A stretch of 64,000 nt of DNA. Source: Phycisphaerae bacterium. GTDB lineage: Bacteria > Planctomycetota > Phycisphaerae > UBA1845 > UTPLA1. The position numbers were made by a program, and so were the translations under genes. How positions within the stretch are numbered: position 1 is the first letter of the stretch; each line of letters begins with the position of its first letter. Below are positions 1 through 64,000 of this stretch, one piece after another. The stretch covers positions 124,001-188,000 of the forward strand of contig JAHBXN010000005.1 in assembly GCA_019636475.1 (NCBI GenBank), written 5' to 3'. The notes below the pieces were generated by a model that was given only the letters and a program-made list of their open reading frames with translations, searched no databases and was not told the DNA's origin.

Positions 1-1142
1 CCAAGCCGTGGACGATTCAGAACCTCGGCGCTACCGACGGTGCCCAGTGAAAACGCCTCCGCCACGGACAAGCCGAGCGGCCCCCGCGCGGCTCGCTGAA
101 GCAGCAGCGCCTGGCGAGCCTCCGCGAGAAGATGACCGCCGTCATTTGAAGAACTGCCGTCAACCCCCAGTCCCACTCGACCCCCGGCGTCCAGTAAGGC
201 GCGAACCGGCGGAATCCCGCTGCCGAGTCGCATGTTCGATGACGGACAATGGGCGATGCCGGTCTTCGTTTCCGCCAGCCGACAAATGTCCGAATGGTTG
301 AGGCAGACACAGTGCGCCAGATAAACATCAGGACCCAGCCAATCGAGCGAGTCCAGCAGATCGATCGGCCGCGCCCCGAATCGATTCAGGCAGTATTCCT
401 CCTCGTCAAGCGTTTCAGCAGCGTGAGTATGCAGCAGCGCGCCGCGGGAGCGTGCCAGCGACGCGACATCTTTCATCAACTCCGGACTGACGGAGAACGG
501 GGAGCAGGGCGCCAGATCGATCCGCCGCATCGAGTGCTCCCCGCCGTCGTGGAAGCGATCCATTGCCCGTTCACAATCCTGCAAAATCGCGCGTTCGTCC
601 TCCACGCAGTCGTCCGGAGGCAGGCCGCCCGCGGAATGCCCCACGCTCATGGAGCCCCGGCAGGCGTGAATTCGCATTCCCATTTCCTCCGCCGCGTCGA
701 GAACCGCTTCCAGCCGGGCATCCGTTCCCCGCGGAAAAATGTAGAAATGGTCGCTGGTGGTCGTGCATCCGGAGAATTGCAGCTCGGCAATGCTGATTTG
801 CGCGGCAAGTTTGACGGAGGAGTAGTCGATATGTCGCCAGCGTTTGTACAACTGGGTCAGCCAGTCGAAAAGCGACGCATCCTGCACGCAGCGCAGACAC
901 CGCGTGAGCGACTGGTAAAGGTGATGATGCGTGTTGATCAATCCGGGAAGAATGACGTGCCCTGAGGCGTCGAACCGTTCACTCCGCCCGTCGGCCGTTC
1001 TCGCGGCGCCGTCGGCGCCCCCATCCCCGAGTTGGACTTCCGTGATAACGCCATCGCCGATGGAGATCGATTCGCACGGCGAAACAATCGGCGCACCGTC
1101 GCGATGTGCAATGAGCGTTCCGTTGAAAATTGTATCTGTCAT
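1..1142 (-). CDS. 8-oxoguanine/guanine deaminase-like amidohydrolase (3' end outside window)
   Basis: Metal-dependent TRZ/ATZ-type amidohydrolase, expected to deaminate a purine base such as 8-oxoguanine or guanine in the cytoplasm. The minus frame stays open for 380 codons to base 1, so the C-terminus is missing. The first residues are MTDTIFNGTLIAHRDG. The metal-site motif PGLINTHHHLYQSLTR lies near residues 65-80, HTHAAE near 235, and GLGVDGSSSNDGGHLL near 340; this Asp-Gly-Ser-x-Ser-Asn run is typical of 8-oxoguanine deaminases. The ATG overlaps the TGA of the upstream molybdopterin subunit by four bases (ATGA), so the two are probably translationally coupled. That neighbour supports a purine substrate: deamination would supply xanthine or a related oxopurine to the dehydrogenase. 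Substrate choice within the family cannot be settled by eye; atrazine chlorohydrolase-like or SsnA-like roles are alternatives. Confidence 0.8.
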   Translation of the reverse strand, partial: MTDTIFNGTLIAHRDGAPIVSPCESISIGDGVITEVQLGDGGADGAARTADGRSERFDASGHVILPGLINTHHHLYQSLTRCLRCVQDASLFDWLTQLYKRWRHIDYSSVKLAAQISIAELQFSGCTTTSDHFYIFPRGTDARLEAVLDAAEEMGMRIHACRGSMSVGHSAGGLPPDDCVEDERAILQDCERAMDRFHDGGEHSMRRIDLAPCSPFSVSPELMKDVASLARSRGALLHTHAAETLDEEEYCLNRFGARPIDLLDSLDWLGPDVYLAHCVCLNHSDICRLAETKTGIAHCPSSNMRLGSGIPPVRALLDAGGRVGLGVDGSSSNDGGHLLAEARQALLLQRAARGPLGLSVAEAFSLGTVGSAEVLNRPRL

Positions 1143-3586
1143 CGCGCCATCCGCGCATGCTCGGGCGTTAAGCGATCCAGTCCGGACATGTCCTCCCCGC
1201 GTGAGGACTCGAAGCCGTTGATCATTTCCCAGACGCGCTGAGGAGTGCAGGGAAGCCGATCCGGCATGACGCCGATTGCGTCCCCGATTGCGCCCAGCAC
1301 GGCCGGAACCGCTGCAATCAATGGCGGCTCACCAACGCCCCGCGCCCCGAAAGGTCCGCCCGGATCATCATGTTCCAGTATGACGGTCTCGATCTCCGGC
1401 ACGTCACGAAAGGTCGGCAGAATGTAATCGGTGAAATTCGGATTGAGCATGCGCCCTTCCTTCATCACAACCTCTTCCATGAGAGCCATGCCGATACCCT
1501 GTGTCGCCCCGCCCACCATCTGCCCGGCGACCGACTGTGGATTGATCGCTCGTCCGACATCATGGCATGCGATATACCGCTCAACGCGCACTTCGCCCGT
1601 TTCCACATCAACCACCACCTGCGCGATATGCGATGCGAACAAGTAGGTGATGAACGACCGAGGCGACTGGCCGGTCTCAAAATTCTCGCACACCGTGCGC
1701 GGCTTGAAAATGCCTTCGCCGGTGAGCGAATAACCCCGCTCCCGGGCAGCCGATACGACCTCGCGAAGAGGCATGTTGATCTGACGATCGAACCGCCCGA
1801 CGACGGCCCCGCTGACAAGGTCCAGTTCATGCGGATGAACCTGGAGCACCCGGCCCGCCACGTCGAGCACCTGTTCTCGAAGCTCGCTCGCGGCGATTTT
1901 CACCGCATTGCCGGTGAAATACGTCTGGCGAGTCGCCGACGACGAGCCGGATTCATGAGTGCGGTCGGTATCGGCCCAGACCACGTCAACGTCATTTGTC
2001 GCCAGACCCAGTTCTTCAGCCGCGATCTGGGCCATGATGGTGATCAGCCCCTGCCCATATTCGACGCCCCCGGTGTAAACCTCCAGCCGGCCGCCCGTCG
2101 AAAACCGTACCGTGGCTCGACTGGCATCAGGAAATCCGTCGCCATAGCCCAGCCCGAAACAGATGACACTCATGCCGACGCCGCGCCGTTGATGCGGCAG
2201 CAGCGGTGGGTCCTTCCGCCGTCCGCGATCAAACCGCGACCAGGCCGATTCGACACACTCCACGGCCGTGCAGATCGGGACCACCTGACCCGTCGTGACG
2301 CTGTCGCCGTTTCGAATCAGATTCCTCAAACGCACTTCACGACGATCCAGCTTCAGGCGTGCGGCAAGACGATCCATCATGCCCTCGTATGCGATCGCCA
2401 TCTGGCAAGCGCCGAAGCCCCGCATGGCGCCGGTCGGATTGTTGTTCGTGAAGATGCCGTACACATCGACATGGATGTTGGGCACTCGATAAGGACCGGT
2501 CGCATGGCTGGCCGCCTTGCGAAGCACGGCCGGCCCGGTCGAGGCGTACGCGCCCTCTTCCGAAAAAACAGTTATCTTGGCGGCAGTCAGAATGCCTTCG
2601 CTCGTCGCGCCGAGCGTATAGTGAATTCGAAGTGCATGGCGCTTGTGCCGCGCCCGCATCGACTCCTCCCGGCTGTAGCGCATCGCAACGGTCTTGTTCG
2701 GGTGTCGCAATGCGACCATGCCAAGGTATATCTGGATGCTGATATCCTCACGGCCGCCGAACGCCCCGCCGGTCGCCGGGCAGATAATGCGAACGGTCTC
2801 CAGCGGAAGTCCCAGCGCCAGCGCAACGAGACGCCGCTCCTCGTGTGCCCACTGTCCCGAAACCTGAATCGTGAGGTGGCGGCCGTCCCAACGAGCCACG
2901 CCGGCTTCGATATCCAGAAACGCATGATCGACGGTCTGCGTTTCAAAGGTCTCGCTGACGACCACATCCGCAGCGTCAAGTGCCGCATCGGCATCACCTT
3001 TGCGAATGCGCTTGCCGCCCATCAGATTGCCTTCCGGATGCAGCTTCGGCGCATCGGGAGCCAGCGCATCATCCATTGTTGCGATCACCGGCAGCGCATC
3101 ACACTCAACCATGACCGAATCACGGCCGAGCTGCGCCGCCCGTTCGCTTTCAGCGACGACGATGGCGATTGCATCGCCGCGATACAGGATGCGATCCTCG
3201 ACGAGGACCGGATGATCCCGGTGAATCAATCCCTGGCGATTGGTTCCGGGAGCGTCCTTCGACGTATAGACCGCGATCACACCGGGGACTTCAAGCGCCT
3301 TCTCGGCCTTCACGGACCGCAGATTCCCGTGAGCGATGTCAGCTCGAACAACCTGAGCAAACAAGTCGGCGCGATCATGAAACAGGTCCGCGCCGTACAG
3401 CGCCGCGCCGGTGACTTTCTCGACACCATCAATTCGGCGGGCATTCGTCCCCACCGGGCCGCGGATCTCCTCCTTGTACGGCGTCGTCGAAGGTTCAACG
3501 AGCGTCTCGGATGCCTGATCGGGGCGAACCGATGCGACCTCGCAAGGTCGCGAATCTCCGGATATCTCGGAAGAAGGATCCTTCAT
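1139..3586 (-). CDS. Xanthine dehydrogenase-type molybdopterin-binding subunit
   Basis: Large catalytic subunit (815 aa) of the xanthine oxidase/CoxL family. It hydroxylates a purine or aldehyde-like substrate at a molybdenum cofactor and passes electrons to the 2Fe-2S subunit. Seen in the sequence: GTNARRIDGVEKVTGAALYG at the usual N-terminal domain start, GGAFGGREDISIQ and AMRGFGACQ in the cofactor-binding region, and GVGEPPLIAAVPAVLGAI near the C-terminus carrying the expected catalytic glutamate. Length is normal for a stand-alone subunit. The ATG at 3586 lacks a clear Shine-Dalgarno sequence, and the first 45 or so residues are low in family similarity, so a later start is possible. It is third in a four-gene operon (FAD, FeS, Mo, deaminase), with an 86-base gap after the 2Fe-2S gene. 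The adjacent purine deaminase makes xanthine the likeliest substrate, but CO or isoquinoline dehydrogenase-like enzymes share these motifs. Confidence 0.88.
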   Translation of the reverse strand: MKDPSSEISGDSRPCEVASVRPDQASETLVEPSTTPYKEEIRGPVGTNARRIDGVEKVTGAALYGADLFHDRADLFAQVVRADIAHGNLRSVKAEKALEVPGVIAVYTSKDAPGTNRQGLIHRDHPVLVEDRILYRGDAIAIVVAESERAAQLGRDSVMVECDALPVIATMDDALAPDAPKLHPEGNLMGGKRIRKGDADAALDAADVVVSETFETQTVDHAFLDIEAGVARWDGRHLTIQVSGQWAHEERRLVALALGLPLETVRIICPATGGAFGGREDISIQIYLGMVALRHPNKTVAMRYSREESMRARHKRHALRIHYTLGATSEGILTAAKITVFSEEGAYASTGPAVLRKAASHATGPYRVPNIHVDVYGIFTNNNPTGAMRGFGACQMAIAYEGMMDRLAARLKLDRREVRLRNLIRNGDSVTTGQVVPICTAVECVESAWSRFDRGRRKDPPLLPHQRRGVGMSVICFGLGYGDGFPDASRATVRFSTGGRLEVYTGGVEYGQGLITIMAQIAAEELGLATNDVDVVWADTDRTHESGSSSATRQTYFTGNAVKIAASELREQVLDVAGRVLQVHPHELDLVSGAVVGRFDRQINMPLREVVSAARERGYSLTGEGIFKPRTVCENFETGQSPRSFITYLFASHIAQVVVDVETGEVRVERYIACHDVGRAINPQSVAGQMVGGATQGIGMALMEEVVMKEGRMLNPNFTDYILPTFRDVPEIETVILEHDDPGGPFGARGVGEPPLIAAVPAVLGAIGDAIGVMPDRLPCTPQRVWEMINGFESSRGEDMSGLDRLTPEHARMAR

Positions 3587-3672
3587 GAATACACGACGTA
3601 TTGGGAAAATCGCCGACCCGTAAACGGGCGACCTGACCAGTTCTCAACCCATCACAACGCGTTCAGGCCTTC

Positions 3673-4176
3673 TCACGCCCGGCACTGGCGCCATTCCTTC
3701 GCCGCGTCGCGAACCGCTTCACAGATCGATTTATAGCCGGTGCATCGGCAGATGTTGCCTTCCATCCCTTCAAAGAACTCGTCCTCGGTCGGGTCAGGTG
3801 TGCTCTCCAGAAGCACCTTCGCTGACATGATCAATCCGGGAGTGCAGTATCCGCATTGCGCCGCGCCGCTGGCCAGAAACTTTTCCTGTAGGATATGCAG
3901 CTTCTCCCCCTCGGCGAGACCCTCGATGGTCTCAATGCGGCAGCCTTCCATCTGAGGCGAAAGCACAAGACAGCTGTTCGTCGCTTCGCCATCGACGATG
4001 ACTGTGCATGAACCGCATTCGCCTTCGAGGCACGAGCCTTTCGTTCCGGTCAGTCCCAGCCGATCCCTTAAAGTGAAAAGCAGGGTCTCATCGACCGGTA
4101 CTTCGAGATCAACCGGCGCGCCATTGACGGTGCATCGGAGTCGCCACGAGGCATTGCAGACCCGTCGTTCATTCAT
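3673..4176 (-). CDS. Xanthine dehydrogenase-type 2Fe-2S subunit
   Basis: Small iron-sulfur subunit (167 aa) that carries electrons from the molybdenum site to the FAD subunit. Two cluster motifs are visible: the plant-ferredoxin-type CLEGECGSCTV near residues 48-58 and, in the C-terminal helical domain, CGYCTPGLIMSAK followed by CRCTGYKSI. These supply the eight cysteines expected for two 2Fe-2S clusters. Length matches the family (150-170 aa). Its ATG overlaps the stop codon of the upstream FAD subunit by four bases (ATGA). No signal peptide is present, so the enzyme should be cytoplasmic. Confidence 0.93.
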   Translation of the reverse strand: MNERRVCNASWRLRCTVNGAPVDLEVPVDETLLFTLRDRLGLTGTKGSCLEGECGSCTVIVDGEATNSCLVLSPQMEGCRIETIEGLAEGEKLHILQEKFLASGAAQCGYCTPGLIMSAKVLLESTPDPTEDEFFEGMEGNICRCTGYKSICEAVRDAAKEWRQCRA

Positions 4177-5006
4177 GCTGCCGTCTCCTCGGCGGCCTGT
4201 TCATCCCGCAACTGGGTGAGCAATCGCCGCGTCAGCACGCCGCACATTGCACGCCGATAGGCCGCCGACGCGCGATGGTCGTCAATCGGCGCGACCTCCA
4301 ACATGGCCGCCCGCGCCGCCTCCGAAATCGTCTCGTCCGAAATGCCGCCCTGCGTAATGATCGATTCCGCTCCGCGCGAACGAACGACCGTCGGGGCGAC
4401 ACAGCCGAAGCTGATTCGCACATCGCCGCGCGGAGAGAGGCCTACCGCACAACACACAATGCTGATGTTGATTGAACCACGCTTGCCGATCTTGTACCAG
4501 GCGGTGCGCCAGTCCGTCGGGAAAGAGACCCCCGTAATCAGTTCATCGGGCTGCAACGCGGTCTGTCGAAATCCTCTGAAGAAATCCGCGATCGAGATTG
4601 TTCGCGAGCCCCGGTCGGCATTGGAAAGTTCGACGAGCGCGTCAATCGCCAGAAGTGCAACACACCCGTCACCCGCCGGAGAGGCCGTGCCGAGATTCCC
4701 GGCGATCGTCCCCCGATTGCGAATGGCGGGCCCGCCGACCGTCATGGCCGCGTCCGCAAGGCAGCGGACAGGCAATCGTCCCAGTTGCGAGAAAGTCGCG
4801 CCGCCCATCACCCACAATGAATCAGTCTCGCGCCGCACGGCGCGAAAACCCTCGATCCGCGAGAGATCGAGAAAATGCGGCGGATGCCGTGACGATCGAT
4901 TCATCGCGACGACGATGTCAGTCCCCCCCGCGATGGGAAGTACGTCACCGCCCATCTCCGCGCGAATACGCAGGGCCTCGGCGACGTCATGCGGTTGGTG
5001 GAACAT
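4173..5006 (-). CDS. Xanthine dehydrogenase-type FAD-binding subunit
   Basis: FAD-binding medium subunit (277 aa from the chosen start) of a molybdenum hydroxylase; it takes electrons from the 2Fe-2S clusters and hands them to NAD or another acceptor. The FAD-binding motif PIAGGTDIVVAMN is near residues 30-42, and GGPAIRNRGTIAGNLGTASP is the second, strongly conserved flavin motif. The C-terminal CO dehydrogenase flavoprotein domain follows. The frame is open upstream to a TTG at 5174, but the family normally begins a few residues before the P-x-x-x-x-EAL segment, so the ATG at 5006 is preferred; neither site has a strong ribosome-binding site. It is the first gene of the operon and diverges from ribH. 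The AT-rich stretch around 5188-5202 is the only obvious place for divergent promoters. Confidence 0.88.
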   Translation of the reverse strand: MFHQPHDVAEALRIRAEMGGDVLPIAGGTDIVVAMNRSSRHPPHFLDLSRIEGFRAVRRETDSLWVMGGATFSQLGRLPVRCLADAAMTVGGPAIRNRGTIAGNLGTASPAGDGCVALLAIDALVELSNADRGSRTISIADFFRGFRQTALQPDELITGVSFPTDWRTAWYKIGKRGSINISIVCCAVGLSPRGDVRISFGCVAPTVVRSRGAESIITQGGISDETISEAARAAMLEVAPIDDHRASAAYRRAMCGVLTRRLLTQLRDEQAAEETAA

Positions 5007-5254
5007 GATCTTGCTTTCGATTTGCCGAGCTACCAGGCGGGCACTACCCAGTGGCATCCCGCGTGCCCCTCGCGTCGATTGTCGTCTCTCCGCCTGATCA
5101 CATGCCCGATCCACCGAGCCGGTCAGTTCCCGTCCAAACATGCGCCGCACGATACGTCGGCTGTCGCCCCCCAACCCCGCTTACGTCCGAATAAATGATA
5201 CGGATGGAATCGGCGTGCGACAAGTTGCTCCGGCAAGAGTTAGAATCGCGGCAT

Positions 5255-5731
5255 ATGAACCAACCCATCTCCGGAAATCTCGATGCCACGGAACTGCGAT
5301 TCGCATTGGTGGTCAGCCGTTTCAACGAGTTCATCACATCCCGATTGCTCGCCGCAGCGCGAGATGTCCTGCTGCGCCACGGGGCCGCTCCTGAAAATAT
5401 CGCGGAAATCTGGGTGCCCGGCTCGTGGGAGCTTCCACTCACGGCCAAAGTCCTGGCGGAAAGTAAACGATACGACGCGGTGGGGTGCCTCGGCTGTGTC
5501 ATTCGCGGCGAGACGACCCATCACATTCATGTCGGAGGAGAGGCTGCCAAAGGCATCGCCGGTGTATCCCTGCAAACCGGTATCCCGATCGGATTCGGCG
5601 TACTGACCACCGACACGCTGGAGCAGGCGATCGCGCGTGCCGGGTCCAAGGCGGGCAACAAGGGCGCGGACGCCGCGCTCAGCATGATCGAGATGGCGAA
5701 CCTGCTTCGATCGCTCCGCGCGACGAAGTAA
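5255..5731 (+). CDS. ribH: 6,7-dimethyl-8-ribityllumazine synthase
   Basis: Penultimate enzyme of riboflavin synthesis, condensing 5-amino-6-ribitylamino-uracil with 3,4-dihydroxy-2-butanone 4-phosphate. The 158-aa protein shows the family signature in order: [12 protein letters not shown] near the N-terminus, [28 protein letters not shown] with the catalytic histidine pair, and [15 protein letters not shown]. Start: the open frame reaches upstream, but the ATG at 5255 (MNQPISGNL) gives the usual N-terminal extension length. No other riboflavin gene is adjacent, and the 248 bases shared with the divergent xdh operon show no FMN riboswitch that I could recognise. The 3' end overlaps the 3' end of the convergent ABC ATPase gene by 53 bases. 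A flavin gene beside a flavoenzyme operon may be coincidence. Confidence 0.93.
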
Positions 5732-7082
5732 ATGCCCCGGCCAGATCGCGGTCGTTCGAGTCTGTCCTGACGGCAACCTGCTGGAAATCCAGATGCGCAG
5801 TCGCCCCCGTGAGAGAACCAGTAACTCGGACCCGAACCGCATCAACCTCCTCAACCAGATACTGTAGGCCGTCCCGGTCCCGAACATGCAGCCCGATGGC
5901 ATATTCCCCCGGCGAGACATTAAGGTCGAAGCGGCAGCGAAACCTCATCCGGTCGCCCGCCGACACCGCGGCCAGCGACACGCCGAGCCGCGCACTGCTT
6001 GTCTCATACACCGTCAGCCAGTCGCGTGTACGGACGATCGATAGGCCGATCGACGGGTTGGGCACATGCGCCTCGAATGCCACGTCAAATTCCAGCACCA
6101 CGGTCTCACCGGGCACTGCGCAGTGTTCGGCACTTCCCGCCGACCCGGCGCCGGCTTCTTGGCTGGTTCGCAGTCGAATGCAGGACAGATGAGCTGTCGG
6201 ACGTCCCTGCGCATCACGGACGAGCAATGTGGAAGAATACGACCGGTGGTACTGGGCGACCGCCTCGGGCGACGCGCCGATGAAGCTCGATCGCCCTTCC
6301 GCAAGCACCATCGAGCGATGACAGAACTGCTGCACCGTCCCCAGATCGTGCGAGACGAACACAATCGAAACGCCCCGCTTCAGGAATGCTCGCATCCGAT
6401 CAATGCAGCGGGAACGGAATTGCGCATCGCCGACCGACAGGACCTCATCGACGAGCAGTACGTCAGGATCGACATGGGCGGCGATGGAGAACCCGAGACG
6501 GGCATACATCCCGCTTGAATAGTGCTTCACCGGCATGTCGATATGCTCACGAACCCCGGCAAATTCGACAATCTCATCGAAAAGGCGCCGAGCTTCCGAA
6601 CGCGACATTCCCAGAATCGCTGCATTCAGATACACATTCTCACGCCCGGTCAGCATCGGATGAAAGCCCGCCCCGACCTCGATCAACGCCGAAACCCGGC
6701 CATCGATCGCGACGCAACCCTCATCCGGCCGCATGATGCCGGCGAGCAGTTTCAGCATGGTGCTCTTGCCGGCGCCATTGTGACCAATGATGCCGAAACA
6801 CTCGCCTCGCACTACATCGAACGAAATATCCTCGAGTGCCCGGAACTTCCCGTTCACCCCTCCCTGTGCGTGTCCAATCGGCTGCCGAAATCGGCGGGCG
6901 ACCGCGCCGTAGAGCGAGTCGCAACGTTCGCCGCGCTGAAAGAACTTCGAAACGGATTGAACGGAAATGATCGTGCTTTCCAAGTCTGATTCCACCCGCA
7001 GTCGGGCCAACGATCGACCGGCGAACGGCGCTTTCAGGCAGCACGATTCACGGCCGACGCCGCGCGGCGCCCTCTCATTCAT
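5679..7082 (-). CDS. Wzt-type polysaccharide ABC transporter ATP-binding protein
   Basis: ATPase (467 aa from the chosen ATG) of the ABC-2 family that exports O-antigen or teichoic-acid-like glycans. The N-terminal half holds Walker [13 protein letters not shown], the signature [16 protein letters not shown], then Walker [13 protein letters not shown]. The C-terminal 180 residues form a beta-rich domain like the Wzt carbohydrate-binding domain, which selects the finished glycan. The partner permease (Wzm) is not adjacent, which is unusual because the two genes are normally neighbours. The frame extends to a GTG at 7289, but the ATG at 7082 is a plausible start and a GTG near 6995 would begin just before the nucleotide-binding domain; none has a good Shine-Dalgarno. 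The end of the gene overlaps ribH tail-to-tail by 53 bases. Confidence 0.82.
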
Positions 7083-7241
7083 CGGAATTCGCGGGCTGAA
7101 CCATGCAGCAGGATTTGACCCGCCGGTGCCGTCGCGCGCTGCCACCCCATGAATCGACCCAGAATTGGCTTTGCAGTCGTCAGCGCGTGCCGCGAACCAA
7201 CACGATTCACGTCGGCGGCATCTTCTTTCCGCACAACGGCG

Positions 7242-7250
7242 TGTTACAAT
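7242..7250 (+). promoter_or_regulatory. Extended -10 promoter for the UnbV/FG-GAP gene
   Basis: TGTTACAAT fits an extended -10 (TG, one base, TACAAT at 7245-7250); the -35 region is poor, as expected for this class. Predicted transcription start is near 7257. This excludes the upstream in-frame start at 7149 and supports translation from 7290. Confidence 0.45.
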
Positions 7251-7289
7251 TGCCCAATGGGATACAAGGGTGGGAACGGACAGCTTCAC

Positions 7290-10028
7290 ATGTCACGACG
7301 GGCAATCCTTTTCTTCCTGACTGCGACGGGCTTGATCGGACTGAAATTCGGCCAGTTCGGCTGCAACAGCTCGTCCAGGGACAATCACCCGTCTGACTCT
7401 CGTCGATCCAGCGAAAACCAGGATTCCCACATATCCGATCAACGCTCCGGCGCTGAATCCATCCACGCGTCGGATTCAGCGCGGTCCCCCGCCGAAAACC
7501 GAATTCTGCCAGAACGCCCGACGCGCGACCTTGCAACCGCGACAACAACCCCCGTATTCGAGGATATCACCAAGTTCGCGGGCCTTCTTAATCGGCATCA
7601 CAAGCCGACGCTCGATCCAAAGCTGGACAACATCATGGCCTGGGTCGCCAGCGTCGGCGCGGCGGCCGCTGCGGCGGATTACGACCGGGACGGCTGGATC
7701 GATCTTTTCGTCACCGATTCCGCCAAGGGCACGCCCAACCACCTCTACCGAAACAACCGGGACGGCACCTTCACCGACGTCGCCGCCCGCGCAGGACTGG
7801 CCGACTGGAACAACGATCAAGGCACCGCGATGGACGCCGTCTGGGGCGATTACGACAATGACGGATGGCCCGATCTCTACGTCGTCCGCTGGGGCGAGGA
7901 CATCCTCTTTCGCAACAATGCCGACGGTACCTTCACGAACGTCACCCCGAAACTCTTTCGGCGTCGCGACGGCTCGCCCGGCATGCAGTGGGCCAACGGA
8001 TGCGCCGCGATCTGGCTCGACTTCAATCTCGACGGCCGCCTTGATCTATACATCGGAAACTACTTCGACGAGTACGACCTCTGGAATCTCACCACCACGC
8101 GCATCATGCACGACGACTTCGAAAACTCACGGAACGCCGGCCGCAATTTCCTCTTTCGCCAGAATGCGGATGGCTCCTTCACGGAGTGCGCCGCTGAAAT
8201 GGGTGTTGACGACACAGGTTGGACGCTCGCCGTCGGCGCCGCTGACCTCAACAATGACGGTTGGCCGGACATCTACGCGGCCGACGATTTCGGCCCCGAT
8301 CAGCTTTTCCTGAACGGCCGTGGCGGCCCCTTTCAAAACGTCTCTGCGACTGCATTGGGGCATGACACGAAGAAAGGAATGAACGTCGACTTCGGCGATG
8401 TGAACAACGACGGATGGCTCGACATATTCGTAACAAACATCACGACCGCCGAATACCTCCAGGAAGGCAACATGCTCTGGTACAACAACGGCATCGACCC
8501 CGCCACTGGTGATTTGACTTTCACCGATATCTCGCTCGAAGCGGGCGTATTTGACGGTGGCTGGGGCTGGGGCGGTAAATTCCTCGATTACGACAACGAC
8601 GGCGATCTCGATCTCTTCTCTGTCAACGGATTCATCAGTGCGGGCGAAGGCAGCTACTGGTATGACCTCGCCTCATGGACAGTGCTCGGGCAGGATTCAG
8701 CCGAGGCCCGAAATTGGCCGGCGATCGGAACGCGCACGTTCTCAGGCTACGAGCGCAACCGACTCTGGCGAAACGACGGCAATCTCGCATTCACCGAAAG
8801 AGCCGAAGAAGTCGGACTCGGGAGCCGTCGTGATGGGCGAGGAATCGTTTGTTTCGATTTCGACAACGACGGCGATCTTGACTTGTTCGTGGCCAATCAG
8901 GATCAGGAGCCGAATTTCTATCGAAACAACGCCCGCGCTGCCACCGACGACGACCGAAATTGGCTCTTGGTCCGGCTCGAAGGCGATCCATCCACCGGCA
9001 TCACGCGCGACGCGATCGGCGCCCGCGTCACGATCGTCACGCCCGCGCAGCGGCTGATCCGCGAGCGCGACGGTGGCAACGGCTACGCAGGCCAGAGCGA
9101 TCCCCGTTTGCATTTCGGACTGGGACGCGAGCGACAAGCCACCTTGATGGAAGTGCGATGGCCCGACGGCGGCCTCCAGTACATCGAAAACGTTGCGGCG
9201 AATCAAATCGTCCGCGTCGTGCAGGACCCGGAGAGATATGTCAATAACACGGCATTCTCGGTGAATGCGCCAAGGCCCGCTCGCGTCAACGGTGAAGCTC
9301 ATGGACATGACATCGACCCCGCGACGACGGCAAACCCCGCCGAAATGGACCGGCTCATCGGCCGCCTGGAGCGAGAGTTGCGAGCAAGGCCCGATTCGTA
9401 CCGCATCGCCAGCGCCTACCGCACCGCCTGCGCCGAAGCTGGCAAACACGATCGCGCGATAGAGTTTCTCAAGAGACTGGTCCAGTCCGGCGCCGGCGAA
9501 CCAGCCGCCCGAATCCATCTGGCGTGCGCCTACGTGGACAAGATTCGAACATGCGGCGGAATCGCGGCCATCGTCAGCAAAGGCACGCTCGCGAGAAAAG
9601 CGCTCGACCAGCTCGATGAAGCGTCCAAAGCGAAACCCGACCTGTGGGAAATCTATTACTGCCGGGCGCAGAATCACCTGCATTGGCCGCGCTCGCTGCT
9701 GCACTCAAAGGACGCTATATCCGACTTCCGACGATGCATCGAGCTGCAGCGGCGTTCAGGTGACGAAAGCATGACACCATACTTTGTCCGGACCTATGTC
9801 GGCCTGGGCGATGCCTACGTAAAGGACAAGGATTACGCCGCTGCAAGGGCTGCCTGGCGCGAGGGCCTCGATCGCTTCCCCGAGGACTCGGATATCAAGG
9901 CGCGTCTCTCGCTGACGGACGACTCCGCGCTCCTGCGATTTGTCGAGGATCAGCGATCACTCGAGCGACGCATCGACACCGACCTGGGTTTCCTGGAAAG
10001 TGCCGACGCAACGACACAACCGAAGTGA
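7290..10028 (+). CDS. Secreted FG-GAP/VCBS protein with ASPIC/UnbV domain and C-terminal TPRs
   Basis: Predicted exported lipoprotein of 912 aa. It begins MSRRAILFFLTATG and reaches a candidate lipid-attached Cys at residue 25 (GQFGC), followed by a Ser/Asp-rich linker to about residue 80. Seven calcium-binding repeats of the DxDxDGxxDLF type follow (for example DYDRDGWIDLF, DLNNDGWPDIY, DFDNDGDLDLF), forming an integrin-alpha-like propeller to about residue 560. Then comes an ASPIC/UnbV domain (RDAIGARVTIVTP, then the glycine-rich loop GGNGYAGQSDPRLHFGLG). The last 230 residues are helical, TPR-like repeats. Start: GGAACGGA precedes the ATG at 7290, and an extended -10 lies at 7242-7250. Such proteins are common and multi-copy in planctomycetes; function is unknown, with cell-surface binding or adhesion the usual guess. 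Confidence 0.82.
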   Translation: MSRRAILFFLTATGLIGLKFGQFGCNSSSRDNHPSDSRRSSENQDSHISDQRSGAESIHASDSARSPAENRILPERPTRDLATATTTPVFEDITKFAGLLNRHHKPTLDPKLDNIMAWVASVGAAAAAADYDRDGWIDLFVTDSAKGTPNHLYRNNRDGTFTDVAARAGLADWNNDQGTAMDAVWGDYDNDGWPDLYVVRWGEDILFRNNADGTFTNVTPKLFRRRDGSPGMQWANGCAAIWLDFNLDGRLDLYIGNYFDEYDLWNLTTTRIMHDDFENSRNAGRNFLFRQNADGSFTECAAEMGVDDTGWTLAVGAADLNNDGWPDIYAADDFGPDQLFLNGRGGPFQNVSATALGHDTKKGMNVDFGDVNNDGWLDIFVTNITTAEYLQEGNMLWYNNGIDPATGDLTFTDISLEAGVFDGGWGWGGKFLDYDNDGDLDLFSVNGFISAGEGSYWYDLASWTVLGQDSAEARNWPAIGTRTFSGYERNRLWRNDGNLAFTERAEEVGLGSRRDGRGIVCFDFDNDGDLDLFVANQDQEPNFYRNNARAATDDDRNWLLVRLEGDPSTGITRDAIGARVTIVTPAQRLIRERDGGNGYAGQSDPRLHFGLGRERQATLMEVRWPDGGLQYIENVAANQIVRVVQDPERYVNNTAFSVNAPRPARVNGEAHGHDIDPATTANPAEMDRLIGRLERELRARPDSYRIASAYRTACAEAGKHDRAIEFLKRLVQSGAGEPAARIHLACAYVDKIRTCGGIAAIVSKGTLARKALDQLDEASKAKPDLWEIYYCRAQNHLHWPRSLLHSKDAISDFRRCIELQRRSGDESMTPYFVRTYVGLGDAYVKDKDYAAARAAWREGLDRFPEDSDIKARLSLTDDSALLRFVEDQRSLERRIDTDLGFLESADATTQPK

Positions 10029-10043
10029 GCCGCGAAATCCCAT

Positions 10044-10117
10044 CGCGCCCGGCAGGATTCGAACCTGCGACCGTCGGATTAGAAATCCGATGCTCTATCC
10101 AGCTGAGCTACGGGCGC
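10044..10117 (-). tRNA. tRNA-Arg (anticodon TCT)
   Basis: Cloverleaf read on the minus strand: acceptor GCGCCCG (10117-10111) pairs with CGGGCGC (10051-10045), D-arm GCTC...GAGC, anticodon arm TCGGA/TCCGA around the loop TTTCTAA, and T-arm GCAGG/CCTGC with TTCGAAT. The anticodon TCT reads AGA/AGG arginine codons. Discriminator G at 10044; CCA is not encoded. Confidence 0.97.
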
Positions 10118-10296
10118 AACACACGCGGAATGCTAATCGATTTGTCCCCGATCGACCACGCCGGCGCGCGGAGCCACGCCGGCTCGTCGGCGGCCGAGGT
10201 TGCGCACGCGCGAGCAGGTCCTGCGGCGGCGACACCGATTCGCGACGTGCCACCGACGCGATGTCAGTCGTTGCACACGGTGCCTGATCGTTTGAG

Positions 10297-10647
10297 CTAT
10301 GCGTCCGTCGCCTGATCCGGCGTATCGCAGATGGTGAAAAATCGGTCCAGTTTGGTGATCTCGAAAACACTTCGAACACGAGCGGACATGCCGCAGAGAA
10401 TCAGCTTGCCGGCATGTCGGGTGACTCTGCGAAATACCTCAACCAGCGTCCCAACCCCCGATGAATCCATGTAAGGAACTTCAGACAGGTTCAGCACCAG
10501 ACGCTTCGGCCGTTCGTTCGCCAGATCGACCAGCGCCGAATGCAGCGCGGGGGAACCGCGCAAATCAATATCACCCGCAAGATCGACGAACGTCGCGTCG
10601 GGCGTCTTGCGCACGCTCTTCACCAGGTTTTCCGGTCCATTCGACAT
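10297..10647 (-). CDS. STAS-domain anti-sigma factor antagonist
   Basis: SpoIIAA/RsbV-like partner-switching protein (116 aa). The STAS fold is clear: VDLAGDIDLRGSPALHSAL near residues 21-39, the phosphorylation-site motif PYMDSSGVGTLVEV near 58-71 with the acceptor serine, and GKLILCGMSARVRSVFEITK. When unphosphorylated, such proteins bind an HATPase-type anti-sigma kinase and free its target; the kinase inactivates them by phosphorylating the serine. The kinase-like partner is encoded 29 bases upstream on the same strand, so the pair is probably co-transcribed. No sigma factor or PP2C phosphatase gene is close by, so the output of the switch is unknown. Confidence 0.9.
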   Translation of the reverse strand: MSNGPENLVKSVRKTPDATFVDLAGDIDLRGSPALHSALVDLANERPKRLVLNLSEVPYMDSSGVGTLVEVFRRVTRHAGKLILCGMSARVRSVFEITKLDRFFTICDTPDQATDA

Positions 10648-10676
10648 GAATCTCGAACCGTCGTTCTTTCAGCCGA

Positions 10677-11135
10677 CTATGAAACGGACGCCGGTTGATC
10701 CCGGCGCTCCGTCACAAACTTGACCATGCGCAAACACATGCCGCCATCACTCGGACAGCTGTACTCGGCTTCATCCATCACCGCGCGAATGATGTGAACA
10801 CCCAGTCCGCCGGGGCGGACGTCATCCAGATCGCGACCACAGATACTCTGCGGATCGACTTGCCGGCCCTTGTCGCGCACTTCAATCGCGATGCCTCGAC
10901 GTCCGAGGTCGGTCCGAATGCCGGAAAGCGTGATGGTGATCGGCTGGTCCGCAACGCCGCCGTACCCGTGCTTGATCACGTTTGCAATCGCTTCATCGAT
11001 CGCAAGCACGAGACCATGTGCCTCGGTCTGACTGAACCCCTCGGATGCCGCCAGTTGCTCCACGGCGCCCCGCACTACCGGCAAGCTCCGGGAATTGCTC
11101 GTGATGTTCAGGACGACGATGTTTTCCTGACGCAT
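10677..11135 (-). CDS. RsbW/SpoIIAB-like serine kinase (HATPase_c)
   Basis: Anti-sigma regulatory factor of 152 aa with a GHKL ATPase fold. Visible elements: the N-box AIDEAIANVIKHGYGG near residues 47-62, the DKGRQVDP segment (G1-like) near 101, and a glycine-rich DVRPGGLGVHIIRAVMDEAE near 115-134 (G2 region). These bind ATP for phosphorylation of the STAS partner. Length is typical. It lies nine bases downstream of the HEAT lipoprotein stop and 29 bases upstream of the STAS gene, so all three probably form one operon. Target sigma factor or effector unknown. Confidence 0.88.
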   Translation of the reverse strand: MRQENIVVLNITSNSRSLPVVRGAVEQLAASEGFSQTEAHGLVLAIDEAIANVIKHGYGGVADQPITITLSGIRTDLGRRGIAIEVRDKGRQVDPQSICGRDLDDVRPGGLGVHIIRAVMDEAEYSCPSDGGMCLRMVKFVTERRDQPASVS

Positions 11136-11144
11136 GGGTGTATT

Positions 11145-11582
11145 CTAGCGGGAAGTCGTCCCACCCTCTACCGCGTCCGATCCGGCGGAATCCTTCGCAA
11201 GGCCCTCGCGAGCCGATCGCCTGTGATGGCCCTGGCGAACGTACTCACGCCAGCGCTCCACGGACCGAGTACGTTGCTCGAAATCCGCCGCATAGTCGTA
11301 GCCGAGCCGCGTGCCGGTGATTCGCTCCAGGGCAAGGATCGCGAAAAAGCGGACGCCGTCATCCTCGTCCTCAAGCCGATCAACAATCAGCGGAACCGCC
11401 GCGAGATCCTTTGCCTCCCCGGCTGCGCGGATCGCAAGGATGCGATCGCCCGCACTCTCGGACTGAATATTCGCGTGAAAGTGCCGCGGACTGGCGCATC
11501 CGGCGAACACCATGCACAATGACGCCAGCGCCCTCAAATAAGGGCTCGCATCAGCCAGTCTGTGAAGGGGGGCACGCCGCAT
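11145..11582 (-). CDS. HEAT-repeat lipoprotein, small
   Basis: Predicted lipoprotein of 145 aa from the ATG at 11582 (169 aa if translation starts at the ATG at 11654). A hydrophobic stretch LRALASLCMVFAGC ends in a good lipobox. The mature part has one or two HEAT-like helical pairs: AGDRILAIRAAGEAKDLAAV and VPLIVDRLEDEDDGVRFFAI, the latter with the DDGVR turn typical of PBS/HEAT repeats. The C-terminal 50 residues are polar and low in predicted structure. The gene is first in a probable operon with the partner-switching kinase and STAS genes, so it might be an envelope sensor feeding that switch, but this is only inference from position. Confidence 0.62.
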   Translation of the reverse strand: MRRAPLHRLADASPYLRALASLCMVFAGCASPRHFHANIQSESAGDRILAIRAAGEAKDLAAVPLIVDRLEDEDDGVRFFAILALERITGTRLGYDYAADFEQRTRSVERWREYVRQGHHRRSAREGLAKDSAGSDAVEGGTTSR

Positions 11583-11661
11583 ACGGAAACGCCGCCACGA
11601 TGAACCATGATCGTTCGCGCTCGTGCGTGGAATAGGGTCCGGATCGGCCACCATATCCGCA

Positions 11662-11670
11662 TGTTATGAT
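11662..11670 (+). promoter_or_regulatory. Extended -10 promoter for the PIG-L gene
   Basis: TGTTATGAT is a close match to TGnTATAAT, with the hexamer at 11665-11670. It lies about 167 bases upstream of the ATG at 11837, in the intergenic region divergent from the HEAT operon. No strong -35 is visible. Confidence 0.4.
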
Positions 11671-11836
11671 GCGGCGCCCGGAATCACAACGTCGGGCGGC
11701 TCGCGGAGACGCCTTTCGATGCCTTGAGACTGCACGACAAGCCGCCTAAGATCGCTTCTTCATGCTTCGGTCGCCGTCGGCCGTCGTGCCTTGCGGACAG
11801 AACCGGCGCATCTCGAAAGATCGGAGGCCCAACGGA

Positions 11837-12598
11837 ATGACCTCATCCACGGATCAGTTGGATATCGTCTTCACCGCCCCCCACCCCGACGACCTTGAAA
11901 TCAGTTGCGGCGGCACGATCGCGAAATTGGTGAAACTAGGCTATCGCGTCGGCATGATTCACATGACCAACGGCGAACCGACACCGCTCGGCGACCCGGA
12001 AACGCGGTTGAAGGAAATGAAGGCGGCAGCCGACATACTCGGCGCGACGGTCTGCGAAATGATCGGCTTAACGAACCGGGTGTTAATGGATGGACCGGAA
12101 GCCCGCTTCGCGCTCGCGACCGTTTTGCGAAAGTATCGACCCCGCATTCTGGTGGGAATCGCCGGTCGTACCGTGGCGGCCTCCCCCGATCACTACCAGG
12201 CGCAGTTGATCACCGAAGCGACCCGTTTCTACTCACAATTGACGAAATGGAACGACCGCTTCGGCGGAACCGAGCCGCACGCAATTGAGCATTTGATCTA
12301 TCGACCCCTGGTTCGGTCGGCGGAATTGCTGCACTTTCCGGCGCAGTTTGTCGTCGATATTTCCGAGACGATCGATCAGAAAGTTGCGGCCGTCGCGTGC
12401 TACCGATCGCAGTTTCCGGCGGAGCGATTTGAACGCATGAGACACTACATGCTGTCGATGGCAGGCTACGAAGGAGGCATGTGCGGCTACAACTACGGCG
12501 AGCTGTACGCCTTGCCGCGCCCGATCGGCACGCGCGATCCGCTTCAGTTGCTTGAAGGCTGGCCCGTTCCGTCGCCGATTGAGCCGCCGCGGCTGTGA
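11837..12598 (+). CDS. PIG-L/LmbE-family N-acetylglucosamine deacetylase
   Basis: Zinc-dependent deacetylase of 253 aa. The metal motif TAPHPDDLEISCGGTIAKL sits at the N-terminus (His-Pro-Asp-Asp), MIHMTNGEPTPLGDPETR follows, and ASPDHYQAQLITEATRF near residue 120 gives the second metal histidine. Members deacetylate GlcNAc conjugates such as GlcNAc-malate (bacillithiol BshB1), GlcNAc-inositol (MshB) or lipid-linked sugars. The HPDDLEISCGGTI sequence is closest to the BshB1-like branch in my reading. Start: GGAGG nine bases before the ATG at 11837; the frame is open to 11762, but those residues look non-conserved. No bshA/bshC or glycosyltransferase gene is next to it, so the substrate stays open. 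Confidence 0.85.
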   Translation: MTSSTDQLDIVFTAPHPDDLEISCGGTIAKLVKLGYRVGMIHMTNGEPTPLGDPETRLKEMKAAADILGATVCEMIGLTNRVLMDGPEARFALATVLRKYRPRILVGIAGRTVAASPDHYQAQLITEATRFYSQLTKWNDRFGGTEPHAIEHLIYRPLVRSAELLHFPAQFVVDISETIDQKVAAVACYRSQFPAERFERMRHYMLSMAGYEGGMCGYNYGELYALPRPIGTRDPLQLLEGWPVPSPIEPPRL

Positions 12599-12699
12599 GA
12601 AAGGCGTTTGGGGATCGGCGCAAAATGCTGTCTTTGATGCCGCAAAATGGCGGCGATCATCGTCATTTTCATGGGCCGTGGGATGCCGATTTGAGGCGA

Positions 12700-12843
12700 T
12701 TACATGCTCTTTTTGACGTTGACGCAGCGGCCTCGGCGGCGCTTTCGGGCGATTAATTTGCGTCCGCCTGGCGTTCGCATTCGTGCACGGAAACCCTGCT
12801 TGCGGAAGCGTTTACGATAACTCTTGCGGTGTGGATAATGCAT
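12700..12843 (-). CDS. rpmH: 50S ribosomal protein L34
   Basis: Tiny basic protein of 47 aa. The core GFRARMRTPGGRKLIARKRR (residues 18-37) is the L34 signature and is followed by GRCVNVKKSM. The N-terminus MHYPHRKSYRKRFRKQ departs from the usual K-R-T-x-Q-P-S-x-R beginning, so it may be a lineage-specific variant. The ATG at 12843 has GAGG about nine bases upstream. Usually rpmH is followed by rnpA and the yidC cluster, often near dnaA; here only 101 bases separate its stop from the convergent PIG-L gene, so rnpA is not downstream. Expected role: a surface protein of the large ribosomal subunit. Confidence 0.88.
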   Translation of the reverse strand: MHYPHRKSYRKRFRKQGFRARMRTPGGRKLIARKRRRGRCVNVKKSM

Positions 12844-13223
12844 CGGACAACCTCGTCTGGCATCACTTCAATCGTGTCGAGCCGGATAGTTTAGCGGCTC
12901 CCCCCGCCGCACGCAAGCGGCGATGAAACGCACCATTTTGCGCGCGTTTGCGCCGCGTCACAAACGACGCCGACACGAACGGTGCGAGACGTTTCCTCCC
13001 ACCCCGCCGCAGGCCATTTGCCTGCGAATCATGGGCCAGGGTCGATAAAAACCCGCGAAACGATTCAATAATGCGGATTTAGAACAAAAACACCATTTGC
13101 GGGCCGTCAAGCGGTCTGCTAGACTCCCTTGCCAGCCGCGGGAGACGCGGCCTGAGTGCATCGGAATAGAACGCCCAACCATTCAGGGCATCAAACGATA
13201 CGCAGATCGAGGAGAACCTGTTC
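12844..13223. other. Intergenic region between divergent rpmH and Hc1-like genes
   Basis: 380 bases with no convincing gene. It contains a 6-bp perfect hairpin, GCAGGC/GCCTGC, at 13009-13025 without a T-run, and an AT-rich patch around 13050-13095 (unlike the flanks) that probably holds promoter elements for one or both genes. Confidence 0.5.
13097..13125 (+). promoter_or_regulatory. Possible sigma-70 promoter for the Hc1-like gene
   Basis: TTGCGG (13097-13102), 17 bases, TAGACT (13120-13125). Spacing is ideal but the hexamers are weak (three and four matches). It would start transcription near 13132, about 90 bases before the ATG at 13224. Confidence 0.33.
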
Positions 13224-13403
13224 ATGGAGCAATACGAGAAGCTGAAGCAGCTCGTTGAGGCATGCGCGGAAGACGTCGCGAAGGCCGAAGGCGGGAACAA
13301 GGCGGCGGGCACGCGGGTTCGGAAGGCGATGCAGGAAATCAAGAACGCGGCTCAGGACGTCCGCAAGAACATCCTCGAAGTGCGATCGTCGGCCACCGAA
13401 TAG
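13224..13403 (+). CDS. Histone H1-like (Hc1-type) small protein
   Basis: 59-residue, highly charged helical protein beginning MEQYEKLKQLVEACAEDVAK and including GNKAAGTRVRKAMQEIKNAA. This matches the N-terminal, non-tail part of the chlamydial histone H1-like protein Hc1 family, which is widespread as a very short protein in planctomycetes. It lacks the lysine/alanine-rich DNA-binding tail of chlamydial HctA, so direct DNA compaction is uncertain. The start is fixed by GGAGA eight bases before the ATG, and the stop TAG is at 13401-13403. It stands alone between rpmH and the FabZ-like gene, with 178 non-coding bases after it. An abundant nucleoid-associated role is the family expectation. Confidence 0.82.
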   Translation: MEQYEKLKQLVEACAEDVAKAEGGNKAAGTRVRKAMQEIKNAAQDVRKNILEVRSSATE

Positions 13404-13581
13404 GCGAACGCCTCGCATCTGCCGCCGAATGGCGTCGGTCGCACCGCGACATATCCGACTTCGGCGCCGCCGGAATTTGCACACCACGCAGGCAATCGGC
13501 TTGCCCGCGCCCGGCGGGCAATGCGCCAATCGCGAGCCTATCCATTGCGGAGGGCCGCATCACGACCAAACGGAGCATTTG

Positions 13582-14067
13582 ATGCCCCCACCGCCAATCC
13601 TGGACGCCGCGCAACTGGACTGTTCGCGGATTCTTTATTCCCGTGACGAAATCTACGAAGTGCTGCCACAGCAATTCGAATTTTCGCAGCTTGACGGCAT
13701 TATTTACGCCGACGATGCGAACATGGTCTACGCAGCCTATCGCGACGTGCGGGCGGACGAGTGGTGGTGTCGCGGGCATATGCCGCAGCAGCCCATTTTT
13801 CCGGGGGTGCTGATGATTGAATCGGCCGCACAGCTCTCGGCGTTTATGCAAAAGAAAGTGGCTCCGGAAGACGGCATCATGGGGTTCGCCGGGGTTTATG
13901 ACGCCAAATTCCGTGATTCCATTTTTCCGCCCAATCGAATCGTTCTCGTGGGACAGGTGATCGACGCCCGTGTCCGGAAGTTCCAAACGAAGGTTCAGGC
14001 CTTTGTGCGGGGCAACATGGCTTTTGAAGGGATCATTGCCGGCACCAAGCTGAAGCTGCCCGGGTGA
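13582..14067 (+). CDS. FabZ/FabA-like 3-hydroxyacyl-ACP dehydratase
   Basis: Hot-dog fold protein of 161 aa. The catalytic segment GHMPQQPIFPGVLMIESAAQ (near residues 71-90) aligns with the FabZ motif, with the active-site His, the Phe-Pro-Gly-Val loop and the acidic residue in MIESAAQ all present; the usual Pro-Gly-His-Pro is replaced by Pro-Gln-Gln-Pro. Later, GFAGVYDAKFRDSIFPPN corresponds to the substrate-tunnel strand. Role: dehydration of 3-hydroxyacyl-ACP in fatty-acid synthesis, or in a secondary acyl pathway, because no fab genes are adjacent. Start: GGAG seven bases before the ATG at 13582; the longer frame upstream runs through the intergenic region after the Hc1-like gene and is not credible as protein. 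Confidence 0.82.
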   Translation: MPPPPILDAAQLDCSRILYSRDEIYEVLPQQFEFSQLDGIIYADDANMVYAAYRDVRADEWWCRGHMPQQPIFPGVLMIESAAQLSAFMQKKVAPEDGIMGFAGVYDAKFRDSIFPPNRIVLVGQVIDARVRKFQTKVQAFVRGNMAFEGIIAGTKLKLPG

Positions 14068-14190
14068 GCCCCCCTGCATTTTCTTCCAGCCATCTCGGAT
14101 TTTCGCGTGTGAAGCGACGGCGAGGACCCATTGCCCGATTTCGCCAGCGGTGGTGACTCCCGTGTTTTTGGCGCACGCCATAAACGAAGA

Positions 14191-14216
14191 ATCCCGGCCA
14201 TTCGCACGGCCGGGAT
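14191..14216 (-). terminator. Intrinsic terminator after metK
   Basis: Perfect 9-bp stem ATCCCGGCC (14191-14199) with GGCCGGGAT (14208-14216) and an 8-base loop. On the minus strand it is followed by TCTTCGTTTA, a modest U-rich tail. It lies 57 bases beyond the metK stop codon. Confidence 0.62.
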
Positions 14217-14272
14217 CCATCGCCTGACATTCAATCGTTTTCGCGCGATCGGCCGTACAGCCGTCCGCGGCA

Positions 14273-15511
14273 TTACATGTATCGCTTCGCTGCGTCCTTC
14301 AGCTTCGGGGCCATATTGGTTTTCTCCCACGTGAAGCCCGCACCGGTTCGCCCGAAGTGGCCGTGGGCGGCGGTTTCCCGATAGACCGGCCGCTTGAGCT
14401 TCAGATAGTCGATGATGCCGGCGGGCTTGAGCGGGAAATGCTCGCGAACGAGTTTCTCAATCAGGTTTTCGCTGATGCGGTTCGTCCCCTCGGTGCTGAC
14501 CAGGACGCTGACGGGATCGGCGACGCCGATCGCGTAGGCGAGCTGGACCTCGCAGACATCGGCCAGGCCGGCCGCGACAATGTTCTTGGCGACATGCCGT
14601 GCCATGTAGCTGGCAGACCGGTCCACCTTTGAGGGGTCCTTGCCGCTGAAGGCTCCGCCGCCGTGCGCGCCGCGTCCACCATAGGTATCGACGATGATTT
14701 TTCGTCCAGTCAGTCCCGTGTCACCATGCGGTCCACCAATGACAAAGCGGCCGGTGGGATTGATGTGGAACCTGATCTTGTTGTTCCAGAGTTTCGGGCA
14801 TTCATCCATCACGACGGGCTTGATGACCTGATCGATGATCGCCTTGCGAAACTTGTCGTTCACGTTCCCATTTCGGTCGAGCAGTTCGCCCCGCTCCTCG
14901 TGCTGTGTCGAGATGACGACAGTCTGGAGGCCGATCGGCTTGTGGCCGTCGTAGGCGATAGACACCTGACTCTTGCTGTCGGGTCTGAGCCAAGCCAGTT
15001 TGCCGGATCTGCGAACCTCCGCCAGTCGTTCGACGAGGCGATGTGAGAGGTGTATCGGGAGCGGCATGAGCGCCCGCGTTTCGCGGCAGGCAAAGCCGAA
15101 CATGATTCCCTGATCGCCGGCTCCCTGCTCATGGGACTTGCTGGCGGTGACGCCCTGGCTGATGTCCGCGGACTGGCTGTGTATGGTTCGGATGACCGCG
15201 CAGCTGAGGTAGTCGAATCGGCCGGCGGGATCGGTGTATCCGATGTCCTTGATGGTCTGGCGGATCTTTTCCTCGATGCTGTTGAGCGCGAGTTCGGCCT
15301 CCTTGTTGTGAACGGTGACTTCGCCGGCCACGACGACCAGTCCGGTTGTGCAGAGGGTTTCGCAAGCCACTCGAGCATTCGGGTCTTTTTCGAGCAGCGC
15401 GTCGAGGACCGTGTCGGAAATCTGGTCAGCCACCTTGTCGGGGTGGCCCATGCTTACCGATTCCGACGTAAATACATGCGTACCGTTCACTTGCTTTTCA
15501 GCCTTGCTCAC
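14273..15511 (-). CDS. metK: S-adenosylmethionine synthetase
   Basis: Makes S-adenosylmethionine from methionine and ATP (412 aa, family length 380-420). Signature elements in order: [18 protein letters not shown] near the N-terminus (ATP/methionine site), [12 protein letters not shown] near residue 125, and the P-loop-like [20 protein letters not shown] near residue 280. The GTG at 15511 is taken as start because GGAGG lies seven bases upstream and a candidate promoter places the transcription start near 15584, which excludes the upstream ATG at 15586. No SAM riboswitch was recognised in the short leader. The gene is monocistronic: a terminator follows at 14191-14216, and the gene upstream ends at 15675. 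Confidence 0.95.
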
Positions 15512-15590
15512 AGAGCCGCCTCCGTTGACTGGGGGTTGAGATTCGAGAGTATTCGGCCCATAAGTCGCCAAGCCGAATCGAGCCAAGCAT

Positions 15591-15617
15591 CTTATAGACA
15601 GTGATCCGCCGTGACAA
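15591..15617 (-). promoter_or_regulatory. Candidate metK promoter
   Basis: On the minus strand, TTGTCA (15617-15612), 15 bases, TATAAG (15596-15591). The -10 is good and the spacer is short. Predicted start is near 15584, which supports the GTG start codon at 15511. Confidence 0.4.
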
Positions 15618-15674
15618 GCCGGGCGGGGTGAAGCCGTGGCTGGTGAAATTGACCAAACGGCATGAGCGAGCGGG

Positions 15675-16478
15675 CTATTGGCGGACCGTGCTGAGCATCT
15701 GACGAATCGAGGCCTCGTGCATGGCGATCGTTTTCGCCGGACCGAGCGCCCGGAAGAACCAAGGCCCGCCGCCGGTTTCGACCACTGCCGCCAGCATCCG
15801 GTAGTCCGACGCCGTCGGGTCGCTGCGCTGGCCGGTCATCATGTTCGATGCGACGTATCGGCCGGTGACATTGAGCACGGTCACCTTCATGCCGCCTGCC
15901 TGGAATTCATCCACGGTCGAGGCTGATTCAGGAAGCGCGGAGCCGTCCTCGCCAACGAACATGCCCTTCCAGCGTTCGAGATTTGCTTCGACCGAGCCGC
16001 CCTGCCCTGGCCCGAAATAGAAGACGATCAATTCGGCGTCTTCCGGATCGCCTTCCGCCCGCGGCAGACCGTAGTTGGCCTTTCGCAGGGACGATGTGAC
16101 CGGCTTGACGGACCACGAATCAGGCGTTTCGTACTGAAGTTCCGAGCCCTTTGATGGCGCGGTCATGGGTTCGGGCCCGCCACCGAGCGGCGGGTGACCG
16201 GGAGGGAGTGCCGCAGCACCGGCATCGGCCGGCCTGGCCGGAGGCGTTGAATTGAGCGGCGGATGCCCCGGCGGCAGGCCTTGCTGGGCCGAGGACGCGG
16301 GAGCGGCATCCTTGTTCAGATACTCGGCCAGCGCGTCGGAGTCCCGGGTCTTTGTGTTGGACGAAGGGGACACGGCTGCCGGCGTCTGCTGACTGGGTTG
16401 TTTATCGCAGGCGAAACCGACGACCAGGGCGGTAGCGCACATGCCATATGCGAGTGATTTCAAAAACAAGCGCTGCAT
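15675..16478 (-). CDS. Lipoprotein with duplicated LPPGHPPL motif
   Basis: Predicted lipoprotein, 267 aa: [20 protein letters not shown] then GFAC, a good lipobox with Cys 24. Residues 25-115 are a Pro/Ala/Ser-rich linker that contains the motif LPPGHPPL twice (near 69 and 91). The C-terminal 150 residues are a compact alpha/beta domain that starts [13 protein letters not shown] and includes [21 protein letters not shown] do not recognise a named family. The gene lies 86 bases downstream of the 20-haem cytochrome gene on the same strand, so it may be co-transcribed and could be an accessory of that complex. The histidines in the repeated motif could bind metal or haem, but that is speculation. 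Confidence 0.72.
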
Positions 16479-16564
16479 GATTGGGGTTCCTTTGTCGCCC
16501 TGGGGTGCATCGGTGCCATGTCCGATGCCTTCGATTCAGGGCCTGTCTCGGCTCGATTGCAGAT

Positions 16565-19500
16565 TCATGGCAGAGCCGAACCTCGGTCCGACGCGCCTGA
16601 GAGCGATTCATCCGCTCCGCGGCGGCGGCTCGGGTCGTGATAATACAGGAAACGCCATAATCCGTCAGCACCGTGACAAGTCGTACAGGCATTCGGCGGC
16701 ACGAACGGGCGCAGCAGAAGGCGAAGGGGCCTTCGCTGTTCTGGCGGCATCCCGGCCAACCGGACAAGCTGTTGCGGATCGAGAACCTGGCCGTGCGGCA
16801 CGTGGCATGTGCGACAGGTGATCCGGCCGCGAGGATCGACGTCTCCGTCATCGTTAAACAGCGGTAACGCAGACTGCGCGCCGTCCACGAAGAGGCTTGT
16901 CAGCGGCAAATCGGGATGCGTGGCGACCGCGGGCGGATGCGATGTCCCGCCCTGGCGATGACAGGCGGAGCAATATCGATCCTGTCCGGTCATCCAGCCA
17001 TCTTCCACGCTGACGATGCCTGCCGGGGGTCTTGTCAACAGGCTTCGCTCGACGACGGACGAATCGGCATGAAGCGAATGACAGGCCGCGCAGGCGGTTG
17101 AGCCGGATCCGAGATGTCCACCGTGCGGATCGTCCGCCGCCAAGCCCTGACCGATGATCGCGCGGGCGGAATCGGGATTGATCGCACCGTGGCTCGTGAG
17201 GAGCACCTGACTGACATCGCTATGGCACTGCACGCACAGGCTGCCCGGGGACTGGCCTTCCGCGACGCGCGCGAGCGACGGGGTTCGTGCATGTGGATCG
17301 TGACAGGTGCGGCAACCGATCTGATCGGCGCCGGCGGCGTCGCAACTTAAGGGGAGCGTCCCGGCTCGAGAGGTATCGTTGATTTCTCTCGGATGGACGG
17401 CGGCGAATGATCCGCCGGACTCCCAACCCGCCGCCACGTGACATGCCGTGCAGGCCGCCTCGGCAATCGCAGCGGCGGTCGTTGCTTCGCCGTGGGCATT
17501 CATCCTGGGCGGCACGCGAAAGAGGTCCGCCGGCGACGAACCATGTGGCTTGTGGCACGCCGTGCAGGCATCGCCGGTGAGTGACAGGTTCAGCGCGGCA
17601 GTCGAGACCGAACCTCCGGGGTGGGCATTGTGAAAATCCGTTGCGGACTGATCGTGCATCGGGCCGTCCGCCGGAAGCGTGGCGCGAACGATCGTCGCGC
17701 CCGTGATGGCCTCGCGAATTCGAGACCGGGCCGCGTGCTCCGCGTTTTTCGGCGCGACGGCCGTAAGGTCGTGTGGGCCGCCGAGGAGGCGTCCCTGTTC
17801 GGCGTGACAGGCGAGGCATGTGTCCGTCGGTGTGCCACGCAGGTAGCACCCGAATTGCGTTTCGTGGGGGTTATGGCAGCCGACGCAATTGTTGCCCGGA
17901 TGGTTGTGCGAGGGGAGCGCACGGCTCTGGGCACAACGACCCTGCTGATGGCAGGTGATGCACTGGCCGATGGCGTCGCTTGGGTGGGGTTCGGGGGCGC
18001 GGGCGTAGCGATGGAACATATGGCAGGCACTGCAAGGTCCGCCTGATTCGGGGGTCATTCCGAGGCGATTTTTCTCAGTGGCGAAATTGGTGCGCAGGTC
18101 GTGGGAGGTTCCGAAGAGGGATACTTTTTCCGAGTGGCAATTGATGCACATTTCGCTGTTGTGCAGGTCGGCGGCAAGCATGAATCGCTCGCCTTTGCCA
18201 TGATGCAGCTTATGGCAGGACAGGCAGATCAGCTTTTCTCCGTCGCCGATTCGGGTGCCCATGCGCTCGATGGCCGCCTTCTGCTGCGCGTTGACGACGG
18301 GGCTGAGCGGATGCTCGGCATGGCCACCTTCGCGAAACATGCCGGGCCGCATCATTCCGTGGCATGTGACGCACAGCTCATTTGATGTCACGCCCATGAC
18401 CAACAAGTGATCGGTTGACGAGCCGTGCGGCGTGTGACAGACCTGACAGGTTATCTCCCGCGAATTCGGAGCGGCCTTTGCGCCGGCCGCGATGAGCGCA
18501 TCGGGGACGGGCCACGGCATGCCGCCAGTGGGATGGGTGCCAAATCCGACGCCGCGCGTGTGATCCTCGTGGCAGCCCATGCAGAGCTGACTTGCGGCGT
18601 TTTCAACGCGCAGAAAGACCGAGGTACTCAGATCGCCGGTGAAATTCCCGCCGGTGTGAGCCGAATGACAGGTGCGACACATGATTTTGCCGTCGGCGAG
18701 GGGCAGTTCACTGGGGACCTTCATGTAGTCAGGCGGCGCGATGCCGGTCTGATGGCCATGTTCGAGCCAGACACGGCGGCGCGAATCCGCGATGGACCCA
18801 TCGTGACAGGAGATGCACACCTCTGATCGGCTGACGTGGGGCAGTTCAGGCGTTGAAGGAGGCGGATCGACAATGGGTGTGGACTGGCCGTCCTTGAGCG
18901 GCGACATCCATTCCATGTGGCAGACGGTGCAGCCGCGCGCTTCGCGGCCGAAGAGCTGTGCCTGCGATCGGCGCTCCGTCGTCCGCGGAATGACGATGGG
19001 TCCACGGGTGATCTGACAAGCCCGCGCGCGATTGGACGTCAGCTCGGTGACGTACAAACGATCTTCCTGGATCGCGATGCCCATCGGCGTTTCGAATTTG
19101 AATGGATTTCCGGCACGATCCCGGACGACATCGATAAAGCCTCCGCTCGCATTGAAGACGTGGATGACCCTGGTGACGCTGTCGGACACCCAGATCTGAC
19201 TCTGCGAATCGACCGCGACCCCCTTGGGCCGATACAACTCGCCGGGAAGTATGCCGTAGGCGCCAATCGATCGGGCGGGACGGCCATCGGCGAAGTACAT
19301 CGCGACTCGGCCGTTGATGACGTCGGTGACGAGGGGCTGACCTTGATCGTTCGTCGCGATCATGAAGGGATGATTGAAATTTCCCAATGACTCGCCAAAA
19401 CGCCCGAAGGCCGTCTGCTCGCCGGTATCGAGGTTGAGTCGAATTATGCGGTGATTGTCGTTGTCGACGATCCAAGCGGTCCGGCCATCCGGGGACAGAG

Positions 19501-20080
19501 CGATGTCTGTCAAATCGGGAGTGCGACCATCGCCAGCCGGATTGATGGCGAAGACGTCCGCAAGCGACCCGTCTGATTCGAGGGAAATGATGCGGACATG
19601 GTCTGCGTCGGCCAGCCAAAGCCGATCTCGGTTATCCACGGCGATCCCGATCGGGCGTCCCAACGGAATGTCACCGGCCTGATGAAACGATCGCAGCAGT
19701 GTGCCGTCGCTTGAGAATTCAAGCACGCGGCTGTTCACTCCGTCCGCCACGAAGACGCGCCCATCGGAGCAGGCGGCCACGTCCGTCGGCATCATCATCG
19801 CGGAATCCGGCGAACCACGATATTCGACGAAATCCTCGCTGAGCATGAACGGAGTCTGCTCGGCGAGGACTCCGAGCGGGGTGAACGATAGGGCAAGAAC
19901 GAATGCGAAAAATCTCGCAGCCCGTTTGCTTGGTGAGGAGCTGTTCCAGTTCCGGCCGCGCGAAGCACAGAGGGTGTCGCCACTTCGCGACTGCACGAAA
20001 CTGTCGAGGTTTGCAGCAGCGAGATGGCGCATGAGCAACGTGAATGCCGAAGAAATCCATGGATCAGACGTCGGATCCAA
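16565..20080 (-). CDS. NHL beta-propeller fused to a 20-haem cytochrome c
   Basis: Exported electron carrier of 1171 aa. A signal peptide-like segment (RAARFFAFVLALSF, cleavage near VLAEQ) is at residues 54-75. Residues about 85-355 form NHL-type propeller blades (for example GIAVDNRDRLWLADADHVRI and PKGVAVDSQSQIWVSDSVTR). From residue 384 to about 1140 I count 20 CxxCH haem-binding motifs, from CTVCH to CTTCH, roughly one per 38 residues, with many additional histidines for axial ligation. Several repeats carry CHxPHG, as in doubled-CxxCH cytochromes. Start is uncertain: the first codon used is a TTG at 20080, and the ATG at 20032 is an alternative; neither has a Shine-Dalgarno. A perfect TATAAT at 20122-20117 suits either. 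Divergent from a NapC-like cytochrome gene, which suggests joint function in periplasmic or surface electron transfer. Terminal acceptor unknown. Confidence 0.88.
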   Translation of the reverse strand: MDPTSDPWISSAFTLLMRHLAAANLDSFVQSRSGDTLCASRGRNWNSSSPSKRAARFFAFVLALSFTPLGVLAEQTPFMLSEDFVEYRGSPDSAMMMPTDVAACSDGRVFVADGVNSRVLEFSSDGTLLRSFHQAGDIPLGRPIGIAVDNRDRLWLADADHVRIISLESDGSLADVFAINPAGDGRTPDLTDIALSPDGRTAWIVDNDNHRIIRLNLDTGEQTAFGRFGESLGNFNHPFMIATNDQGQPLVTDVINGRVAMYFADGRPARSIGAYGILPGELYRPKGVAVDSQSQIWVSDSVTRVIHVFNASGGFIDVVRDRAGNPFKFETPMGIAIQEDRLYVTELTSNRARACQITRGPIVIPRTTERRSQAQLFGREARGCTVCHMEWMSPLKDGQSTPIVDPPPSTPELPHVSRSEVCISCHDGSIADSRRRVWLEHGHQTGIAPPDYMKVPSELPLADGKIMCRTCHSAHTGGNFTGDLSTSVFLRVENAASQLCMGCHEDHTRGVGFGTHPTGGMPWPVPDALIAAGAKAAPNSREITCQVCHTPHGSSTDHLLVMGVTSNELCVTCHGMMRPGMFREGGHAEHPLSPVVNAQQKAAIERMGTRIGDGEKLICLSCHKLHHGKGERFMLAADLHNSEMCINCHSEKVSLFGTSHDLRTNFATEKNRLGMTPESGGPCSACHMFHRYARAPEPHPSDAIGQCITCHQQGRCAQSRALPSHNHPGNNCVGCHNPHETQFGCYLRGTPTDTCLACHAEQGRLLGGPHDLTAVAPKNAEHAARSRIREAITGATIVRATLPADGPMHDQSATDFHNAHPGGSVSTAALNLSLTGDACTACHKPHGSSPADLFRVPPRMNAHGEATTAAAIAEAACTACHVAAGWESGGSFAAVHPREINDTSRAGTLPLSCDAAGADQIGCRTCHDPHARTPSLARVAEGQSPGSLCVQCHSDVSQVLLTSHGAINPDSARAIIGQGLAADDPHGGHLGSGSTACAACHSLHADSSVVERSLLTRPPAGIVSVEDGWMTGQDRYCSACHRQGGTSHPPAVATHPDLPLTSLFVDGAQSALPLFNDDGDVDPRGRITCRTCHVPHGQVLDPQQLVRLAGMPPEQRRPLRLLLRPFVPPNACTTCHGADGLWRFLYYHDPSRRRGADESLSGASDRGSALP

Positions 20081-20116
20081 TTAAAAAGACCCGCAGTCGT
20101 GTTGAAACGCGGGTGA

Positions 20117-20122
20117 ATTATA
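20117..20122 (-). promoter_or_regulatory. -10 element for the 20-haem cytochrome gene
   Basis: Perfect TATAAT on the minus strand, predicted start near 20110. The -35 region is weak. It sits in the 175-base region shared with the divergent NapC-like cytochrome gene, so a shared regulator could control both. Confidence 0.45.
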
Positions 20123-20255
20123 TCGAAATGGTGAGTACGATCACGCGATATTTTTGAGTCGTCCGGCGAACGGACGATGCCCGGCCTTTGCGGTGAGCGC
20201 CGGCGAACCGAATGAATCAGACCTGGTCGGTCACGAAGTTGAAACGGAGTGGAAG

Positions 20256-22112
20256 ATGAATCAGGGAAACACGAAGGGTCCATTTCTCTCACCGGCCGAA
20301 CCGGTCAACGGCGGATCGTCGTCCGACGGGTCGAGCGACAAGGTGACGTCATCGAAGGATTCAACTGATTCCTGTCAGAATGCCGCGACGCCTCCGGGCA
20401 AACCACGATGGCGAGTGATAGCCCGCAAGGCGTGCATCAGCGGATTGTTGCTGATGGTGCTTGGCGCACTGGGTCTGGGTGGCGCGGAATACTACACGGC
20501 GCGGCCTGACTTCTGCGGGACCTGCCACGTGATGGACCCGTACTATCTTTCCTGGTCGAGCGACAAGCACGGGTCTGAGCACCATGTGAAATGCATTGAG
20601 TGCCATTACGCGCCCGGGGAAAAGTACACATTCAAGGCGAAATTCAAGGGACTCTCGCAGGTTGCCAGCTATTTCAGCGGTCGATATGGCTCGGCGCGGC
20701 CTCGTGCGCACGTTTCGAATGCGAGTTGCCTGGTTTCGGGGTGTCATGGAGACAATGCGTTTCGGGAAAAGAAGCTGATGCTCGGCAAGGAAGGCACCGA
20801 AAAGCGACTCGTCGGCGACAAGATGACAGATGTCGAACGGCATCCGACCGTGCAATTCGTACACGAGAAGCACCTCGGCGGCGCGGAGCGGCTGGGGGAA
20901 ACCGACGCTCAGATTCTGGAGATCGAGACACGCCTCAGGGCGCAACTCAGCCCTGAAGCCATGCGGGAGGTCGTCGACGCGAGCAAGTCGATCCTTCCGT
21001 CGGCGGAACGCGACGGCGAACTCACCGATCTTGTGCGGCGCGGCGTCATCGCGCCGGAGTTCGAGGAGGACGCGAGACAGCTTCTTCAACTGGAGCATCG
21101 ACGGCTGAGACTGGAGCAACTGCACGATCTGAACTGCACCGCCTGCCACACCTATGACGCCAGCGGGCAGAACCACTTCGCAGTTGCGCTGACAACCTGC
21201 TTTACATGCCACTTCACGAATCAAACATTTAATTCAGACACCGGCCGCTGTCTGACCTGTCACGAAGCGCCGACGCGGCAGTTCATTGTTCACGGGACCA
21301 CGACGACGACCGACGGCGTGACGAAGACCGCCATGATGGATCATCGCGAGATCATAGACCGCGGCATCAACTGTGCGAGCTGCCATTTTGATGTCATCCA
21401 GGGCGATGCCGTCGTCAGTGTCCGTGACTGCCAGCGGTGTCATGATTCCGACAAGTTTCTGAAGGACTTCGCGGATCGTGACACGCGGACGGTCTCCGAA
21501 TACCACCGTATCCACGTTCATGGTCAGCGCGCTCACTGCCTCGACTGCCATCGCACCGTCAAGCATGAGTTGATCTCCGCCGAGGAGACGACGGCGAGTG
21601 GTGATTTCCTGCGGCCCGTCCTCAACGATTGCCAGCACTGTCATCCGAAGCACCATGAGGAGCAGGTGACGATGCTCATGGGTGAGGGCGGCAAGGGACC
21701 TGTTCACCCGATGCCCAACGCCATGTTCGGATCCCGCCTGAACTGTCGCGGCTGTCATACGCAGTCCGGCAGCGACTTCAAGGGGGACCGGCTCATCAAG
21801 GCAACGCAGGCGACGTGCGTGGCATGTCACAGCACAGACTACGAGAAGCTTTTCAACCAGTGGATGAGCGAGATCGAAAACTACCTTAGCGAAGCGGAGG
21901 CCGCGTTGAAACGGGTCGACGCCAAGGTGGCCGAGATGCGCGGGGCCGGGACTGAACCGGCTGCAGAGACGCTCGCGCTACTGGAGCAGGCACGGGCAAA
22001 CATTCACTATGTCGCGACCGCCAATGGCATCCACAACAAGAACTATGCGATGCAACTACTGGAGATGAGCATCCGCGATCTGGACGACATGATCCTACGC
22101 TTGTCGCAATGA
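20256..22112 (+). CDS. NapC/NrfH-like membrane-anchored 12-haem cytochrome
   Basis: 618 aa. A Ser/Asp-rich cytoplasmic N-terminus (about 50 residues) leads to one membrane helix, ACISGLLLMVLGALGLGG (about 59-76), directly followed by RPDFCGTCHVMDPYYLSW, the NapC/NirT quinol-oxidase motif. I count 11 CxxCH motifs plus one CX4CH (CLVSGCH), so 12 predicted covalent haems facing the periplasm. The segment between haems 3 and 4 (about 120 residues) is haem-free and helical, and the last 90 residues are a haem-free coiled-coil-like helix. NapC/NrfH proteins have four or five haems; this is much larger, so it may combine quinol oxidation with further electron storage or transfer. Start: GGAG six bases before the ATG at 20256. 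Likely partner: the divergent 20-haem protein. Confidence 0.87.
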   Translation: MNQGNTKGPFLSPAEPVNGGSSSDGSSDKVTSSKDSTDSCQNAATPPGKPRWRVIARKACISGLLLMVLGALGLGGAEYYTARPDFCGTCHVMDPYYLSWSSDKHGSEHHVKCIECHYAPGEKYTFKAKFKGLSQVASYFSGRYGSARPRAHVSNASCLVSGCHGDNAFREKKLMLGKEGTEKRLVGDKMTDVERHPTVQFVHEKHLGGAERLGETDAQILEIETRLRAQLSPEAMREVVDASKSILPSAERDGELTDLVRRGVIAPEFEEDARQLLQLEHRRLRLEQLHDLNCTACHTYDASGQNHFAVALTTCFTCHFTNQTFNSDTGRCLTCHEAPTRQFIVHGTTTTTDGVTKTAMMDHREIIDRGINCASCHFDVIQGDAVVSVRDCQRCHDSDKFLKDFADRDTRTVSEYHRIHVHGQRAHCLDCHRTVKHELISAEETTASGDFLRPVLNDCQHCHPKHHEEQVTMLMGEGGKGPVHPMPNAMFGSRLNCRGCHTQSGSDFKGDRLIKATQATCVACHSTDYEKLFNQWMSEIENYLSEAEAALKRVDAKVAEMRGAGTEPAAETLALLEQARANIHYVATANGIHNKNYAMQLLEMSIRDLDDMILRLSQ

Positions 22113-22123
22113 GAGCGGCGGCG

Positions 22124-23722
22124 TCAAATTCCGGGCAGCAACACCGTGCGAACGGAAACGATGGCCGACGACTGGCGCAGCTCTTCCAGCATCGTATCGG
22201 GCAAAGCGGCATCGCATTTGATGACCATCAGCGCCATCTTGTCGCGCCGTGATAACATCATGTCAGCGATGTTGATGTTTCGCCGGCCGAACAGGGTTCC
22301 GACGGTCCCGATGACGCCCGGGCGGTCGTCATTGAAAATCATAACGAGGAAGCCCTCCGGCACCATTTCCATCCGGTAGCCATCGATGGCAAGAATGCGC
22401 GGGCGATTGTCGAGAAAGACGGCGCCCTGCACCTCGTGAAACTCCTGTCCGCGCTCGAAGCGCACTTTGACCATATCCGGAAAGTCCATTCGAGACGACT
22501 GATTGACATGTCGGACCTCGATGCCGCGCTGTTCGGTGAACGGCCGCGCGTTGACGAGATTGAGACGAGCCTCGATGTGCGGATTCATCAATCCGACAAC
22601 CGCCTGCAAAGCCAGCGTCGGCCCGAGCGACGCTAGTGATTCGCCTCCGGCAGTGGTGACTTCGACGCGATCGACGCCTTCAGCAGCCCAAGCGGCGATT
22701 ATGGCGGCCATGCGCCCGGTCAGATCGAGCAACGCCCGGTCGCGCGCCGACAGGTCAGTCGGCAGACCGGTTACATTGACGGCATTCCGTATTGTGCCAT
22801 GAATGAGAAAGTCCAGCATTTCATCGACGGCCTCGGTCGAAACAGCAAGCTGTGCTTCCTGAGTTGATGCGCCGAGGTGTGGCGTGAGCACCACATTTCT
22901 GGCGGACAGCAGCGGGCACGATTTCGGTGGTTCGCACTCGAAGACATCCACGGCCGCGCCGGCGAGTGCGCCAAGATCGAGCGCCGCCGCCAATGCAGCC
23001 TCGTCAACCAATCCGCCGCGAGCGCAATTGATCAGGACGGCGGACTTCTTCATTTTTGCCAGTCGGGCCGAGTTGATGAGATTTCGCGTATCGTCGGACA
23101 GCGCGGCATGCAGCGTCAGACAATCGACCATGGGCAGGAGGTCGTCGACCTGCTTAACGACCGTCACCCGGCCATCCATCGCACTTTCAGCACGGATGAA
23201 GGGATCGAACGCGAGCACCTTCATCTGGAAAGCGAGCGCCCGCTCGGCCACCGCGCGACCGACCCGGCCCAGGCCGACAATGCCAAGCGTCTTTCCGGCG
23301 AGTTGTTCTCCGACGTAGTCGCCCCGCTTCCAACCGCCGCCCGCCACATGGCTGTGTGCGGACGGAATTCGCCTCATGAGCGCAAGCATCATCGCCATGG
23401 TGTGCTCGGCGGTTGAGATCGTGTTGGCGTCGGGCGTGTTCATGACGAGCACGCCGGCGGCTGTCGCGGCGGCCAGATCGACATTGTCGACGCCCACGCC
23501 GGCGCGTGCGATGCCGCGTAGGCGGCCGGATCTGGCAAGCACCTCCGCGGTGACTTTGACGCCGCTGCGAATGATCAAACCGTCGTACTGACCGACGGCA
23601 TCGGCCAGGTCTTCCGGAGAGAGTCCGACCCGAACGTCGAATTCAATACCGGCCGCCTGCCGCAATCTGGCGAGTCCTTCTTCAGCAATGGGATCAGCGA
23701 TGAGGATTTTTAGTGGAGACAT
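22124..23722 (-). CDS. serA: D-3-phosphoglycerate dehydrogenase, long form with ACT domain
   Basis: First enzyme of serine synthesis, oxidising 3-phosphoglycerate with NAD. 532 aa, the length of long-type SerA. N-terminal catalytic parts begin MSPLKILIADPIAEEGLARL; the NAD-binding motif GKTLGIVGLGRVGRAVAERA is near residue 138; NCARGGLVDEAALAAAL near 230 holds the conserved arginine region; LTPHLGASTQEAQLAVS near 280 has the catalytic histidine. An allosteric intervening domain and a C-terminal ACT domain (VMIFNDDRPGVIGTVGTLFG) follow, allowing serine feedback. The ATG at 23722 matches the family N-terminus; the frame extends upstream to 23803 without conservation. It is the last of three consecutive dehydrogenase genes on this strand and the most SerA-like. 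It ends 11 bases from the convergent cytochrome gene. Confidence 0.93.
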   Translation of the reverse strand: MSPLKILIADPIAEEGLARLRQAAGIEFDVRVGLSPEDLADAVGQYDGLIIRSGVKVTAEVLARSGRLRGIARAGVGVDNVDLAAATAAGVLVMNTPDANTISTAEHTMAMMLALMRRIPSAHSHVAGGGWKRGDYVGEQLAGKTLGIVGLGRVGRAVAERALAFQMKVLAFDPFIRAESAMDGRVTVVKQVDDLLPMVDCLTLHAALSDDTRNLINSARLAKMKKSAVLINCARGGLVDEAALAAALDLGALAGAAVDVFECEPPKSCPLLSARNVVLTPHLGASTQEAQLAVSTEAVDEMLDFLIHGTIRNAVNVTGLPTDLSARDRALLDLTGRMAAIIAAWAAEGVDRVEVTTAGGESLASLGPTLALQAVVGLMNPHIEARLNLVNARPFTEQRGIEVRHVNQSSRMDFPDMVKVRFERGQEFHEVQGAVFLDNRPRILAIDGYRMEMVPEGFLVMIFNDDRPGVIGTVGTLFGRRNINIADMMLSRRDKMALMVIKCDAALPDTMLEELRQSSAIVSVRTVLLPGI

Positions 23723-23858
23723 AGTCTGAAAAACAATCGCTCGCTTGGAGTTGTCAGCCTCTTTGCCGTGTTCACGGATCGATCGAATTCCGCAGCCGCT
23801 CATGCCGCGCGGTTCAGGCGTTTGTCTGAACGGCCGCCCCTAACAGGGAATTGCGCGG

Positions 23859-25091
23859 TCATGGCCCCGCTGGACCGGCCAGGGGCTTCACTTCGACCTT
23901 GATGACCTTGTCCTTCATTCCGGCAATTGCTTCAATCAGGGTGGAAGCGGGCGTCTTGTCAAGCTGGATGATCGCCAAGGCGGCTTCGTACCCCTGATAG
24001 ATCGTGTTGCTCATCTGCTTCACGCTGATATTTGCGCGACTGATCACATCGAGCACGCTAGCGAGGACACCCACTTTGTCATAATGCCTGACGACAAGCT
24101 GGCACGCCGCGTTGCAACGCGTTTCGATGTTTACGCAGTGCAAGACCTCGCCCGTCGCGGCGAAGACCTTCGCGATCCGCACAGCCTCGTCGGCGATAGC
24201 CTGCTGGGCTTCATCGGTGGACGCGCCAATGTGATGCGTCGCGTACACGACGCCGCCGGCTCGAATGATCTCCGGATGAAACTCCGCCTGGCCCACGCCC
24301 GGCTCCTTCGGGAATACATCCAGTCCGGCTCGAATCTGTCGATCGCGAATGGCGTCCAGCAGCGCGGAATAATCGAGGACATCCGCCCTCGCGGTGTTAA
24401 TCAGATAGGCGCCGGGCCGAAGCTGCTCGATCACTTCGGCGCTGATCAGGTTTCGGGTCTCGGGAGCGGCTGCGACATGGACCGTGAGAATATCGCATCG
24501 CGCCGCGGCCTCAGCCGGGCTTCCGCAGCGAATGACGCCCAATCGCGTCGCGTCGTCGTGGGTCAGCGATCGGCTGTAGGCCACCACGTTCATTTCAAAC
24601 GCCCGCGCCCTTGCGATGACCGCCCGACCTATCTCTCCGGTACCGATGACCCCCAGTGTGCGTCCCTTCAGGCCGCGCGCCTTTGAGTATTCCTTTTTGT
24701 TCCACGTTCCCGCGCGAAGATCGACCGTGGCGTCCACAATCCGCCGATCGAGCGCGAGGATTAGCCCGAAGGTCAGTTCGGCGACGGCAACCGCGTTCTT
24801 ACCGGGACAATTCGCGACGGCAATGCTGCGCCCGGATGCCGCCGCCACATCGATCGTGTTGTAACCAGCTCCCGCCCTGATGATGAGACCCAATTCTTCC
24901 GAAGCCTCGATCGCATCCCGGGGCACTTCGGTGCCGCGGACAATCAGGATGTTGCATCGACTCGATGCCACGGCCTCACGCAGCGCGGCATCCTTCAAAG
25001 CAGGCTCATACTTCACTTCAAAACCGGCGGTTCGCAGCTCGTCCAATCCGCCCGCTTCAAACTGATCGGCTACCAGGACCCGTAATGCCAT
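23859..25091 (-). CDS. SerA-like D-2-hydroxyacid dehydrogenase with short ACT domain
   Basis: NAD-dependent D-isomer-specific 2-hydroxyacid dehydrogenase of 410 aa. Key parts: LIIRAGAGYNTIDVAAASGR (substrate-binding loop with Arg), GRTLGVIGTGEIGRAVIARA (Rossmann motif), YLINTARADVLDYSALLDAI, and VVYATHHIGASTDEAQQAIA (catalytic His). A C-terminal ACT-like domain (VRHYDKVGVLASVLDVISR) is present, but the intervening domain of the long form is missing, so this resembles the short, ACT-only SerA type. Start: GAGGAG eight to nine bases before the ATG at 25091. It lies upstream of the long serA (137-base gap to its chosen start). A role in serine synthesis, or with another phosphorylated hydroxyacid, is possible; substrate not determined by sequence alone. 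Confidence 0.87.
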   Translation of the reverse strand: MALRVLVADQFEAGGLDELRTAGFEVKYEPALKDAALREAVASSRCNILIVRGTEVPRDAIEASEELGLIIRAGAGYNTIDVAAASGRSIAVANCPGKNAVAVAELTFGLILALDRRIVDATVDLRAGTWNKKEYSKARGLKGRTLGVIGTGEIGRAVIARARAFEMNVVAYSRSLTHDDATRLGVIRCGSPAEAAARCDILTVHVAAAPETRNLISAEVIEQLRPGAYLINTARADVLDYSALLDAIRDRQIRAGLDVFPKEPGVGQAEFHPEIIRAGGVVYATHHIGASTDEAQQAIADEAVRIAKVFAATGEVLHCVNIETRCNAACQLVVRHYDKVGVLASVLDVISRANISVKQMSNTIYQGYEAALAIIQLDKTPASTLIEAIAGMKDKVIKVEVKPLAGPAGP

Positions 25092-25277
25092 CCAACTGAC
25101 TCCTCAATCGCACAAAACTCACATCATCCGGCGGTCCGATTATCCACATCGCAGCGCGCCTGGAATGGGCATCATGCACTGTCGCCGGGCATCCTCGCTT
25201 GCCGCGCGCCGGCCGTCAACGGACCGAATCCCGTACGACCGGCGCAGCGAGTTTTCAACAATTTCAGGAAAACGACG

Positions 25278-25311
25278 CGGCCCCGCCAAACGGTCGGTTT
25301 GCGCGGGGCCG
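25278..25311 (-). terminator. Hairpin, probable terminator, in the 336-base gap between dehydrogenase genes
   Basis: CGGCCCCGC (25278-25286) plus CAAAC (25287-25291) pair with GTTTG (25297-25301) and GCGGGGCCG (25303-25311), with a 5-base loop and one bulged base. On the minus strand it is followed by CGTCGTTTTCC, a weak U-run. I see no gene in the rest of 25092-25427. Confidence 0.5.
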
Positions 25312-25427
25312 TGGTGAGGAGAGAGTGAGGCTGGATTTGTCGCGCCGGACGCCGCCGCGCGGACTTCGCGGTCATGGGGTGTCCGGCTGCCGCTGTTCAT
25401 TCAAGCCGACGGCGATTGCCACGGCGA

Positions 25428-26414
25428 TCAGCCACCGACCACGTGTACTTTCTCCGGATTGACGCAGTGCAGAAATTCGTCGTGGTCGCGATACGCAGCG
25501 ATCACTCGGATCATCTCCTCTGCAACCGCGTCCTGGGCCTGATGGGTCGAGGCGCCGACATGGTGCGTGCCGTACAGGTGCGGCTCGTGACTGATGGGAT
25601 CCTTGAACTCGGGATCCGTCGCAGTCGGCTCCAACTCGTACACATCGAGCGCGGCCCCTGCAATGTCGCCGCAACGCAGCGATTCTGCGAGCGCCGTTTC
25701 GTCCACCACCCCGCCGCGACTGCAATTGACCAGATAGGCCGTCGGCTTCATCAGAGCCAATTCACGCCGACCGATCATGTGGCGAGTCTGCATTCCACCT
25801 GGGACATGGAGCGTGATGAAATCAGCCTCCTCAATCAGGTCGTCAAACCTTGAATACTTGACGCCGAGTTGCTTCTCAAGTTCGGGCCGGCGAATCACGT
25901 CGTAATACATGACATTCATTCCGAAGGCGGCCGCACGGCAGGCCACTTCCTGTCCGACACATCCCAATCCGATGATGCCGAGCGTGCGGCCTTTGAGTCC
26001 GAGCGCTTCGCTGCTGTATTTTTTCTTGTTCCAGACTCCGCGCCGCAGGTCGTCTGTTTCGTCAACGATCTGCCGATCGAGCGCGATCATGAGTCCGATC
26101 GTCAATTCAGCGACCGCGACCGAGTTCATTCCCGGACAATTGCAGACCCGAATTCCGAGTTCATCGGCCGCAGCGACGTCGATGGTATCGAAGCCAGACC
26201 CGGCGCGAATGACGAGTTTTAGCCCGTGGCCCGCCTCCAACACGGGACGGGGAACCTTGGTTGAACGGACCACCAGTACTTCACAACCGGTTTCGGCAAC
26301 GGCGTCGGCCAAGTCTTTCCCCGTCAGGCCGGTCCTGCTGAAGACTTCGCAGCCCATTGACTTGAGTCTGGAAATGGCGAAGTCCGGAATTTTGTCAGCG
26401 AGCAGAATTTTCAT
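25428..26414 (-). CDS. SerA-like D-2-hydroxyacid dehydrogenase without ACT domain
   Basis: 328 aa, NAD-dependent D-2-hydroxyacid dehydrogenase. Segments: LVIRAGSGFDTIDVAAADEL, Rossmann motif GRTLGIIGLGCVGQEVACRA, NCSRGGVVDETALAESLRCG with the conserved Arg, and LYGTHHVGASTHQAQDAVAE with the catalytic His. It ends soon after the catalytic domain and has no regulatory domain. The protein closely follows the neighbouring ACT-containing enzyme (both contain WNKKxYS and a G-L-K-G-R-T-L-G-x-I-G run), so these two are probably duplicates. Start: a full AGGAGG precedes the ATG at 26414. It is the most upstream of the three tandem paralogues; a terminator-like hairpin separates it from the next. Confidence 0.88.
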   Translation of the reverse strand: MKILLADKIPDFAISRLKSMGCEVFSRTGLTGKDLADAVAETGCEVLVVRSTKVPRPVLEAGHGLKLVIRAGSGFDTIDVAAADELGIRVCNCPGMNSVAVAELTIGLMIALDRQIVDETDDLRRGVWNKKKYSSEALGLKGRTLGIIGLGCVGQEVACRAAAFGMNVMYYDVIRRPELEKQLGVKYSRFDDLIEEADFITLHVPGGMQTRHMIGRRELALMKPTAYLVNCSRGGVVDETALAESLRCGDIAGAALDVYELEPTATDPEFKDPISHEPHLYGTHHVGASTHQAQDAVAEEMIRVIAAYRDHDEFLHCVNPEKVHVVGG

Positions 26415-26781
26415 GCGGCACCTCCTCACGAACGATTGCACACCACAATCCCGACTGCATTGATTTCAGACCCGGTGGAGCGGACTGATTGCGCACCCGG
26501 GTTCATGTACCAGGATGGCGCCGGGAGCCGCTGAATTCCGCCGTGTTTGAAGGACAGCCTGAGGAATTCAGGGCAATTGTCGTGCCATCGTCCGGAACGG
26601 CGCCGAAGGAACGCTTCAAGCACGAAACAGTCCTGAAAGCGGAAGCCTGCCCACTCCGGGGGACAAATCACCCAAACTCGTTATCATCTCCGAAGCTGAC
26701 AAGCGATTGGCCGCCGTATCTTTCCGCACTTCCGTGGAACAACGCGCTTTAATGCGGAAATCTCAAACGGAACGAGGCGAC

Positions 26782-27645
26782 ATGACCCGCGTCGGAGTGA
26801 TCGAACCGACGGCTGCCGGAACTGCGAGAGGCTCTGAAATGTCGAATCAACCGCATAAAGTTGTCGATCCGATTCACGGATTGCGGGCGTTCCTTGCCCT
26901 GGACGCGATCGTTCGCCTGTTTCTCTGGTCGGGCTCCATCGTCGTCGCGGTCGGCTGTATCAGCGCGCTGGGCGACTGGCCGTCGGTTCCGCTGATTCGC
27001 TCGGACTTCGGAACCGCATTGCACTGGATCGGCACGCTGTGTCAGTTCGCGTTTCTGTTCAATGTGAGTTACGTGCTGCTGCTATCACTTCTGCGCCTGC
27101 CGATTCCGACACCGAAGCCGGGACGATATACGCTGGTGCCGGGCAAGCCGCCGGATAGACAACTGGTCTGGGCGTGTCTGGCGGCGACGCTGACAAAAGC
27201 CCGTTACGAACCGCCCTTTCCGGGCTTTCTCGTTCATCACGTCGCGAGTCTTCCGCCGTTCTGCTGGATTTATAACAGTGTTGTCGGCCCGAAGACGAAA
27301 TCGTGCAGCGTGACAGATGTGAAGTTCATGGACCCGTTCGGAATTGAAGTCGGGAGGAATGTGGTCTTCGGCCTGGGCACGATCATCTCCGCCCATGCTC
27401 AGGGGCGCGACGACATCACGATCCGCAAGACTCGAATTGAAGACAACGTCATATTCGGCGGCAACGTGATCGTGTATGACGGCTGCACGATTGGACAGGG
27501 CAGCGTCATCCTGGGAGGCGCCATCGTGAAGTCGGGCACGGTGGTGGGAGAGAACGAAGTGTGGGGAGGCATTCCGGCACGGAAGCTGAAGACGCTCCCG
27601 CCGTTCGGTTCGCCCATGTCGGCCGAGGACGAGTTTTCTGTGTAG
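26782..27645 (+). CDS. Membrane protein with left-handed beta-helix (hexapeptide repeat) acyltransferase domain
   Basis: 287 aa from the ATG at 26782 (GAGG upstream); the ATG at 26839, with GAGAGG before it, would give 268 aa. Two hydrophobic segments, AIVRLFLWSGSIVVAVGC and LHWIGTLCQFAFLFNVSYVL, anchor the N-terminal half. The C-terminal third carries hexapeptide repeats: VGRNVVFGLGTIISAHAQ, IEDNVIFGGNVIVYDGCTIG, SVILGGAIVKSGTVVGEN, then EVWGGIPARKLK, the typical end of serine/maltose acetyltransferase-type folds. It should transfer an acyl group to a sugar or lipid headgroup at the membrane. It stands alone, and its 5' region diverges from the SerA-like genes. Acceptor unknown. Confidence 0.74.
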   Translation: MTRVGVIEPTAAGTARGSEMSNQPHKVVDPIHGLRAFLALDAIVRLFLWSGSIVVAVGCISALGDWPSVPLIRSDFGTALHWIGTLCQFAFLFNVSYVLLLSLLRLPIPTPKPGRYTLVPGKPPDRQLVWACLAATLTKARYEPPFPGFLVHHVASLPPFCWIYNSVVGPKTKSCSVTDVKFMDPFGIEVGRNVVFGLGTIISAHAQGRDDITIRKTRIEDNVIFGGNVIVYDGCTIGQGSVILGGAIVKSGTVVGENEVWGGIPARKLKTLPPFGSPMSAEDEFSV

Positions 27646-27737
27646 GTGCCGCGGGTGTGTGGCGCAGACTGCTATATGAAGAGGGCCGCCGACGCATTTG
27701 TCGCAATCGTCCCGCACCTCACGTATTTGAAAGATCA

Positions 27738-27746
27738 TGCTAAAAT
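27738..27746 (+). promoter_or_regulatory. Extended -10 promoter for the response-regulator gene
   Basis: TGCTAAAAT fits TGnTAnAAT; the hexamer is at 27741-27746. Predicted start is near 27753, leaving a leader of about 140 bases before the ATG at 27896. The -35 region is poor. Confidence 0.4.
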
Positions 27747-27895
27747 GACGCTGATGCGGACGGCATTGGCCGGCCGTTGGAATTCACTGGGTCGCGTGCG
27801 CGTTGCACTCGAAATCGGATCGGGCAACGACGCGGCGGGTTGTCGGCTTGTTACAAGGCCGACTGGCGACGAGAGTCATTCATAGACCGGAAGAC

Positions 27896-29266
27896 ATGTC
27901 CGACACGTCTTTTATCTTGATCGTTGAAGATGAGCATTCGCACGGGGAAGCCGTGAAAGAAGGTCTTGAGCGCGCAGGCCACGCGTGCCACCTGGTTGAT
28001 TCAGTCGACGAGGCGCTCGCTTCGCTCCGGCAGCGCGCCCCCCATGTGGTGGTGTCGGACTATCGGCTGGGCGGCCACATCACCGGCCTTGAACTGCTCT
28101 CGCGGGCGCGCCAGATCAGCCCTTGGACACAGTTCATCCTTATTACGGCGCACGGCGATGAGCAACTCGCAAGGGACGCCTTCAAGGATGCCGGCGTATT
28201 CGACTATTTGAAGAAGCCTCTGGATCTCGAACTTCTGCGAAGACAGGTCAGCAGCGCCGCCCGGCAGGCGAAGATACTTCGCGAGAACTACCAACTGGCG
28301 GTTCTGCATCAACAGGCGGATTCGTTCGAGGGAATCATCGCGGTCAGCGGCGCGATGAAGAGCGTGCTGAACCGGGTCCGAAAGCTGGCGAAGACCAAGC
28401 TGACGGTGGTGATTTACGGCGAATCCGGTACGGGCAAAGAGCTGATCGCTCGCGCCATCCATAACAACTCTGACCGCCGGAAAAAGCCGTGGGTGGCCGT
28501 GAACTGTGCCGGCATTTCGGAGGGAATCCTCGAATCGGAGTTGTTCGGCCACATCAAAGGTTCGTTCACGAACGCCTTCGCGGACCGGCGCGGCTACTTT
28601 GAAGAGGCGGACGGCGGGACCGTATTTCTTGATGAGATCGGAGACATGCCGCTTCCGATGCAGGCGAAGCTATTGCGCGTTCTTGAGAACGGCGAGGTGC
28701 TGCGTGTCGGTTCGAGCAAGCCCGTCCATGTCGACGTCCGAGTGGTCGCCGCGACGAATCGCAATCTCAAGGAGCTGATTGGGGAGAGGAAGTTTCGCGA
28801 GGACTTGTTCTTCCGAATCAATCAGGCCGAGATCAATCTGCTCCCGCTGCGCGACCGGCCGGAAGACATTCCCCCATTGATCTATCATTTTGTGCAGATG
28901 GCGAACACAATTCAGGGGACGCAGGTGCGTAAGATCACCCCGGAAGCGCTGCACCTGCTGACGCGATATCGCTGGCCGGGGAATGTTCGCGAGTTACAGA
29001 ATGTGATCAGCCAGGTTGTCGCCATGTGCGACGGGGATACGCTCGACGTGCGCGACCTGCCGGCGGTGCCGCCAATCAATGCCACGACAGAGATTGTGCC
29101 GGTGACGACACGCAGCTACGCCAATATCACGCTGCGTGAGCTGGAAAAACTGGCGATTCAGCATGCCCTTGCGAAGAATCAGGGCAACCGCGAAAAGGCG
29201 GCGAAAGATCTCGGAATCGGCGCGCGGACACTCTATCGCAAGCTGCGCGAGTTCAACCTATCCTGA
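27896..29266 (+). CDS. NtrC-family response regulator with altered GAFTGA loop
   Basis: 456 aa. Receiver domain at residues 1-120, with the acceptor aspartate in VVSDYRLGG and the acidic pocket in IVEDEHSHG. AAA+ domain about 140-370: Walker A GESGTGKE, Walker B GGTVFLDEIGDM, and the R-finger region FREDLFFRINQ. Fis-type HTH at the C-terminus: NREKAAKDLGIGARTLYRKL. The sigma-54 contact loop, canonically GAFTGA, reads GSFTNA here (ELFGHIKGSFTNAFADRRG), keeping Phe-Thr but changing two other positions. Start: ATG at 27896 at the usual distance from the first beta strand. No histidine kinase is adjacent, so it is an orphan regulator. It may act with sigma-54 despite the changes or work independently of it. 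Confidence 0.9.
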   Translation: MSDTSFILIVEDEHSHGEAVKEGLERAGHACHLVDSVDEALASLRQRAPHVVVSDYRLGGHITGLELLSRARQISPWTQFILITAHGDEQLARDAFKDAGVFDYLKKPLDLELLRRQVSSAARQAKILRENYQLAVLHQQADSFEGIIAVSGAMKSVLNRVRKLAKTKLTVVIYGESGTGKELIARAIHNNSDRRKKPWVAVNCAGISEGILESELFGHIKGSFTNAFADRRGYFEEADGGTVFLDEIGDMPLPMQAKLLRVLENGEVLRVGSSKPVHVDVRVVAATNRNLKELIGERKFREDLFFRINQAEINLLPLRDRPEDIPPLIYHFVQMANTIQGTQVRKITPEALHLLTRYRWPGNVRELQNVISQVVAMCDGDTLDVRDLPAVPPINATTEIVPVTTRSYANITLRELEKLAIQHALAKNQGNREKAAKDLGIGARTLYRKLREFNLS

Positions 29267-29296
29267 TGCGATCGCGAACCTGGGCGACGGGAAACG

Positions 29297-29806
29297 TCAC
29301 TGTACCGGGGGGTCCAGTTTGTCGCCTTCGGAGATGGCGACTGAATCCGCGAAAAAGGTGATCTCGGTCTGAGGCCCCTTGATCGCTTCGACTTCGTCGA
29401 CGGTCTTGCCGTTGTCCTCGGCGTAGTGGCGGGCGTCGGCCTCGCTCAGGGTGAGGACCTCGACGGTTCCGTTCATATAGACCTGGTGCCCGCCGGCATT
29501 GCGCGGGACAAGGAATCCGTCGCTGCATGCCTCACTTTTGGTGAAACGAACGCGCGCGGTGTGCGTGCCGTCCGTGACGGTCATCCAGCAGCCGCGGTTC
29601 TTGCAGACCTCGACAATCCGACCCTTCACGCAAATGCGATCGCCTTTGAGCGAATCGGCTCGAGCGACGACATCGCTCAGGGTCATGACTTTTTTCACTT
29701 CGCTATGACCGCCGTACACCTTGAATCCTTGGGTGTTCTCGGATGTCTGACAGCCCACGGCGAACATGCAAACGGCTACAAACGGCATGACAACCAGCTT
29801 CTTCAC
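29297..29806 (-). CDS. DUF4920 lipoprotein
   Basis: 169 aa, lipoprotein: MKKLVVMPFVAVCMFAVGC with lipid Cys 19. The mature part has an OB-fold-like region, VKGRIVEVCKNRGCWMTVTD near residues 61-80, which carries the CKNRGCWM motif that defines the DUF4920 family. HQVYMNGTVEVLTLSEADAR follows. Function is unknown; the fold suggests a small envelope protein, perhaps with a metal or disulfide at the two cysteines. ATG at 29806; a candidate promoter at 29905-29878 indicates its own transcript rather than read-through from recG 310 bases upstream. Confidence 0.75.
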   Translation of the reverse strand: MKKLVVMPFVAVCMFAVGCQTSENTQGFKVYGGHSEVKKVMTLSDVVARADSLKGDRICVKGRIVEVCKNRGCWMTVTDGTHTARVRFTKSEACSDGFLVPRNAGGHQVYMNGTVEVLTLSEADARHYAEDNGKTVDEVEAIKGPQTEITFFADSVAISEGDKLDPPVQ

Positions 29807-29877
29807 GGCCGACTCCTACAGCGCGACGAGGACCTCGCGCCAACATCTTGCCTTAGAAATCCCAAAACGACCGTAAC

Positions 29878-29905
29878 AGAATATCGCCGACTGATCCATA
29901 TGCAA
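29878..29905 (-). promoter_or_regulatory. Candidate promoter for the DUF4920 gene
   Basis: On the minus strand, TTGCAT (29905-29900), 16 bases, TATTCT (29883-29878). The start would be near 29871, 65 bases before the ATG. The rest of the 310-base region 29807-30116 shows no convincing gene. Confidence 0.38.
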
Positions 29906-30116
29906 GCTGCGGATGGCTTTATCGGTGACGGCGCTCCGCGGGGCTCCCATCGTCCGGGTGGTCGAAGACCATTCGCCCGCTCATTCGGACTGAGCCGCGC
30001 CTGTGACGATGAATCTCCGGATCGACATCGAGCAGCTTCCTTGAGCCTGAGGATGATGCCGAACATCGGCCTTGCCGGCGGATTTGATGAGTCGAGGGAC
30101 CTGCAGGCGTGTTTGA

Positions 30117-32237
30117 TCAACCCATTCCCATCAGCTTCAATCGATCGCCATATTTCAGCATCAGCGATTCGCGAAGCGCTGCGAGCCGCGGGTTCTGGAG
30201 ATGCGGATCATTGCGCAAATAATCAGCCGCATCCTGTTGGGCAGAGCGAAGAATGTCGCCGTCGTTCACGAGATTCGCCACGCGCAGGTCGGGCAGGCCG
30301 TGCTGCCGGACTCCCAGCATCTCACCCGATCCGCGAATGCGCAAATCCTGCTCCGCGATTCTGAAACCATCCGTGGTTTCCAACAGGACGTTCAAACGCT
30401 CATTCTCCGCCGCGCGAGCCGATCCGGTCATTAAGAGGCAGTGCCCCGGCTTGTCACCTCGGCCGACGCGGCCCCGCAACTGGTGCAACTGCGACAGGCC
30501 GTATCTTTCGGAATGTTCGACAACCATGCAGGTCGCGTTCGGCACGTCGATTCCGACCTCGATCACGGTTGTCGCGACAAGAACCCGCACGCTGCCAGCG
30601 GCAAATTTTGCCATGACGGTCTCGCGTTCGTCCGTTGTCATTCGACCATGAAGCAGGCCAACGGTGAAGCCACGGAACTCGACGTCGCGAAGCCGCTCAA
30701 ACTCGACCGTTGCCGCCTTCGCTTCAACCTTGTCTGACTCGTCGATCAGTGGATAAACGACATAGGCCTGCTCGCCCGCCGCGAGTTGCCTTCGCACAAA
30801 CTCCCACGCAGCGGGCCGCATGGAAGGGAGCACCATTCGGGTCTGAATCGGGCTTCTTCCGGGTGGCAACTCGTCGATGGTTGTGGCGTCCAGGTCACCG
30901 AAGACCGTCATGGCGAGCGTCCGCGGAATCGGGGTGGCCGTCATCACGAGGTAATGCGGCGCCGGTCCCTTGGCGCGAAAATTGGCCCGCTGTCTGACGC
31001 CAAATCGGTGCTGTTCGTCAATGACGACGAGGCCGAGTCGCTTGAATCGCACGTCGGCCTGAATGAGTGCATGGGTGCCAACCACCAGATCAAGCTGTCC
31101 CGCCGCAATCCGACCGATGATCTCCCGCCGCGCAGCAGCGCGGAGTCCGCCGACGAGCAGCGCGTTTCGAACTCGGCTGCCCGCCAGATAGCGGTCGATC
31201 GATCGGGCATGCTGCTCCGCGAGCAATTCCGTCGGCGCCATGACCGCGACCTGCATTCGATTGGCGATCGCGACGAGCGCCGCATAGAGCGCCACGACGG
31301 TTTTTCCGCAACCCACATCGCCCTGGAGCATGCGCTGCATTGGCCGCGCCTGGGCCAGATCCGCCGAGATTTCCTGCACGGCGCGGTTCTGCGCCGGGGT
31401 CAGGGGAAATGGGAACCGCGCCCTGATGCGCCGGTCGATTTCATCGCTGGAATGCAGTGCCGTGGCCGTTGCGCTCGCGGCCCGCTGCCTTCGTGCAATC
31501 TGGGTTGCCAACTGAAGCAGGAGCAGTTCGTCATAGGCGAGCCGCCGCCTGGCCCGTTCGACGTCCGCGTCGACCGTGGGCCGATGCAGGACTTCAAAGG
31601 ACCATCGGCGCGGGGCAAGATCGCGCTTAAGCAGATGATCGGCGTCGTGCCATTCGCTCACAAGCGCGAGCATCCGGTCCAGGTTCACGGCGATCAGTCG
31701 CGCGATCTGCTCGCTTGAGAGCATCGCGGTTGCGGGATAGACGCCCGCCACGCTCGCCGGGTTCTTTTCATTCGCCGGCGCCGCGTCGCCGCCCAGCACC
31801 GTGATCTTCGGATTGACGATCTGCGGCCGATCGCGATAACCGCGAACCTGCCCCGTCAATCGAACGATCATGCCCGGCTTCACCCGATCGATCATCCACG
31901 GCGCGTTAAACCACACCGCACCGCAGCGGGCGGAGTTGTCTGTCACGGTCGCCGCCACGGATCGACCGAATCTCCCGCCCTGCAAGCGAACGGCCGTGAC
32001 CTGCCCGACGATGGATGCGGTCATGCCTTCGTCAAGATTCGCGACGAGACGCTCCTCGGTGCGCTCGTGGCGCACCGGCACGTATTCGAGCAAGTCGCCG
32101 ATCGTTCGGACGCCCAGCCGCGCGAATGATTCAGCCCGCTTTGGACCGACTCCCGGGAGAAATTGAATTTCGTCGGAGAGGTTGAACTCGCGGCGCCGCG
32201 TACTCTCGGCCGCTTTGGGGCGACCGGGCGGTGTCAC
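30117..32237 (-). CDS. recG: ATP-dependent DNA helicase RecG
   Basis: Branch-migration helicase that remodels stalled forks and Holliday junctions. 706 aa from the GTG at 32237. The N-terminal wedge domain includes FLPGVGPKRAESFARLG and the OB-fold segment SIVGQVTAVRLQGGRFGRS. Superfamily-2 motifs: GDVGCGKTVVAL (I), MAPTELLAEQHA (Ia), DEQHRFGV (II), MTATPIPRTLAM (III), VIEVGIDVPNAT (V), QLRGRVGRG (VI). Start choice: the GTG overlaps the TGA of the LysM gene by four bases (GTGA), indicating coupling. The ATG at 32357 would overlap LysM by 124 bases and adds unconserved sequence. There is no stand-alone promoter evident. Confidence 0.93.
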   Translation of the reverse strand: MTPPGRPKAAESTRRREFNLSDEIQFLPGVGPKRAESFARLGVRTIGDLLEYVPVRHERTEERLVANLDEGMTASIVGQVTAVRLQGGRFGRSVAATVTDNSARCGAVWFNAPWMIDRVKPGMIVRLTGQVRGYRDRPQIVNPKITVLGGDAAPANEKNPASVAGVYPATAMLSSEQIARLIAVNLDRMLALVSEWHDADHLLKRDLAPRRWSFEVLHRPTVDADVERARRRLAYDELLLLQLATQIARRQRAASATATALHSSDEIDRRIRARFPFPLTPAQNRAVQEISADLAQARPMQRMLQGDVGCGKTVVALYAALVAIANRMQVAVMAPTELLAEQHARSIDRYLAGSRVRNALLVGGLRAAARREIIGRIAAGQLDLVVGTHALIQADVRFKRLGLVVIDEQHRFGVRQRANFRAKGPAPHYLVMTATPIPRTLAMTVFGDLDATTIDELPPGRSPIQTRMVLPSMRPAAWEFVRRQLAAGEQAYVVYPLIDESDKVEAKAATVEFERLRDVEFRGFTVGLLHGRMTTDERETVMAKFAAGSVRVLVATTVIEVGIDVPNATCMVVEHSERYGLSQLHQLRGRVGRGDKPGHCLLMTGSARAAENERLNVLLETTDGFRIAEQDLRIRGSGEMLGVRQHGLPDLRVANLVNDGDILRSAQQDAADYLRNDPHLQNPRLAALRESLMLKYGDRLKLMGMG

Positions 32238-32626
32238 GGAATGATGAGCTTCATTCCCACGGGCAGATTGGTTGGATCGGTGACGCGCCGGCGATTTGCG
32301 ACCAGTATCCTCCGCCAGTCGCGGCTGTTCCCGTAGTACTTCTCGGAGAGGGTCCATAGCGTGTCGTTCGGCTGCACGAGGTGAATACGGCCCGGAATTT
32401 GTGTGGCGTCGAATTGATCGTCCGATGGCGAGACGGACGATGCCAGTTTGCTGCCGCCGTCATTGGTCGGAGTCGCGCTCGGCGGCGACTTCGGCGCACA
32501 AGCGGCCGCGGTGATGATACAGACGGCGGCGAGCATCCCGATTGAACGCCGACTTCCGATCCAGCGCCCCCGCAATCGCTCGCTTCGATTCAACACGCGA
32601 TGCCTCGGTCGCCACTTGCTGAGCAT
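32234..32626 (-). CDS. LysM-domain lipoprotein, small
   Basis: 130 aa from the ATG at 32626. The N-terminus is basic (LSKWRPRHRVLNRSERLRGR) and is followed by the hydrophobic IGMLAAVCIITAAAC, a good lipobox with acylation at the final Cys. A short Ser/Pro linker leads to a single LysM domain at the C-terminus (HLVQPNDTLWTLSEKYYG, then LPVGMKLIIP), which should bind peptidoglycan or a GlcNAc polymer. The stop overlaps the recG GTG by four bases, so the pair is translationally coupled; no functional link to recG is obvious. A CATAAT at 32641-32636 lies very close to the start codon and could give a nearly leaderless mRNA. Confidence 0.78.
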   Translation of the reverse strand: MLSKWRPRHRVLNRSERLRGRWIGSRRSIGMLAAVCIITAAACAPKSPPSATPTNDGGSKLASSVSPSDDQFDATQIPGRIHLVQPNDTLWTLSEKYYGNSRDWRRILVANRRRVTDPTNLPVGMKLIIP

Positions 32627-32774
32627 ATCGGGCCTATTATGACGCGGTCCGGGTTTGAATGGAACCGGTCGAATTATGTCGCGGCCGCCCCATTTGACCC
32701 GGACATCCTGCGACCTCACAATCAACCGGATTCAACTTGCGGTACCGCTGGTCACACAGAGGAGATCTCGCCAC

Positions 32775-33683
32775 ATGCCCTTGCTCGTCACCGGAACCGT
32801 CGGAATCGATACCGTGGAAACACCGACTGCGCGCGTCGATAATGTTCCCGGCGGTTCGGCCTTTCATTTCGCCATGGCGGCCGCGCTGGTCGGTCCGGTT
32901 CGACTCGTCGCTGCCGTGGGTGACGATTTCCCTGCTGAACACCGCCGATATTTCGACGGGTTGCCGATTGATATCACAGGGCTCGAGATCCGCAAAGGCT
33001 CCAAGACCTTCAGTTGGCATGGGAAATACCTGGACGACATGAATCAGCGGGAAAGTCTCCGCACCGACTTGAACGTGATCGCCGAGGCCCCGCCGCCGAT
33101 CCCGGACGCCTATCGCGATTCGGACTATGTCTTCCTCGCGAACACCCATCCGGCAGTGCAACGCGGTTTCCTTGAGCAGATGCACCAGCCCAAGCTCGTC
33201 GTAATGGATACGATGGATCTTTGGATCAACATCTGCAAGGACGAACTCATGGCCACGCTTCGAAAAGTTCATGGCGTCGTAATGAATGACAGCGAAGCGC
33301 GGCTCCTGACCGGCGTTCGCGATGTGATTCCCGCGGCGCGGCAGGTTCTTGCGGCGGGACCTCGATTCGTCATCGTGAAAAAAGGCGAGCACGGCGCGAT
33401 GCTCGTCACGGCCGACGAGATCGCGTCGCTCCCGGCCTATCCGACGGCCGGCGTGGTCGATCCAACCGGGGCAGGGGACAGTTTCGCCGGGGGCATGATG
33501 GGTTACCTTGCCCGGGTCGATCGACACGATACCCGAGCTATCAAGACGGCGATGGCCTACGGAACGTGCACCGCTTCAATCTGCATCGAGGACTTTTCCA
33601 GCGAGGCGCTGCGGCGCGCCGACCCGAATGAAGTTCAGCGTCGACTGGCGCGCTACAGCGACATGCTCACCATCGATGCATGA
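32775..33683 (+). CDS. PfkB-family sugar/nucleoside kinase
   Basis: Ribokinase-fold kinase of 302 aa. N-terminal substrate region: TPTARVDNVPGGSAFHFAMA with the di-glycine hinge (PGG). C-terminal PfkB signature 2: AGVVDPTGAGDSFAGGMMGY, with the catalytic Asp in GAGDSF. Mid-region FVIVKKGEHGAMLVT is the conserved strand before the ATP site. Members phosphorylate sugars, adenosine or related hydroxyls; the motifs do not tell which. Start: GGAGA about nine bases before the ATG at 32775. The frame is open upstream to 32655, but that part overlaps the divergent LysM gene. No sugar transporter or pathway gene is adjacent. Confidence 0.87.
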   Translation: MPLLVTGTVGIDTVETPTARVDNVPGGSAFHFAMAAALVGPVRLVAAVGDDFPAEHRRYFDGLPIDITGLEIRKGSKTFSWHGKYLDDMNQRESLRTDLNVIAEAPPPIPDAYRDSDYVFLANTHPAVQRGFLEQMHQPKLVVMDTMDLWINICKDELMATLRKVHGVVMNDSEARLLTGVRDVIPAARQVLAAGPRFVIVKKGEHGAMLVTADEIASLPAYPTAGVVDPTGAGDSFAGGMMGYLARVDRHDTRAIKTAMAYGTCTASICIEDFSSEALRRADPNEVQRRLARYSDMLTIDA

Positions 33684-33710
33684 ACGCGAGTTCACGTCGC
33701 ACCAAATGAA

Positions 33711-33739
33711 CGCGGGCGCAACCTTCGGTCGCGCCCGCG
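33711..33739. terminator. Hairpin between convergent PfkB and PQQ-dehydrogenase genes
   Basis: Perfect 9-bp stem CGCGGGCGC (33711-33719) with GCGCCCGCG (33731-33739), 11-base loop. It lies 27 bases after one stop codon and 39 after the other. T-runs on both sides are weak, so a bidirectional, inefficient terminator is the best reading. Confidence 0.45.
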
Positions 33740-33778
33740 CATTCCACCTTGATTCGAAGCGTCAGCCGCCAGACCGCA

Positions 33779-36700
33779 TCACGGGGCGTTCAACAAGGCG
33801 TTCACCATTCCCGCGATGTCATTCAGATCCAACGCGGCGTTCTGGCTGAAATCGCCGGCGCAAATCTCCGCCTGCGACGGCGAGCCCAACAGGCCGTTGA
33901 CGAACGCCTGCACGTCCGCTCCGTTGACGCTGCTGTCACCGTTCATGTCGCCGTCGGCCGCGCCGCACGGCTGATCGCAGCCATCCGGGATGCTGTCGTA
34001 GTCGAGATCGACCTGCGTTCCGGCTTCAAGCTCGCAGCCGTCGCTCGCTCCGTCCAAGTCACAATCGGCCAGCGTCTGACAACTGTCCGGCACACGATCG
34101 GGACGGCCACGACTTCCCGCATCCGCGAGGAAGGCCTCCAGATTGGCGAAGTCCTGCTGGGTGAATTCAGGGTGCGAACCCCCCGGATGATTCGTGGGTG
34201 GAAGCAGTTTGTTCCATATCTGGACGCGCGACTTGTTGCGCAGGCTCGGTCCGGGGCAGGGCCCCCCGCACGGGAACGGATCGCCGATGCCACCGGTCCC
34301 GTTCACATTGTGGCAGAAGATGCAGGTCGTTGAGAACAGGGCTCCTCCCTGCGAGGCATCTCCGAGCGGGCCGCCGTCGCAGTCAAGCTGGGGATTTGAT
34401 GCGATATCGCACTCGTCCGGAACGCCGTTCTGGTTGCAATCGGCGCTGGTTTCGTTCGCGATGTCGATCGCGTCATTCACGCCGTTGCCGTTGCAATCGC
34501 AGCCGGGCACGCCGGGCTCGCACTCGTCCGGGATACCGTTGGCGTTGCAGTCGAAACTGGTGTGGCCGGCGATGTCGTCGGCGTCGTCGATGCAATTGCC
34601 ATTGCAGTCCGGCGGGCCGGCCGATGCGCAAGCCACGAATGCATCGACGCCAGCCTCCACGACATGCCCCGTGCCGGCGTCGGTGGCGATGAAGCGGATG
34701 CGGATATTCGAGCCGGCCGCGACCTGCCCCGCCGCCCCGCCGACGAGAATCGTATCCTCTCGCCACGATGCCGCAGCCGCGGCATAGGTTCGCACCAGCG
34801 TCCAGTTGGTTCCGCCATTTGTCGAGACTTCGACGGTCAAGCCATCGCCAGGACCGAGCAAGCCGCCAGGCGTGTCGTTAAGCCAGTAGGCATAGCGAAT
34901 CTGCCCGCCCGACGACAGGTCGAACACGGGCGATGTCAGGATGGTGGATCCACCGTCGACATCGCTGTCGCAGTTATTGACGCCGCCGTTGCTCAGCATC
35001 GAGTTATCGGTGAGATAGCACTGGCCGGCGCCGCCGAAGGCCGCCGGCGGCGCGCCGCGGGACGAGCAGTTCACGGGCACGCCACGATTCCAATGGCCGT
35101 CGGTCGCGTTGCCGCTGACGGTCCAGCCCTGGTCGGCTTCAAACTGATCTTCGAAAACCGGGTCGCAATCCGGGATGATCTGGCAACTGCAATCGCAATT
35201 CAGCGAATCCGGTGGATCACACTGTTCGCCATCCTCCACGGATCCGTTGCCGCAGTCGCCGATGACAGGAATATCGCACTCAATGCGATAAATGAATCCG
35301 GTCACGCAGACGATATAAAGCTCTCCGGCCGCATCCTCGCCGAAGGAGACGATCGCACTGATCGAACCTGCGTCAGGGGTGATGTCCGCCGTGCGATCCT
35401 GCAATTGAGAAAGCGTCGACCCGTCGTAGCGGAACGTTCGAATATAGTTGCCGCCGTAATCGGCAAAGAAATAGGTGCCCGACAAACCGGGAATCGCACA
35501 GCCTCGATAGACATAACCGCCGGTAATGGAAATGGTTCCGCTGTCAGAATGATTCACGACATGGATCGGGAATTTGTAGTTCGCCGCCGGTCCGCAACCG
35601 CTCGAATTGTATACCGCGTTGCCCTCGTAGCAACGCCAGCCGTAGTTCTCGCCGCCGATGCTGGATGCCGGCTGAAAATTAACTTCCTCCCAGACGCTCT
35701 GACCGACATCGGCGATGTAGAGGTCGCCGGTGAGGCGATCGAAGGAGAATCGCCACGGATTGCGCAGGCCTTTGGCCCACACTTCCGGCAACCAAGCGCC
35801 TCCCGGATTGTCCGACGGTACGTAAGTCGGCGGATTGTCCACGTCCAGACGAAGCATCTTCCCGAGCAATGAGGCATCGCTTTGAGCCAGATTATTCGGG
35901 TCACCCTGACTGCCGCCATCTCCGGTGGCACAGTAGAGCCTGCCGTCCGGACCGAATTGCAGCTGGCCGCCGTTGTGATTACTGAAGGGCTGGGTGATTT
36001 CCCGAAGTATGACGGCGCTTGCGGCGTTCGCGATGTTCGGATTGGCGGAGACGGTGTATTCGACGATTCGGGTGCGCCGCGGATTGGCGAGTGTCGTATA
36101 GTTGACATAGAACTTTCCGTTGGCGGAATAATTCGGATGGAACGCCATGCTGAACAGCCCGTCCTCGCCGCCGGTCCGCACGAGCGACGAGATATTCAGG
36201 AACGGCGTCGGCAATAGGGCGCCGGACGTCAAGTCAAGAATCTGAATGACGCCGTTAAGCTGGGTGATGAACAGCCGCGTCGTATCCCCGGGCGGTGCAC
36301 ATGCAAAGGAGGGAGATGTAGCCGTCGCGACGAGGGTGGCTTTCAAGTTGCAGATTTCGGCACACTCGTCGGGGATTCCGTCGGCGTTGCAATCGGAGCT
36401 GCGCAATTCGGTGATGTCCAGATAATCATCCAGGCCGTTGTTATTGCAGTCTATCAGGATGCGGTCGCCTCCGGGGCCGACGATGGACGCCGTGGCAATC
36501 GCCGGCGTACCTTCGGCGAACAGGCTGATCACGGCGTTTACATTTGCCGGCTGGACGTTGGTTTCGAAACGGAAGTTGTACAGCGTGCCCCATCGCAGCG
36601 CGTTCGAATTGGCGCCGACGTTCACCATTGTCCATGTCATGGTGTTTCCGGCATAGCTCGGAACCCAATCCGTCCCGTCGCGATTCACATTTCCGATTCC

Positions 36701-38281
36701 ATCGCCGGAGTGGTAAGGCACGTCATGGAAACCGACATTCCGAACGGTGCCACCGATCGTCACGGGGATCGAGAATGAATCCGCGCCGCGCTCGGAATTC
36801 AAATTCTGAACGGCATATTCATACCGGTAGTAACCGTCGCCGAGGTCCGTCGCCTTGGCCGCGATGATGTAGAGGCCGTCGTTGGGAACCTGCACGTCGG
36901 CTTCGACCACCGCGGGATCGTTATCCCGCCAGGCTCGAATGCCGGCCTGTGCCCGCTGCGTGGCACCGGTCAGGACGAAGGTCCGGTCATTGCCCGTTCC
37001 GCTGATCAACACGCGCCGATACGACGCGTTGTTGTTGTTGTTGCCGGCGGCGGCATCGTCCGCGGTGACATACTGTCCTTCTACAAAATAGAGCGCGTTG
37101 GGGTCCTCCAAATCGCTCAGATAGACCTGTAGCCGTCGGGCAATCGTGCCGGAATATGACGGATTGGCGATGGGATGCTGATGAACGCCTGTCGTCGGAT
37201 TAACCTGATACTTCGGTCCCGCGCCGCTCTGGCCACCGTTTCGACTGGCGCTGTATGGGTCGGAGCAGCCGACGCCAAGCGCCACTTCGCCGTTCTGGGG
37301 TGAGCAACTTGTGCAGCAGGCCGTGCCTTGCAACGCGAAGAAGCCGTGCTTAAGCCACGATTGCCCAATGTGCTCGAAACGTCCGTTCGACAAACGGAAG
37401 AAATTCTGCCCAATCACCGGATGCCGGGTCTCGTTTCCGCTGGCGCCGTTGTCCAGCCAACTCAGAGGCTGTGTTCCGATGTTGCAGGAAGTCGTGCCGA
37501 CAGCGAATGCGTCGACATAGACATTGCCTCCGATATTTACCGCCGTCACCTGATAGGCGGAGTTCCCGGAATCGCCGACCAGTTCGCCCACGATCACATC
37601 CGGACCGACGTTTCCGTTGCAGGCCCACGACGGCCCGCCCCGCGGCTCGCCCTCCAGATCGTAAACAATGTGCGTGGGCTCGTTCACGCCGTCGATGGTG
37701 TCGTCGCCGCCGGCCGGCGCGAGCACGACGGTTGCGTCCAACTGCCCGATTCGAGCACCGCTGAGCGTTGGACGATCGAGCGCTTTGGCCAATTCGCCCG
37801 TGATCACGACCTCCGGCGCGCGAAGCCTCCATTCCTGCGCTGCCGAATCCCATGCGACACGGGCGTTCAGCAATTCGACGGCGAGCGGCATCACGCCAAG
37901 CAGCATACGACCGCTCTCCAGGTCGGCGAGATTGACGGCAGGATCGATGATCTCCACCCGCCGGTCGGACACGGCGAGCCGGATTCCGCCTTCGAGCCTG
38001 AAAAGCCCGCCGACAGGGTGTGGCACGGCCATGACACTGGCGGCTGTCCATTCCCGGGTCCGGGATGCGTCGAAGGCTTCAGTACCCGCGTCGACAGGGC
38101 GAGCGTTCCCGGTTGAGCTGATGCGAGACACCTCAAGCTGCAGCTCGCCGCACGCCACGGAGTCGATCGTCAGGTCAAATTCGGTGTGCGCGACGGACCA
38201 TCTGGTTTCCGCGACAGCGGGCGAGGCGATGGCGCAAAAAATGGCCACGACTGTGGTTAGGCCGCGATGCATCAATTTCAT
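33779..38281 (-). CDS. Secreted PQQ-type sugar dehydrogenase/cytochrome c/dockerin-like protein
   Basis: 1500 aa from the ATG at 38281 (AAGGAA upstream). Signal peptide MKLMHRGLTTVVAIFCAIAS, cleaved near AVAETRW. Residues to about 615 form a large unrecognised region. DCNNNGLDDYLDITE starts Ca-type repeats (several 'DCNxNGxxDxxD' units). About 645-1005 is a soluble glucose/sorbosone dehydrogenase propeller (EDGLFSMAFHPNY; HNGGQLQFGPDGRLYCATGD). After a CGNGSVEDGEQCD Cys cluster and a beta-domain come further repeats, then one haem motif, CIFCH, near residue 1320, with GGALFSTT before it as in cytochrome c. The C-terminus DMNGDSSVNGADVQAFVNGL and DFSQNAALDLNDIAGMVNAL are two dockerin-type halves. 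Likely oxidises a sugar at the cell surface and passes electrons to its own haem. Cofactor PQQ is inferred from family, not from biosynthesis genes nearby. Confidence 0.8.
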   Translation of the reverse strand: MKLMHRGLTTVVAIFCAIASPAVAETRWSVAHTEFDLTIDSVACGELQLEVSRISSTGNARPVDAGTEAFDASRTREWTAASVMAVPHPVGGLFRLEGGIRLAVSDRRVEIIDPAVNLADLESGRMLLGVMPLAVELLNARVAWDSAAQEWRLRAPEVVITGELAKALDRPTLSGARIGQLDATVVLAPAGGDDTIDGVNEPTHIVYDLEGEPRGGPSWACNGNVGPDVIVGELVGDSGNSAYQVTAVNIGGNVYVDAFAVGTTSCNIGTQPLSWLDNGASGNETRHPVIGQNFFRLSNGRFEHIGQSWLKHGFFALQGTACCTSCSPQNGEVALGVGCSDPYSASRNGGQSGAGPKYQVNPTTGVHQHPIANPSYSGTIARRLQVYLSDLEDPNALYFVEGQYVTADDAAAGNNNNNASYRRVLISGTGNDRTFVLTGATQRAQAGIRAWRDNDPAVVEADVQVPNDGLYIIAAKATDLGDGYYRYEYAVQNLNSERGADSFSIPVTIGGTVRNVGFHDVPYHSGDGIGNVNRDGTDWVPSYAGNTMTWTMVNVGANSNALRWGTLYNFRFETNVQPANVNAVISLFAEGTPAIATASIVGPGGDRILIDCNNNGLDDYLDITELRSSDCNADGIPDECAEICNLKATLVATATSPSFACAPPGDTTRLFITQLNGVIQILDLTSGALLPTPFLNISSLVRTGGEDGLFSMAFHPNYSANGKFYVNYTTLANPRRTRIVEYTVSANPNIANAASAVILREITQPFSNHNGGQLQFGPDGRLYCATGDGGSQGDPNNLAQSDASLLGKMLRLDVDNPPTYVPSDNPGGAWLPEVWAKGLRNPWRFSFDRLTGDLYIADVGQSVWEEVNFQPASSIGGENYGWRCYEGNAVYNSSGCGPAANYKFPIHVVNHSDSGTISITGGYVYRGCAIPGLSGTYFFADYGGNYIRTFRYDGSTLSQLQDRTADITPDAGSISAIVSFGEDAAGELYIVCVTGFIYRIECDIPVIGDCGNGSVEDGEQCDPPDSLNCDCSCQIIPDCDPVFEDQFEADQGWTVSGNATDGHWNRGVPVNCSSRGAPPAAFGGAGQCYLTDNSMLSNGGVNNCDSDVDGGSTILTSPVFDLSSGGQIRYAYWLNDTPGGLLGPGDGLTVEVSTNGGTNWTLVRTYAAAAASWREDTILVGGAAGQVAAGSNIRIRFIATDAGTGHVVEAGVDAFVACASAGPPDCNGNCIDDADDIAGHTSFDCNANGIPDECEPGVPGCDCNGNGVNDAIDIANETSADCNQNGVPDECDIASNPQLDCDGGPLGDASQGGALFSTTCIFCHNVNGTGGIGDPFPCGGPCPGPSLRNKSRVQIWNKLLPPTNHPGGSHPEFTQQDFANLEAFLADAGSRGRPDRVPDSCQTLADCDLDGASDGCELEAGTQVDLDYDSIPDGCDQPCGAADGDMNGDSSVNGADVQAFVNGLLGSPSQAEICAGDFSQNAALDLNDIAGMVNALLNAP

Positions 38282-38596
38282 CTGTTCGTTTTCCTTCTGT
38301 TCGGTGTGTGACGCGAGGCACGCCAATTGGCCAAGGATGTAGAAACCTGTCGGCGGTGCGATGTCGGTCGGACTGCACCGTGAGCCCGCAGGTCAGGTGA
38401 GAAACCAGCGAAGGATGGACTGACGCGGCCGTCCGGCGGCCCCGCTTCCCCAGACCCTCCATTCTTCGCATTGTGGCGGAATCGGACGCTAAGTTCAACG
38501 AATCATCGCTGGAGGCTCGGAGGTATTTCGGTCTGCCACGGGCCTGCGAGAATTGTGGCCCCGATCACACGCAGTGTCTGTCCGCCAATAATTCTG

Positions 38597-38625
38597 TTGA
38601 CCGGTAATGCCTGGAATTGTAGAAT
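38597..38625 (+). promoter_or_regulatory. Strong sigma-70 promoter for the tetR-paaABCD operon
   Basis: TTGACC (38597-38602), 17 bases, TAGAAT (38620-38625): five of six matches in each hexamer and ideal spacing. Predicted start is near 38632, with a leader of about 44 bases before the ATG at 38676. The rest of the divergent region 38327-38675 contains no gene. Confidence 0.7.
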
Positions 38626-38653
38626 ACTAACGAGCGCTTGCTCGCATGGTATT
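38623..38653. promoter_or_regulatory. Nested inverted repeat, likely TetR operator
   Basis: Inner arms CGAGC (38631-38635) and GCTCG (38640-38644) and outer arms AATAC (38623-38627) and GTATT (38649-38653) share nearly the same centre (38637.5 and 38638). The site covers the -10 and the predicted transcription start, so binding should block the promoter. The TetR gene immediately downstream makes autoregulation the simplest reading. Confidence 0.65.
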
Positions 38654-38675
38654 TGTGCGCTCGGAGTGACCGACT

Positions 38676-39263
38676 ATGCCCGCCGCTGCAACCTCCACAA
38701 AGTCACAGATCCATCAGGCGGCCTGTCGACTGTTCCGCGAACGGGGTTTTCATGCGACAAGTGTCCGCGATATCGCCGAAGCGGTGGGACTGCAGGGCGG
38801 CAGCCTCTACGCCCATATGAACAGCAAGGATGATCTTCTCTGGGAGATCGTCAACGTTGCTGCCAATCAGTTTTTCGGCGCGATTCGCCCTATCGCTGAA
38901 TCCGACACCGACATCCTGCACAAGCTGCGACGGGCGATGATCGCTCATGTGAACGTCGTCGCAAGCGATCTCGACGCCGCGGCAGTGTACACCGTCGAGT
39001 GGCGGCATCTTTCGCCTGAGCGGCGTTCCGCGGTTACAGCCCGGCGCGATGAATATGAAGGACTCTTCTGCTCGCTGGTATCTCAGGCGATCCAGCAGCG
39101 ATATCTGACACCGACGGACGCGGCCGACGCGACGCGATTCATCCTCTCATCCCTGAATTATGTCTTCACATGGTACAAAGCCGACGGTCCGCTTTCTCCA
39201 CTGGAAATCGGCGTCATGCTTGCGGACTACATCTTTGACGGCCTCAAACGCCGCACCGTCTAG
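38676..39263 (+). CDS. TetR-family regulator of the paa cluster
   Basis: 195-aa repressor. The N-terminal HTH is clear: [20 protein letters not shown] then [20 protein letters not shown], followed by [12 protein letters not shown]. The C-terminal ligand domain is all-helical, as in KstR2/PaaR-like members that sense acyl-CoA thioesters. GGAG precedes the ATG at 38676 by nine bases. It is the first gene of an operon whose next gene, paaA, starts 16 bases after its stop. With the palindrome over its promoter it probably represses itself and the paa genes until phenylacetyl-CoA or a related thioester binds; the effector is inferred. Confidence 0.88.
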
Positions 39264-39279
39264 CAATCCGGAGACTGGC

Positions 39280-40290
39280 ATGGTTTCATTCAATACGCAG
39301 CATCTGACTGACGACAAACCCGGCGATCCCGGCTATGAACGCCAACTGTCCGCGTTCGAAGCGCGAATCAGCCGGGGAGACAAGGTCGAACCCGGCGACT
39401 GGATGCCCTACGACTATCGTCAGCAACTCATCCGCCTGATCCACGTTCACGCCAACAGTGAAATCTGCGGCGCGCTTCCGGAAGGGACATGGATTCCCCA
39501 TGCTCCGAGCCTGAAACGAAAACTCGCCCTGGTGGCAAAGGTTCAGGACGAAGTGGGCCACGGCCAGCTTCTGTATCGTGCGGCGGAAACGCTCGGCAAG
39601 CCGCGCGAGGAGATGATCGAGGAGCTCATCAGCGGCAAGGCGAAGTACTCCAACGTCTTTCACTATCCGGCCGAGTCCTGGGCCGACGTCTGCGTCATCG
39701 CCTGGCTGATCGACGCGGCCGCGATCGTGAACCAGAAGATGATGGCAGACGGCTCGTACGGGCCGTATGGCCGGGCGCTCAAACGAATCTGTTATGAAGA
39801 GGCGTTTCACCTGACGCATGGCTATGACATGTGCATTTCCCTGGCGACAGGCACGCGGCTTCAGCGCGACATGCTTCAGGATGCGGTCAATCGGTGGTGG
39901 AAGCCGATCATGATGTTCCACGGGCCTTCGGACAAGGAATCGAAGCACACAGAGCTGCTGATGCGCTGGGGTATCAAGCTGCGGACCAACGATGAGCAGC
40001 GACAGGAGTTTCTACGGAAGTATCTGCCCAAGATGCTGAACCTCGGCCTGAAGATTCCGACCGAGTGGGAGATGCGATTCGACGAAGCAACAAAGACGTG
40101 GCACTACAACGAGCCGCAGTGGGACGAGTTCCTTCACGTGGTGCGAGGCAACGGCCCCGTCAGTGCCCAGCGGCTTGAGACAAGGCGACTGTCACACGAA
40201 CAAGGTCGCTGGGTGCGCGAGGCGCTGGCGGCCGCCGCGGCGGGCAAGCGCGTTCCGCTTCCGCCGACGGCTTATGCAAACCGAGGCTGA
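39280..40290 (+). CDS. paaA: Phenylacetyl-CoA 1,2-epoxidase catalytic subunit A
   Basis: 336 aa. Catalytic diiron subunit of the ring-epoxidising oxygenase that starts aerobic phenylacetate degradation. Diagnostic segments: [40 protein letters not shown] (E and H iron ligands), and [17 protein letters not shown] (second pair of ligands). [20 protein letters not shown] and [20 protein letters not shown] are also typical of PaaA. Start: GGAG eight bases before the ATG at 39280; the open frame upstream overlaps the TetR gene and is not conserved. paaB begins two bases after its stop. Confidence 0.95.
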
Positions 40291-40292
40291 CC

Positions 40293-40595
40293 ATGACGCA
40301 GACGCCCGAACAGGTTTGGGAGGTTTTTCATCAATCGGCGCGCGGCGAGCCCCATGTCCACGTCGGCTCGGTCCACGCGACGGACGCGGACACGGCGGTG
40401 TTGATGGCCAAGGAGCAATTTGCCCGCCGACTGGCATGCGTCAACATCTGGGTCGTTCCATCAGATGCCATTACTGAGACACCTTATGAAGACGCGGACA
40501 TGTTCGAACACGGAACGGACAAGAGCTATCGCGAAGCCTTCGGATATGAGACCACCAAGCGTGCAAAAGCCGTGGGCGACGCGGCGGAGCTATGA
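40293..40595 (+). CDS. paaB: Phenylacetyl-CoA epoxidase subunit B
   Basis: Small structural subunit of 100 aa that helps assemble the PaaABC complex. VWEVFHQSARGEPHVHVGSV at the N-terminus, then HATDADTAVLMAKEQFARR and NIWVVPSDAI, are the standard PaaB run. The start ATG is two bases after the paaA stop, so translational coupling is likely. Length is as expected (about 95-100 aa). Confidence 0.93.
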   Translation: MTQTPEQVWEVFHQSARGEPHVHVGSVHATDADTAVLMAKEQFARRLACVNIWVVPSDAITETPYEDADMFEHGTDKSYREAFGYETTKRAKAVGDAAEL

Positions 40596-40638
40596 GATGT
40601 AAACGGCCGACCGGACGGTCGCCACGCGGGAAACCCAG

Positions 40639-41499
40639 ATGACAGCACAAACCGAAAGCCCAATTTCGATTCCGCCGAGCCTGAATCCGGCCATTATTGA
40701 CCTGCTTTATCGCCTCGCGGACGACGGGTTGATCATCGGTCATCGTAATTCGGAATGGACCGGCCTGGGTCCGATCCTTGAGGAGGACATTGCGTTTTCG
40801 TCGGTGGCTCAGGACAAAATGGGGCACGCCCTGGCGATCTACAATCTCCTGCATGAACTCGGCGAACCAGCGCCGGACCAGCTCGCCTTCTTCCGTGATG
40901 CCGCAGAATTCCGCAATTGTTCCCTCGTCGCGCTCGAGTGCTTTTCGGAGACCGATGCCGCATCGACACCCTCGCTGCGAAACAACCCGACGCGCGACCG
41001 GCTCGTCTCGCATGGCGACTGGTCGCTCGCTCTGGTTCGACAGTTTTTCTTCTCCGAGGCGGACTCGGTGCGTTTCAACGCGCTGGCGAACAGCACTTTC
41101 GAACCGCTCGCAATTCTCGTACGAAAATTCCGCGGCGAAATCAAGTATCACACACTGCACGGCCGCACGATGATGCGCCGATTGCCCGCCGCGACGCTCG
41201 AAGGCCGCTCGCGAATTCAGAAGGCGGTAGACACGCTCTGGCCGCATGCACTCGGGCTGTTCGAGCCGACTCGATATGACAAGCAGCTTTCCGATGCCGG
41301 CATCTGCCCTGGCGAGTCGGTCCTGTGTGAACAATGGCGCTCCGAAGTGGAACCCATCCTGCGCGAAACGGGAGTTCACATTCCGACGACCGCCGCACCG
41401 GTATATGGCGGGCGCGCCGGAAAGCACTTGACCGAGATGGTTTCGCTGCTTAGCGACATGCAGAAAGTAGCGCGGATGGACCCGGACGCGAAGTGGTGA
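40639..41499 (+). CDS. paaC: Phenylacetyl-CoA epoxidase subunit C
   Basis: 286-aa ferritin-like subunit that pairs with PaaA and is catalytically inactive in known complexes. Segments: DDGLIIGHRNSEWTGLGPIL, DIAFSSVAQDKMGHALAIYN, and LVRQFFFSEADSVRFNALAN, matching the PaaC pattern. Later, EIKYHTLHGRTMMRRL is the conserved helix. The gene starts 43 bases after paaB, and its stop may overlap a GTG start of paaD (GTGA at 41496-41499). Confidence 0.93.
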   Translation: MTAQTESPISIPPSLNPAIIDLLYRLADDGLIIGHRNSEWTGLGPILEEDIAFSSVAQDKMGHALAIYNLLHELGEPAPDQLAFFRDAAEFRNCSLVALECFSETDAASTPSLRNNPTRDRLVSHGDWSLALVRQFFFSEADSVRFNALANSTFEPLAILVRKFRGEIKYHTLHGRTMMRRLPAATLEGRSRIQKAVDTLWPHALGLFEPTRYDKQLSDAGICPGESVLCEQWRSEVEPILRETGVHIPTTAAPVYGGRAGKHLTEMVSLLSDMQKVARMDPDAKW

Positions 41500-41552
41500 T
41501 CGCGCCGGCAATCGGCACCGTCAGTCCGATTCCGAAAGTTGAGGCGCAGTCC

Positions 41553-42068
41553 ATGATGAGCACGACTCAACAGTCAGCGACGACGTTGTTGCGGGTCCGG
41601 CGCGCGATTGAATCCGTGACCGACCCCGAAATTCCGATTCTCTCCGTCGTTGACCTGGGCATCATTCCCGATATCCGGGTTCAGCAAGTCGATGGTCGCA
41701 CGCGCGTCGAGGTCGACATGTGCCCCACTTTCGCCGGCTGCCCGGCGCTCGATGTGATGCGATCCAGCATCAAATCCGCCGTGGAAGAAGCGGGTTTCGA
41801 CGATGTGACCGTCCATGTCGTCTTCGATCCGCCCTGGACCAGCGATCGCATCAGCCTCGAAGGGCTGCGCAAGCTGAAGGAGTTCGGGCTTGCACCGCCG
41901 ACTCACTGCAACGGGTCCATGAAAGAGGACATGCTGCACCAGGTGTCCTGCCCATTCTGCTCCTCCAATAACACCACGCTGGAATCGATTTTCGGCCCGA
42001 CACTCTGCCGCGCGATTCACTACTGCAATGACTGCCTCCAGTCGTTTGAACAATTCAAGCCGGTATAA
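41553..42068 (+). CDS. paaD: PaaD-type MIP18/DUF59 maturation protein
   Basis: 171 aa from the ATG at 41553 (GAGG upstream); a GTG at 41496 overlapping the paaC stop would give 190 aa. The MIP18-like domain has RRAIESVTDPEIPILSVVDL and MCPTFAGCPALDVMRSSIKS. The C-terminal zinc-ribbon-like segment has CPFCSSNNTTLESIFGPTLC and a CNDC pair. PaaD is thought to help install the metal or Fe-S cofactor of the epoxidase system. It ends the visible paa cluster; paaE (the reductase) does not follow: the next gene is an unrelated convergent SIMPL protein. Confidence 0.9.
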   Translation: MMSTTQQSATTLLRVRRAIESVTDPEIPILSVVDLGIIPDIRVQQVDGRTRVEVDMCPTFAGCPALDVMRSSIKSAVEEAGFDDVTVHVVFDPPWTSDRISLEGLRKLKEFGLAPPTHCNGSMKEDMLHQVSCPFCSSNNTTLESIFGPTLCRAIHYCNDCLQSFEQFKPV

Positions 42069-42108
42069 CACGCGGTTGAAATCGGTTCCGCCCCGGTGGA
42101 GACGCAGG

Positions 42109-42879
42109 TCAGCCGCCGGACTCAATCCGGAACTTGACCGTCACGACGACCTGCACGTCCTTGTCGATCGTTGAGGTGTCGTAGGTTCCCCAGTCGGTCA
42201 CTTCGGTCGACAGTGGCTGCGTCACCTGGAGCACACCCATCTGCGCCGATCGCACCTCGGCCACCCGGCAACCGGTTTCATTCGCGATATTGTCCGCGCG
42301 GGCGCGCGCATCCTTCGCGGCGTCGGCCATCAGCTCGACCTTGAGCTTTGCCAGATCGCTGTAGTAATAGGCCGGCGAACAGGAGAACACGAGGATTCCC
42401 TCCTGAATCAGTTGTGTCACCTCGCCGGCAGCCCGGGCGACGCGATCCACATCGGTCGTCGTGACCGTGAAGCCTCGCACGAGGCTGTATCCGCTGATTT
42501 CCCGCGTCTCGTTGCCCTTTGCATCGCGAACATGGTGTTCGATGGTGCTGATCGATGACATCCCGATTTCGCCGGCCTTGAATCCCTGCTGATCGAGAAA
42601 CTGCCGAACGCGAGTCACGCTCTGGTCGAGTATTCCGAAAGCCGCCTTGAGCTCCTTGTCCTCGCCGCGAACGCTGATATCCCAAACGGCCTGATCGGAT
42701 CGAATTCGCTTGCGAGTCGATCCTTTGACCGTGATGATCTGTTCCGCCTTAAGGCTCTGCTCTCCCCGTGCGACGTAGGCACGTGAGGCCACGACGGTGC
42801 TGCTGATCGCGCCGACGATTGCCGCCAGGGTAACGAGAGCGGCGGCCGCAGCAAAATTGAAACGAATGTTGTATTCCAC
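42109..42879 (-). CDS. SIMPL-domain (DUF541) periplasmic protein
   Basis: 256 aa from the GTG at 42879, chosen because GGGAGG lies six bases upstream; an in-frame ATG at 42900 is weaker. An N-terminal anchor, FNFAAAAALVTLAAIVGAIS, is followed by the SIMPL domain: QIITVKGSTRKRIRSDQAVW at its start, EISGYSLVRGFTVTTTDVDR in the middle, and KDARARADNIANETGCRVAE. DUF541 proteins have an oligomeric beta-rich domain of unclear role in the envelope. Convergent with paaD; 40 bases separate the stops. Confidence 0.85.
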   Translation of the reverse strand: MEYNIRFNFAAAAALVTLAAIVGAISSTVVASRAYVARGEQSLKAEQIITVKGSTRKRIRSDQAVWDISVRGEDKELKAAFGILDQSVTRVRQFLDQQGFKAGEIGMSSISTIEHHVRDAKGNETREISGYSLVRGFTVTTTDVDRVARAAGEVTQLIQEGILVFSCSPAYYYSDLAKLKVELMADAAKDARARADNIANETGCRVAEVRSAQMGVLQVTQPLSTEVTDWGTYDTSTIDKDVQVVVTVKFRIESGG

Positions 42880-43056
42880 GACGATCCTCCCTGATGTCAA
42901 TGAAGGGGCGCTGCAAGCCTTCCCTGGCTCCCAGCCATTTTTCGCGCGCCCAACTATCCCGCTACGTCGCCCACGCCGACTCGGTTCGAACAGTGTTTCG
43001 GCCGGCCGGACCGTCTGACCTCGTCAATCCGACCGTTAGAGGCGACCTCGCGGGGC

Positions 43057-43065
43057 TGCTATACT
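43057..43065 (+). promoter_or_regulatory. Extended -10 promoter for the preA-like gene
   Basis: TGCTATACT matches TGnTATAAT in all but one position; the hexamer is at 43060-43065. Predicted start is near 43072, about 108 bases before the ATG at 43180. Confidence 0.5.
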
Positions 43066-43179
43066 CGTTGCCCCAGCCGCCTGTACACTGGACGAGGATA
43101 TCCGCGTTTGCTCACCGGGTACGCGGACCTGAGAAACGATGCCGTCGTCATGGCAGGATCATCGAGAGGAGCAGGATTC

Positions 43180-44586
43180 ATGTCGCCCGATCTATCCATC
43201 TCGTTTTGCGGAGTCCGAGCTCCGAATCCCTTCTGGCTGGCTTCGGCCCCGCCGACCAACAGCGGCTATCAGATTCGCCGCGCCTTCGAAGCCGGCTGGG
43301 GAGGCGCCGTGTGGAAAACACTGAACCACGAGCCGATCGTGAATGTCTCCTCCCGGTACGGCGCGATTGACTACGACGGTCGAAAAGTGGCCGGGCTGAA
43401 CAACATTGAGCTGATAACCGATCGTTCACTTGAAGACAATCTCCGCGAGATTCGTGAGATCAAGCGGGAGTTTCCCGGCCATGCCGTCTTCGTTTCCCTC
43501 ATGGTTGAGTCCAAACGGGAGACCTGGCATGACATCGTGAAGCGAACGCAGGACACGGGCTGTGACGGCGTCGAGCTGAACTTTGGCTGCCCGCACGGCA
43601 TGAGCGAACGCGGCATGGGATCGGCCGTCGGGCAAGTGCCCGAATACGCGGAGATGATCACGAGCTGGGTCAAGGAAGCTGCAACGATTCCGGTCATGGT
43701 GAAGCTCACGCCGAACATCACGGATGTCCGCGCCGTGGCCCGGGCGGCCAAACAGGGCGGCGCTGATGCGGTCTCGCTGATCAACACCATCAACAGCATC
43801 ATGGGCATCGATCTCGACACCTTTGGTCCGAGGCCGGCCGTCGCCGGGAAAGGTTCGCACGGCGGCTACTGCGGCCCCGCCGTCAAACCGATCGCGCTCA
43901 ACATGGTGTCAGCCATCGCAACCGATCCGGACTGCAAGGGATTGCCGATCAGCGGAATCGGCGGGATTCAGGCATGGCAGGACGCGCTGGAGTTCATGCT
44001 GCTCGGTGCGGGTAGCGTGCAGGTCTGCACCGCGGTAATGCACTACGGCTTCCGGATTGTGGAACACATGATCAGCGGAATGACGAACTGGATGCGCGAG
44101 AAGCGATTTGCCCGCGTGACGGATTTTCAGGGCAAAGCGGCGCCGAACATTGTGGACTGGGGCGATCTGGACCTCAGCTACAAGGTTGTGGCTGAAATCG
44201 ATCAATCGAAATGCGTGCACTGCGGGCTGTGCTACATCGCCTGCGAGGACGGGTGCCACCAATCGATCAAATGGGAAAAAATGCCTCTGGCCGACTTCGA
44301 GAAGTCGTATGGTGCGAATGGCTCATTCATCAATCCCAACATGGAGGCAACCCGCAGCGGCGGGGTCAACTGTCTCCCCGGCGCTGGCGATGGTTACGTC
44401 GGGATCTTTACGATCAATCAAGACACCTGCGTGGGCTGCAACATGTGCTCCCTCGTGTGCCCGGTGCAGAGTTGCATTTCGATGAAAGAGCGACCAAGCG
44501 GGCTGCCAAGCATGACATGGAAGGAATACCAGCGGAAGCTGGCCGCCGGAGAAGTGCAGAAAATCAAGCCGCCCGAACATGTATGA
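43180..44586 (+). CDS. preA: PreA-like NAD-dependent dihydropyrimidine dehydrogenase subunit
   Basis: 468 aa. Reduces uracil or thymine at FMN in reductive pyrimidine catabolism. The dihydroorotate dehydrogenase-like barrel begins MSPDLSISFCGVRAPNPFWL; further parts are GVELNFGCPHGMSERGMGSA (active-site loop with the conserved Cys) and VMVKLTPNITDVRAVARAAK. Two 4Fe-4S motifs follow, CVHCGLCYIACEDGCHQ and CVGCNMCSLVCPVQSC, as in PreA. Start: GAGAGGAG about eight bases before the ATG at 43180. The electron-supplying subunit PreT is usually the next gene but is not here. No hydantoinase or beta-ureidopropionase genes are visible. Confidence 0.9.
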   Translation: MSPDLSISFCGVRAPNPFWLASAPPTNSGYQIRRAFEAGWGGAVWKTLNHEPIVNVSSRYGAIDYDGRKVAGLNNIELITDRSLEDNLREIREIKREFPGHAVFVSLMVESKRETWHDIVKRTQDTGCDGVELNFGCPHGMSERGMGSAVGQVPEYAEMITSWVKEAATIPVMVKLTPNITDVRAVARAAKQGGADAVSLINTINSIMGIDLDTFGPRPAVAGKGSHGGYCGPAVKPIALNMVSAIATDPDCKGLPISGIGGIQAWQDALEFMLLGAGSVQVCTAVMHYGFRIVEHMISGMTNWMREKRFARVTDFQGKAAPNIVDWGDLDLSYKVVAEIDQSKCVHCGLCYIACEDGCHQSIKWEKMPLADFEKSYGANGSFINPNMEATRSGGVNCLPGAGDGYVGIFTINQDTCVGCNMCSLVCPVQSCISMKERPSGLPSMTWKEYQRKLAAGEVQKIKPPEHV

Positions 44587-44593
44587 TCGTCGC

Positions 44594-44608
44594 CGCGCCA
44601 TCGGCGCG
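44594..44608. terminator. Short hairpin between convergent preA and small membrane protein genes
   Basis: CGCGCC (44594-44599), loop ATC, GGCGCG (44603-44608): perfect 6-bp stem without a T-run. It could weakly terminate either transcript. Confidence 0.25.
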
Positions 44609-44621
44609 TCACAGGCCGAGC

Positions 44622-44792
44622 CTAATGATCGGTGTCATTTGGCGGGATAAGGCCCTGCCGGATCATCTCAATTCGCTCACGATGCCTGTGGCTCATTCTA
44701 ACGAGCTGTTGCACCGACCAGCCGACCGTCCCGATAATTGCAATCCACGCCCACCACGGAAACACAGTTAGCACGTTTTGCAGATTTGTCAT
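44622..44792 (-). CDS. 56-residue single-span membrane protein
   Basis: Short gene with a strong ribosome-binding site (GGAGG seven bases before the ATG at 44792) and stop TAG at 44624-44622. The protein starts MTNLQNVLTVFPWW, crosses the membrane with AWIAIIGTVGWSVQQLV, then carries a positively charged helix HRHRERIEMIRQGLIPP. This H-R-E-R-x-x-M-I-x-x-G-x-x-P pattern recurs in small bacterial membrane proteins of unknown role that end with a MIEKG-like run. Topology: N-terminus out, charged C-terminus in, by the positive-inside rule. It is convergent with preA and is followed upstream by the hydrolase gene on the same strand. Function not known. Confidence 0.72.
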   Translation of the reverse strand: MTNLQNVLTVFPWWAWIAIIGTVGWSVQQLVRMSHRHRERIEMIRQGLIPPNDTDH

Positions 44793-44906
44793 GCGCAAGC
44801 CTCCAATTTCGACGCCACGCCGAACCGAAGTGTATTGTCACACGCATGACGAATATTTTCCAATGAGCGGCGCCACAGGCAAGGGTGTGCGGGCCGGACC
44901 GGTCCC

Positions 44907-45866
44907 TCAAAACGCACCGGCGGTCAGAATCGAAGCGGGATCGCCAATAACACGGGGCGCCAGGATGACCTCGGCCCACTTGCGGGCGCGATATCCGAAA
45001 TGGCTTCCGGTATGCCCGTACTTGAGCCAATCGATGCGCCATTCGTGCTGATTGATCCGATCCGCCTTGAGCAGATTCCCGCGGGCATCGACAAAACCCG
45101 TGTGCCCGGCCGAAAGGGTGTTCTTCCGGTCAATCGTACCGAACAGGGACGTTCCCCAGCCCACGATGCCATCGGCGCGACTATAGAAATTGTCAATCGC
45201 ATGACATCGCGACCGCACAATCGAGAGGTTGTAATCATTGGAGACCGCCGCAGCCGTGAGAATCAGGCGATCGAGCATCACATCGTCCGGAAGCATTTCG
45301 ACCGCCATGACCGCCAATCCACCGCCACCGCTGTTGCCGACGAGAATCACGGCGCGGCCGGGGCTCTTCCGGCGGGCCTCCGTAAGACGATCGGCAATGC
45401 GACGGGCTCGCTGTTTGTTCGCCTCATAGTCAGTCAAGTTGCGAATGGGTTGGAATGCGGACGTCTCCCACGGAATGACCTCGACCTCATATTCAAGCTG
45501 GGCCGCCGCGATGGCGTCGCACAATCCGTCCCGCATGCCTGTCAACTCCGACGGCTGCCCCACGATGCCGGGAATCATGAAAATCGTCCCTGCCTGCATT
45601 CGCTTCTCGCGATCGACTGTGGGTTCGGCCTCGCCGGGTTCCCGCCGATCAGGCACGGCTCGCGATGTCATGGGGCAATCTCGCGTCCCGCATGCTTCAT
45701 TCATGGCGCCGGAGGTAGGGATCGCGACAGATTCACCGTTCACGCCCTGTCCAGCGTCCGCGCATCCCGCACCGAAAGCGAGACAAATCGCCAGCATGTA
45801 GGACGAATGCCCGCTGTGCCAAGACCGCTTGCGGCGGGCGCATGAAACCGTGCGATGGGTGGACAT
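44907..45866 (-). CDS. Lipoprotein alpha/beta-hydrolase-like
   Basis: 319 aa. The N-terminus has a basic start and a hydrophobic run, YMLAICLAFGAGCADAG, giving a lipobox around Cys 35. The mature part shows IFMIPGIVGQPSELTGMRDG, then the nucleophile elbow VILVGNSGGGGLAVMAVEML (GxSxG, Ser in GNSGG), followed by DRLILTAAAVSNDYNL. A likely late catalytic histidine is in GHTGSHFGYRARKWAE. Lipase/esterase or surface hydrolase activity is the best guess; no close family could be named. Start: GAGGAGG about 11 bases before the ATG at 45866. The divergent 254-base region to the FtsX operon (45867-46120) has a small stem at 45894-45910. Confidence 0.72.
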   Translation of the reverse strand: MSTHRTVSCARRKRSWHSGHSSYMLAICLAFGAGCADAGQGVNGESVAIPTSGAMNEACGTRDCPMTSRAVPDRREPGEAEPTVDREKRMQAGTIFMIPGIVGQPSELTGMRDGLCDAIAAAQLEYEVEVIPWETSAFQPIRNLTDYEANKQRARRIADRLTEARRKSPGRAVILVGNSGGGGLAVMAVEMLPDDVMLDRLILTAAAVSNDYNLSIVRSRCHAIDNFYSRADGIVGWGTSLFGTIDRKNTLSAGHTGFVDARGNLLKADRINQHEWRIDWLKYGHTGSHFGYRARKWAEVILAPRVIGDPASILTAGAF

Positions 45867-46120
45867 CTGTCTGGCATCCTCCTCGGCGAAGGGCTTCGGA
45901 CAGCCCGAAGCAACTGTCGTCCCCTTGGTACACGCAAGTTGTTCGATTCTTCCTCAATAGAAAAATATATCAAACGGGCCGCCGTACTCGGGACCGAATA
46001 ATCATTGTGCTGGCTGTTTGCAGAAGGGATCGATGTCCGAGAACGCGCGCGGGCAGCAAACGCAGAGGGAGCGCCATGCACCGCACGACCACCGACGGAG
46101 AAGCGATTTGATCGATTAGA

Positions 46121-49100
46121 CTATTCCGACCGGAGTGCACCAAGAATCGGCGCGCGAGCCGCCGCGCGGACCGCCAGTCCGCCTGCTGAGAGACCAATCA
46201 CAAAAACGGCCGCGATGGTCCATGCGAGCGACTTCCAATCGACATCGTGCGGCCGCGACAGAATGTGCGGCAACACCGCCGAGATCGCAGCAACCACGCC
46301 GATCAGCAAACCCGTCGAGAGCACGGACGCATTCTCCGCGAACACCATCAACTCCACCCGACGCCGGGAGAAGCCAAGTGCTCGGATCAGTGCGAACTCT
46401 CCGCGCCGCTCGGTGATGTTGCGCAACATGACGGCCGCCAGCCCGAGCGTGCCCATCATCAGTCCGATTCCGCCCAGGGTCTGGAAGGCGGCCATGTATG
46501 TGTTTTCCACGGCTCGGTAACGATTAAGCCTCGCAAGAGTGAGCTCTGCATCCACGCCATAGCGAGAGAGATCGCGTTGAAGATGTTCGAGGACCTCGCG
46601 CGACTTTTCGGTCGCTGTCGCCATGAGGACGAGTCCGAAACCCGACGCGGACGGGTAAAGATCCTTGAACGAGTCTTCCGACACGATTAACTCACTTTGG
46701 AGCACGCTGCCTGAGAGCATTCCGACAATTCGCAGCCGCCGCTGCCGCCCCGCTTCGTCGGCCACGACAAAATCATCCCCCAGTCCGATCTTGAGCAGCC
46801 ATGTCAACGCGTTGGCATCGCCGATCGCGGGAATTGCGCCGTCTGCGATCGGATGGCGGAGCAACGTCCACGGATTGCCCCGTTCTTCCGCCGTTCGAGC
46901 CAGACTGGACTGAAATCGAAAACCGCCTCGATCGATGAATGAGGCCGGCGCGCCGAGAATTCGAGGCCGCGCCACGCTGTACAGGTTCAGGCAACTGGCA
47001 TCGTCACCCGGCTTGAGTCGCAAGGGCATGATCGTGCTTCCCGTCAGCAAGGCAGCCGTCGCGTCCGAGATGCCGAGATTCTCGCGACCTGATTCAATTG
47101 CCGGATCGAACGGTAGCGGAATGGAGGCTTCCATGATCTCAGAGTATCCGCCCGTGCCGCCATCCCTGGCCAATGCACCGCCGCCCTCGGTGTGGCGCGC
47201 GGCTCCGACGGCAATAATGACGAACGCCGCACATGACAGCAGCGCTGCCGTCGTCAATGTTCGACTGCGCCGGCGACTCGCATTTCGCACGCTCAGCCGA
47301 ACGATCGCTCCGAGTCCGCCGCGATAAATCACGGATGTCGGCGGTCGCCCAATCAGAATCGCCAACGCCGCCAGTCCGGCCACCAGTAGCGCGGTCCCAC
47401 AGACAAAAAACGCCGTGACCGCGGGCACCGCGTCTGTAGCTATTGCCGCGACGATCGCGCCCACTCCGACCAGCGCGGCCACCAGCAACGTGCGGATCGC
47501 CCAGCGGCTCGCGCGCCGTCCGGGCCATGCCGCGCGGCGCTCGATCAACTCCGGCTTTTTCGCATTGGAGACAACCTCGTCATCAATGGTCGCCGTGCCA
47601 GACAGGAGCGCCCGGGGCGAGTGCCTCGACAGGCCGCGCATGGCGATCTTCAGCGACCCCGCCGCAATAAGAAATGACGACGCCAATCCGACGGACAAAC
47701 TAATCATCGAAAGATGCAGTCCAAGAAATGTCGCGCCGACTGCATCCACCCACCATGTCCTCAGCCCGGCCACCATCAGCCACGCATACAACGCCGCACC
47801 GGCCGTACCCAACACGCCGCCCACAGCCGCGACAATTGCTCCCTCCGTGAAAAAGAGCCGGCCGATCACCCGCTGAGGGAATCCCAGCGCCGCCAGCAAG
47901 CCAATCTCCGAAGCCCGCCGCTCCAGGTTGAGCCGAAAAACCAGGCCGATCAACATGCCCGCGGCCGCGATGATGAAGAAGCTGAACGAGATGAAGAGCA
48001 TACCGAAATCGGTGCTGCCCTGGCCGGCGGCGGTCGCCCTAGCCCGGATATCGTCAAATGTCACGCCGACCCGCTCCGGGTTCAGTTCCGCCGTCAGCGC
48101 CGCTTCGAATTGATGCCGGAAATCCGCCGACGTCATCGATTCAGGTGTAGCGATTCGCATCGAAGTGAGTCGACCGTGCTGCGGATCTCGATCGGTCCAG
48201 AGTCGCTGGCCGGTCGCAAGCGCAATCAGCGCCTTGGGCGTGCCCCTGAATTGTTTCCAATAGGACTCATCGGCCGGCGTGATGCGCTTCAGGTCGATCC
48301 GAAACTGGCTTGGCGGATTCCATGCTGAAAGCGTCGCCGCATCGGTGATGCCCCGATACGCGGGCAACAGGCCGACCGGCGCCAGATCGGCGGATGCGTA
48401 CCGTTCCGCAATCACGGTGAAGTCGTGTGTCGATTCCGCCAGTTCTCCGCCGACCGCGCCGCTAACGTAATATGTCATCTTCGCGCGGGAATGATCGCTC
48501 GTCGCCGGTCCAAGCTGACCCACGATCCAATCGCAGAAAACAATGCCGTCGGGTCCGACGGAGTTCCATTGCGGCGCGATTTGCGGCAGCAGCAGGTCAA
48601 TCGCGGTCTGATCCATCGCCGCGACGACGGAGTAAGGAACCGATCGTCCGGTGTCCGTGCTTGTTCCGGAAAGCGCGATGTCGTTTGCAAGGTAGGTCAG
48701 GACACGACCCACACGGGCCTGAACCCGTTCGGCCGCTCGTTCGACCGCCGATTCCATCTGCGGATCCAGCAGCAGACGCTCAGACTCCACCGCGAGGTGG
48801 GACGGAACATCATACGACACGATGCGAAGGTCGAAATCAGCCGGCGAGATCGCGTGGGCCAGCCGGTCGTTCAGCGTGTGTATCACATTTGATGCGGATG
48901 TCCCGCGGCTCGATGGCAAGGCATCGGCACCCGTGGACTGCCCCTCCAGGCCGCACAGGATCGCGTTGACACGGCCATCTCGATCGATCGATCGCTGGAT
49001 CGCCGCGAGCGGAACAAATGCGTTGAGGACTCCGCCCTGGTTGAAATCGAGCGAAAAGCCCCCGAGGCCGGTATCGTCGATGACCCCGCGTACGGTCAAT

Positions 49101-49648
49101 CGCAGCGATGCAGCCGCCTCATCCGGCCGACCCAGCACGCTTTCCGTCGGCACGGTCGAAGCCCGCGTGAGCCGAAGCAGCACATCGTCACCAACAGTCG
49201 CGCTTATTTTGGTCGCGAGTGATTGATTCAAAACGACCGACCGATCATCCGACGTCAGCATGTCGATCAATTGTGCGCCGTCGTTGGGCCGCAGATCGCT
49301 GCCTGCCTGTCCCCAGAGCGCACCAAAACCTGCGTCGGCGCCGATGATCTGCACGCGGTTCGCGCGAAGCCGCCGCTGGGCGTGTTCTACCGAGCCCTGG
49401 AGCATGACAACACCGGCGCCGCCAACCGCGTGAGCAACCTCAGCCCGGAGAAATCGCGCCCCGCGCAGAGCCGTCTGCACCGGTCCCAAACGTCGCAAGG
49501 CGTGTTCGCGAAGGCTGCCTCGCATCGAGTCACCGACCAGAAGCGCGCCCGTCAGCGCCGCAGTGCCCACCGCCGAGCAGATTGCCAGGGTCAGGTGCAT
49601 CCGCCAGTGATGCCGCAGCCCCCTGAGTTGTAGCAAGCCGAACGTCAT
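46121..49648 (-). CDS. FtsX-like ABC transporter permease, large
   Basis: 1175 aa, probable lipoprotein or macrolide-type mechanotransmission permease. The first membrane helix, LTLAICSAVGTAALTGALLV, is near residues 18-37 and is followed by a very large periplasmic region of about 500 residues. A first FtsX core follows (MLFISFSFFIIAAAGMLIGL near residues 550-570, then LNLERRASEIGLLAALGFPQ) and a second at the C-terminus (NITERRGEFALIRALGFSRR), each with three or so helices. The R-R-x-E-x-x-L-x-x-A-L-G-F motif, typical of FtsX permeases, occurs twice. Its ATG overlaps the stop of the ATPase gene by four bases. Such permeases move or sense lipids, lipoproteins or peptides across the envelope; cargo unknown. 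Confidence 0.86.
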   Translation of the reverse strand: MTFGLLQLRGLRHHWRMHLTLAICSAVGTAALTGALLVGDSMRGSLREHALRRLGPVQTALRGARFLRAEVAHAVGGAGVVMLQGSVEHAQRRLRANRVQIIGADAGFGALWGQAGSDLRPNDGAQLIDMLTSDDRSVVLNQSLATKISATVGDDVLLRLTRASTVPTESVLGRPDEAAASLRLTVRGVIDDTGLGGFSLDFNQGGVLNAFVPLAAIQRSIDRDGRVNAILCGLEGQSTGADALPSSRGTSASNVIHTLNDRLAHAISPADFDLRIVSYDVPSHLAVESERLLLDPQMESAVERAAERVQARVGRVLTYLANDIALSGTSTDTGRSVPYSVVAAMDQTAIDLLLPQIAPQWNSVGPDGIVFCDWIVGQLGPATSDHSRAKMTYYVSGAVGGELAESTHDFTVIAERYASADLAPVGLLPAYRGITDAATLSAWNPPSQFRIDLKRITPADESYWKQFRGTPKALIALATGQRLWTDRDPQHGRLTSMRIATPESMTSADFRHQFEAALTAELNPERVGVTFDDIRARATAAGQGSTDFGMLFISFSFFIIAAAGMLIGLVFRLNLERRASEIGLLAALGFPQRVIGRLFFTEGAIVAAVGGVLGTAGAALYAWLMVAGLRTWWVDAVGATFLGLHLSMISLSVGLASSFLIAAGSLKIAMRGLSRHSPRALLSGTATIDDEVVSNAKKPELIERRAAWPGRRASRWAIRTLLVAALVGVGAIVAAIATDAVPAVTAFFVCGTALLVAGLAALAILIGRPPTSVIYRGGLGAIVRLSVRNASRRRSRTLTTAALLSCAAFVIIAVGAARHTEGGGALARDGGTGGYSEIMEASIPLPFDPAIESGRENLGISDATAALLTGSTIMPLRLKPGDDASCLNLYSVARPRILGAPASFIDRGGFRFQSSLARTAEERGNPWTLLRHPIADGAIPAIGDANALTWLLKIGLGDDFVVADEAGRQRRLRIVGMLSGSVLQSELIVSEDSFKDLYPSASGFGLVLMATATEKSREVLEHLQRDLSRYGVDAELTLARLNRYRAVENTYMAAFQTLGGIGLMMGTLGLAAVMLRNITERRGEFALIRALGFSRRRVELMVFAENASVLSTGLLIGVVAAISAVLPHILSRPHDVDWKSLAWTIAAVFVIGLSAGGLAVRAAARAPILGALRSE

Positions 49649-50316
49649 GATTGCGTCATCGGTGAAAGGACTCCGTCCCGGATGATCATCGTCCGGTCGA
49701 ATCGGCCGGCGATCTCCTCGCTGTGAGTGACGACGACCAGGATCGTTTTTTCTTCGCGGTGAATTTCCGTCAGCAGATCGGCCACTCGTTCCGCATTCGC
49801 GCGGTCGAGATTTCCCGTCGGCTCATCGGCAAGCAGGACGGCCGGTCGGTTTATCAGCGCCCGTGCGATCGCCGCGCGTTGGCGTTCGCCGCCCGAGAGC
49901 TGCGCGGGGCGATGATCCATTCGCTCTGAGAGACCGACTCGTCCGAGCAGTTGCCGCGCCCGTTCCAATTCATCCGCTCCGGCGACGACAAGCGTGGGAA
50001 TCAGCACATTCTCCAGAACCGTGCACTGCGGAAGCAGGTGATGATCCTGAAACACAAACCCCACCGATCGATTTCGAAATGCAGCCTGATCCGCCTCGGG
50101 GAGATCGAACGGCGCGCGGCCGTCGACCCGAAGCGTCCCACCCGTCGGTGTATCAAGCACGCCGAGAATATTCAGGAACGTGCTTTTCCCGCAGCCGGAC
50201 GGTCCCATGACAGCCGCCGAATCACCGGCCTGAAGTGTCAAGGTCGCGTCACGTAGAACTTGCAGCCCGCCGTCCGCCGTGGGATATGTCTTTGATAGTC
50301 TTATTGCTTCCAGCAT
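49645..50316 (-). CDS. LolD/MacB-type ABC transporter ATP-binding protein
   Basis: 223 aa ATPase partner of the downstream FtsX-like permease. Walker A MGPSGCGKSTFLNIL, Q-loop FVFQDHHLLP, signature LSGGERQRAAIARAL and Walker B VLLADEPTGNLD are intact; the ADEPTGNLD run is typical of the LolD/MacB/FtsE group. Start: ATG at 50316, with GGAG seven bases upstream, 23 bases after the glycosyltransferase stop; the in-frame TTG at 50343 is less likely. Stop and permease start overlap (ATGA), so the ATPase and permease are coupled. Confidence 0.93.
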   Translation of the reverse strand: MLEAIRLSKTYPTADGGLQVLRDATLTLQAGDSAAVMGPSGCGKSTFLNILGVLDTPTGGTLRVDGRAPFDLPEADQAAFRNRSVGFVFQDHHLLPQCTVLENVLIPTLVVAGADELERARQLLGRVGLSERMDHRPAQLSGGERQRAAIARALINRPAVLLADEPTGNLDRANAERVADLLTEIHREEKTILVVVTHSEEIAGRFDRTMIIRDGVLSPMTQS

Positions 50317-50339
50317 GCCCGCTCCATCCGTCCGGCCAC

Positions 50340-51644
50340 TCAAATAACGGTTGCCGCGGTCTCAAATACGCGCCAAGCGGCCTCGGCCATCACGTCGTCC
50401 GTGTGTCGCGTCCTCACGGCCTGAAAGCCGGCCTGTCCCAGTGCGGCTCGCATCGACGGATCGTCCATCAGGCGAGCCAGCGCATCAGCCAACGCGGTCA
50501 CATCGTTCGGTTCGAAGAGAATGCCGCCACCTGTCGACTCGATCAACTCCGGAAATGCCCCATGCGCAGGCAACACGACCGGAACGCCCTGCGACTTTGC
50601 CTCGATCGCATAGATGCCCTTGGCCTCGCGATAGGTCGTCGGCACTGAAAATACATCGAGCGAGCGCAGCATCCTGAATTTCGCCGCCCGGTCCACCTCG
50701 CCGAGATACTCCACATGCGACCGCACCGCCGCCAACTCGTCCATGACCCGGTTGAAGTAAGGTCGATCCGAATCGCCCAGATAGCCGGCGATGACCAATC
50801 GACACCGCCGATTGCGTGCAACGAGCATTCGAAAGGCGTCGCACAGCAGGTGAAGACCCTTTTCAGGGCAGATGCGCGCCAGATAGCCGATCGTGAACGG
50901 TCGGTCAGTCGTCGAATCCGACATACTGCTCCGATCTTCCGCCACCGGCGCGGCATCAACCGTTATGCTGATTCCCAGCGGAACATGGTGAATTCGATCC
51001 GCCGGAATGCCAAAACGCTCGACCGAGTATTGCGCGTAGTATCGGCTCACACTCATGAAGGCATCGATATCATGCGATTTCTCGCGTATGATCGCGAACG
51101 CCGCATCGCGCGCGCCGGCCGGTAATTTCTCCAGCAGGATGTCCTCGCCGGTCAGCGTACATACAATCGGCACATTCAGTGCCCGGCGAAGCGGACCGGC
51201 CAGGCCGACAAAAAACGCATCGGGCAGATGAACGACGGTCGGTTTCAGATTGCGCAAATGCCCGATCAGATTCTCAATCTCACGCCGCTGCAGCCCGTGC
51301 TCACCGCGCAGAATAGAAAGCGTATAGGGAGCGGCCGTCACGGCGGACGTAGACCCGGCCCGTTTCATGGCAATTTTGAGCAGGCGTGGATGATCCAGCA
51401 ATCGATGAACGAAACCCGGCAGGTATCCGAACAGACTCGATTTCTGCTGCAGGAAGACGTTGATGCCGCCGAACACCACTCTCGAATCGCTGACATCCGC
51501 TTCATCCGTTCGAATCGGAGAATACACCGGGATGAGCATCACGTCGCGACGCTGACGAATTAGTGCAGCCGCGAGCGTATTGTCGCGCATGCAGCTTCCA
51601 CAATACATGCCGCCCGCGCCGGCCGTCAGGTACGCAACTCTCAT
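50340..51644 (-). CDS. Glycosyltransferase family 4 protein
   Basis: 434 aa GT-B enzyme. The N-terminus MRVAYLTAGAGGMYCGSCMR has the cysteine-containing substrate loop that characterises one GT4 subgroup. The C-terminal GT4 domain shows FTIGYLARICPEKGLHLLCD, RCRLVIAGYLGDSDRPYFNR, VEYLGEVDRAAKF, and the E-x7-E motif within AKGIYAIEAKSQGVPVVLPA. It transfers a sugar from a nucleotide donor to a lipid or glycan acceptor in the cytoplasm. Start: ATG at 51644; the frame runs further upstream to 51665. First gene of a probable operon with the LolD-type ATPase and FtsX-type permease, an uncommon pairing that hints at a glycan-modified cargo. Confidence 0.87.
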   Translation of the reverse strand: MRVAYLTAGAGGMYCGSCMRDNTLAAALIRQRRDVMLIPVYSPIRTDEADVSDSRVVFGGINVFLQQKSSLFGYLPGFVHRLLDHPRLLKIAMKRAGSTSAVTAAPYTLSILRGEHGLQRREIENLIGHLRNLKPTVVHLPDAFFVGLAGPLRRALNVPIVCTLTGEDILLEKLPAGARDAAFAIIREKSHDIDAFMSVSRYYAQYSVERFGIPADRIHHVPLGISITVDAAPVAEDRSSMSDSTTDRPFTIGYLARICPEKGLHLLCDAFRMLVARNRRCRLVIAGYLGDSDRPYFNRVMDELAAVRSHVEYLGEVDRAAKFRMLRSLDVFSVPTTYREAKGIYAIEAKSQGVPVVLPAHGAFPELIESTGGGILFEPNDVTALADALARLMDDPSMRAALGQAGFQAVRTRHTDDVMAEAAWRVFETAATVI

Positions 51645-51710
51645 TTTTTCAACCGTGTCCGGCATCTCGCGCCGTGTTTGCGGAACGTGTGAGCCGCATC
51701 CAGAGTCAAG

Positions 51711-53579
51711 CTATTCCGATCGACGGCGTCGCGCTTCAAGATACAGCGCCAGCACCGCGATGTCCGCGGGATTGATTCCGCTGATGCGCTGGGCCTGACC
51801 GATGCTCCGGGGCGCGACGCGCGTCAGTTTCTCGCGAGCCTCGAATCGTAGTTGGGTGATCGCATCGAAATCAAAATCCGCCGGAATCGACCGAGACTCC
51901 ATCCGTCGAAATCGCTCAATCTCCCGTTCCTGACGGCGTATGTAGCCGCCGTATCGCGCCTCGATCCGCACCGCCTGACATGCCTCGTCCAGCAGGGCAT
52001 CGCTCGCCTCCCTCAAGGAAGCCGGCCGCTCCGCACAAAATGCGGACCAGTTCAAATCCGCGGCCGCATCGCAGTCCGTTCGCGACAGCCATTCCCAGAA
52101 TGAAAGTCCGTTATGCCGTGTCTGCCGCGCCCAGGCCTCGATCGCTGCGCACGAAGCACGCTTCAAGTTATAGCGATGCCACCGCGCGTCATCGACCAAT
52201 CCCAGTTCGCGGCCAATTGGAGTAAGGCGCACATCCGCGTTATCGCTGCGCAGGAGAAGGCGATATTCCGCCCGCGATGTGAACATCCGGTAAGGTTCGA
52301 TCGTGCCTTTTGTGACCAGATCGTCGATCATCACGGCGATGTAACTCTGATCGCGACCCATGACGAACGGCTCCTGGCCCAGCACGCGGCGTGCGGCATT
52401 GATCCCGGCAACGATGCCCTGTCCCGCAGCCTCTTCGTAGCCACTGGTGCCGTTTATCTGGCCCGCGAGATACAGGCCGCGGACCCGTTTTGTCTCGAGC
52501 GTCGCGCACGTCTGATGCGGCGGAACATAGTCATACTCGACCGCATAGCCGTATTGCACGATACGAGCCTGCTCCAGGCCTTCGATCGACCGTACAAAAG
52601 GCTCCTGCACATCGATCGGCAACGACGTGCTGATGCCGTTGCAGTAAATTCGGTCGCAGTCGTAGCCTTCCGGCTCCAGGAAGATCTGATGCCGGTCCTT
52701 TTCGGCGAAGCGAACCACCTTGTCTTCAATGCTGGGGCAATAGCGCGGCCCCGTCGATTCGATCTGTCCGGAGTACATTGGAGCGCGATCCAGATTTGCA
52801 CGGATCATTTCGTGCGTCCGCTCGTTCGTGTAGGTGATCCAGCAGTCGATCTGCGGCTGCGTCACCGCATCGTGCATGAAAGAGAACGGCGCGGGTCGAT
52901 CATCGCCGGGTTGGACCTCAAGCCCGTCATAGGCAATCGAATCCCGCGCCAGTCGCGGCGGCGTGCCGGTCTTCAATCGGCCCAGTTCGAATCCCAGCCC
53001 GCGCAACTGTCCGCTCAGATTGTTCGCGCTGCCTTCGCCGATTCGTCCGCCCTCCGTCTTTCGTTCGCCCATGTGCATCAGGCCGCGAAGAAAAGTGCCG
53101 GTGGTCACGACAATGCAGCGGCAGTGGAAGGACCGGCCGTCGGACAAGCGGACACCGGTCACCCGGAAATCAGCGCTCTGATCGCCGGCGGAATCGGTCA
53201 GTAGCTCATCGACAGTGCCTTCCGTGATGGTGAGATTGGGCGTCGAATTCAGCAACCGCTGAACCGCCCCGGCATAAAGCCGCCGATCGCACTGCGCCCG
53301 CGGCGACCAGACCGACGGTCCCTTCCGCAAGTTCAACATGCGAAACTGGATTCCGCCCGCGTCCGTTGCCAGACCCATGAGCCCGCCGAGCGCATCAATC
53401 TCGCGAACCATCTGCCCCTTGCCGATGCCGCCGATCGCGGGATTGCAGCTCATGCGACCGATCGCCTGTGCATCCATCGTCACAAGCAGGGTGGGCACGC
53501 CCAGATGCGCTGCAGCCCAGGCGGCCTCGGTGCCGGCATGGCCTCCTCCGATGACTACGATCTCAAACTCACGATTCAT
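51711..53579 (-). CDS. mnmG: tRNA uridine-5-carboxymethylaminomethyl modification enzyme
   Basis: 622 aa FAD protein (GidA) that, with MnmE, installs the cmnm5 group on wobble uridine of tRNAs. The FAD motif EIVVIGGGHAGTEAAWAAAH opens the protein; further landmarks are RMSCNPAIGGIGKGQMVREI, GTFLRGLMHMGERKTEGGRI and YLAGQINGTSGYEEAAGQGI, all diagnostic. The C-terminal helical domain (AITQLRFEAREKLTRVAP, RISGINPADIAVLALYLEAR) binds MnmE. Start: ATG at 53579. A TATCAT (53592-53587) lies seven bases upstream, which would give a transcript with almost no leader. mnmE and rsmG are not adjacent. Confidence 0.96.
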   Translation of the reverse strand: MNREFEIVVIGGGHAGTEAAWAAAHLGVPTLLVTMDAQAIGRMSCNPAIGGIGKGQMVREIDALGGLMGLATDAGGIQFRMLNLRKGPSVWSPRAQCDRRLYAGAVQRLLNSTPNLTITEGTVDELLTDSAGDQSADFRVTGVRLSDGRSFHCRCIVVTTGTFLRGLMHMGERKTEGGRIGEGSANNLSGQLRGLGFELGRLKTGTPPRLARDSIAYDGLEVQPGDDRPAPFSFMHDAVTQPQIDCWITYTNERTHEMIRANLDRAPMYSGQIESTGPRYCPSIEDKVVRFAEKDRHQIFLEPEGYDCDRIYCNGISTSLPIDVQEPFVRSIEGLEQARIVQYGYAVEYDYVPPHQTCATLETKRVRGLYLAGQINGTSGYEEAAGQGIVAGINAARRVLGQEPFVMGRDQSYIAVMIDDLVTKGTIEPYRMFTSRAEYRLLLRSDNADVRLTPIGRELGLVDDARWHRYNLKRASCAAIEAWARQTRHNGLSFWEWLSRTDCDAAADLNWSAFCAERPASLREASDALLDEACQAVRIEARYGGYIRRQEREIERFRRMESRSIPADFDFDAITQLRFEAREKLTRVAPRSIGQAQRISGINPADIAVLALYLEARRRRSE

Positions 53580-53609
53580 CGTGCGTATGATAGCGCAAGG
53601 CGCGCCGTG

Positions 53610-53653
53610 AAAAAAGGAACAGGGCGTCCGACTCCCATGGAAGTCGAACGCCC
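53610..53653 (-). terminator. Intrinsic terminator after the large FG-GAP gene
   Basis: GGGCGT and CGACT (53622-53627, 53629-53633 on the plus strand) pair with AGTCG and ACGCCC (53642-53646, 53648-53653), one mismatch between them. On the minus strand the stem is followed by TGTTCCTTTTTT ending near 53610. This is the best terminator in the window. Confidence 0.75.
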
Positions 53654-53691
53654 CGCTTGATTTTCATGACAAATTGTCAGCCGAACGCCGA

Positions 53692-56600
53692 TCAGGGCGT
53701 CGTCGGCAGGTTCAGTCCGAAGTTGTTGCCGTAGATCAAGTAGGCCTCGCCCGACGCCTGCCGTCGCTCGTTCGGAGCGATGATGTTGATGAAGTCGGCT
53801 TCCGGCGCCCCGAGGATGATGTCGATAAATCCATCACCATCGATGTCACCCAGACCGGCGACCGTCGTCACCGGCGCCTCATCGGGCGTCGGATCGTTCG
53901 CGCCGGTGTCCTTCTCGTATCCCGAGACGAACACGATTCCCTTGAGGACGCGAAGACCCTGGTTGTTGCGCCGGTTCAAGTCGTCCGGCAGAACAAAGGT
54001 CTTGTTGTTGAGCAAACTCCGATCGCCGAAGACGAGATAGGTCACACCCTGCCGGATGCTCTCGGTCGTCTTGATGCTGGTCGAGCCGCCGGACGGCCCG
54101 CTCGATGTCACCCACCCCGAGAACGGTGTGTAAGTCCGCCGGACGAAATTAATCGTCGGTGTATCCGGCAACGGAGCCGGGAACTGATTCTGAGATTGGA
54201 GTGAACTGACACCCAGCGTTTCCGCCGACAGAATGTTCATGGCGTTCAGCAGCGCTCGCTGCGCAGCCAGCGCATCCGTCGAAGCGATCTTCACCGCGAT
54301 TCGGCCGGTGTTGACGCTGCCGTTCAGGTCGAACTCAAACTGGAGCCCGTTGATTGACACGAATTCGCCATCAGTCACTGGTCCTTCGAATTCAATCTTG
54401 GCGGCGGGCCAAGGCTGACCGGGGGCCGCGATCAGCAGGTCTTCGAGGCCGTCGCCGTTGTAATCGCCGGCGGAAGACACTCCATACTGGCCACGCTGGC
54501 CAGGGCTGAAGACCGATGCATTGGCATCAGCCGACTTGTTGCCACCGCCGAGTCGTGCGCCTTGCACGCCACCGATGAATTTCACGCCGGGGAAGTTTGC
54601 CGTGCCAATCTGTTCGGCTCGAATCGACCGCGTTGCATTGCCGTAGGTTCGGCCGAACAAAACGCCGACAAAACCCACGTCGGTGCCGAAGTTCCCAAGG
54701 CTGCCGACATCGGACGCGAATGCGTCGTACCCCTCGGCCCCGATGAAGACATCCGGGAAGCCATCGCCGTTCATGTCGCCCGCATTTCCTTGACTTCGAC
54801 CGAACTGGTCATCGTTGTGGGTGCCGCGCACCTCGAAGCGTTCCGGTATGTCGCAAGGCCGGCCGCTGCCGAGCGTCGGCGTTCCGTAAATAATGTATGC
54901 CTTTCCGTTTCTTGTCAGCGGATTCGGCTCGGCCCCGCAGAACAAATCAGGTGAGAACGGATCGTTGCTGCTGCCCGGGGCGCCACAGGCGATGTCCGCG
55001 ACGCCATCGAGATTCAGATCTCCCGCGTATCGAGCAAAGCCGAATGCGTCCTCGCTTGCTTCGCCGAGCAGCCGAGCTACATCGCCGTGGAAGCAAGATA
55101 CGCGAGACTGACTCGGTTCGTCGCAACCATAAGACGGCCACGACATCGGCCGATTTTCGCCGCCTTCCGGATCGGCATCGGGATCAGGATTGGTGCATCG
55201 GCCGCCTTCCAGCCCGGTGCACTGCGAACAGGTGTAGTCATCGCCATTCAGAATCGTTACATAGCCGGTCTTCACGAGGCCGGTGAGCAGGAGCGAAGCG
55301 TTATCGATCCGAACGCTGGTCGGGACAACCGCGCAATCCGTAGCCGACACAAGTTCGATCGCGATCGAACCGGCGCCGTTCAGCAATTGCGGCAGGACCG
55401 ACCGGGGGAGTTCGGCGCGAACCGTGAAATTCACATTGTCGCCGTAAGTTTCACCGTATTCGACGGTGGGAAGCGAGTCCTCGTCCGGCGGAAACCCGGC
55501 GCCGCTCCACAACAGAACATCGCGGCTGCGGTTATTTGCGCCAACGTTTGACAGAGGACGACCGGTTCCGTCATTCAGACCGACACGCAACGTCGGGATG
55601 TTCGTCGCTTCGCCGGTGAGCACGACTGCCGCCGAGATCACGTTCGTCAATTCAACGCCGAGATCGAAATCCGCTGATGCGAACAACCGCGTATTCGGAT
55701 TGCCGACGTTGCGATCGTAGGTGCCGCCCAGGTTGGCCGTCAGGTTGATGGGGCCGAAGTTCTCCAGGGTGCCGCCGTCCGGAGCCGAGATGAGAATCTC
55801 GGTGGTCGCGACGCCGATTGTAAAGGTGTCGATATCAGGCATCACGTCAATGGTATGCCCGAATCGTGACAGCGGATCATAAATCTCGTTGGGCTGATAC
55901 CATGCCCCGCGGAAACGCGCGCCGCGCATTCCAAGGCCGCCCTGCCGGATGTACGGCGGCTGACCGAAGAACCGTTGAAGTGCCACGCGGTAGCCATCCC
56001 GCAGATGGAAGCCGTACGGATTCTGAGCAAGCCGCATCACGAGATCGTCGCTCGCGTTGACGAATACGAGTCCCGTCTCGTAGTCCAGCGAGCTTAAATC
56101 ATCATTGACAAGGCCGTTGCCGCCACCACCGCCACCGATCGCGGCCGTCACCTGGGCCTCATTGCACTGGTGTCCGTCCAGATTTCCGAAACCGGGAACG
56201 CCGAGCGGTCCGGCCTGGGTCAGCGGATTGGTGGTGCGGTTTCGCGGCGGACAAACGGGCGTGAAATCCGCCATGGCGATCGGATCGATCGGCGGAATCT
56301 GCAGGTTGCCGCAACTCGGATTGCCCGACGCAGATCCGGGGAAACCGTCGAAATAGGTCAACCGAATTGGATGCGAGCGAACTTGCGTAAGCACCGTCGC
56401 GCCAATGCGAACTTCGACGGTATCGAAGTCCACACCGACCGCCGGCCGCACGAAGACGAGGAATTCGCCGTCATAGACTGAAGGCGGCACGCCCGCGCCC
56501 TCTGCCAGCGGCAGTGCGACGTTGGCGACATCGAAGAACTGCACCACATTCGCGAATGTGCCTTCGGCATCCGGCGTGACAGTCAGGGTCTTGCGCGGTC

Positions 56601-58344
56601 CATTTTCATTCTCAAGGAGAATCTCGATCGTGAACTGGCCCGGCTGTCCGTCCGTTCGCTCGCCGGATACGACGACGGAGAACGAGTTCAGCGTGAGAAT
56701 CCGGGTGTCCGAGAGGTCGTCGATGACGACATTGGGACCGAAGAGCGGATTCAGACCCACCGGGTCCACCGGCGCCCACTGGAGACCTTGAACGACGTCC
56801 ACGCCTTCAACATCGCCTGTGATGGCCGTCGCCCCGGATCGAAGTTGCGGCGCAAAGAGACAATCAAACGGCGCGAATCGATCTTCTTCGAATGTGCACG
56901 TATCGCACGGATCCGTGTCTTCCTGGTCGAAGACGCGATTGGTTCGCGGAACGCCGATCAGGATTTCCGGCAGACCGTCGCCGGTCACGTCAGGCAATGC
57001 GGCGATCGACTGGAGGCCGGAGGTCGGACCGTTATTGGCTTCCTGCGGAATGATGGTGCCGCGGATATTGAAGAACCGTTCGAAACGGGGATCGTTTGCG
57101 GGGAAGGGAATGTAGGAGCCGACCGTGTTGAGTGACAAGACGCCGGCATAACGACCTGAACCATAGCCGAGAATCTCAGCGAAGTCTGATGGAATGCGCC
57201 GCTCACGACCGTAGATCAAATAGGCCTCTCCGACGCCCGGCCGATTGAAAGGCGAAGCGGTTTCAGCGCCGATCACGAAGTCCGCGAGTCCGTCGCCGTC
57301 GATATCGCCGATCGAAGCAAATGAGCTTCCGGCCCGGCTGCCGCCGGCGGGATTGACGGGATTGCCGTCGAAGCCCTGCCAGGTCGCGCCCGCGATCGTG
57401 CTGCCAACGTTGATGAGGTCGATCACGTCCGACGCGGCACGCAGCAGACGAACGGCGCCGCCGGCGTACCGGTCGACAATGTGACCCTGACCGTCATTGA
57501 TCTGGACACGAACGAAATAAGGCAGCGGCCGCCGACCTTCGTCTGTCTCCAGACGAATCGGAAGCACGTTCAGGTCGATCAGAATGTCCTGCTGCTGGAC
57601 CGCAATGACACCCGGCGGCACGGTGCCGGCCGCGATGTTCGCCGTCGCGACTTCCAGCGGCGGATCGGTGTCGTCATTCGACGTGCTGCGATCTCGATCG
57701 AACAGAATGCGGATGCTGATCGTGTCGGTATCGGAGTTTGCGTCGCTCACGTTGTAGCGAACGCTCAGTGTGTCCCCGTTGCTCAGACCCGCGTCGGTCG
57801 AGGGAAGGTCGATCGTCAGAATCGGCGCGGCATTCTCAATGCCGATGCCTTCGGGCACAATCAGAACCGGTGACGTGAAGGAGACTCGCACCGGCGCGTT
57901 GCCGGTGTTGTCGTTCGCGTTCAGCGTGCGGTCGTCCACTTCGGCGAAGATGAAGTAGGAACTGGGGACAACCGTGTTGGTCCTCCAGAAAGCGCGTCCC
58001 TTGCCCTCGCCCGGGCCGACCGGGAAGCTGCTCAGAATCGAAATTTCTTCCGCGGGCGTCGGATTGCCGGACTCCGAAGCGAAAACGCGGCATATCGCGC
58101 GATCCTCGCTGTCGGATGCGGTGAAGTCGATCGTGATGAGCTGGCCTTGCTCGGCAGTCAGGTCGCCGCCGGGTGTGGTGACCGCTGTAATCTGGATACG
58201 TGGCGCCTTGTTGCCCTGTAATACCGGCGGATTGAGTGGTGCGCTCTCATCGGGCGGACATTGCATGCCCAATGTGACGGTCATGGCCATCAACGCAACA
58301 CATACAATGGCCGAAGATCGGCGAACGATTAGCGAACGAATCAT
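53692..58344 (-). CDS. Giant secreted FG-GAP-repeat protein
   Basis: 1550 aa. MIRSLIVRRSSAIVCVALMA plus the following hydrophobic run serves as export signal; a Cys at 29 (GMQC) might be acylated, but the lipobox is imperfect. An Ig-like N-terminal part (to about 290) is followed by FG-GAP/integrin-alpha propeller blades in two blocks, for example SFASIGDIDGDGLADFVIGA, SIAALPDVTGDGLPEILIGV, YAGDLNLDGVADIACGAPGS, NAGDMNGDGFPDVFIGAEGY and AGLGDIDGDGFIDIILGAPE, most ending in EAYLIYG. Between the blocks lies a long beta-rich insert. Function unknown; large Ca-binding propeller proteins of this sort sit at the planctomycete surface. Start: GGAGG before the ATG at 58344. A terminator follows the stop. 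No anchor domain is visible at the C-terminus. Confidence 0.85.
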   Translation of the reverse strand: MIRSLIVRRSSAIVCVALMAMTVTLGMQCPPDESAPLNPPVLQGNKAPRIQITAVTTPGGDLTAEQGQLITIDFTASDSEDRAICRVFASESGNPTPAEEISILSSFPVGPGEGKGRAFWRTNTVVPSSYFIFAEVDDRTLNANDNTGNAPVRVSFTSPVLIVPEGIGIENAAPILTIDLPSTDAGLSNGDTLSVRYNVSDANSDTDTISIRILFDRDRSTSNDDTDPPLEVATANIAAGTVPPGVIAVQQQDILIDLNVLPIRLETDEGRRPLPYFVRVQINDGQGHIVDRYAGGAVRLLRAASDVIDLINVGSTIAGATWQGFDGNPVNPAGGSRAGSSFASIGDIDGDGLADFVIGAETASPFNRPGVGEAYLIYGRERRIPSDFAEILGYGSGRYAGVLSLNTVGSYIPFPANDPRFERFFNIRGTIIPQEANNGPTSGLQSIAALPDVTGDGLPEILIGVPRTNRVFDQEDTDPCDTCTFEEDRFAPFDCLFAPQLRSGATAITGDVEGVDVVQGLQWAPVDPVGLNPLFGPNVVIDDLSDTRILTLNSFSVVVSGERTDGQPGQFTIEILLENENGPRKTLTVTPDAEGTFANVVQFFDVANVALPLAEGAGVPPSVYDGEFLVFVRPAVGVDFDTVEVRIGATVLTQVRSHPIRLTYFDGFPGSASGNPSCGNLQIPPIDPIAMADFTPVCPPRNRTTNPLTQAGPLGVPGFGNLDGHQCNEAQVTAAIGGGGGGNGLVNDDLSSLDYETGLVFVNASDDLVMRLAQNPYGFHLRDGYRVALQRFFGQPPYIRQGGLGMRGARFRGAWYQPNEIYDPLSRFGHTIDVMPDIDTFTIGVATTEILISAPDGGTLENFGPINLTANLGGTYDRNVGNPNTRLFASADFDLGVELTNVISAAVVLTGEATNIPTLRVGLNDGTGRPLSNVGANNRSRDVLLWSGAGFPPDEDSLPTVEYGETYGDNVNFTVRAELPRSVLPQLLNGAGSIAIELVSATDCAVVPTSVRIDNASLLLTGLVKTGYVTILNGDDYTCSQCTGLEGGRCTNPDPDADPEGGENRPMSWPSYGCDEPSQSRVSCFHGDVARLLGEASEDAFGFARYAGDLNLDGVADIACGAPGSSNDPFSPDLFCGAEPNPLTRNGKAYIIYGTPTLGSGRPCDIPERFEVRGTHNDDQFGRSQGNAGDMNGDGFPDVFIGAEGYDAFASDVGSLGNFGTDVGFVGVLFGRTYGNATRSIRAEQIGTANFPGVKFIGGVQGARLGGGNKSADANASVFSPGQRGQYGVSSAGDYNGDGLEDLLIAAPGQPWPAAKIEFEGPVTDGEFVSINGLQFEFDLNGSVNTGRIAVKIASTDALAAQRALLNAMNILSAETLGVSSLQSQNQFPAPLPDTPTINFVRRTYTPFSGWVTSSGPSGGSTSIKTTESIRQGVTYLVFGDRSLLNNKTFVLPDDLNRRNNQGLRVLKGIVFVSGYEKDTGANDPTPDEAPVTTVAGLGDIDGDGFIDIILGAPEADFINIIAPNERRQASGEAYLIYGNNFGLNLPTTP

Positions 58345-58619
58345 CGGTATCTTTCCTCCGACGCAAGGTCAGTCTGGTGGGACGGCTACTGCGGGCGTCT
58401 CGTGGGCGTGCTGGTACAGATTCCCCCTTAACCTCATCCTATCCAACCGATGGGGCAAGGGTCAAGGCCGGCTTGCCCGCAACTCCGGCCATTACAGCAA
58501 TTTGGATTTGAACCCGGACGCGTGCGAACGACCGGAAACCCGAATCGCTGCCTTTCCGGAGCTGCGAACGCTGGTGTCCGTACCCCTGAGCCGGCCTCGC
58601 ACGAGTCCGGCTGGCTCGT

Positions 58620-58754
58620 TTATTGTATGAGTCCGCTATGTGTCTCACCTTCAGACCCGTCGGCGGCCCAAATTCCTCGCGGCCATCGGAGGTTACCGGC
58701 ACCTGCGGGCTGCAGCACCTGATCGACTGAAGAACGCTGCACATACGCATTCAT
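58620..58754 (-). CDS. Candidate 44-residue ORF with strong ribosome-binding site
   Basis: ATG at 58754 is preceded by AGGAGGG at five-base spacing. The frame encodes MNAYVQRSSVDQVLQPAGAG and then 24 further polar residues, ending at TAA 58622-58620. No membrane segment or family is recognised. It lies 275 bases upstream of the FG-GAP gene in the same orientation, inside a 557-base region (58345-58901) that is otherwise empty, so it could be a leader peptide or a small protein. The coding case rests on the ribosome-binding site alone; codon bias cannot be judged in so short a frame. Confidence 0.33.
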   Translation of the reverse strand: MNAYVQRSSVDQVLQPAGAGNLRWPRGIWAADGSEGETHSGLIQ

Positions 58755-58901
58755 GAGACCCTCCTTGCTTACGTCCGCACATCAGGGACCGAATATGTCA
58801 GGCTGCTCGCCACTTCCACCGTTTCAGGGTATCCTGAGGCCGACCGATCCCTGCAATCGAATCGTCCGCGCGTCCTCAACGCCAACAAGGCTGGCCCACC
58901 C

Positions 58902-60740
58902 ATGAGCGATTCATCACTCAAAGCACGAATCAGCGAGGAACTGCTGCCGTACGTCAGGGAGCCGGCTCAGTACATCGGCGGCGAGTGGAACCAGCTACCG
59001 CGGTCCGGCGACTGGCAAGCCGCGTCGGTCCGTGTCGCCGTCGGATTTCCCGATGCCTACACAATCGGCATGTCACACCTCGGTTGCCAGATCATCTACT
59101 GGCTTTGTAACCACACCCCCGGTGTCTGCGCCGAGCGGGTTTATGCGCCCTGGATCGACGCCGAAGCCGTGATGCGCCGCCGAAAAATCCCGCTTTTCAC
59201 ATGGGACACCCGGCAACCTGTCTCTACTGCAGACTTGCTCGCTGTATCGCTCCAGTACGAGATGGGATTCACCAACCTGCTGAATTTGCTCGATCTTGCG
59301 GGAATTCCGATCCGCTCGGCTGATCGCGATGATCGACACCCGCTCGTCATCGTCGGCGGACCCCAGGCGGACAATCCTGAGCCGGTCGCGGACTTTGTAG
59401 ACCTCGTGGTCATCGGTGACGGCGAGGCATCGATGGCCGCCATCATTGACCTGTACAAACGGCTCAAATCCGAAGGGGTGCGACGCCGCGACATGATCGA
59501 GCACTTCGCGCGCACCCTTCCGTATGTCTATGCTCCGTCACTCTACGAATTCAGTTATCACGACGATGGAACCATCGCCGGGGTCTTTCCCCGCATTTCG
59601 GGACTGCCGGAACAAATCGAGCGGTGCCAGACGCCGGATTTCGAGAACGCGCCGTTTCCCACCCGACCGATCGTCCCGTATGTCGTGGCCGTACATGACC
59701 GGATGGCTGTCGAAGTGATGCGAGGCTGTCCGCAGCGCTGCCGATTCTGTCATGCGGGTTACACCAAGCGCCCTGTCGGCGTCCGCTCGGTGGACAAGAT
59801 TCTTGAAATCGCCGAACAGCAATTCCGGGCCACCGGTCACACCGAACTGGGCCTGCTCAGTCTTTCCACGGCGGACTACCCGAATTTGAAGGAACTGGCA
59901 TCGCGGGTCAATGAACGGTTCGAGTCACGACATGTAAATATCTCCATGCCCTCGCTGCGTGTCGACAAAATGCTCCAGAATATCCCGTGGATGGCGAACA
60001 GCGTTCGAAAGAGCGGTTTGACCATCGCGGTCGAAGCCGCGCGCGACGGCCTTCGCGCCGCCATTCGCAAGAAAGTCACCGACGGCAATTTGATCGACGG
60101 CATCACCGAGGCGTACAAAGCGGGCTGGAGCCGCATCAAATGCTACTTTATGGCAGGTTTTCCGGGCGAGACCGAGGAGGACATTCGCGGAATTTATGAT
60201 ATCTCCGTTGACATGTCGAAGGCCCGGCAGCGGCTCAAAAAATCGCCCGCATGGATCAATGCCAGCGTCAGTTGGCTGGTTCCCAAGCCCTACACGCCGT
60301 TTCAATGGGCCGCCCAGCCGCGTCTGGACTACTTCAACGAGGCCCGGCGAACCTTGGCCGATGCGTCACGTCAGGGACGTTTCAAGTTCGTCACGATCAA
60401 ATCACACGACGCGGAGCGGTCTGTTCTGGAGGCCGTTCTCGCTCGCGGCGACCGACGGCTTTGCGCCGCGATCACTCGAGCGTGGGAATTGGGTGCGCGG
60501 TTCGACGGCTGGGATGAGTGCTACGACCAGCGAATCTGGGATCGGGCCTTCGACGAAACCGGTCTGGACCCCGATTGGTATGCCCACCGCGAACGATCAT
60601 TCGACGAGGTTCTACCATGGGACCACATTCGAAGCGGACCCAAGCGTGAATACCTGGAGGACCAATACTCGGACGTCTTCCAGAAAGTACGGCAGCCGCC
60701 GCCGCGGGCCGGCGTGCTACCCCTACCTGTCGTGTCGTGA
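58902..60740 (+). CDS. TIGR03960-type B12-binding-domain/radical SAM protein
   Basis: 612 aa. The N-terminal region has the Rossmann-like domain (VAVGFPDAYTIGMSHLGCQI; HPLVIVGGPQADNPEPVADF; DLVVIGDGE) found before many radical SAM domains. The radical SAM cluster motif is in VEVMRGCPQRCRFCHAGYTK (CxxxCxxC). Further on, GLLSLSTADYPNLKELASRV and LTIAVEAARDGLRAAIRKKV match the family. Proteins of this type are often fused to, or encoded beside, a TIGR03936 (DUF2344) protein and RNase G; neither is seen here, though the region downstream is short. The reaction is unknown. Start: ATG at 58902 at the family position. Confidence 0.85.
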   Translation: MSDSSLKARISEELLPYVREPAQYIGGEWNQLPRSGDWQAASVRVAVGFPDAYTIGMSHLGCQIIYWLCNHTPGVCAERVYAPWIDAEAVMRRRKIPLFTWDTRQPVSTADLLAVSLQYEMGFTNLLNLLDLAGIPIRSADRDDRHPLVIVGGPQADNPEPVADFVDLVVIGDGEASMAAIIDLYKRLKSEGVRRRDMIEHFARTLPYVYAPSLYEFSYHDDGTIAGVFPRISGLPEQIERCQTPDFENAPFPTRPIVPYVVAVHDRMAVEVMRGCPQRCRFCHAGYTKRPVGVRSVDKILEIAEQQFRATGHTELGLLSLSTADYPNLKELASRVNERFESRHVNISMPSLRVDKMLQNIPWMANSVRKSGLTIAVEAARDGLRAAIRKKVTDGNLIDGITEAYKAGWSRIKCYFMAGFPGETEEDIRGIYDISVDMSKARQRLKKSPAWINASVSWLVPKPYTPFQWAAQPRLDYFNEARRTLADASRQGRFKFVTIKSHDAERSVLEAVLARGDRRLCAAITRAWELGARFDGWDECYDQRIWDRAFDETGLDPDWYAHRERSFDEVLPWDHIRSGPKREYLEDQYSDVFQKVRQPPPRAGVLPLPVVS

Positions 60741-61325
60741 ACGGGGGTGCCCCGACGTGCGCGCGTCCCGATAATCGCACTTAAGGTTTTGCCGGGTCTG
60801 ACGTTGAGGCGCTAGGAAACATGAAAATGACCGGATATACTGTGTTGTCTGCACGCCGTCTCGCGTTGTGGCCGGACAGGTAGTTACGTCCTACCATGAG
60901 CGCAGCAGTGGCTGTCTGCGAGCGCGAAACGGTGCGGTCGGATGAACGGCGAATTGCCGTAATGGAAACGAGAAGTGCGACTTGCGGGGTATCTCCCGCT
61001 GATCGCCGACTGGCTGCGCTGGATCAAATGGGGAGGTGGTCTCGTCAGCTCGAATCAATCCGGCAGCGTTGCTCGCCTTTTTTATGTAATACCCGAACAG
61101 TGGACACCCAACTTCCTTAGCAATGCGCAAACGTGAGTCGGCGAATCGCTTGCGTGTCGAAGTTTAACGGCTCGAAACTTCGCCACCGAACAGGAATCGG
61201 CCCCCGCGACGCAACGGGGACCGCAAAATTAAGAACCTGCAACAACCGGCGAGCTTCGGCACGCCGACCGCATACCGTTACGAATGCCGCCTGAATGACG
61301 CGGCCAATCCTCCGGAGGAATGAAC
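60741..61325. other. 585-base intergenic region before the M6-like gene
   Basis: No convincing gene on either strand; two ORFs of 74-79 codons here lack ribosome-binding sites. It contains small inverted repeats (CGGGG/CCCCG at 60742-60754; AAGTTT/AAACTT around 61161-61181), a T-run after a weak stem at 61062-61083, and a 12-bp palindrome TCCTCCGGAGGA (61308-61319) that overlaps the ribosome-binding site of the next gene. Confidence 0.5.
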
Positions 61326-64000
61326 ATGATGTTCTCGGCAAAGCTCAGTCACGCAAACCGAACCAAGTGGTTTGCCGCGATGGCGGTTTGCACCGTCTTC
61401 GCGAGTCTTGTCACTGAGACCGTGGCGCAGGAGCGAAAGTTCGTGGTCATGCTGGCCGCTCCGATCAAGTCGATGCGCGCGGCCAACGTTCAGGTCGGGG
61501 ACCTGCCGAATACGACCGCCATCTTTCGCCAATATTTCGACCGCGTCGATCCGACAATTAACTCGTTTGCCGAATACTGGAACGAGATTTCGTACGGCAA
61601 CGTGAACGTGAGCGGAGATGTGTTCGGCTGGGTCGAGGTTCCATGGCCGATTCTGCCGCTCGGTGACTTCACCGTTCCTGATAGCGCGACCACGATCAGC
61701 AATCTCAATCTTCCTTTCTGGGACCTTAATGGTCAGAACGCGGACGGCTTCGACGGTGGCGATGGCGACACGTACGATGAATTCGAAGGCGAAGCTGTTC
61801 CGGACGCGCAGGATCAGATGATCCTGATCGACTACAACGGCAATCTACCCGGCACCGCGACGCCGGGATTTCCCCCGGGGCAGACGCGCCGGACTCCCGG
61901 CTTCGTCGATTTCTGGCCCGATGGCCAGACCCCCTGCTGGACTCCCGGCGAACGCTTCGCGGATGTCAATGACAACGGGCGATACGACGCCCTCCTCGAA
62001 TCGACGATGGACGGCTGGGCCACCGGCAATCCGAATCCCGTATGCAATCGGGATGGCATCATCCAGGCCGACGAAGTCTGCGAAGTGCAAAATCCCGCGA
62101 ACGCGCCATTGAACGGATCACTGGGTGACGGGGACGGCGAATGGGACTATCCGGAGCCATTCGAAGATTTCCTGCGCATTTACATTCCCGACGCGACAAC
62201 GCCTGAAGGCCGGTGGGTCAAGCTGGATCCAAGCTTCAAGAATACCAACGAAGGCGATCCGACCACGGTCGGTTCGCGCCAGTGGGCGGTCGCCTATATC
62301 ACCCGAAATTATCCCGGAGACGTGGGTACACCGAACTTCCCGGAAGGAACAACCGGCACCGGCTTCATGGCTCGCTTCGGCAATAACAAGTATGACGGCC
62401 CCGATCAATGGACCGAAGTCGGCAACAACAAGCTCCAGATGCAAGGCGGGAATCAGATGTTCCGCGGCCTGGGCAGCGTGCGATCGCCGGAGCCGAGCAC
62501 AGGCCCGGGCGCGCTGTACCCCCCGGCATACCCGCGGTGGAATTACAATCTCTGGTGGGAGAACTACTGGGCTGACAAGCACATCAACGCCATGGTCAAC
62601 CCGCCGGCCGCGCCGGCCGCTCCCGCCTGGCCGCCGACTCAACCGACAGCTGGTGGCGGTGGTACGCCGAACATTCCGAACATGCGGCCGTTTAATCCCG
62701 CGTCCCCCTCGATCGGTCTTCTGCCCAACCCGTTCGATCTTCGGCTTTTTGAGCCGAATTGCGGCGGGACCAACGCCCGCTCCGGCATTCGGTGTGTAGA
62801 CGGCGCGCCCAACGAACCGACGATGCGTCCGGATCCGCCGGAGGCAGGCGATCCACCGGTTATCCAGTGCATGGATGCCGCGGCGCAGCCGCCTGGTGCC
62901 GAATTCTGCCCGGACGGCGATCCAACCACGCCGGATGCCGAGGAGTGGAATCCGACATACACCGGCAATGAATGCCGAGAGTGCTACAACAACCTGACGC
63001 TGTGCGTTGACCGATTCAGTTTCGGCAACGGTGAAGTGGACCCGCGTGCCTCGGGCGGCGTGGACCTCTTCAACGGCCAAGTACCCGTCTTCCCGGATCG
63101 GCTCGATTCGAACAACGACGGCATCTTCGATTACTATGACGGTCCCGCCGAATTCGACGATTTGCCTTCGTCGATCTATCACGCTCGAAGCATCTCCGGT
63201 GTGGGATACGGTGGCGATCTCGCCTTTGGTGAAGTCACCTCCACCCGCAACAATTCGATCTACGGAGAGGACATCGGCACCGGGAACCCCAGCGGCGCGT
63301 CGACCGGCGGCGACCAGGTCGTTCCGGCATCTGGTCCGCTCGCGTTCGGCATCCACGGCGCCAACGGCTACGACGCAGGCAATCAGGTCACGATCGAGTG
63401 GCTGACGTGGTGCAAGGACGGTCAGGATACGACACCGGTCGACATCCTGAAGCGCGACTTCAATCTTGACGGTCTGCTTGACCAAGGTGAAGTGCGCAAG
63501 GCAGGCACGGAAAACTACGCGATCGATCTGAACCCCGGCTCGCCGAACGACGGCGGTGACGGCAGCGACTATCCGTTCAACCGGACCCGTCTGGTGGAAG
63601 ATACGGTCGAGGCACTGGATCGCAGCGTGGACTGGGACGAAGTAATCATGCAGACTCGCCCCATCTGTGCGGCCCATGAAGGCCTTGCCATTTCCTTCAT
63701 TCCGGACCTTCTCACCGCATCGGAGCCTCGGCCGAATGGAAGCCGAATCAACCTCCTGCCAGGCTTCCGAACCGGCACGGCGGCTGTGAGCCTCGGTCTG
63801 GGCAACGTCGGAAACGGTTTCCCGTCGGTCAACGGCCTGGCATTCAACGCCAATCTCCTGGTCTGGTACGCGACGGATACCGCGACTGACAAACTGCTCG
63901 AGTTGTCGCTTGACGCCGATTTCAACCTGGTTGTCACGGAGATCGGGCCGCTTGGCTTCGACAACGTGGACGGACTCGATTTCGATCCGAACACCAACAC
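61326..64000 (+). CDS. Large secreted protein with an M6-peptidase-like start (3' end outside window)
   Basis: Open from the ATG at 61326 to the window edge, at least 891 codons, preceded by GGAGG at seven-base spacing. A signal peptide is present (HANRTKWFAAMAVCTVFASL, cleaved near VAQERK). The early segment TAIFRQYFDRVDPTINSFAE, then YWNEISYGNVNVSGDVFGWV, resembles the entry into M6 (immune inhibitor A-type) peptidases, with a helix before S-Y-G-x-v-x-v-x-G. No HExxH motif was seen in the visible part. Acidic Ca-type repeats occur (DVNDNGRYDALLE, DFNLDGLLDQGE, DSNNDGIFDYYD). Later sections are proline-rich, and the last 50 residues look beta-propeller-like. It may be a degenerate M6-like or substrate-binding surface protein. 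The Shine-Dalgarno lies in a perfect palindrome, which could influence initiation. Confidence 0.7.
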   Translation, partial: MMFSAKLSHANRTKWFAAMAVCTVFASLVTETVAQERKFVVMLAAPIKSMRAANVQVGDLPNTTAIFRQYFDRVDPTINSFAEYWNEISYGNVNVSGDVFGWVEVPWPILPLGDFTVPDSATTISNLNLPFWDLNGQNADGFDGGDGDTYDEFEGEAVPDAQDQMILIDYNGNLPGTATPGFPPGQTRRTPGFVDFWPDGQTPCWTPGERFADVNDNGRYDALLESTMDGWATGNPNPVCNRDGIIQADEVCEVQNPANAPLNGSLGDGDGEWDYPEPFEDFLRIYIPDATTPEGRWVKLDPSFKNTNEGDPTTVGSRQWAVAYITRNYPGDVGTPNFPEGTTGTGFMARFGNNKYDGPDQWTEVGNNKLQMQGGNQMFRGLGSVRSPEPSTGPGALYPPAYPRWNYNLWWENYWADKHINAMVNPPAAPAAPAWPPTQPTAGGGGTPNIPNMRPFNPASPSIGLLPNPFDLRLFEPNCGGTNARSGIRCVDGAPNEPTMRPDPPEAGDPPVIQCMDAAAQPPGAEFCPDGDPTTPDAEEWNPTYTGNECRECYNNLTLCVDRFSFGNGEVDPRASGGVDLFNGQVPVFPDRLDSNNDGIFDYYDGPAEFDDLPSSIYHARSISGVGYGGDLAFGEVTSTRNNSIYGEDIGTGNPSGASTGGDQVVPASGPLAFGIHGANGYDAGNQVTIEWLTWCKDGQDTTPVDILKRDFNLDGLLDQGEVRKAGTENYAIDLNPGSPNDGGDGSDYPFNRTRLVEDTVEALDRSVDWDEVIMQTRPICAAHEGLAISFIPDLLTASEPRPNGSRINLLPGFRTGTAAVSLGLGNVGNGFPSVNGLAFNANLLVWYATDTATDKLLELSLDADFNLVVTEIGPLGFDNVDGLDFDPNTN

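Follow-up and report, generated by a model that had tools for sequence, protein, structure and literature searches.

The window, a stretch of 64,000 nucleotides from a Phycisphaerae genome, contains two divergently oriented genes for multihaem c-type cytochromes, one of which is followed by a gene for a lipoprotein-like protein. The features of this region were as follows.

15675..16478, minus strand: lipoprotein-like protein of 267 aa with lipobox Cys24, two PPGHPP motifs and a conserved C-terminal domain
16565..20080, minus strand: fusion of an NHL six-bladed propeller and a 20-haem c-type cytochrome, with a signal peptide and 20 CXXCH motifs
16670..18931, minus strand: 20-haem domain, spanning the stretch between the first and the last CXXCH, its sites invariant in 21 homologues
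19000..19849, minus strand: NHL propeller domain of the 20-haem protein, from the AF2 model and Foldseek
20256..22112, plus strand: 12-haem membrane-anchored NapC/NrfH-like cytochrome of 618 aa with one TM helix
21111..22092, plus strand: C-terminal part of the 12-haem protein, with nine haem sites and a helical tail, apparently related to the OcwA/NrfA superfamily

A recount of open reading frames and motifs bore out the ORFs, strands, positions and haem counts of an earlier sequence-only reading of this DNA, including its figure of at least 32 haems on two genes. In addition to the 20 CXXCH motifs of the 20-haem gene, the 12-haem ORF, which begins at ATG 20256, has 12 sites, namely 11 CXXCH and one CX4CH (CLVSGCH); the CX4CH site is haem 3, and haem 1 has the form CXXCHxM. 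The start of the 20-haem gene is ambiguous: the 175 bases said to be shared by the two genes hold for TTG 20080, but ATG 20032 gives a gap of 223 bases.

The HMM search of the pair proposed in that reading recovered both NHL and NapC/NirT. The 20-haem ORF matched NHL PF01436 (E 2e-18) and PF09699 (E 7e-37), its Pfam families being NHL, Paired_CXXCH and cytochrome c7/c3, and the 12-haem protein contained NapC/NirT PF03264 (E 5e-10, over the cut-off) and cytochrome c7/c3. The NCBIfam equivalogs NrfH, DmsE, GSU2203 and ScyF were rejected because none reached its curated cut-off; the NrfH equivalog score of the 12-haem protein was 41.5 of 134 bits.

The HPP-motif lipoprotein was also confirmed beside the 20-haem gene. 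The protein and its PPGHPP motif are conserved, and in several relatives its gene lies close to that of the 20-haem protein; a Pfam search of the ORF at 15675–16478 gave no match. Promoter and terminator scans gave no signals above chance level, and a DNA-pattern search for two tandem double motifs, with a pattern that was too strict, found none. Elsewhere in the window, three consecutive D-3-phosphoglycerate-dehydrogenase-like genes (559, 410 and 337 aa) were predicted on the minus strand at 22124–26441, and look-alikes of the large and FAD subunits of a xanthine/CO dehydrogenase-type molybdenum hydroxylase at 1139–5174.

Linkage and co-occurrence of the two cytochrome genes

The distribution of the two genes was determined in 17 genomes of the family and 114 genomes of the order. 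In the family sample the 20-haem gene was present in 11 genomes, nine of which also had the 12-haem gene; in the order sample the 20-haem gene was present in 48 genomes, the 12-haem gene in 25 and both in 24. The co-occurrence in 24 of the 25 genomes with the 12-haem gene (Fisher p 2e-10, 114 genomes) is to be read with the relatedness of the genomes of the order in mind, which makes this and the other co-occurrence p values overstate independence.

The sequence-only reading had proposed comparing the context of the pair in other planctomycetes and had allowed that the genes might be unlinked there. They were directly adjacent in 20 of the 25 genomes with the 12-haem gene, as divergent neighbours in 19, with aligned ends 142–424 bases apart, and co-directionally in one. 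In the other genomes, the genes were co-directional and 3 kb apart (one), far apart (one) or on different contigs (three, two or more of them fragmented assemblies), and in one the 20-haem match was not found; these categories total 26 for 25 genomes because the best matches in each genome were used to score adjacency. The results support the view that a quinol-linked membrane cytochrome beside a 20-haem carrier is a conserved unit.

Architecture of the 20-haem and 12-haem proteins

All 20 proximal His residues of the 20-haem protein were invariant in 21 aligned homologues, in which 22 further His were at least 90% conserved. In 13 aligned homologues of the 12-haem protein, 12/12 proximal His and the CX4CH site were conserved, together with 14 further His. 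The invariance of the haem sites indicates that neither motif array is due to chance. About one conserved extra His per haem in the 20-haem protein suggests bis-His haems throughout and, as far as the sequence goes, fits a carrier with no obvious substrate site. A truncated or degenerate copy of a known enzyme, an outcome the sequence-only reading had considered, was rejected because the protein is intact, with every haem site invariant and some 22 further His kept.

Structure prediction, also proposed for both proteins, was informative for the propeller, the AF2 model of which was confident (pLDDT ~90) and matched Thin/TRIM NHL domains in Foldseek (E down to 1e-23), but not for the haem regions of either protein, which were poorly modelled (mean pLDDT ~57). 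Reliable modelling was confined to the propeller and, in the 12-haem protein, the C-terminal helices, and no rod shape is therefore argued for the 20-haem protein.

The NHL propeller assigned to the N-terminus of the 20-haem protein is fused to it here, but it is a separate subunit in some relatives. Propeller and multihaem chain are fused into a single gene in 25 planctomycete loci and are encoded by separate adjacent genes in L139, L140, L141, L142, L146, L148, L152 and L156; in the Deferribacterota loci L153–L155 the NHL gene is separate from an adjacent 28-haem gene. A tree of the multihaem domain requires 3–4 changes between the fused and split states and its root is uncertain, so that it does not settle whether fusion or splitting came first. 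Given the split genes in relatives and the confident model of the NHL domain, the propeller is most likely a docking subunit of the 20-haem carrier. Second matches that cover the multihaem chain only were seen in five genomes that also have the main gene (G426:C215, G500:C141, G504:C393, G433:C7 and G447:C22); they are open frames of ~865–1035 aa and are likely to be propeller-less paralogues.

The description of the 12-haem protein as NapC/NrfH-like was right for its start. Hydropathy predicted a single N-terminal hydrophobic helix (TM 59–77), C87, C90, H91 and M93 of the haem 1 motif CXXCHxM were invariant, PF03264 was matched in 13/13 homologues, and a profile search matched the N-terminus to NrfH (PDB 2j7a, E 7e-6). 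The TM helix and CXXCHxM of the NapC/NirT/NrfH proteins are thus present; the compact 4- or 5-haem periplasmic domain is absent, and 12 sites and a long C-terminal extension are found instead. In the profile search the last five haems (8–12) and the helical tail matched OcwA (PDB 6i5b, E 4e-5), and hhalign aligned the 12-haem profile with a nonahaem family of contig C4 of the same genome (probability 96.9), which itself matches OcwA (E 1.6e-23), MccA and NrfA. A Foldseek search with the low-confidence model of the 12-haem protein placed octahaem nitrite reductases and NrfA first (prob up to 0.99, E only 0.2). On these similarities, the 12-haem protein appears to be an NrfH-like anchor joined to an OcwA/NrfA-related part and is not a plain NapC/NrfH protein. 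A layout of three NrfH-like, four putative c554-like and five NrfA-like haems would be attractive.

The OcwA, nonahaem-family and Foldseek matches would also suit a quinol-linked reductase that joins an NrfH-like dehydrogenase to a nonahaem unit of the OcwA/NrfA type containing an open-coordination haem and that acts on nitrite, hydroxylamine or some other small oxidant; such an enzyme would be fed or drained by the 20-haem protein, with no link to the surface. In close orthologues, moreover, a His-His pair follows CQHCH next to haem 10, near the distal, active-site His-His pair of OcwA (HH380/381; PMC6703420). This pair is reduced to one His in the wider planctomycete homologues and lost in L101, which makes ligation a likelier role for it than an active site. 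In addition, the 14 conserved distal His suffice to ligate every haem, the 12-haem protein has no CXXCK, and the structure model is of low confidence. A reductase is therefore considered unlikely, and a relay function of the 12-haem protein is preferred.

NapC-like proteins with 11–17 haems and a CX4CH third site were found across Planctomycetota (L095 9205–10869, L098 8616–10208 and L100 8540–10579). In L095 and L098 the neighbouring genes encode b561 fusions with 10–11 haems and doubled-CXXCH proteins with 13; this is a second respiratory cluster, distinct from the one described here.

Partner genes and the proposed electron path

In several family members, the gene beside the 20-haem gene encodes a membrane protein with eight c-haem sites and an FdnI/b561-type domain (CbcL-like), and it is followed by a gene for a small membrane cytochrome with three sites and by genes for two lipoprotein-like cytochromes with nine and seven sites. 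Within the family, closely matching sequences for the b561 protein and for the small cytochrome occurred in precisely those 11 genomes that carry the 20-haem gene. Across the order, 44 of the 48 genomes that carry the 20-haem gene also had the b561 oxidase, as did 1 of the 66 that lack it (Fisher p 1e-25). The 20-haem gene thus tracks the b561 oxidase (44/48) more closely than the NapC-like gene (24/48). The b561 oxidase of this genome, on contig C4, has eight c-haem sites, matches PF01292 (E 1e-11) and the FdnI chain 1kqf_C (E 4.5e-9), and shares with CbcL, MtrH and MtoC an N-terminal multihaem part and a C-terminal HydC/FdnI-type b cytochrome; simple hydropathy gives it four TM helices, signal peptide aside, against six in the CbcL type.

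The electron-transfer system that the sequence-only reading had drawn from the divergent pair therefore stands as a conserved unit but is not the whole system. In this genome, the b561 protein, the small cytochrome and the 9-site protein are encoded on contig C4 (L104) and the 7-site protein on C1 (L106). The parts of the system are spread over four contigs (C5, C4, C12 and C1) and so do not form one operon here. Neither oxidase was found beside the 20-haem gene in 5 of 27 long-flank planctomycete loci (L121, L128, L131, L136 and L151), and in three of these five, the flanks of which were read, the 20-haem gene had no cytochrome neighbours. The absence of a terminal reductase, as claimed earlier, holds within the window, but contig C4 encodes an OcwA/NrfA-family nonahaem protein.

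Related clusters extend beyond the planctomycetes: the core order 6-haem, b561, 3-haem, NHL and 28-haem was also found in the Deferribacterota loci L153–L155. Two of these loci (L153 6811–20623 and L154 3900–20523) contain a large cytochrome gene cluster of ~15 kb, with 6-haem, b561, 3-haem, NHL, 28-haem, 8-, 7-, 7- and 8-haem genes and a gene for a candidate outer-membrane protein of 414–421 aa.

A cluster on contig C12 (L014 10254–18260) encodes a candidate porin (762 aa) and NHL, 11-haem, 4-haem and NHL/8-haem proteins; the 11-haem protein has 11 CXXCH and one CX3CH. Every one of the 11 family genomes that carry the 20-haem gene also has the 11-haem gene, as do three in which the 20-haem gene is absent. 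A scan of named genomes identified loci in which porin or 11-haem, b561 oxidase and 20-haem genes are clustered (L127, L137, L139, L144, L145, L148, L152 and L156). The profile of the candidate porin had no match in the PDB and one relative gave a sub-threshold MtrB_PioB match; the assignment of the C12 protein as a porin rests on its gene context.

Alongside the gene content, linkage and fused or split states observed, we infer a localisation, contacts and an electron path, and we consider it probable that the pair is the inner-membrane and periplasmic part of a trans-envelope electron-transfer chain ending in a Uet-like conduit. The 12-haem protein would be held in the inner membrane by its one helix and would exchange electrons with the quinone pool at the NrfH-like haems. 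The 20-haem protein would serve as a periplasmic multihaem wire, with the propeller most likely docking a partner protein, and would receive electrons from the 12-haem protein or from the second, CbcL-like b561/multihaem oxidase. From there, electrons would pass to the porin/NHL/11-haem outer-membrane conduit, and from it to cytochromes on the cell surface and to a partner outside the cell, the flow along the chain being export or uptake. The transfer of quinol electrons through the NapC-like protein to the 20-haem carrier, as first suggested, is favoured by the conserved quinol-linked neighbour, but the b561 oxidase is also a candidate donor; the acceptor, formerly given as external or periplasmic, would likely be reached through the Uet-like porin conduit encoded on another contig.

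It is rather improbable, in our estimate, that the 20-haem protein instead belongs to a purely periplasmic respiratory chain, for example of nitrate or hydroxylamine chemistry, to which the porin cluster is unrelated. Such a chain would agree with a molybdopterin oxidoreductase/octahaem/cytochrome b cluster on contig C17 of this genome, with the location of the porin cluster on another contig and with its presence in three family genomes lacking the 20-haem gene; it is at odds with the clustering of the 20-haem gene with porin and 11-haem genes in several relatives, and none of the neighbours of the 20-haem gene was recognised as nap or hao. The C17 cluster (L105 3648–10124), which encodes an octahaem HAO-like cytochrome, cytochrome b, a tetrahaem protein and a molybdopterin oxidoreductase whose N-terminus is Tat-like, is possibly a nitrogen-respiration module and a further candidate acceptor branch.

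The trans-envelope chain could also run inward, electrons from Fe(II), a mineral, a cathode or a partner cell reaching the quinone pool by way of the conduit and then the 20-haem protein, an alternative that concerns direction only and overlaps with the chain proposed here. NapC/NrfH-type proteins usually oxidise quinol, and Deferribacterota, in which related clusters occur, include Fe(III) reducers; both points count against inward flow, to which we give about one chance in four by way of judgement. Inward flow is consistent with the presence of Uet in cathode-oxidising Tenderiales and of PCC3 in Fe(II) oxidisers (PMC10734462, PMC5566968) and of CbcL/MtoC homologues in both oxidisers and reducers (PMC6295460). 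As survey data place proteins of the CbcL type in reducers and oxidisers alike but ImcH in reducers alone (PMC6295460), the direction is left as export or uptake.

More broadly, and tentatively, Phycisphaerae and some Deferribacterota may share a conduit built around a propeller-docked, periplasm-spanning wire of 20–28 haems, with two interchangeable quinol oxidases in Phycisphaerae, the CbcL-like b561 fusion and a new 12-haem NrfH-OcwA-like class, serving the wire, which would lead to the Uet-like pore. Quinol oxidases tied to a single giant periplasmic cytochrome would bear on how electrons cross the periplasm, and an NrfH-like anchor with an OcwA/NrfA-like nonahaem part would add an architecture to the quinol dehydrogenases. 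General porin-cytochrome hits were already on record for Planctomycetota (PMC10732223, PMC13264449) and were all that had been reported for this large, uncultured order (PMC10732223); the genes described here would give it a defined, testable gene set for the exchange of electrons with the exterior.

Comparison with known systems

The sequence-only reading held that the combination matched no known pathway. The pair, the fusion of NHL and 20-haem domains and the 12-haem NrfH/OcwA-like architecture were undescribed in the open-licence literature searched, which is weak evidence of novelty, but gene clusters of this kind are already known to encode NHL proteins next to multihaem cytochromes (PMC10734462, PMC10376724, PMC9769857), and giant periplasmic cytochromes of the PCC3 type and CbcL-like oxidases are known as well.

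NrfH (PDB 2j7a) resembles the 12-haem protein in its N-terminal TM helix, the CXXCHxM of haem 1 and the haem 2 region, but has only 4 haems in 159 aa, whereas the 12-haem protein is 618 aa long. The C-terminal five-haem module and helix bundle of OcwA (PDB 6i5b, PMC6703420) resemble the C-terminal part of the 12-haem protein; OcwA, a nonahaem terminal reductase, comes, however, from a Gram-positive bacterium, is located at the cell surface and lacks an NrfH-like anchor, and the sequence similarity is weak.

The Uet systems of Ca. Tenderia electrophaga and Gallionella comprise UetJ with 11–12 motifs, the tetrahaem UetA, the NHL proteins UetH/I and the porin UetC (PMC10734462). Compared by published architecture, the C12 cluster is similar in its candidate porin, 11–12-haem cytochrome, NHL and 4-haem proteins, whereas the 20-haem NHL fusion, the b561 oxidase and the 12-haem NapC-like protein are not described in Uet (PMC10734462); the ORFs of L014 with 200 aa or more included none resembling trihaem UetDEG or the peptidyl-prolyl isomerase UetB.

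PCC3 is similar, by architecture only, in combining a giant periplasmic cytochrome, a porin and a b-type inner-membrane protein (PMC5566968, PMC10734462). Its periplasmic cytochrome has 21–27 haems and is thought to be able to span the periplasm (PMC5566968, PMC10734462), and its cluster also includes an extracellular multihaem cytochrome. In contrast to the system described here, an NHL domain is unreported in PCC3, and the inner-membrane protein is of a 5-TM HX13H type and not a b561/multihaem fusion.

ImcH of Geobacter has 3 TM helices, a CX3CH motif and 7 haems (6–10 in the class; PMC6295460), and the 12-haem protein, with 1 TM helix, no CX3CH and 12 haems, was rejected as a member of that class. 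The likeness to Geobacter CbcL and ImcH (PMC6295460) lies in the pairing of a b-type fusion with a NapC-related protein as alternative multihaem quinol oxidases of the inner membrane.
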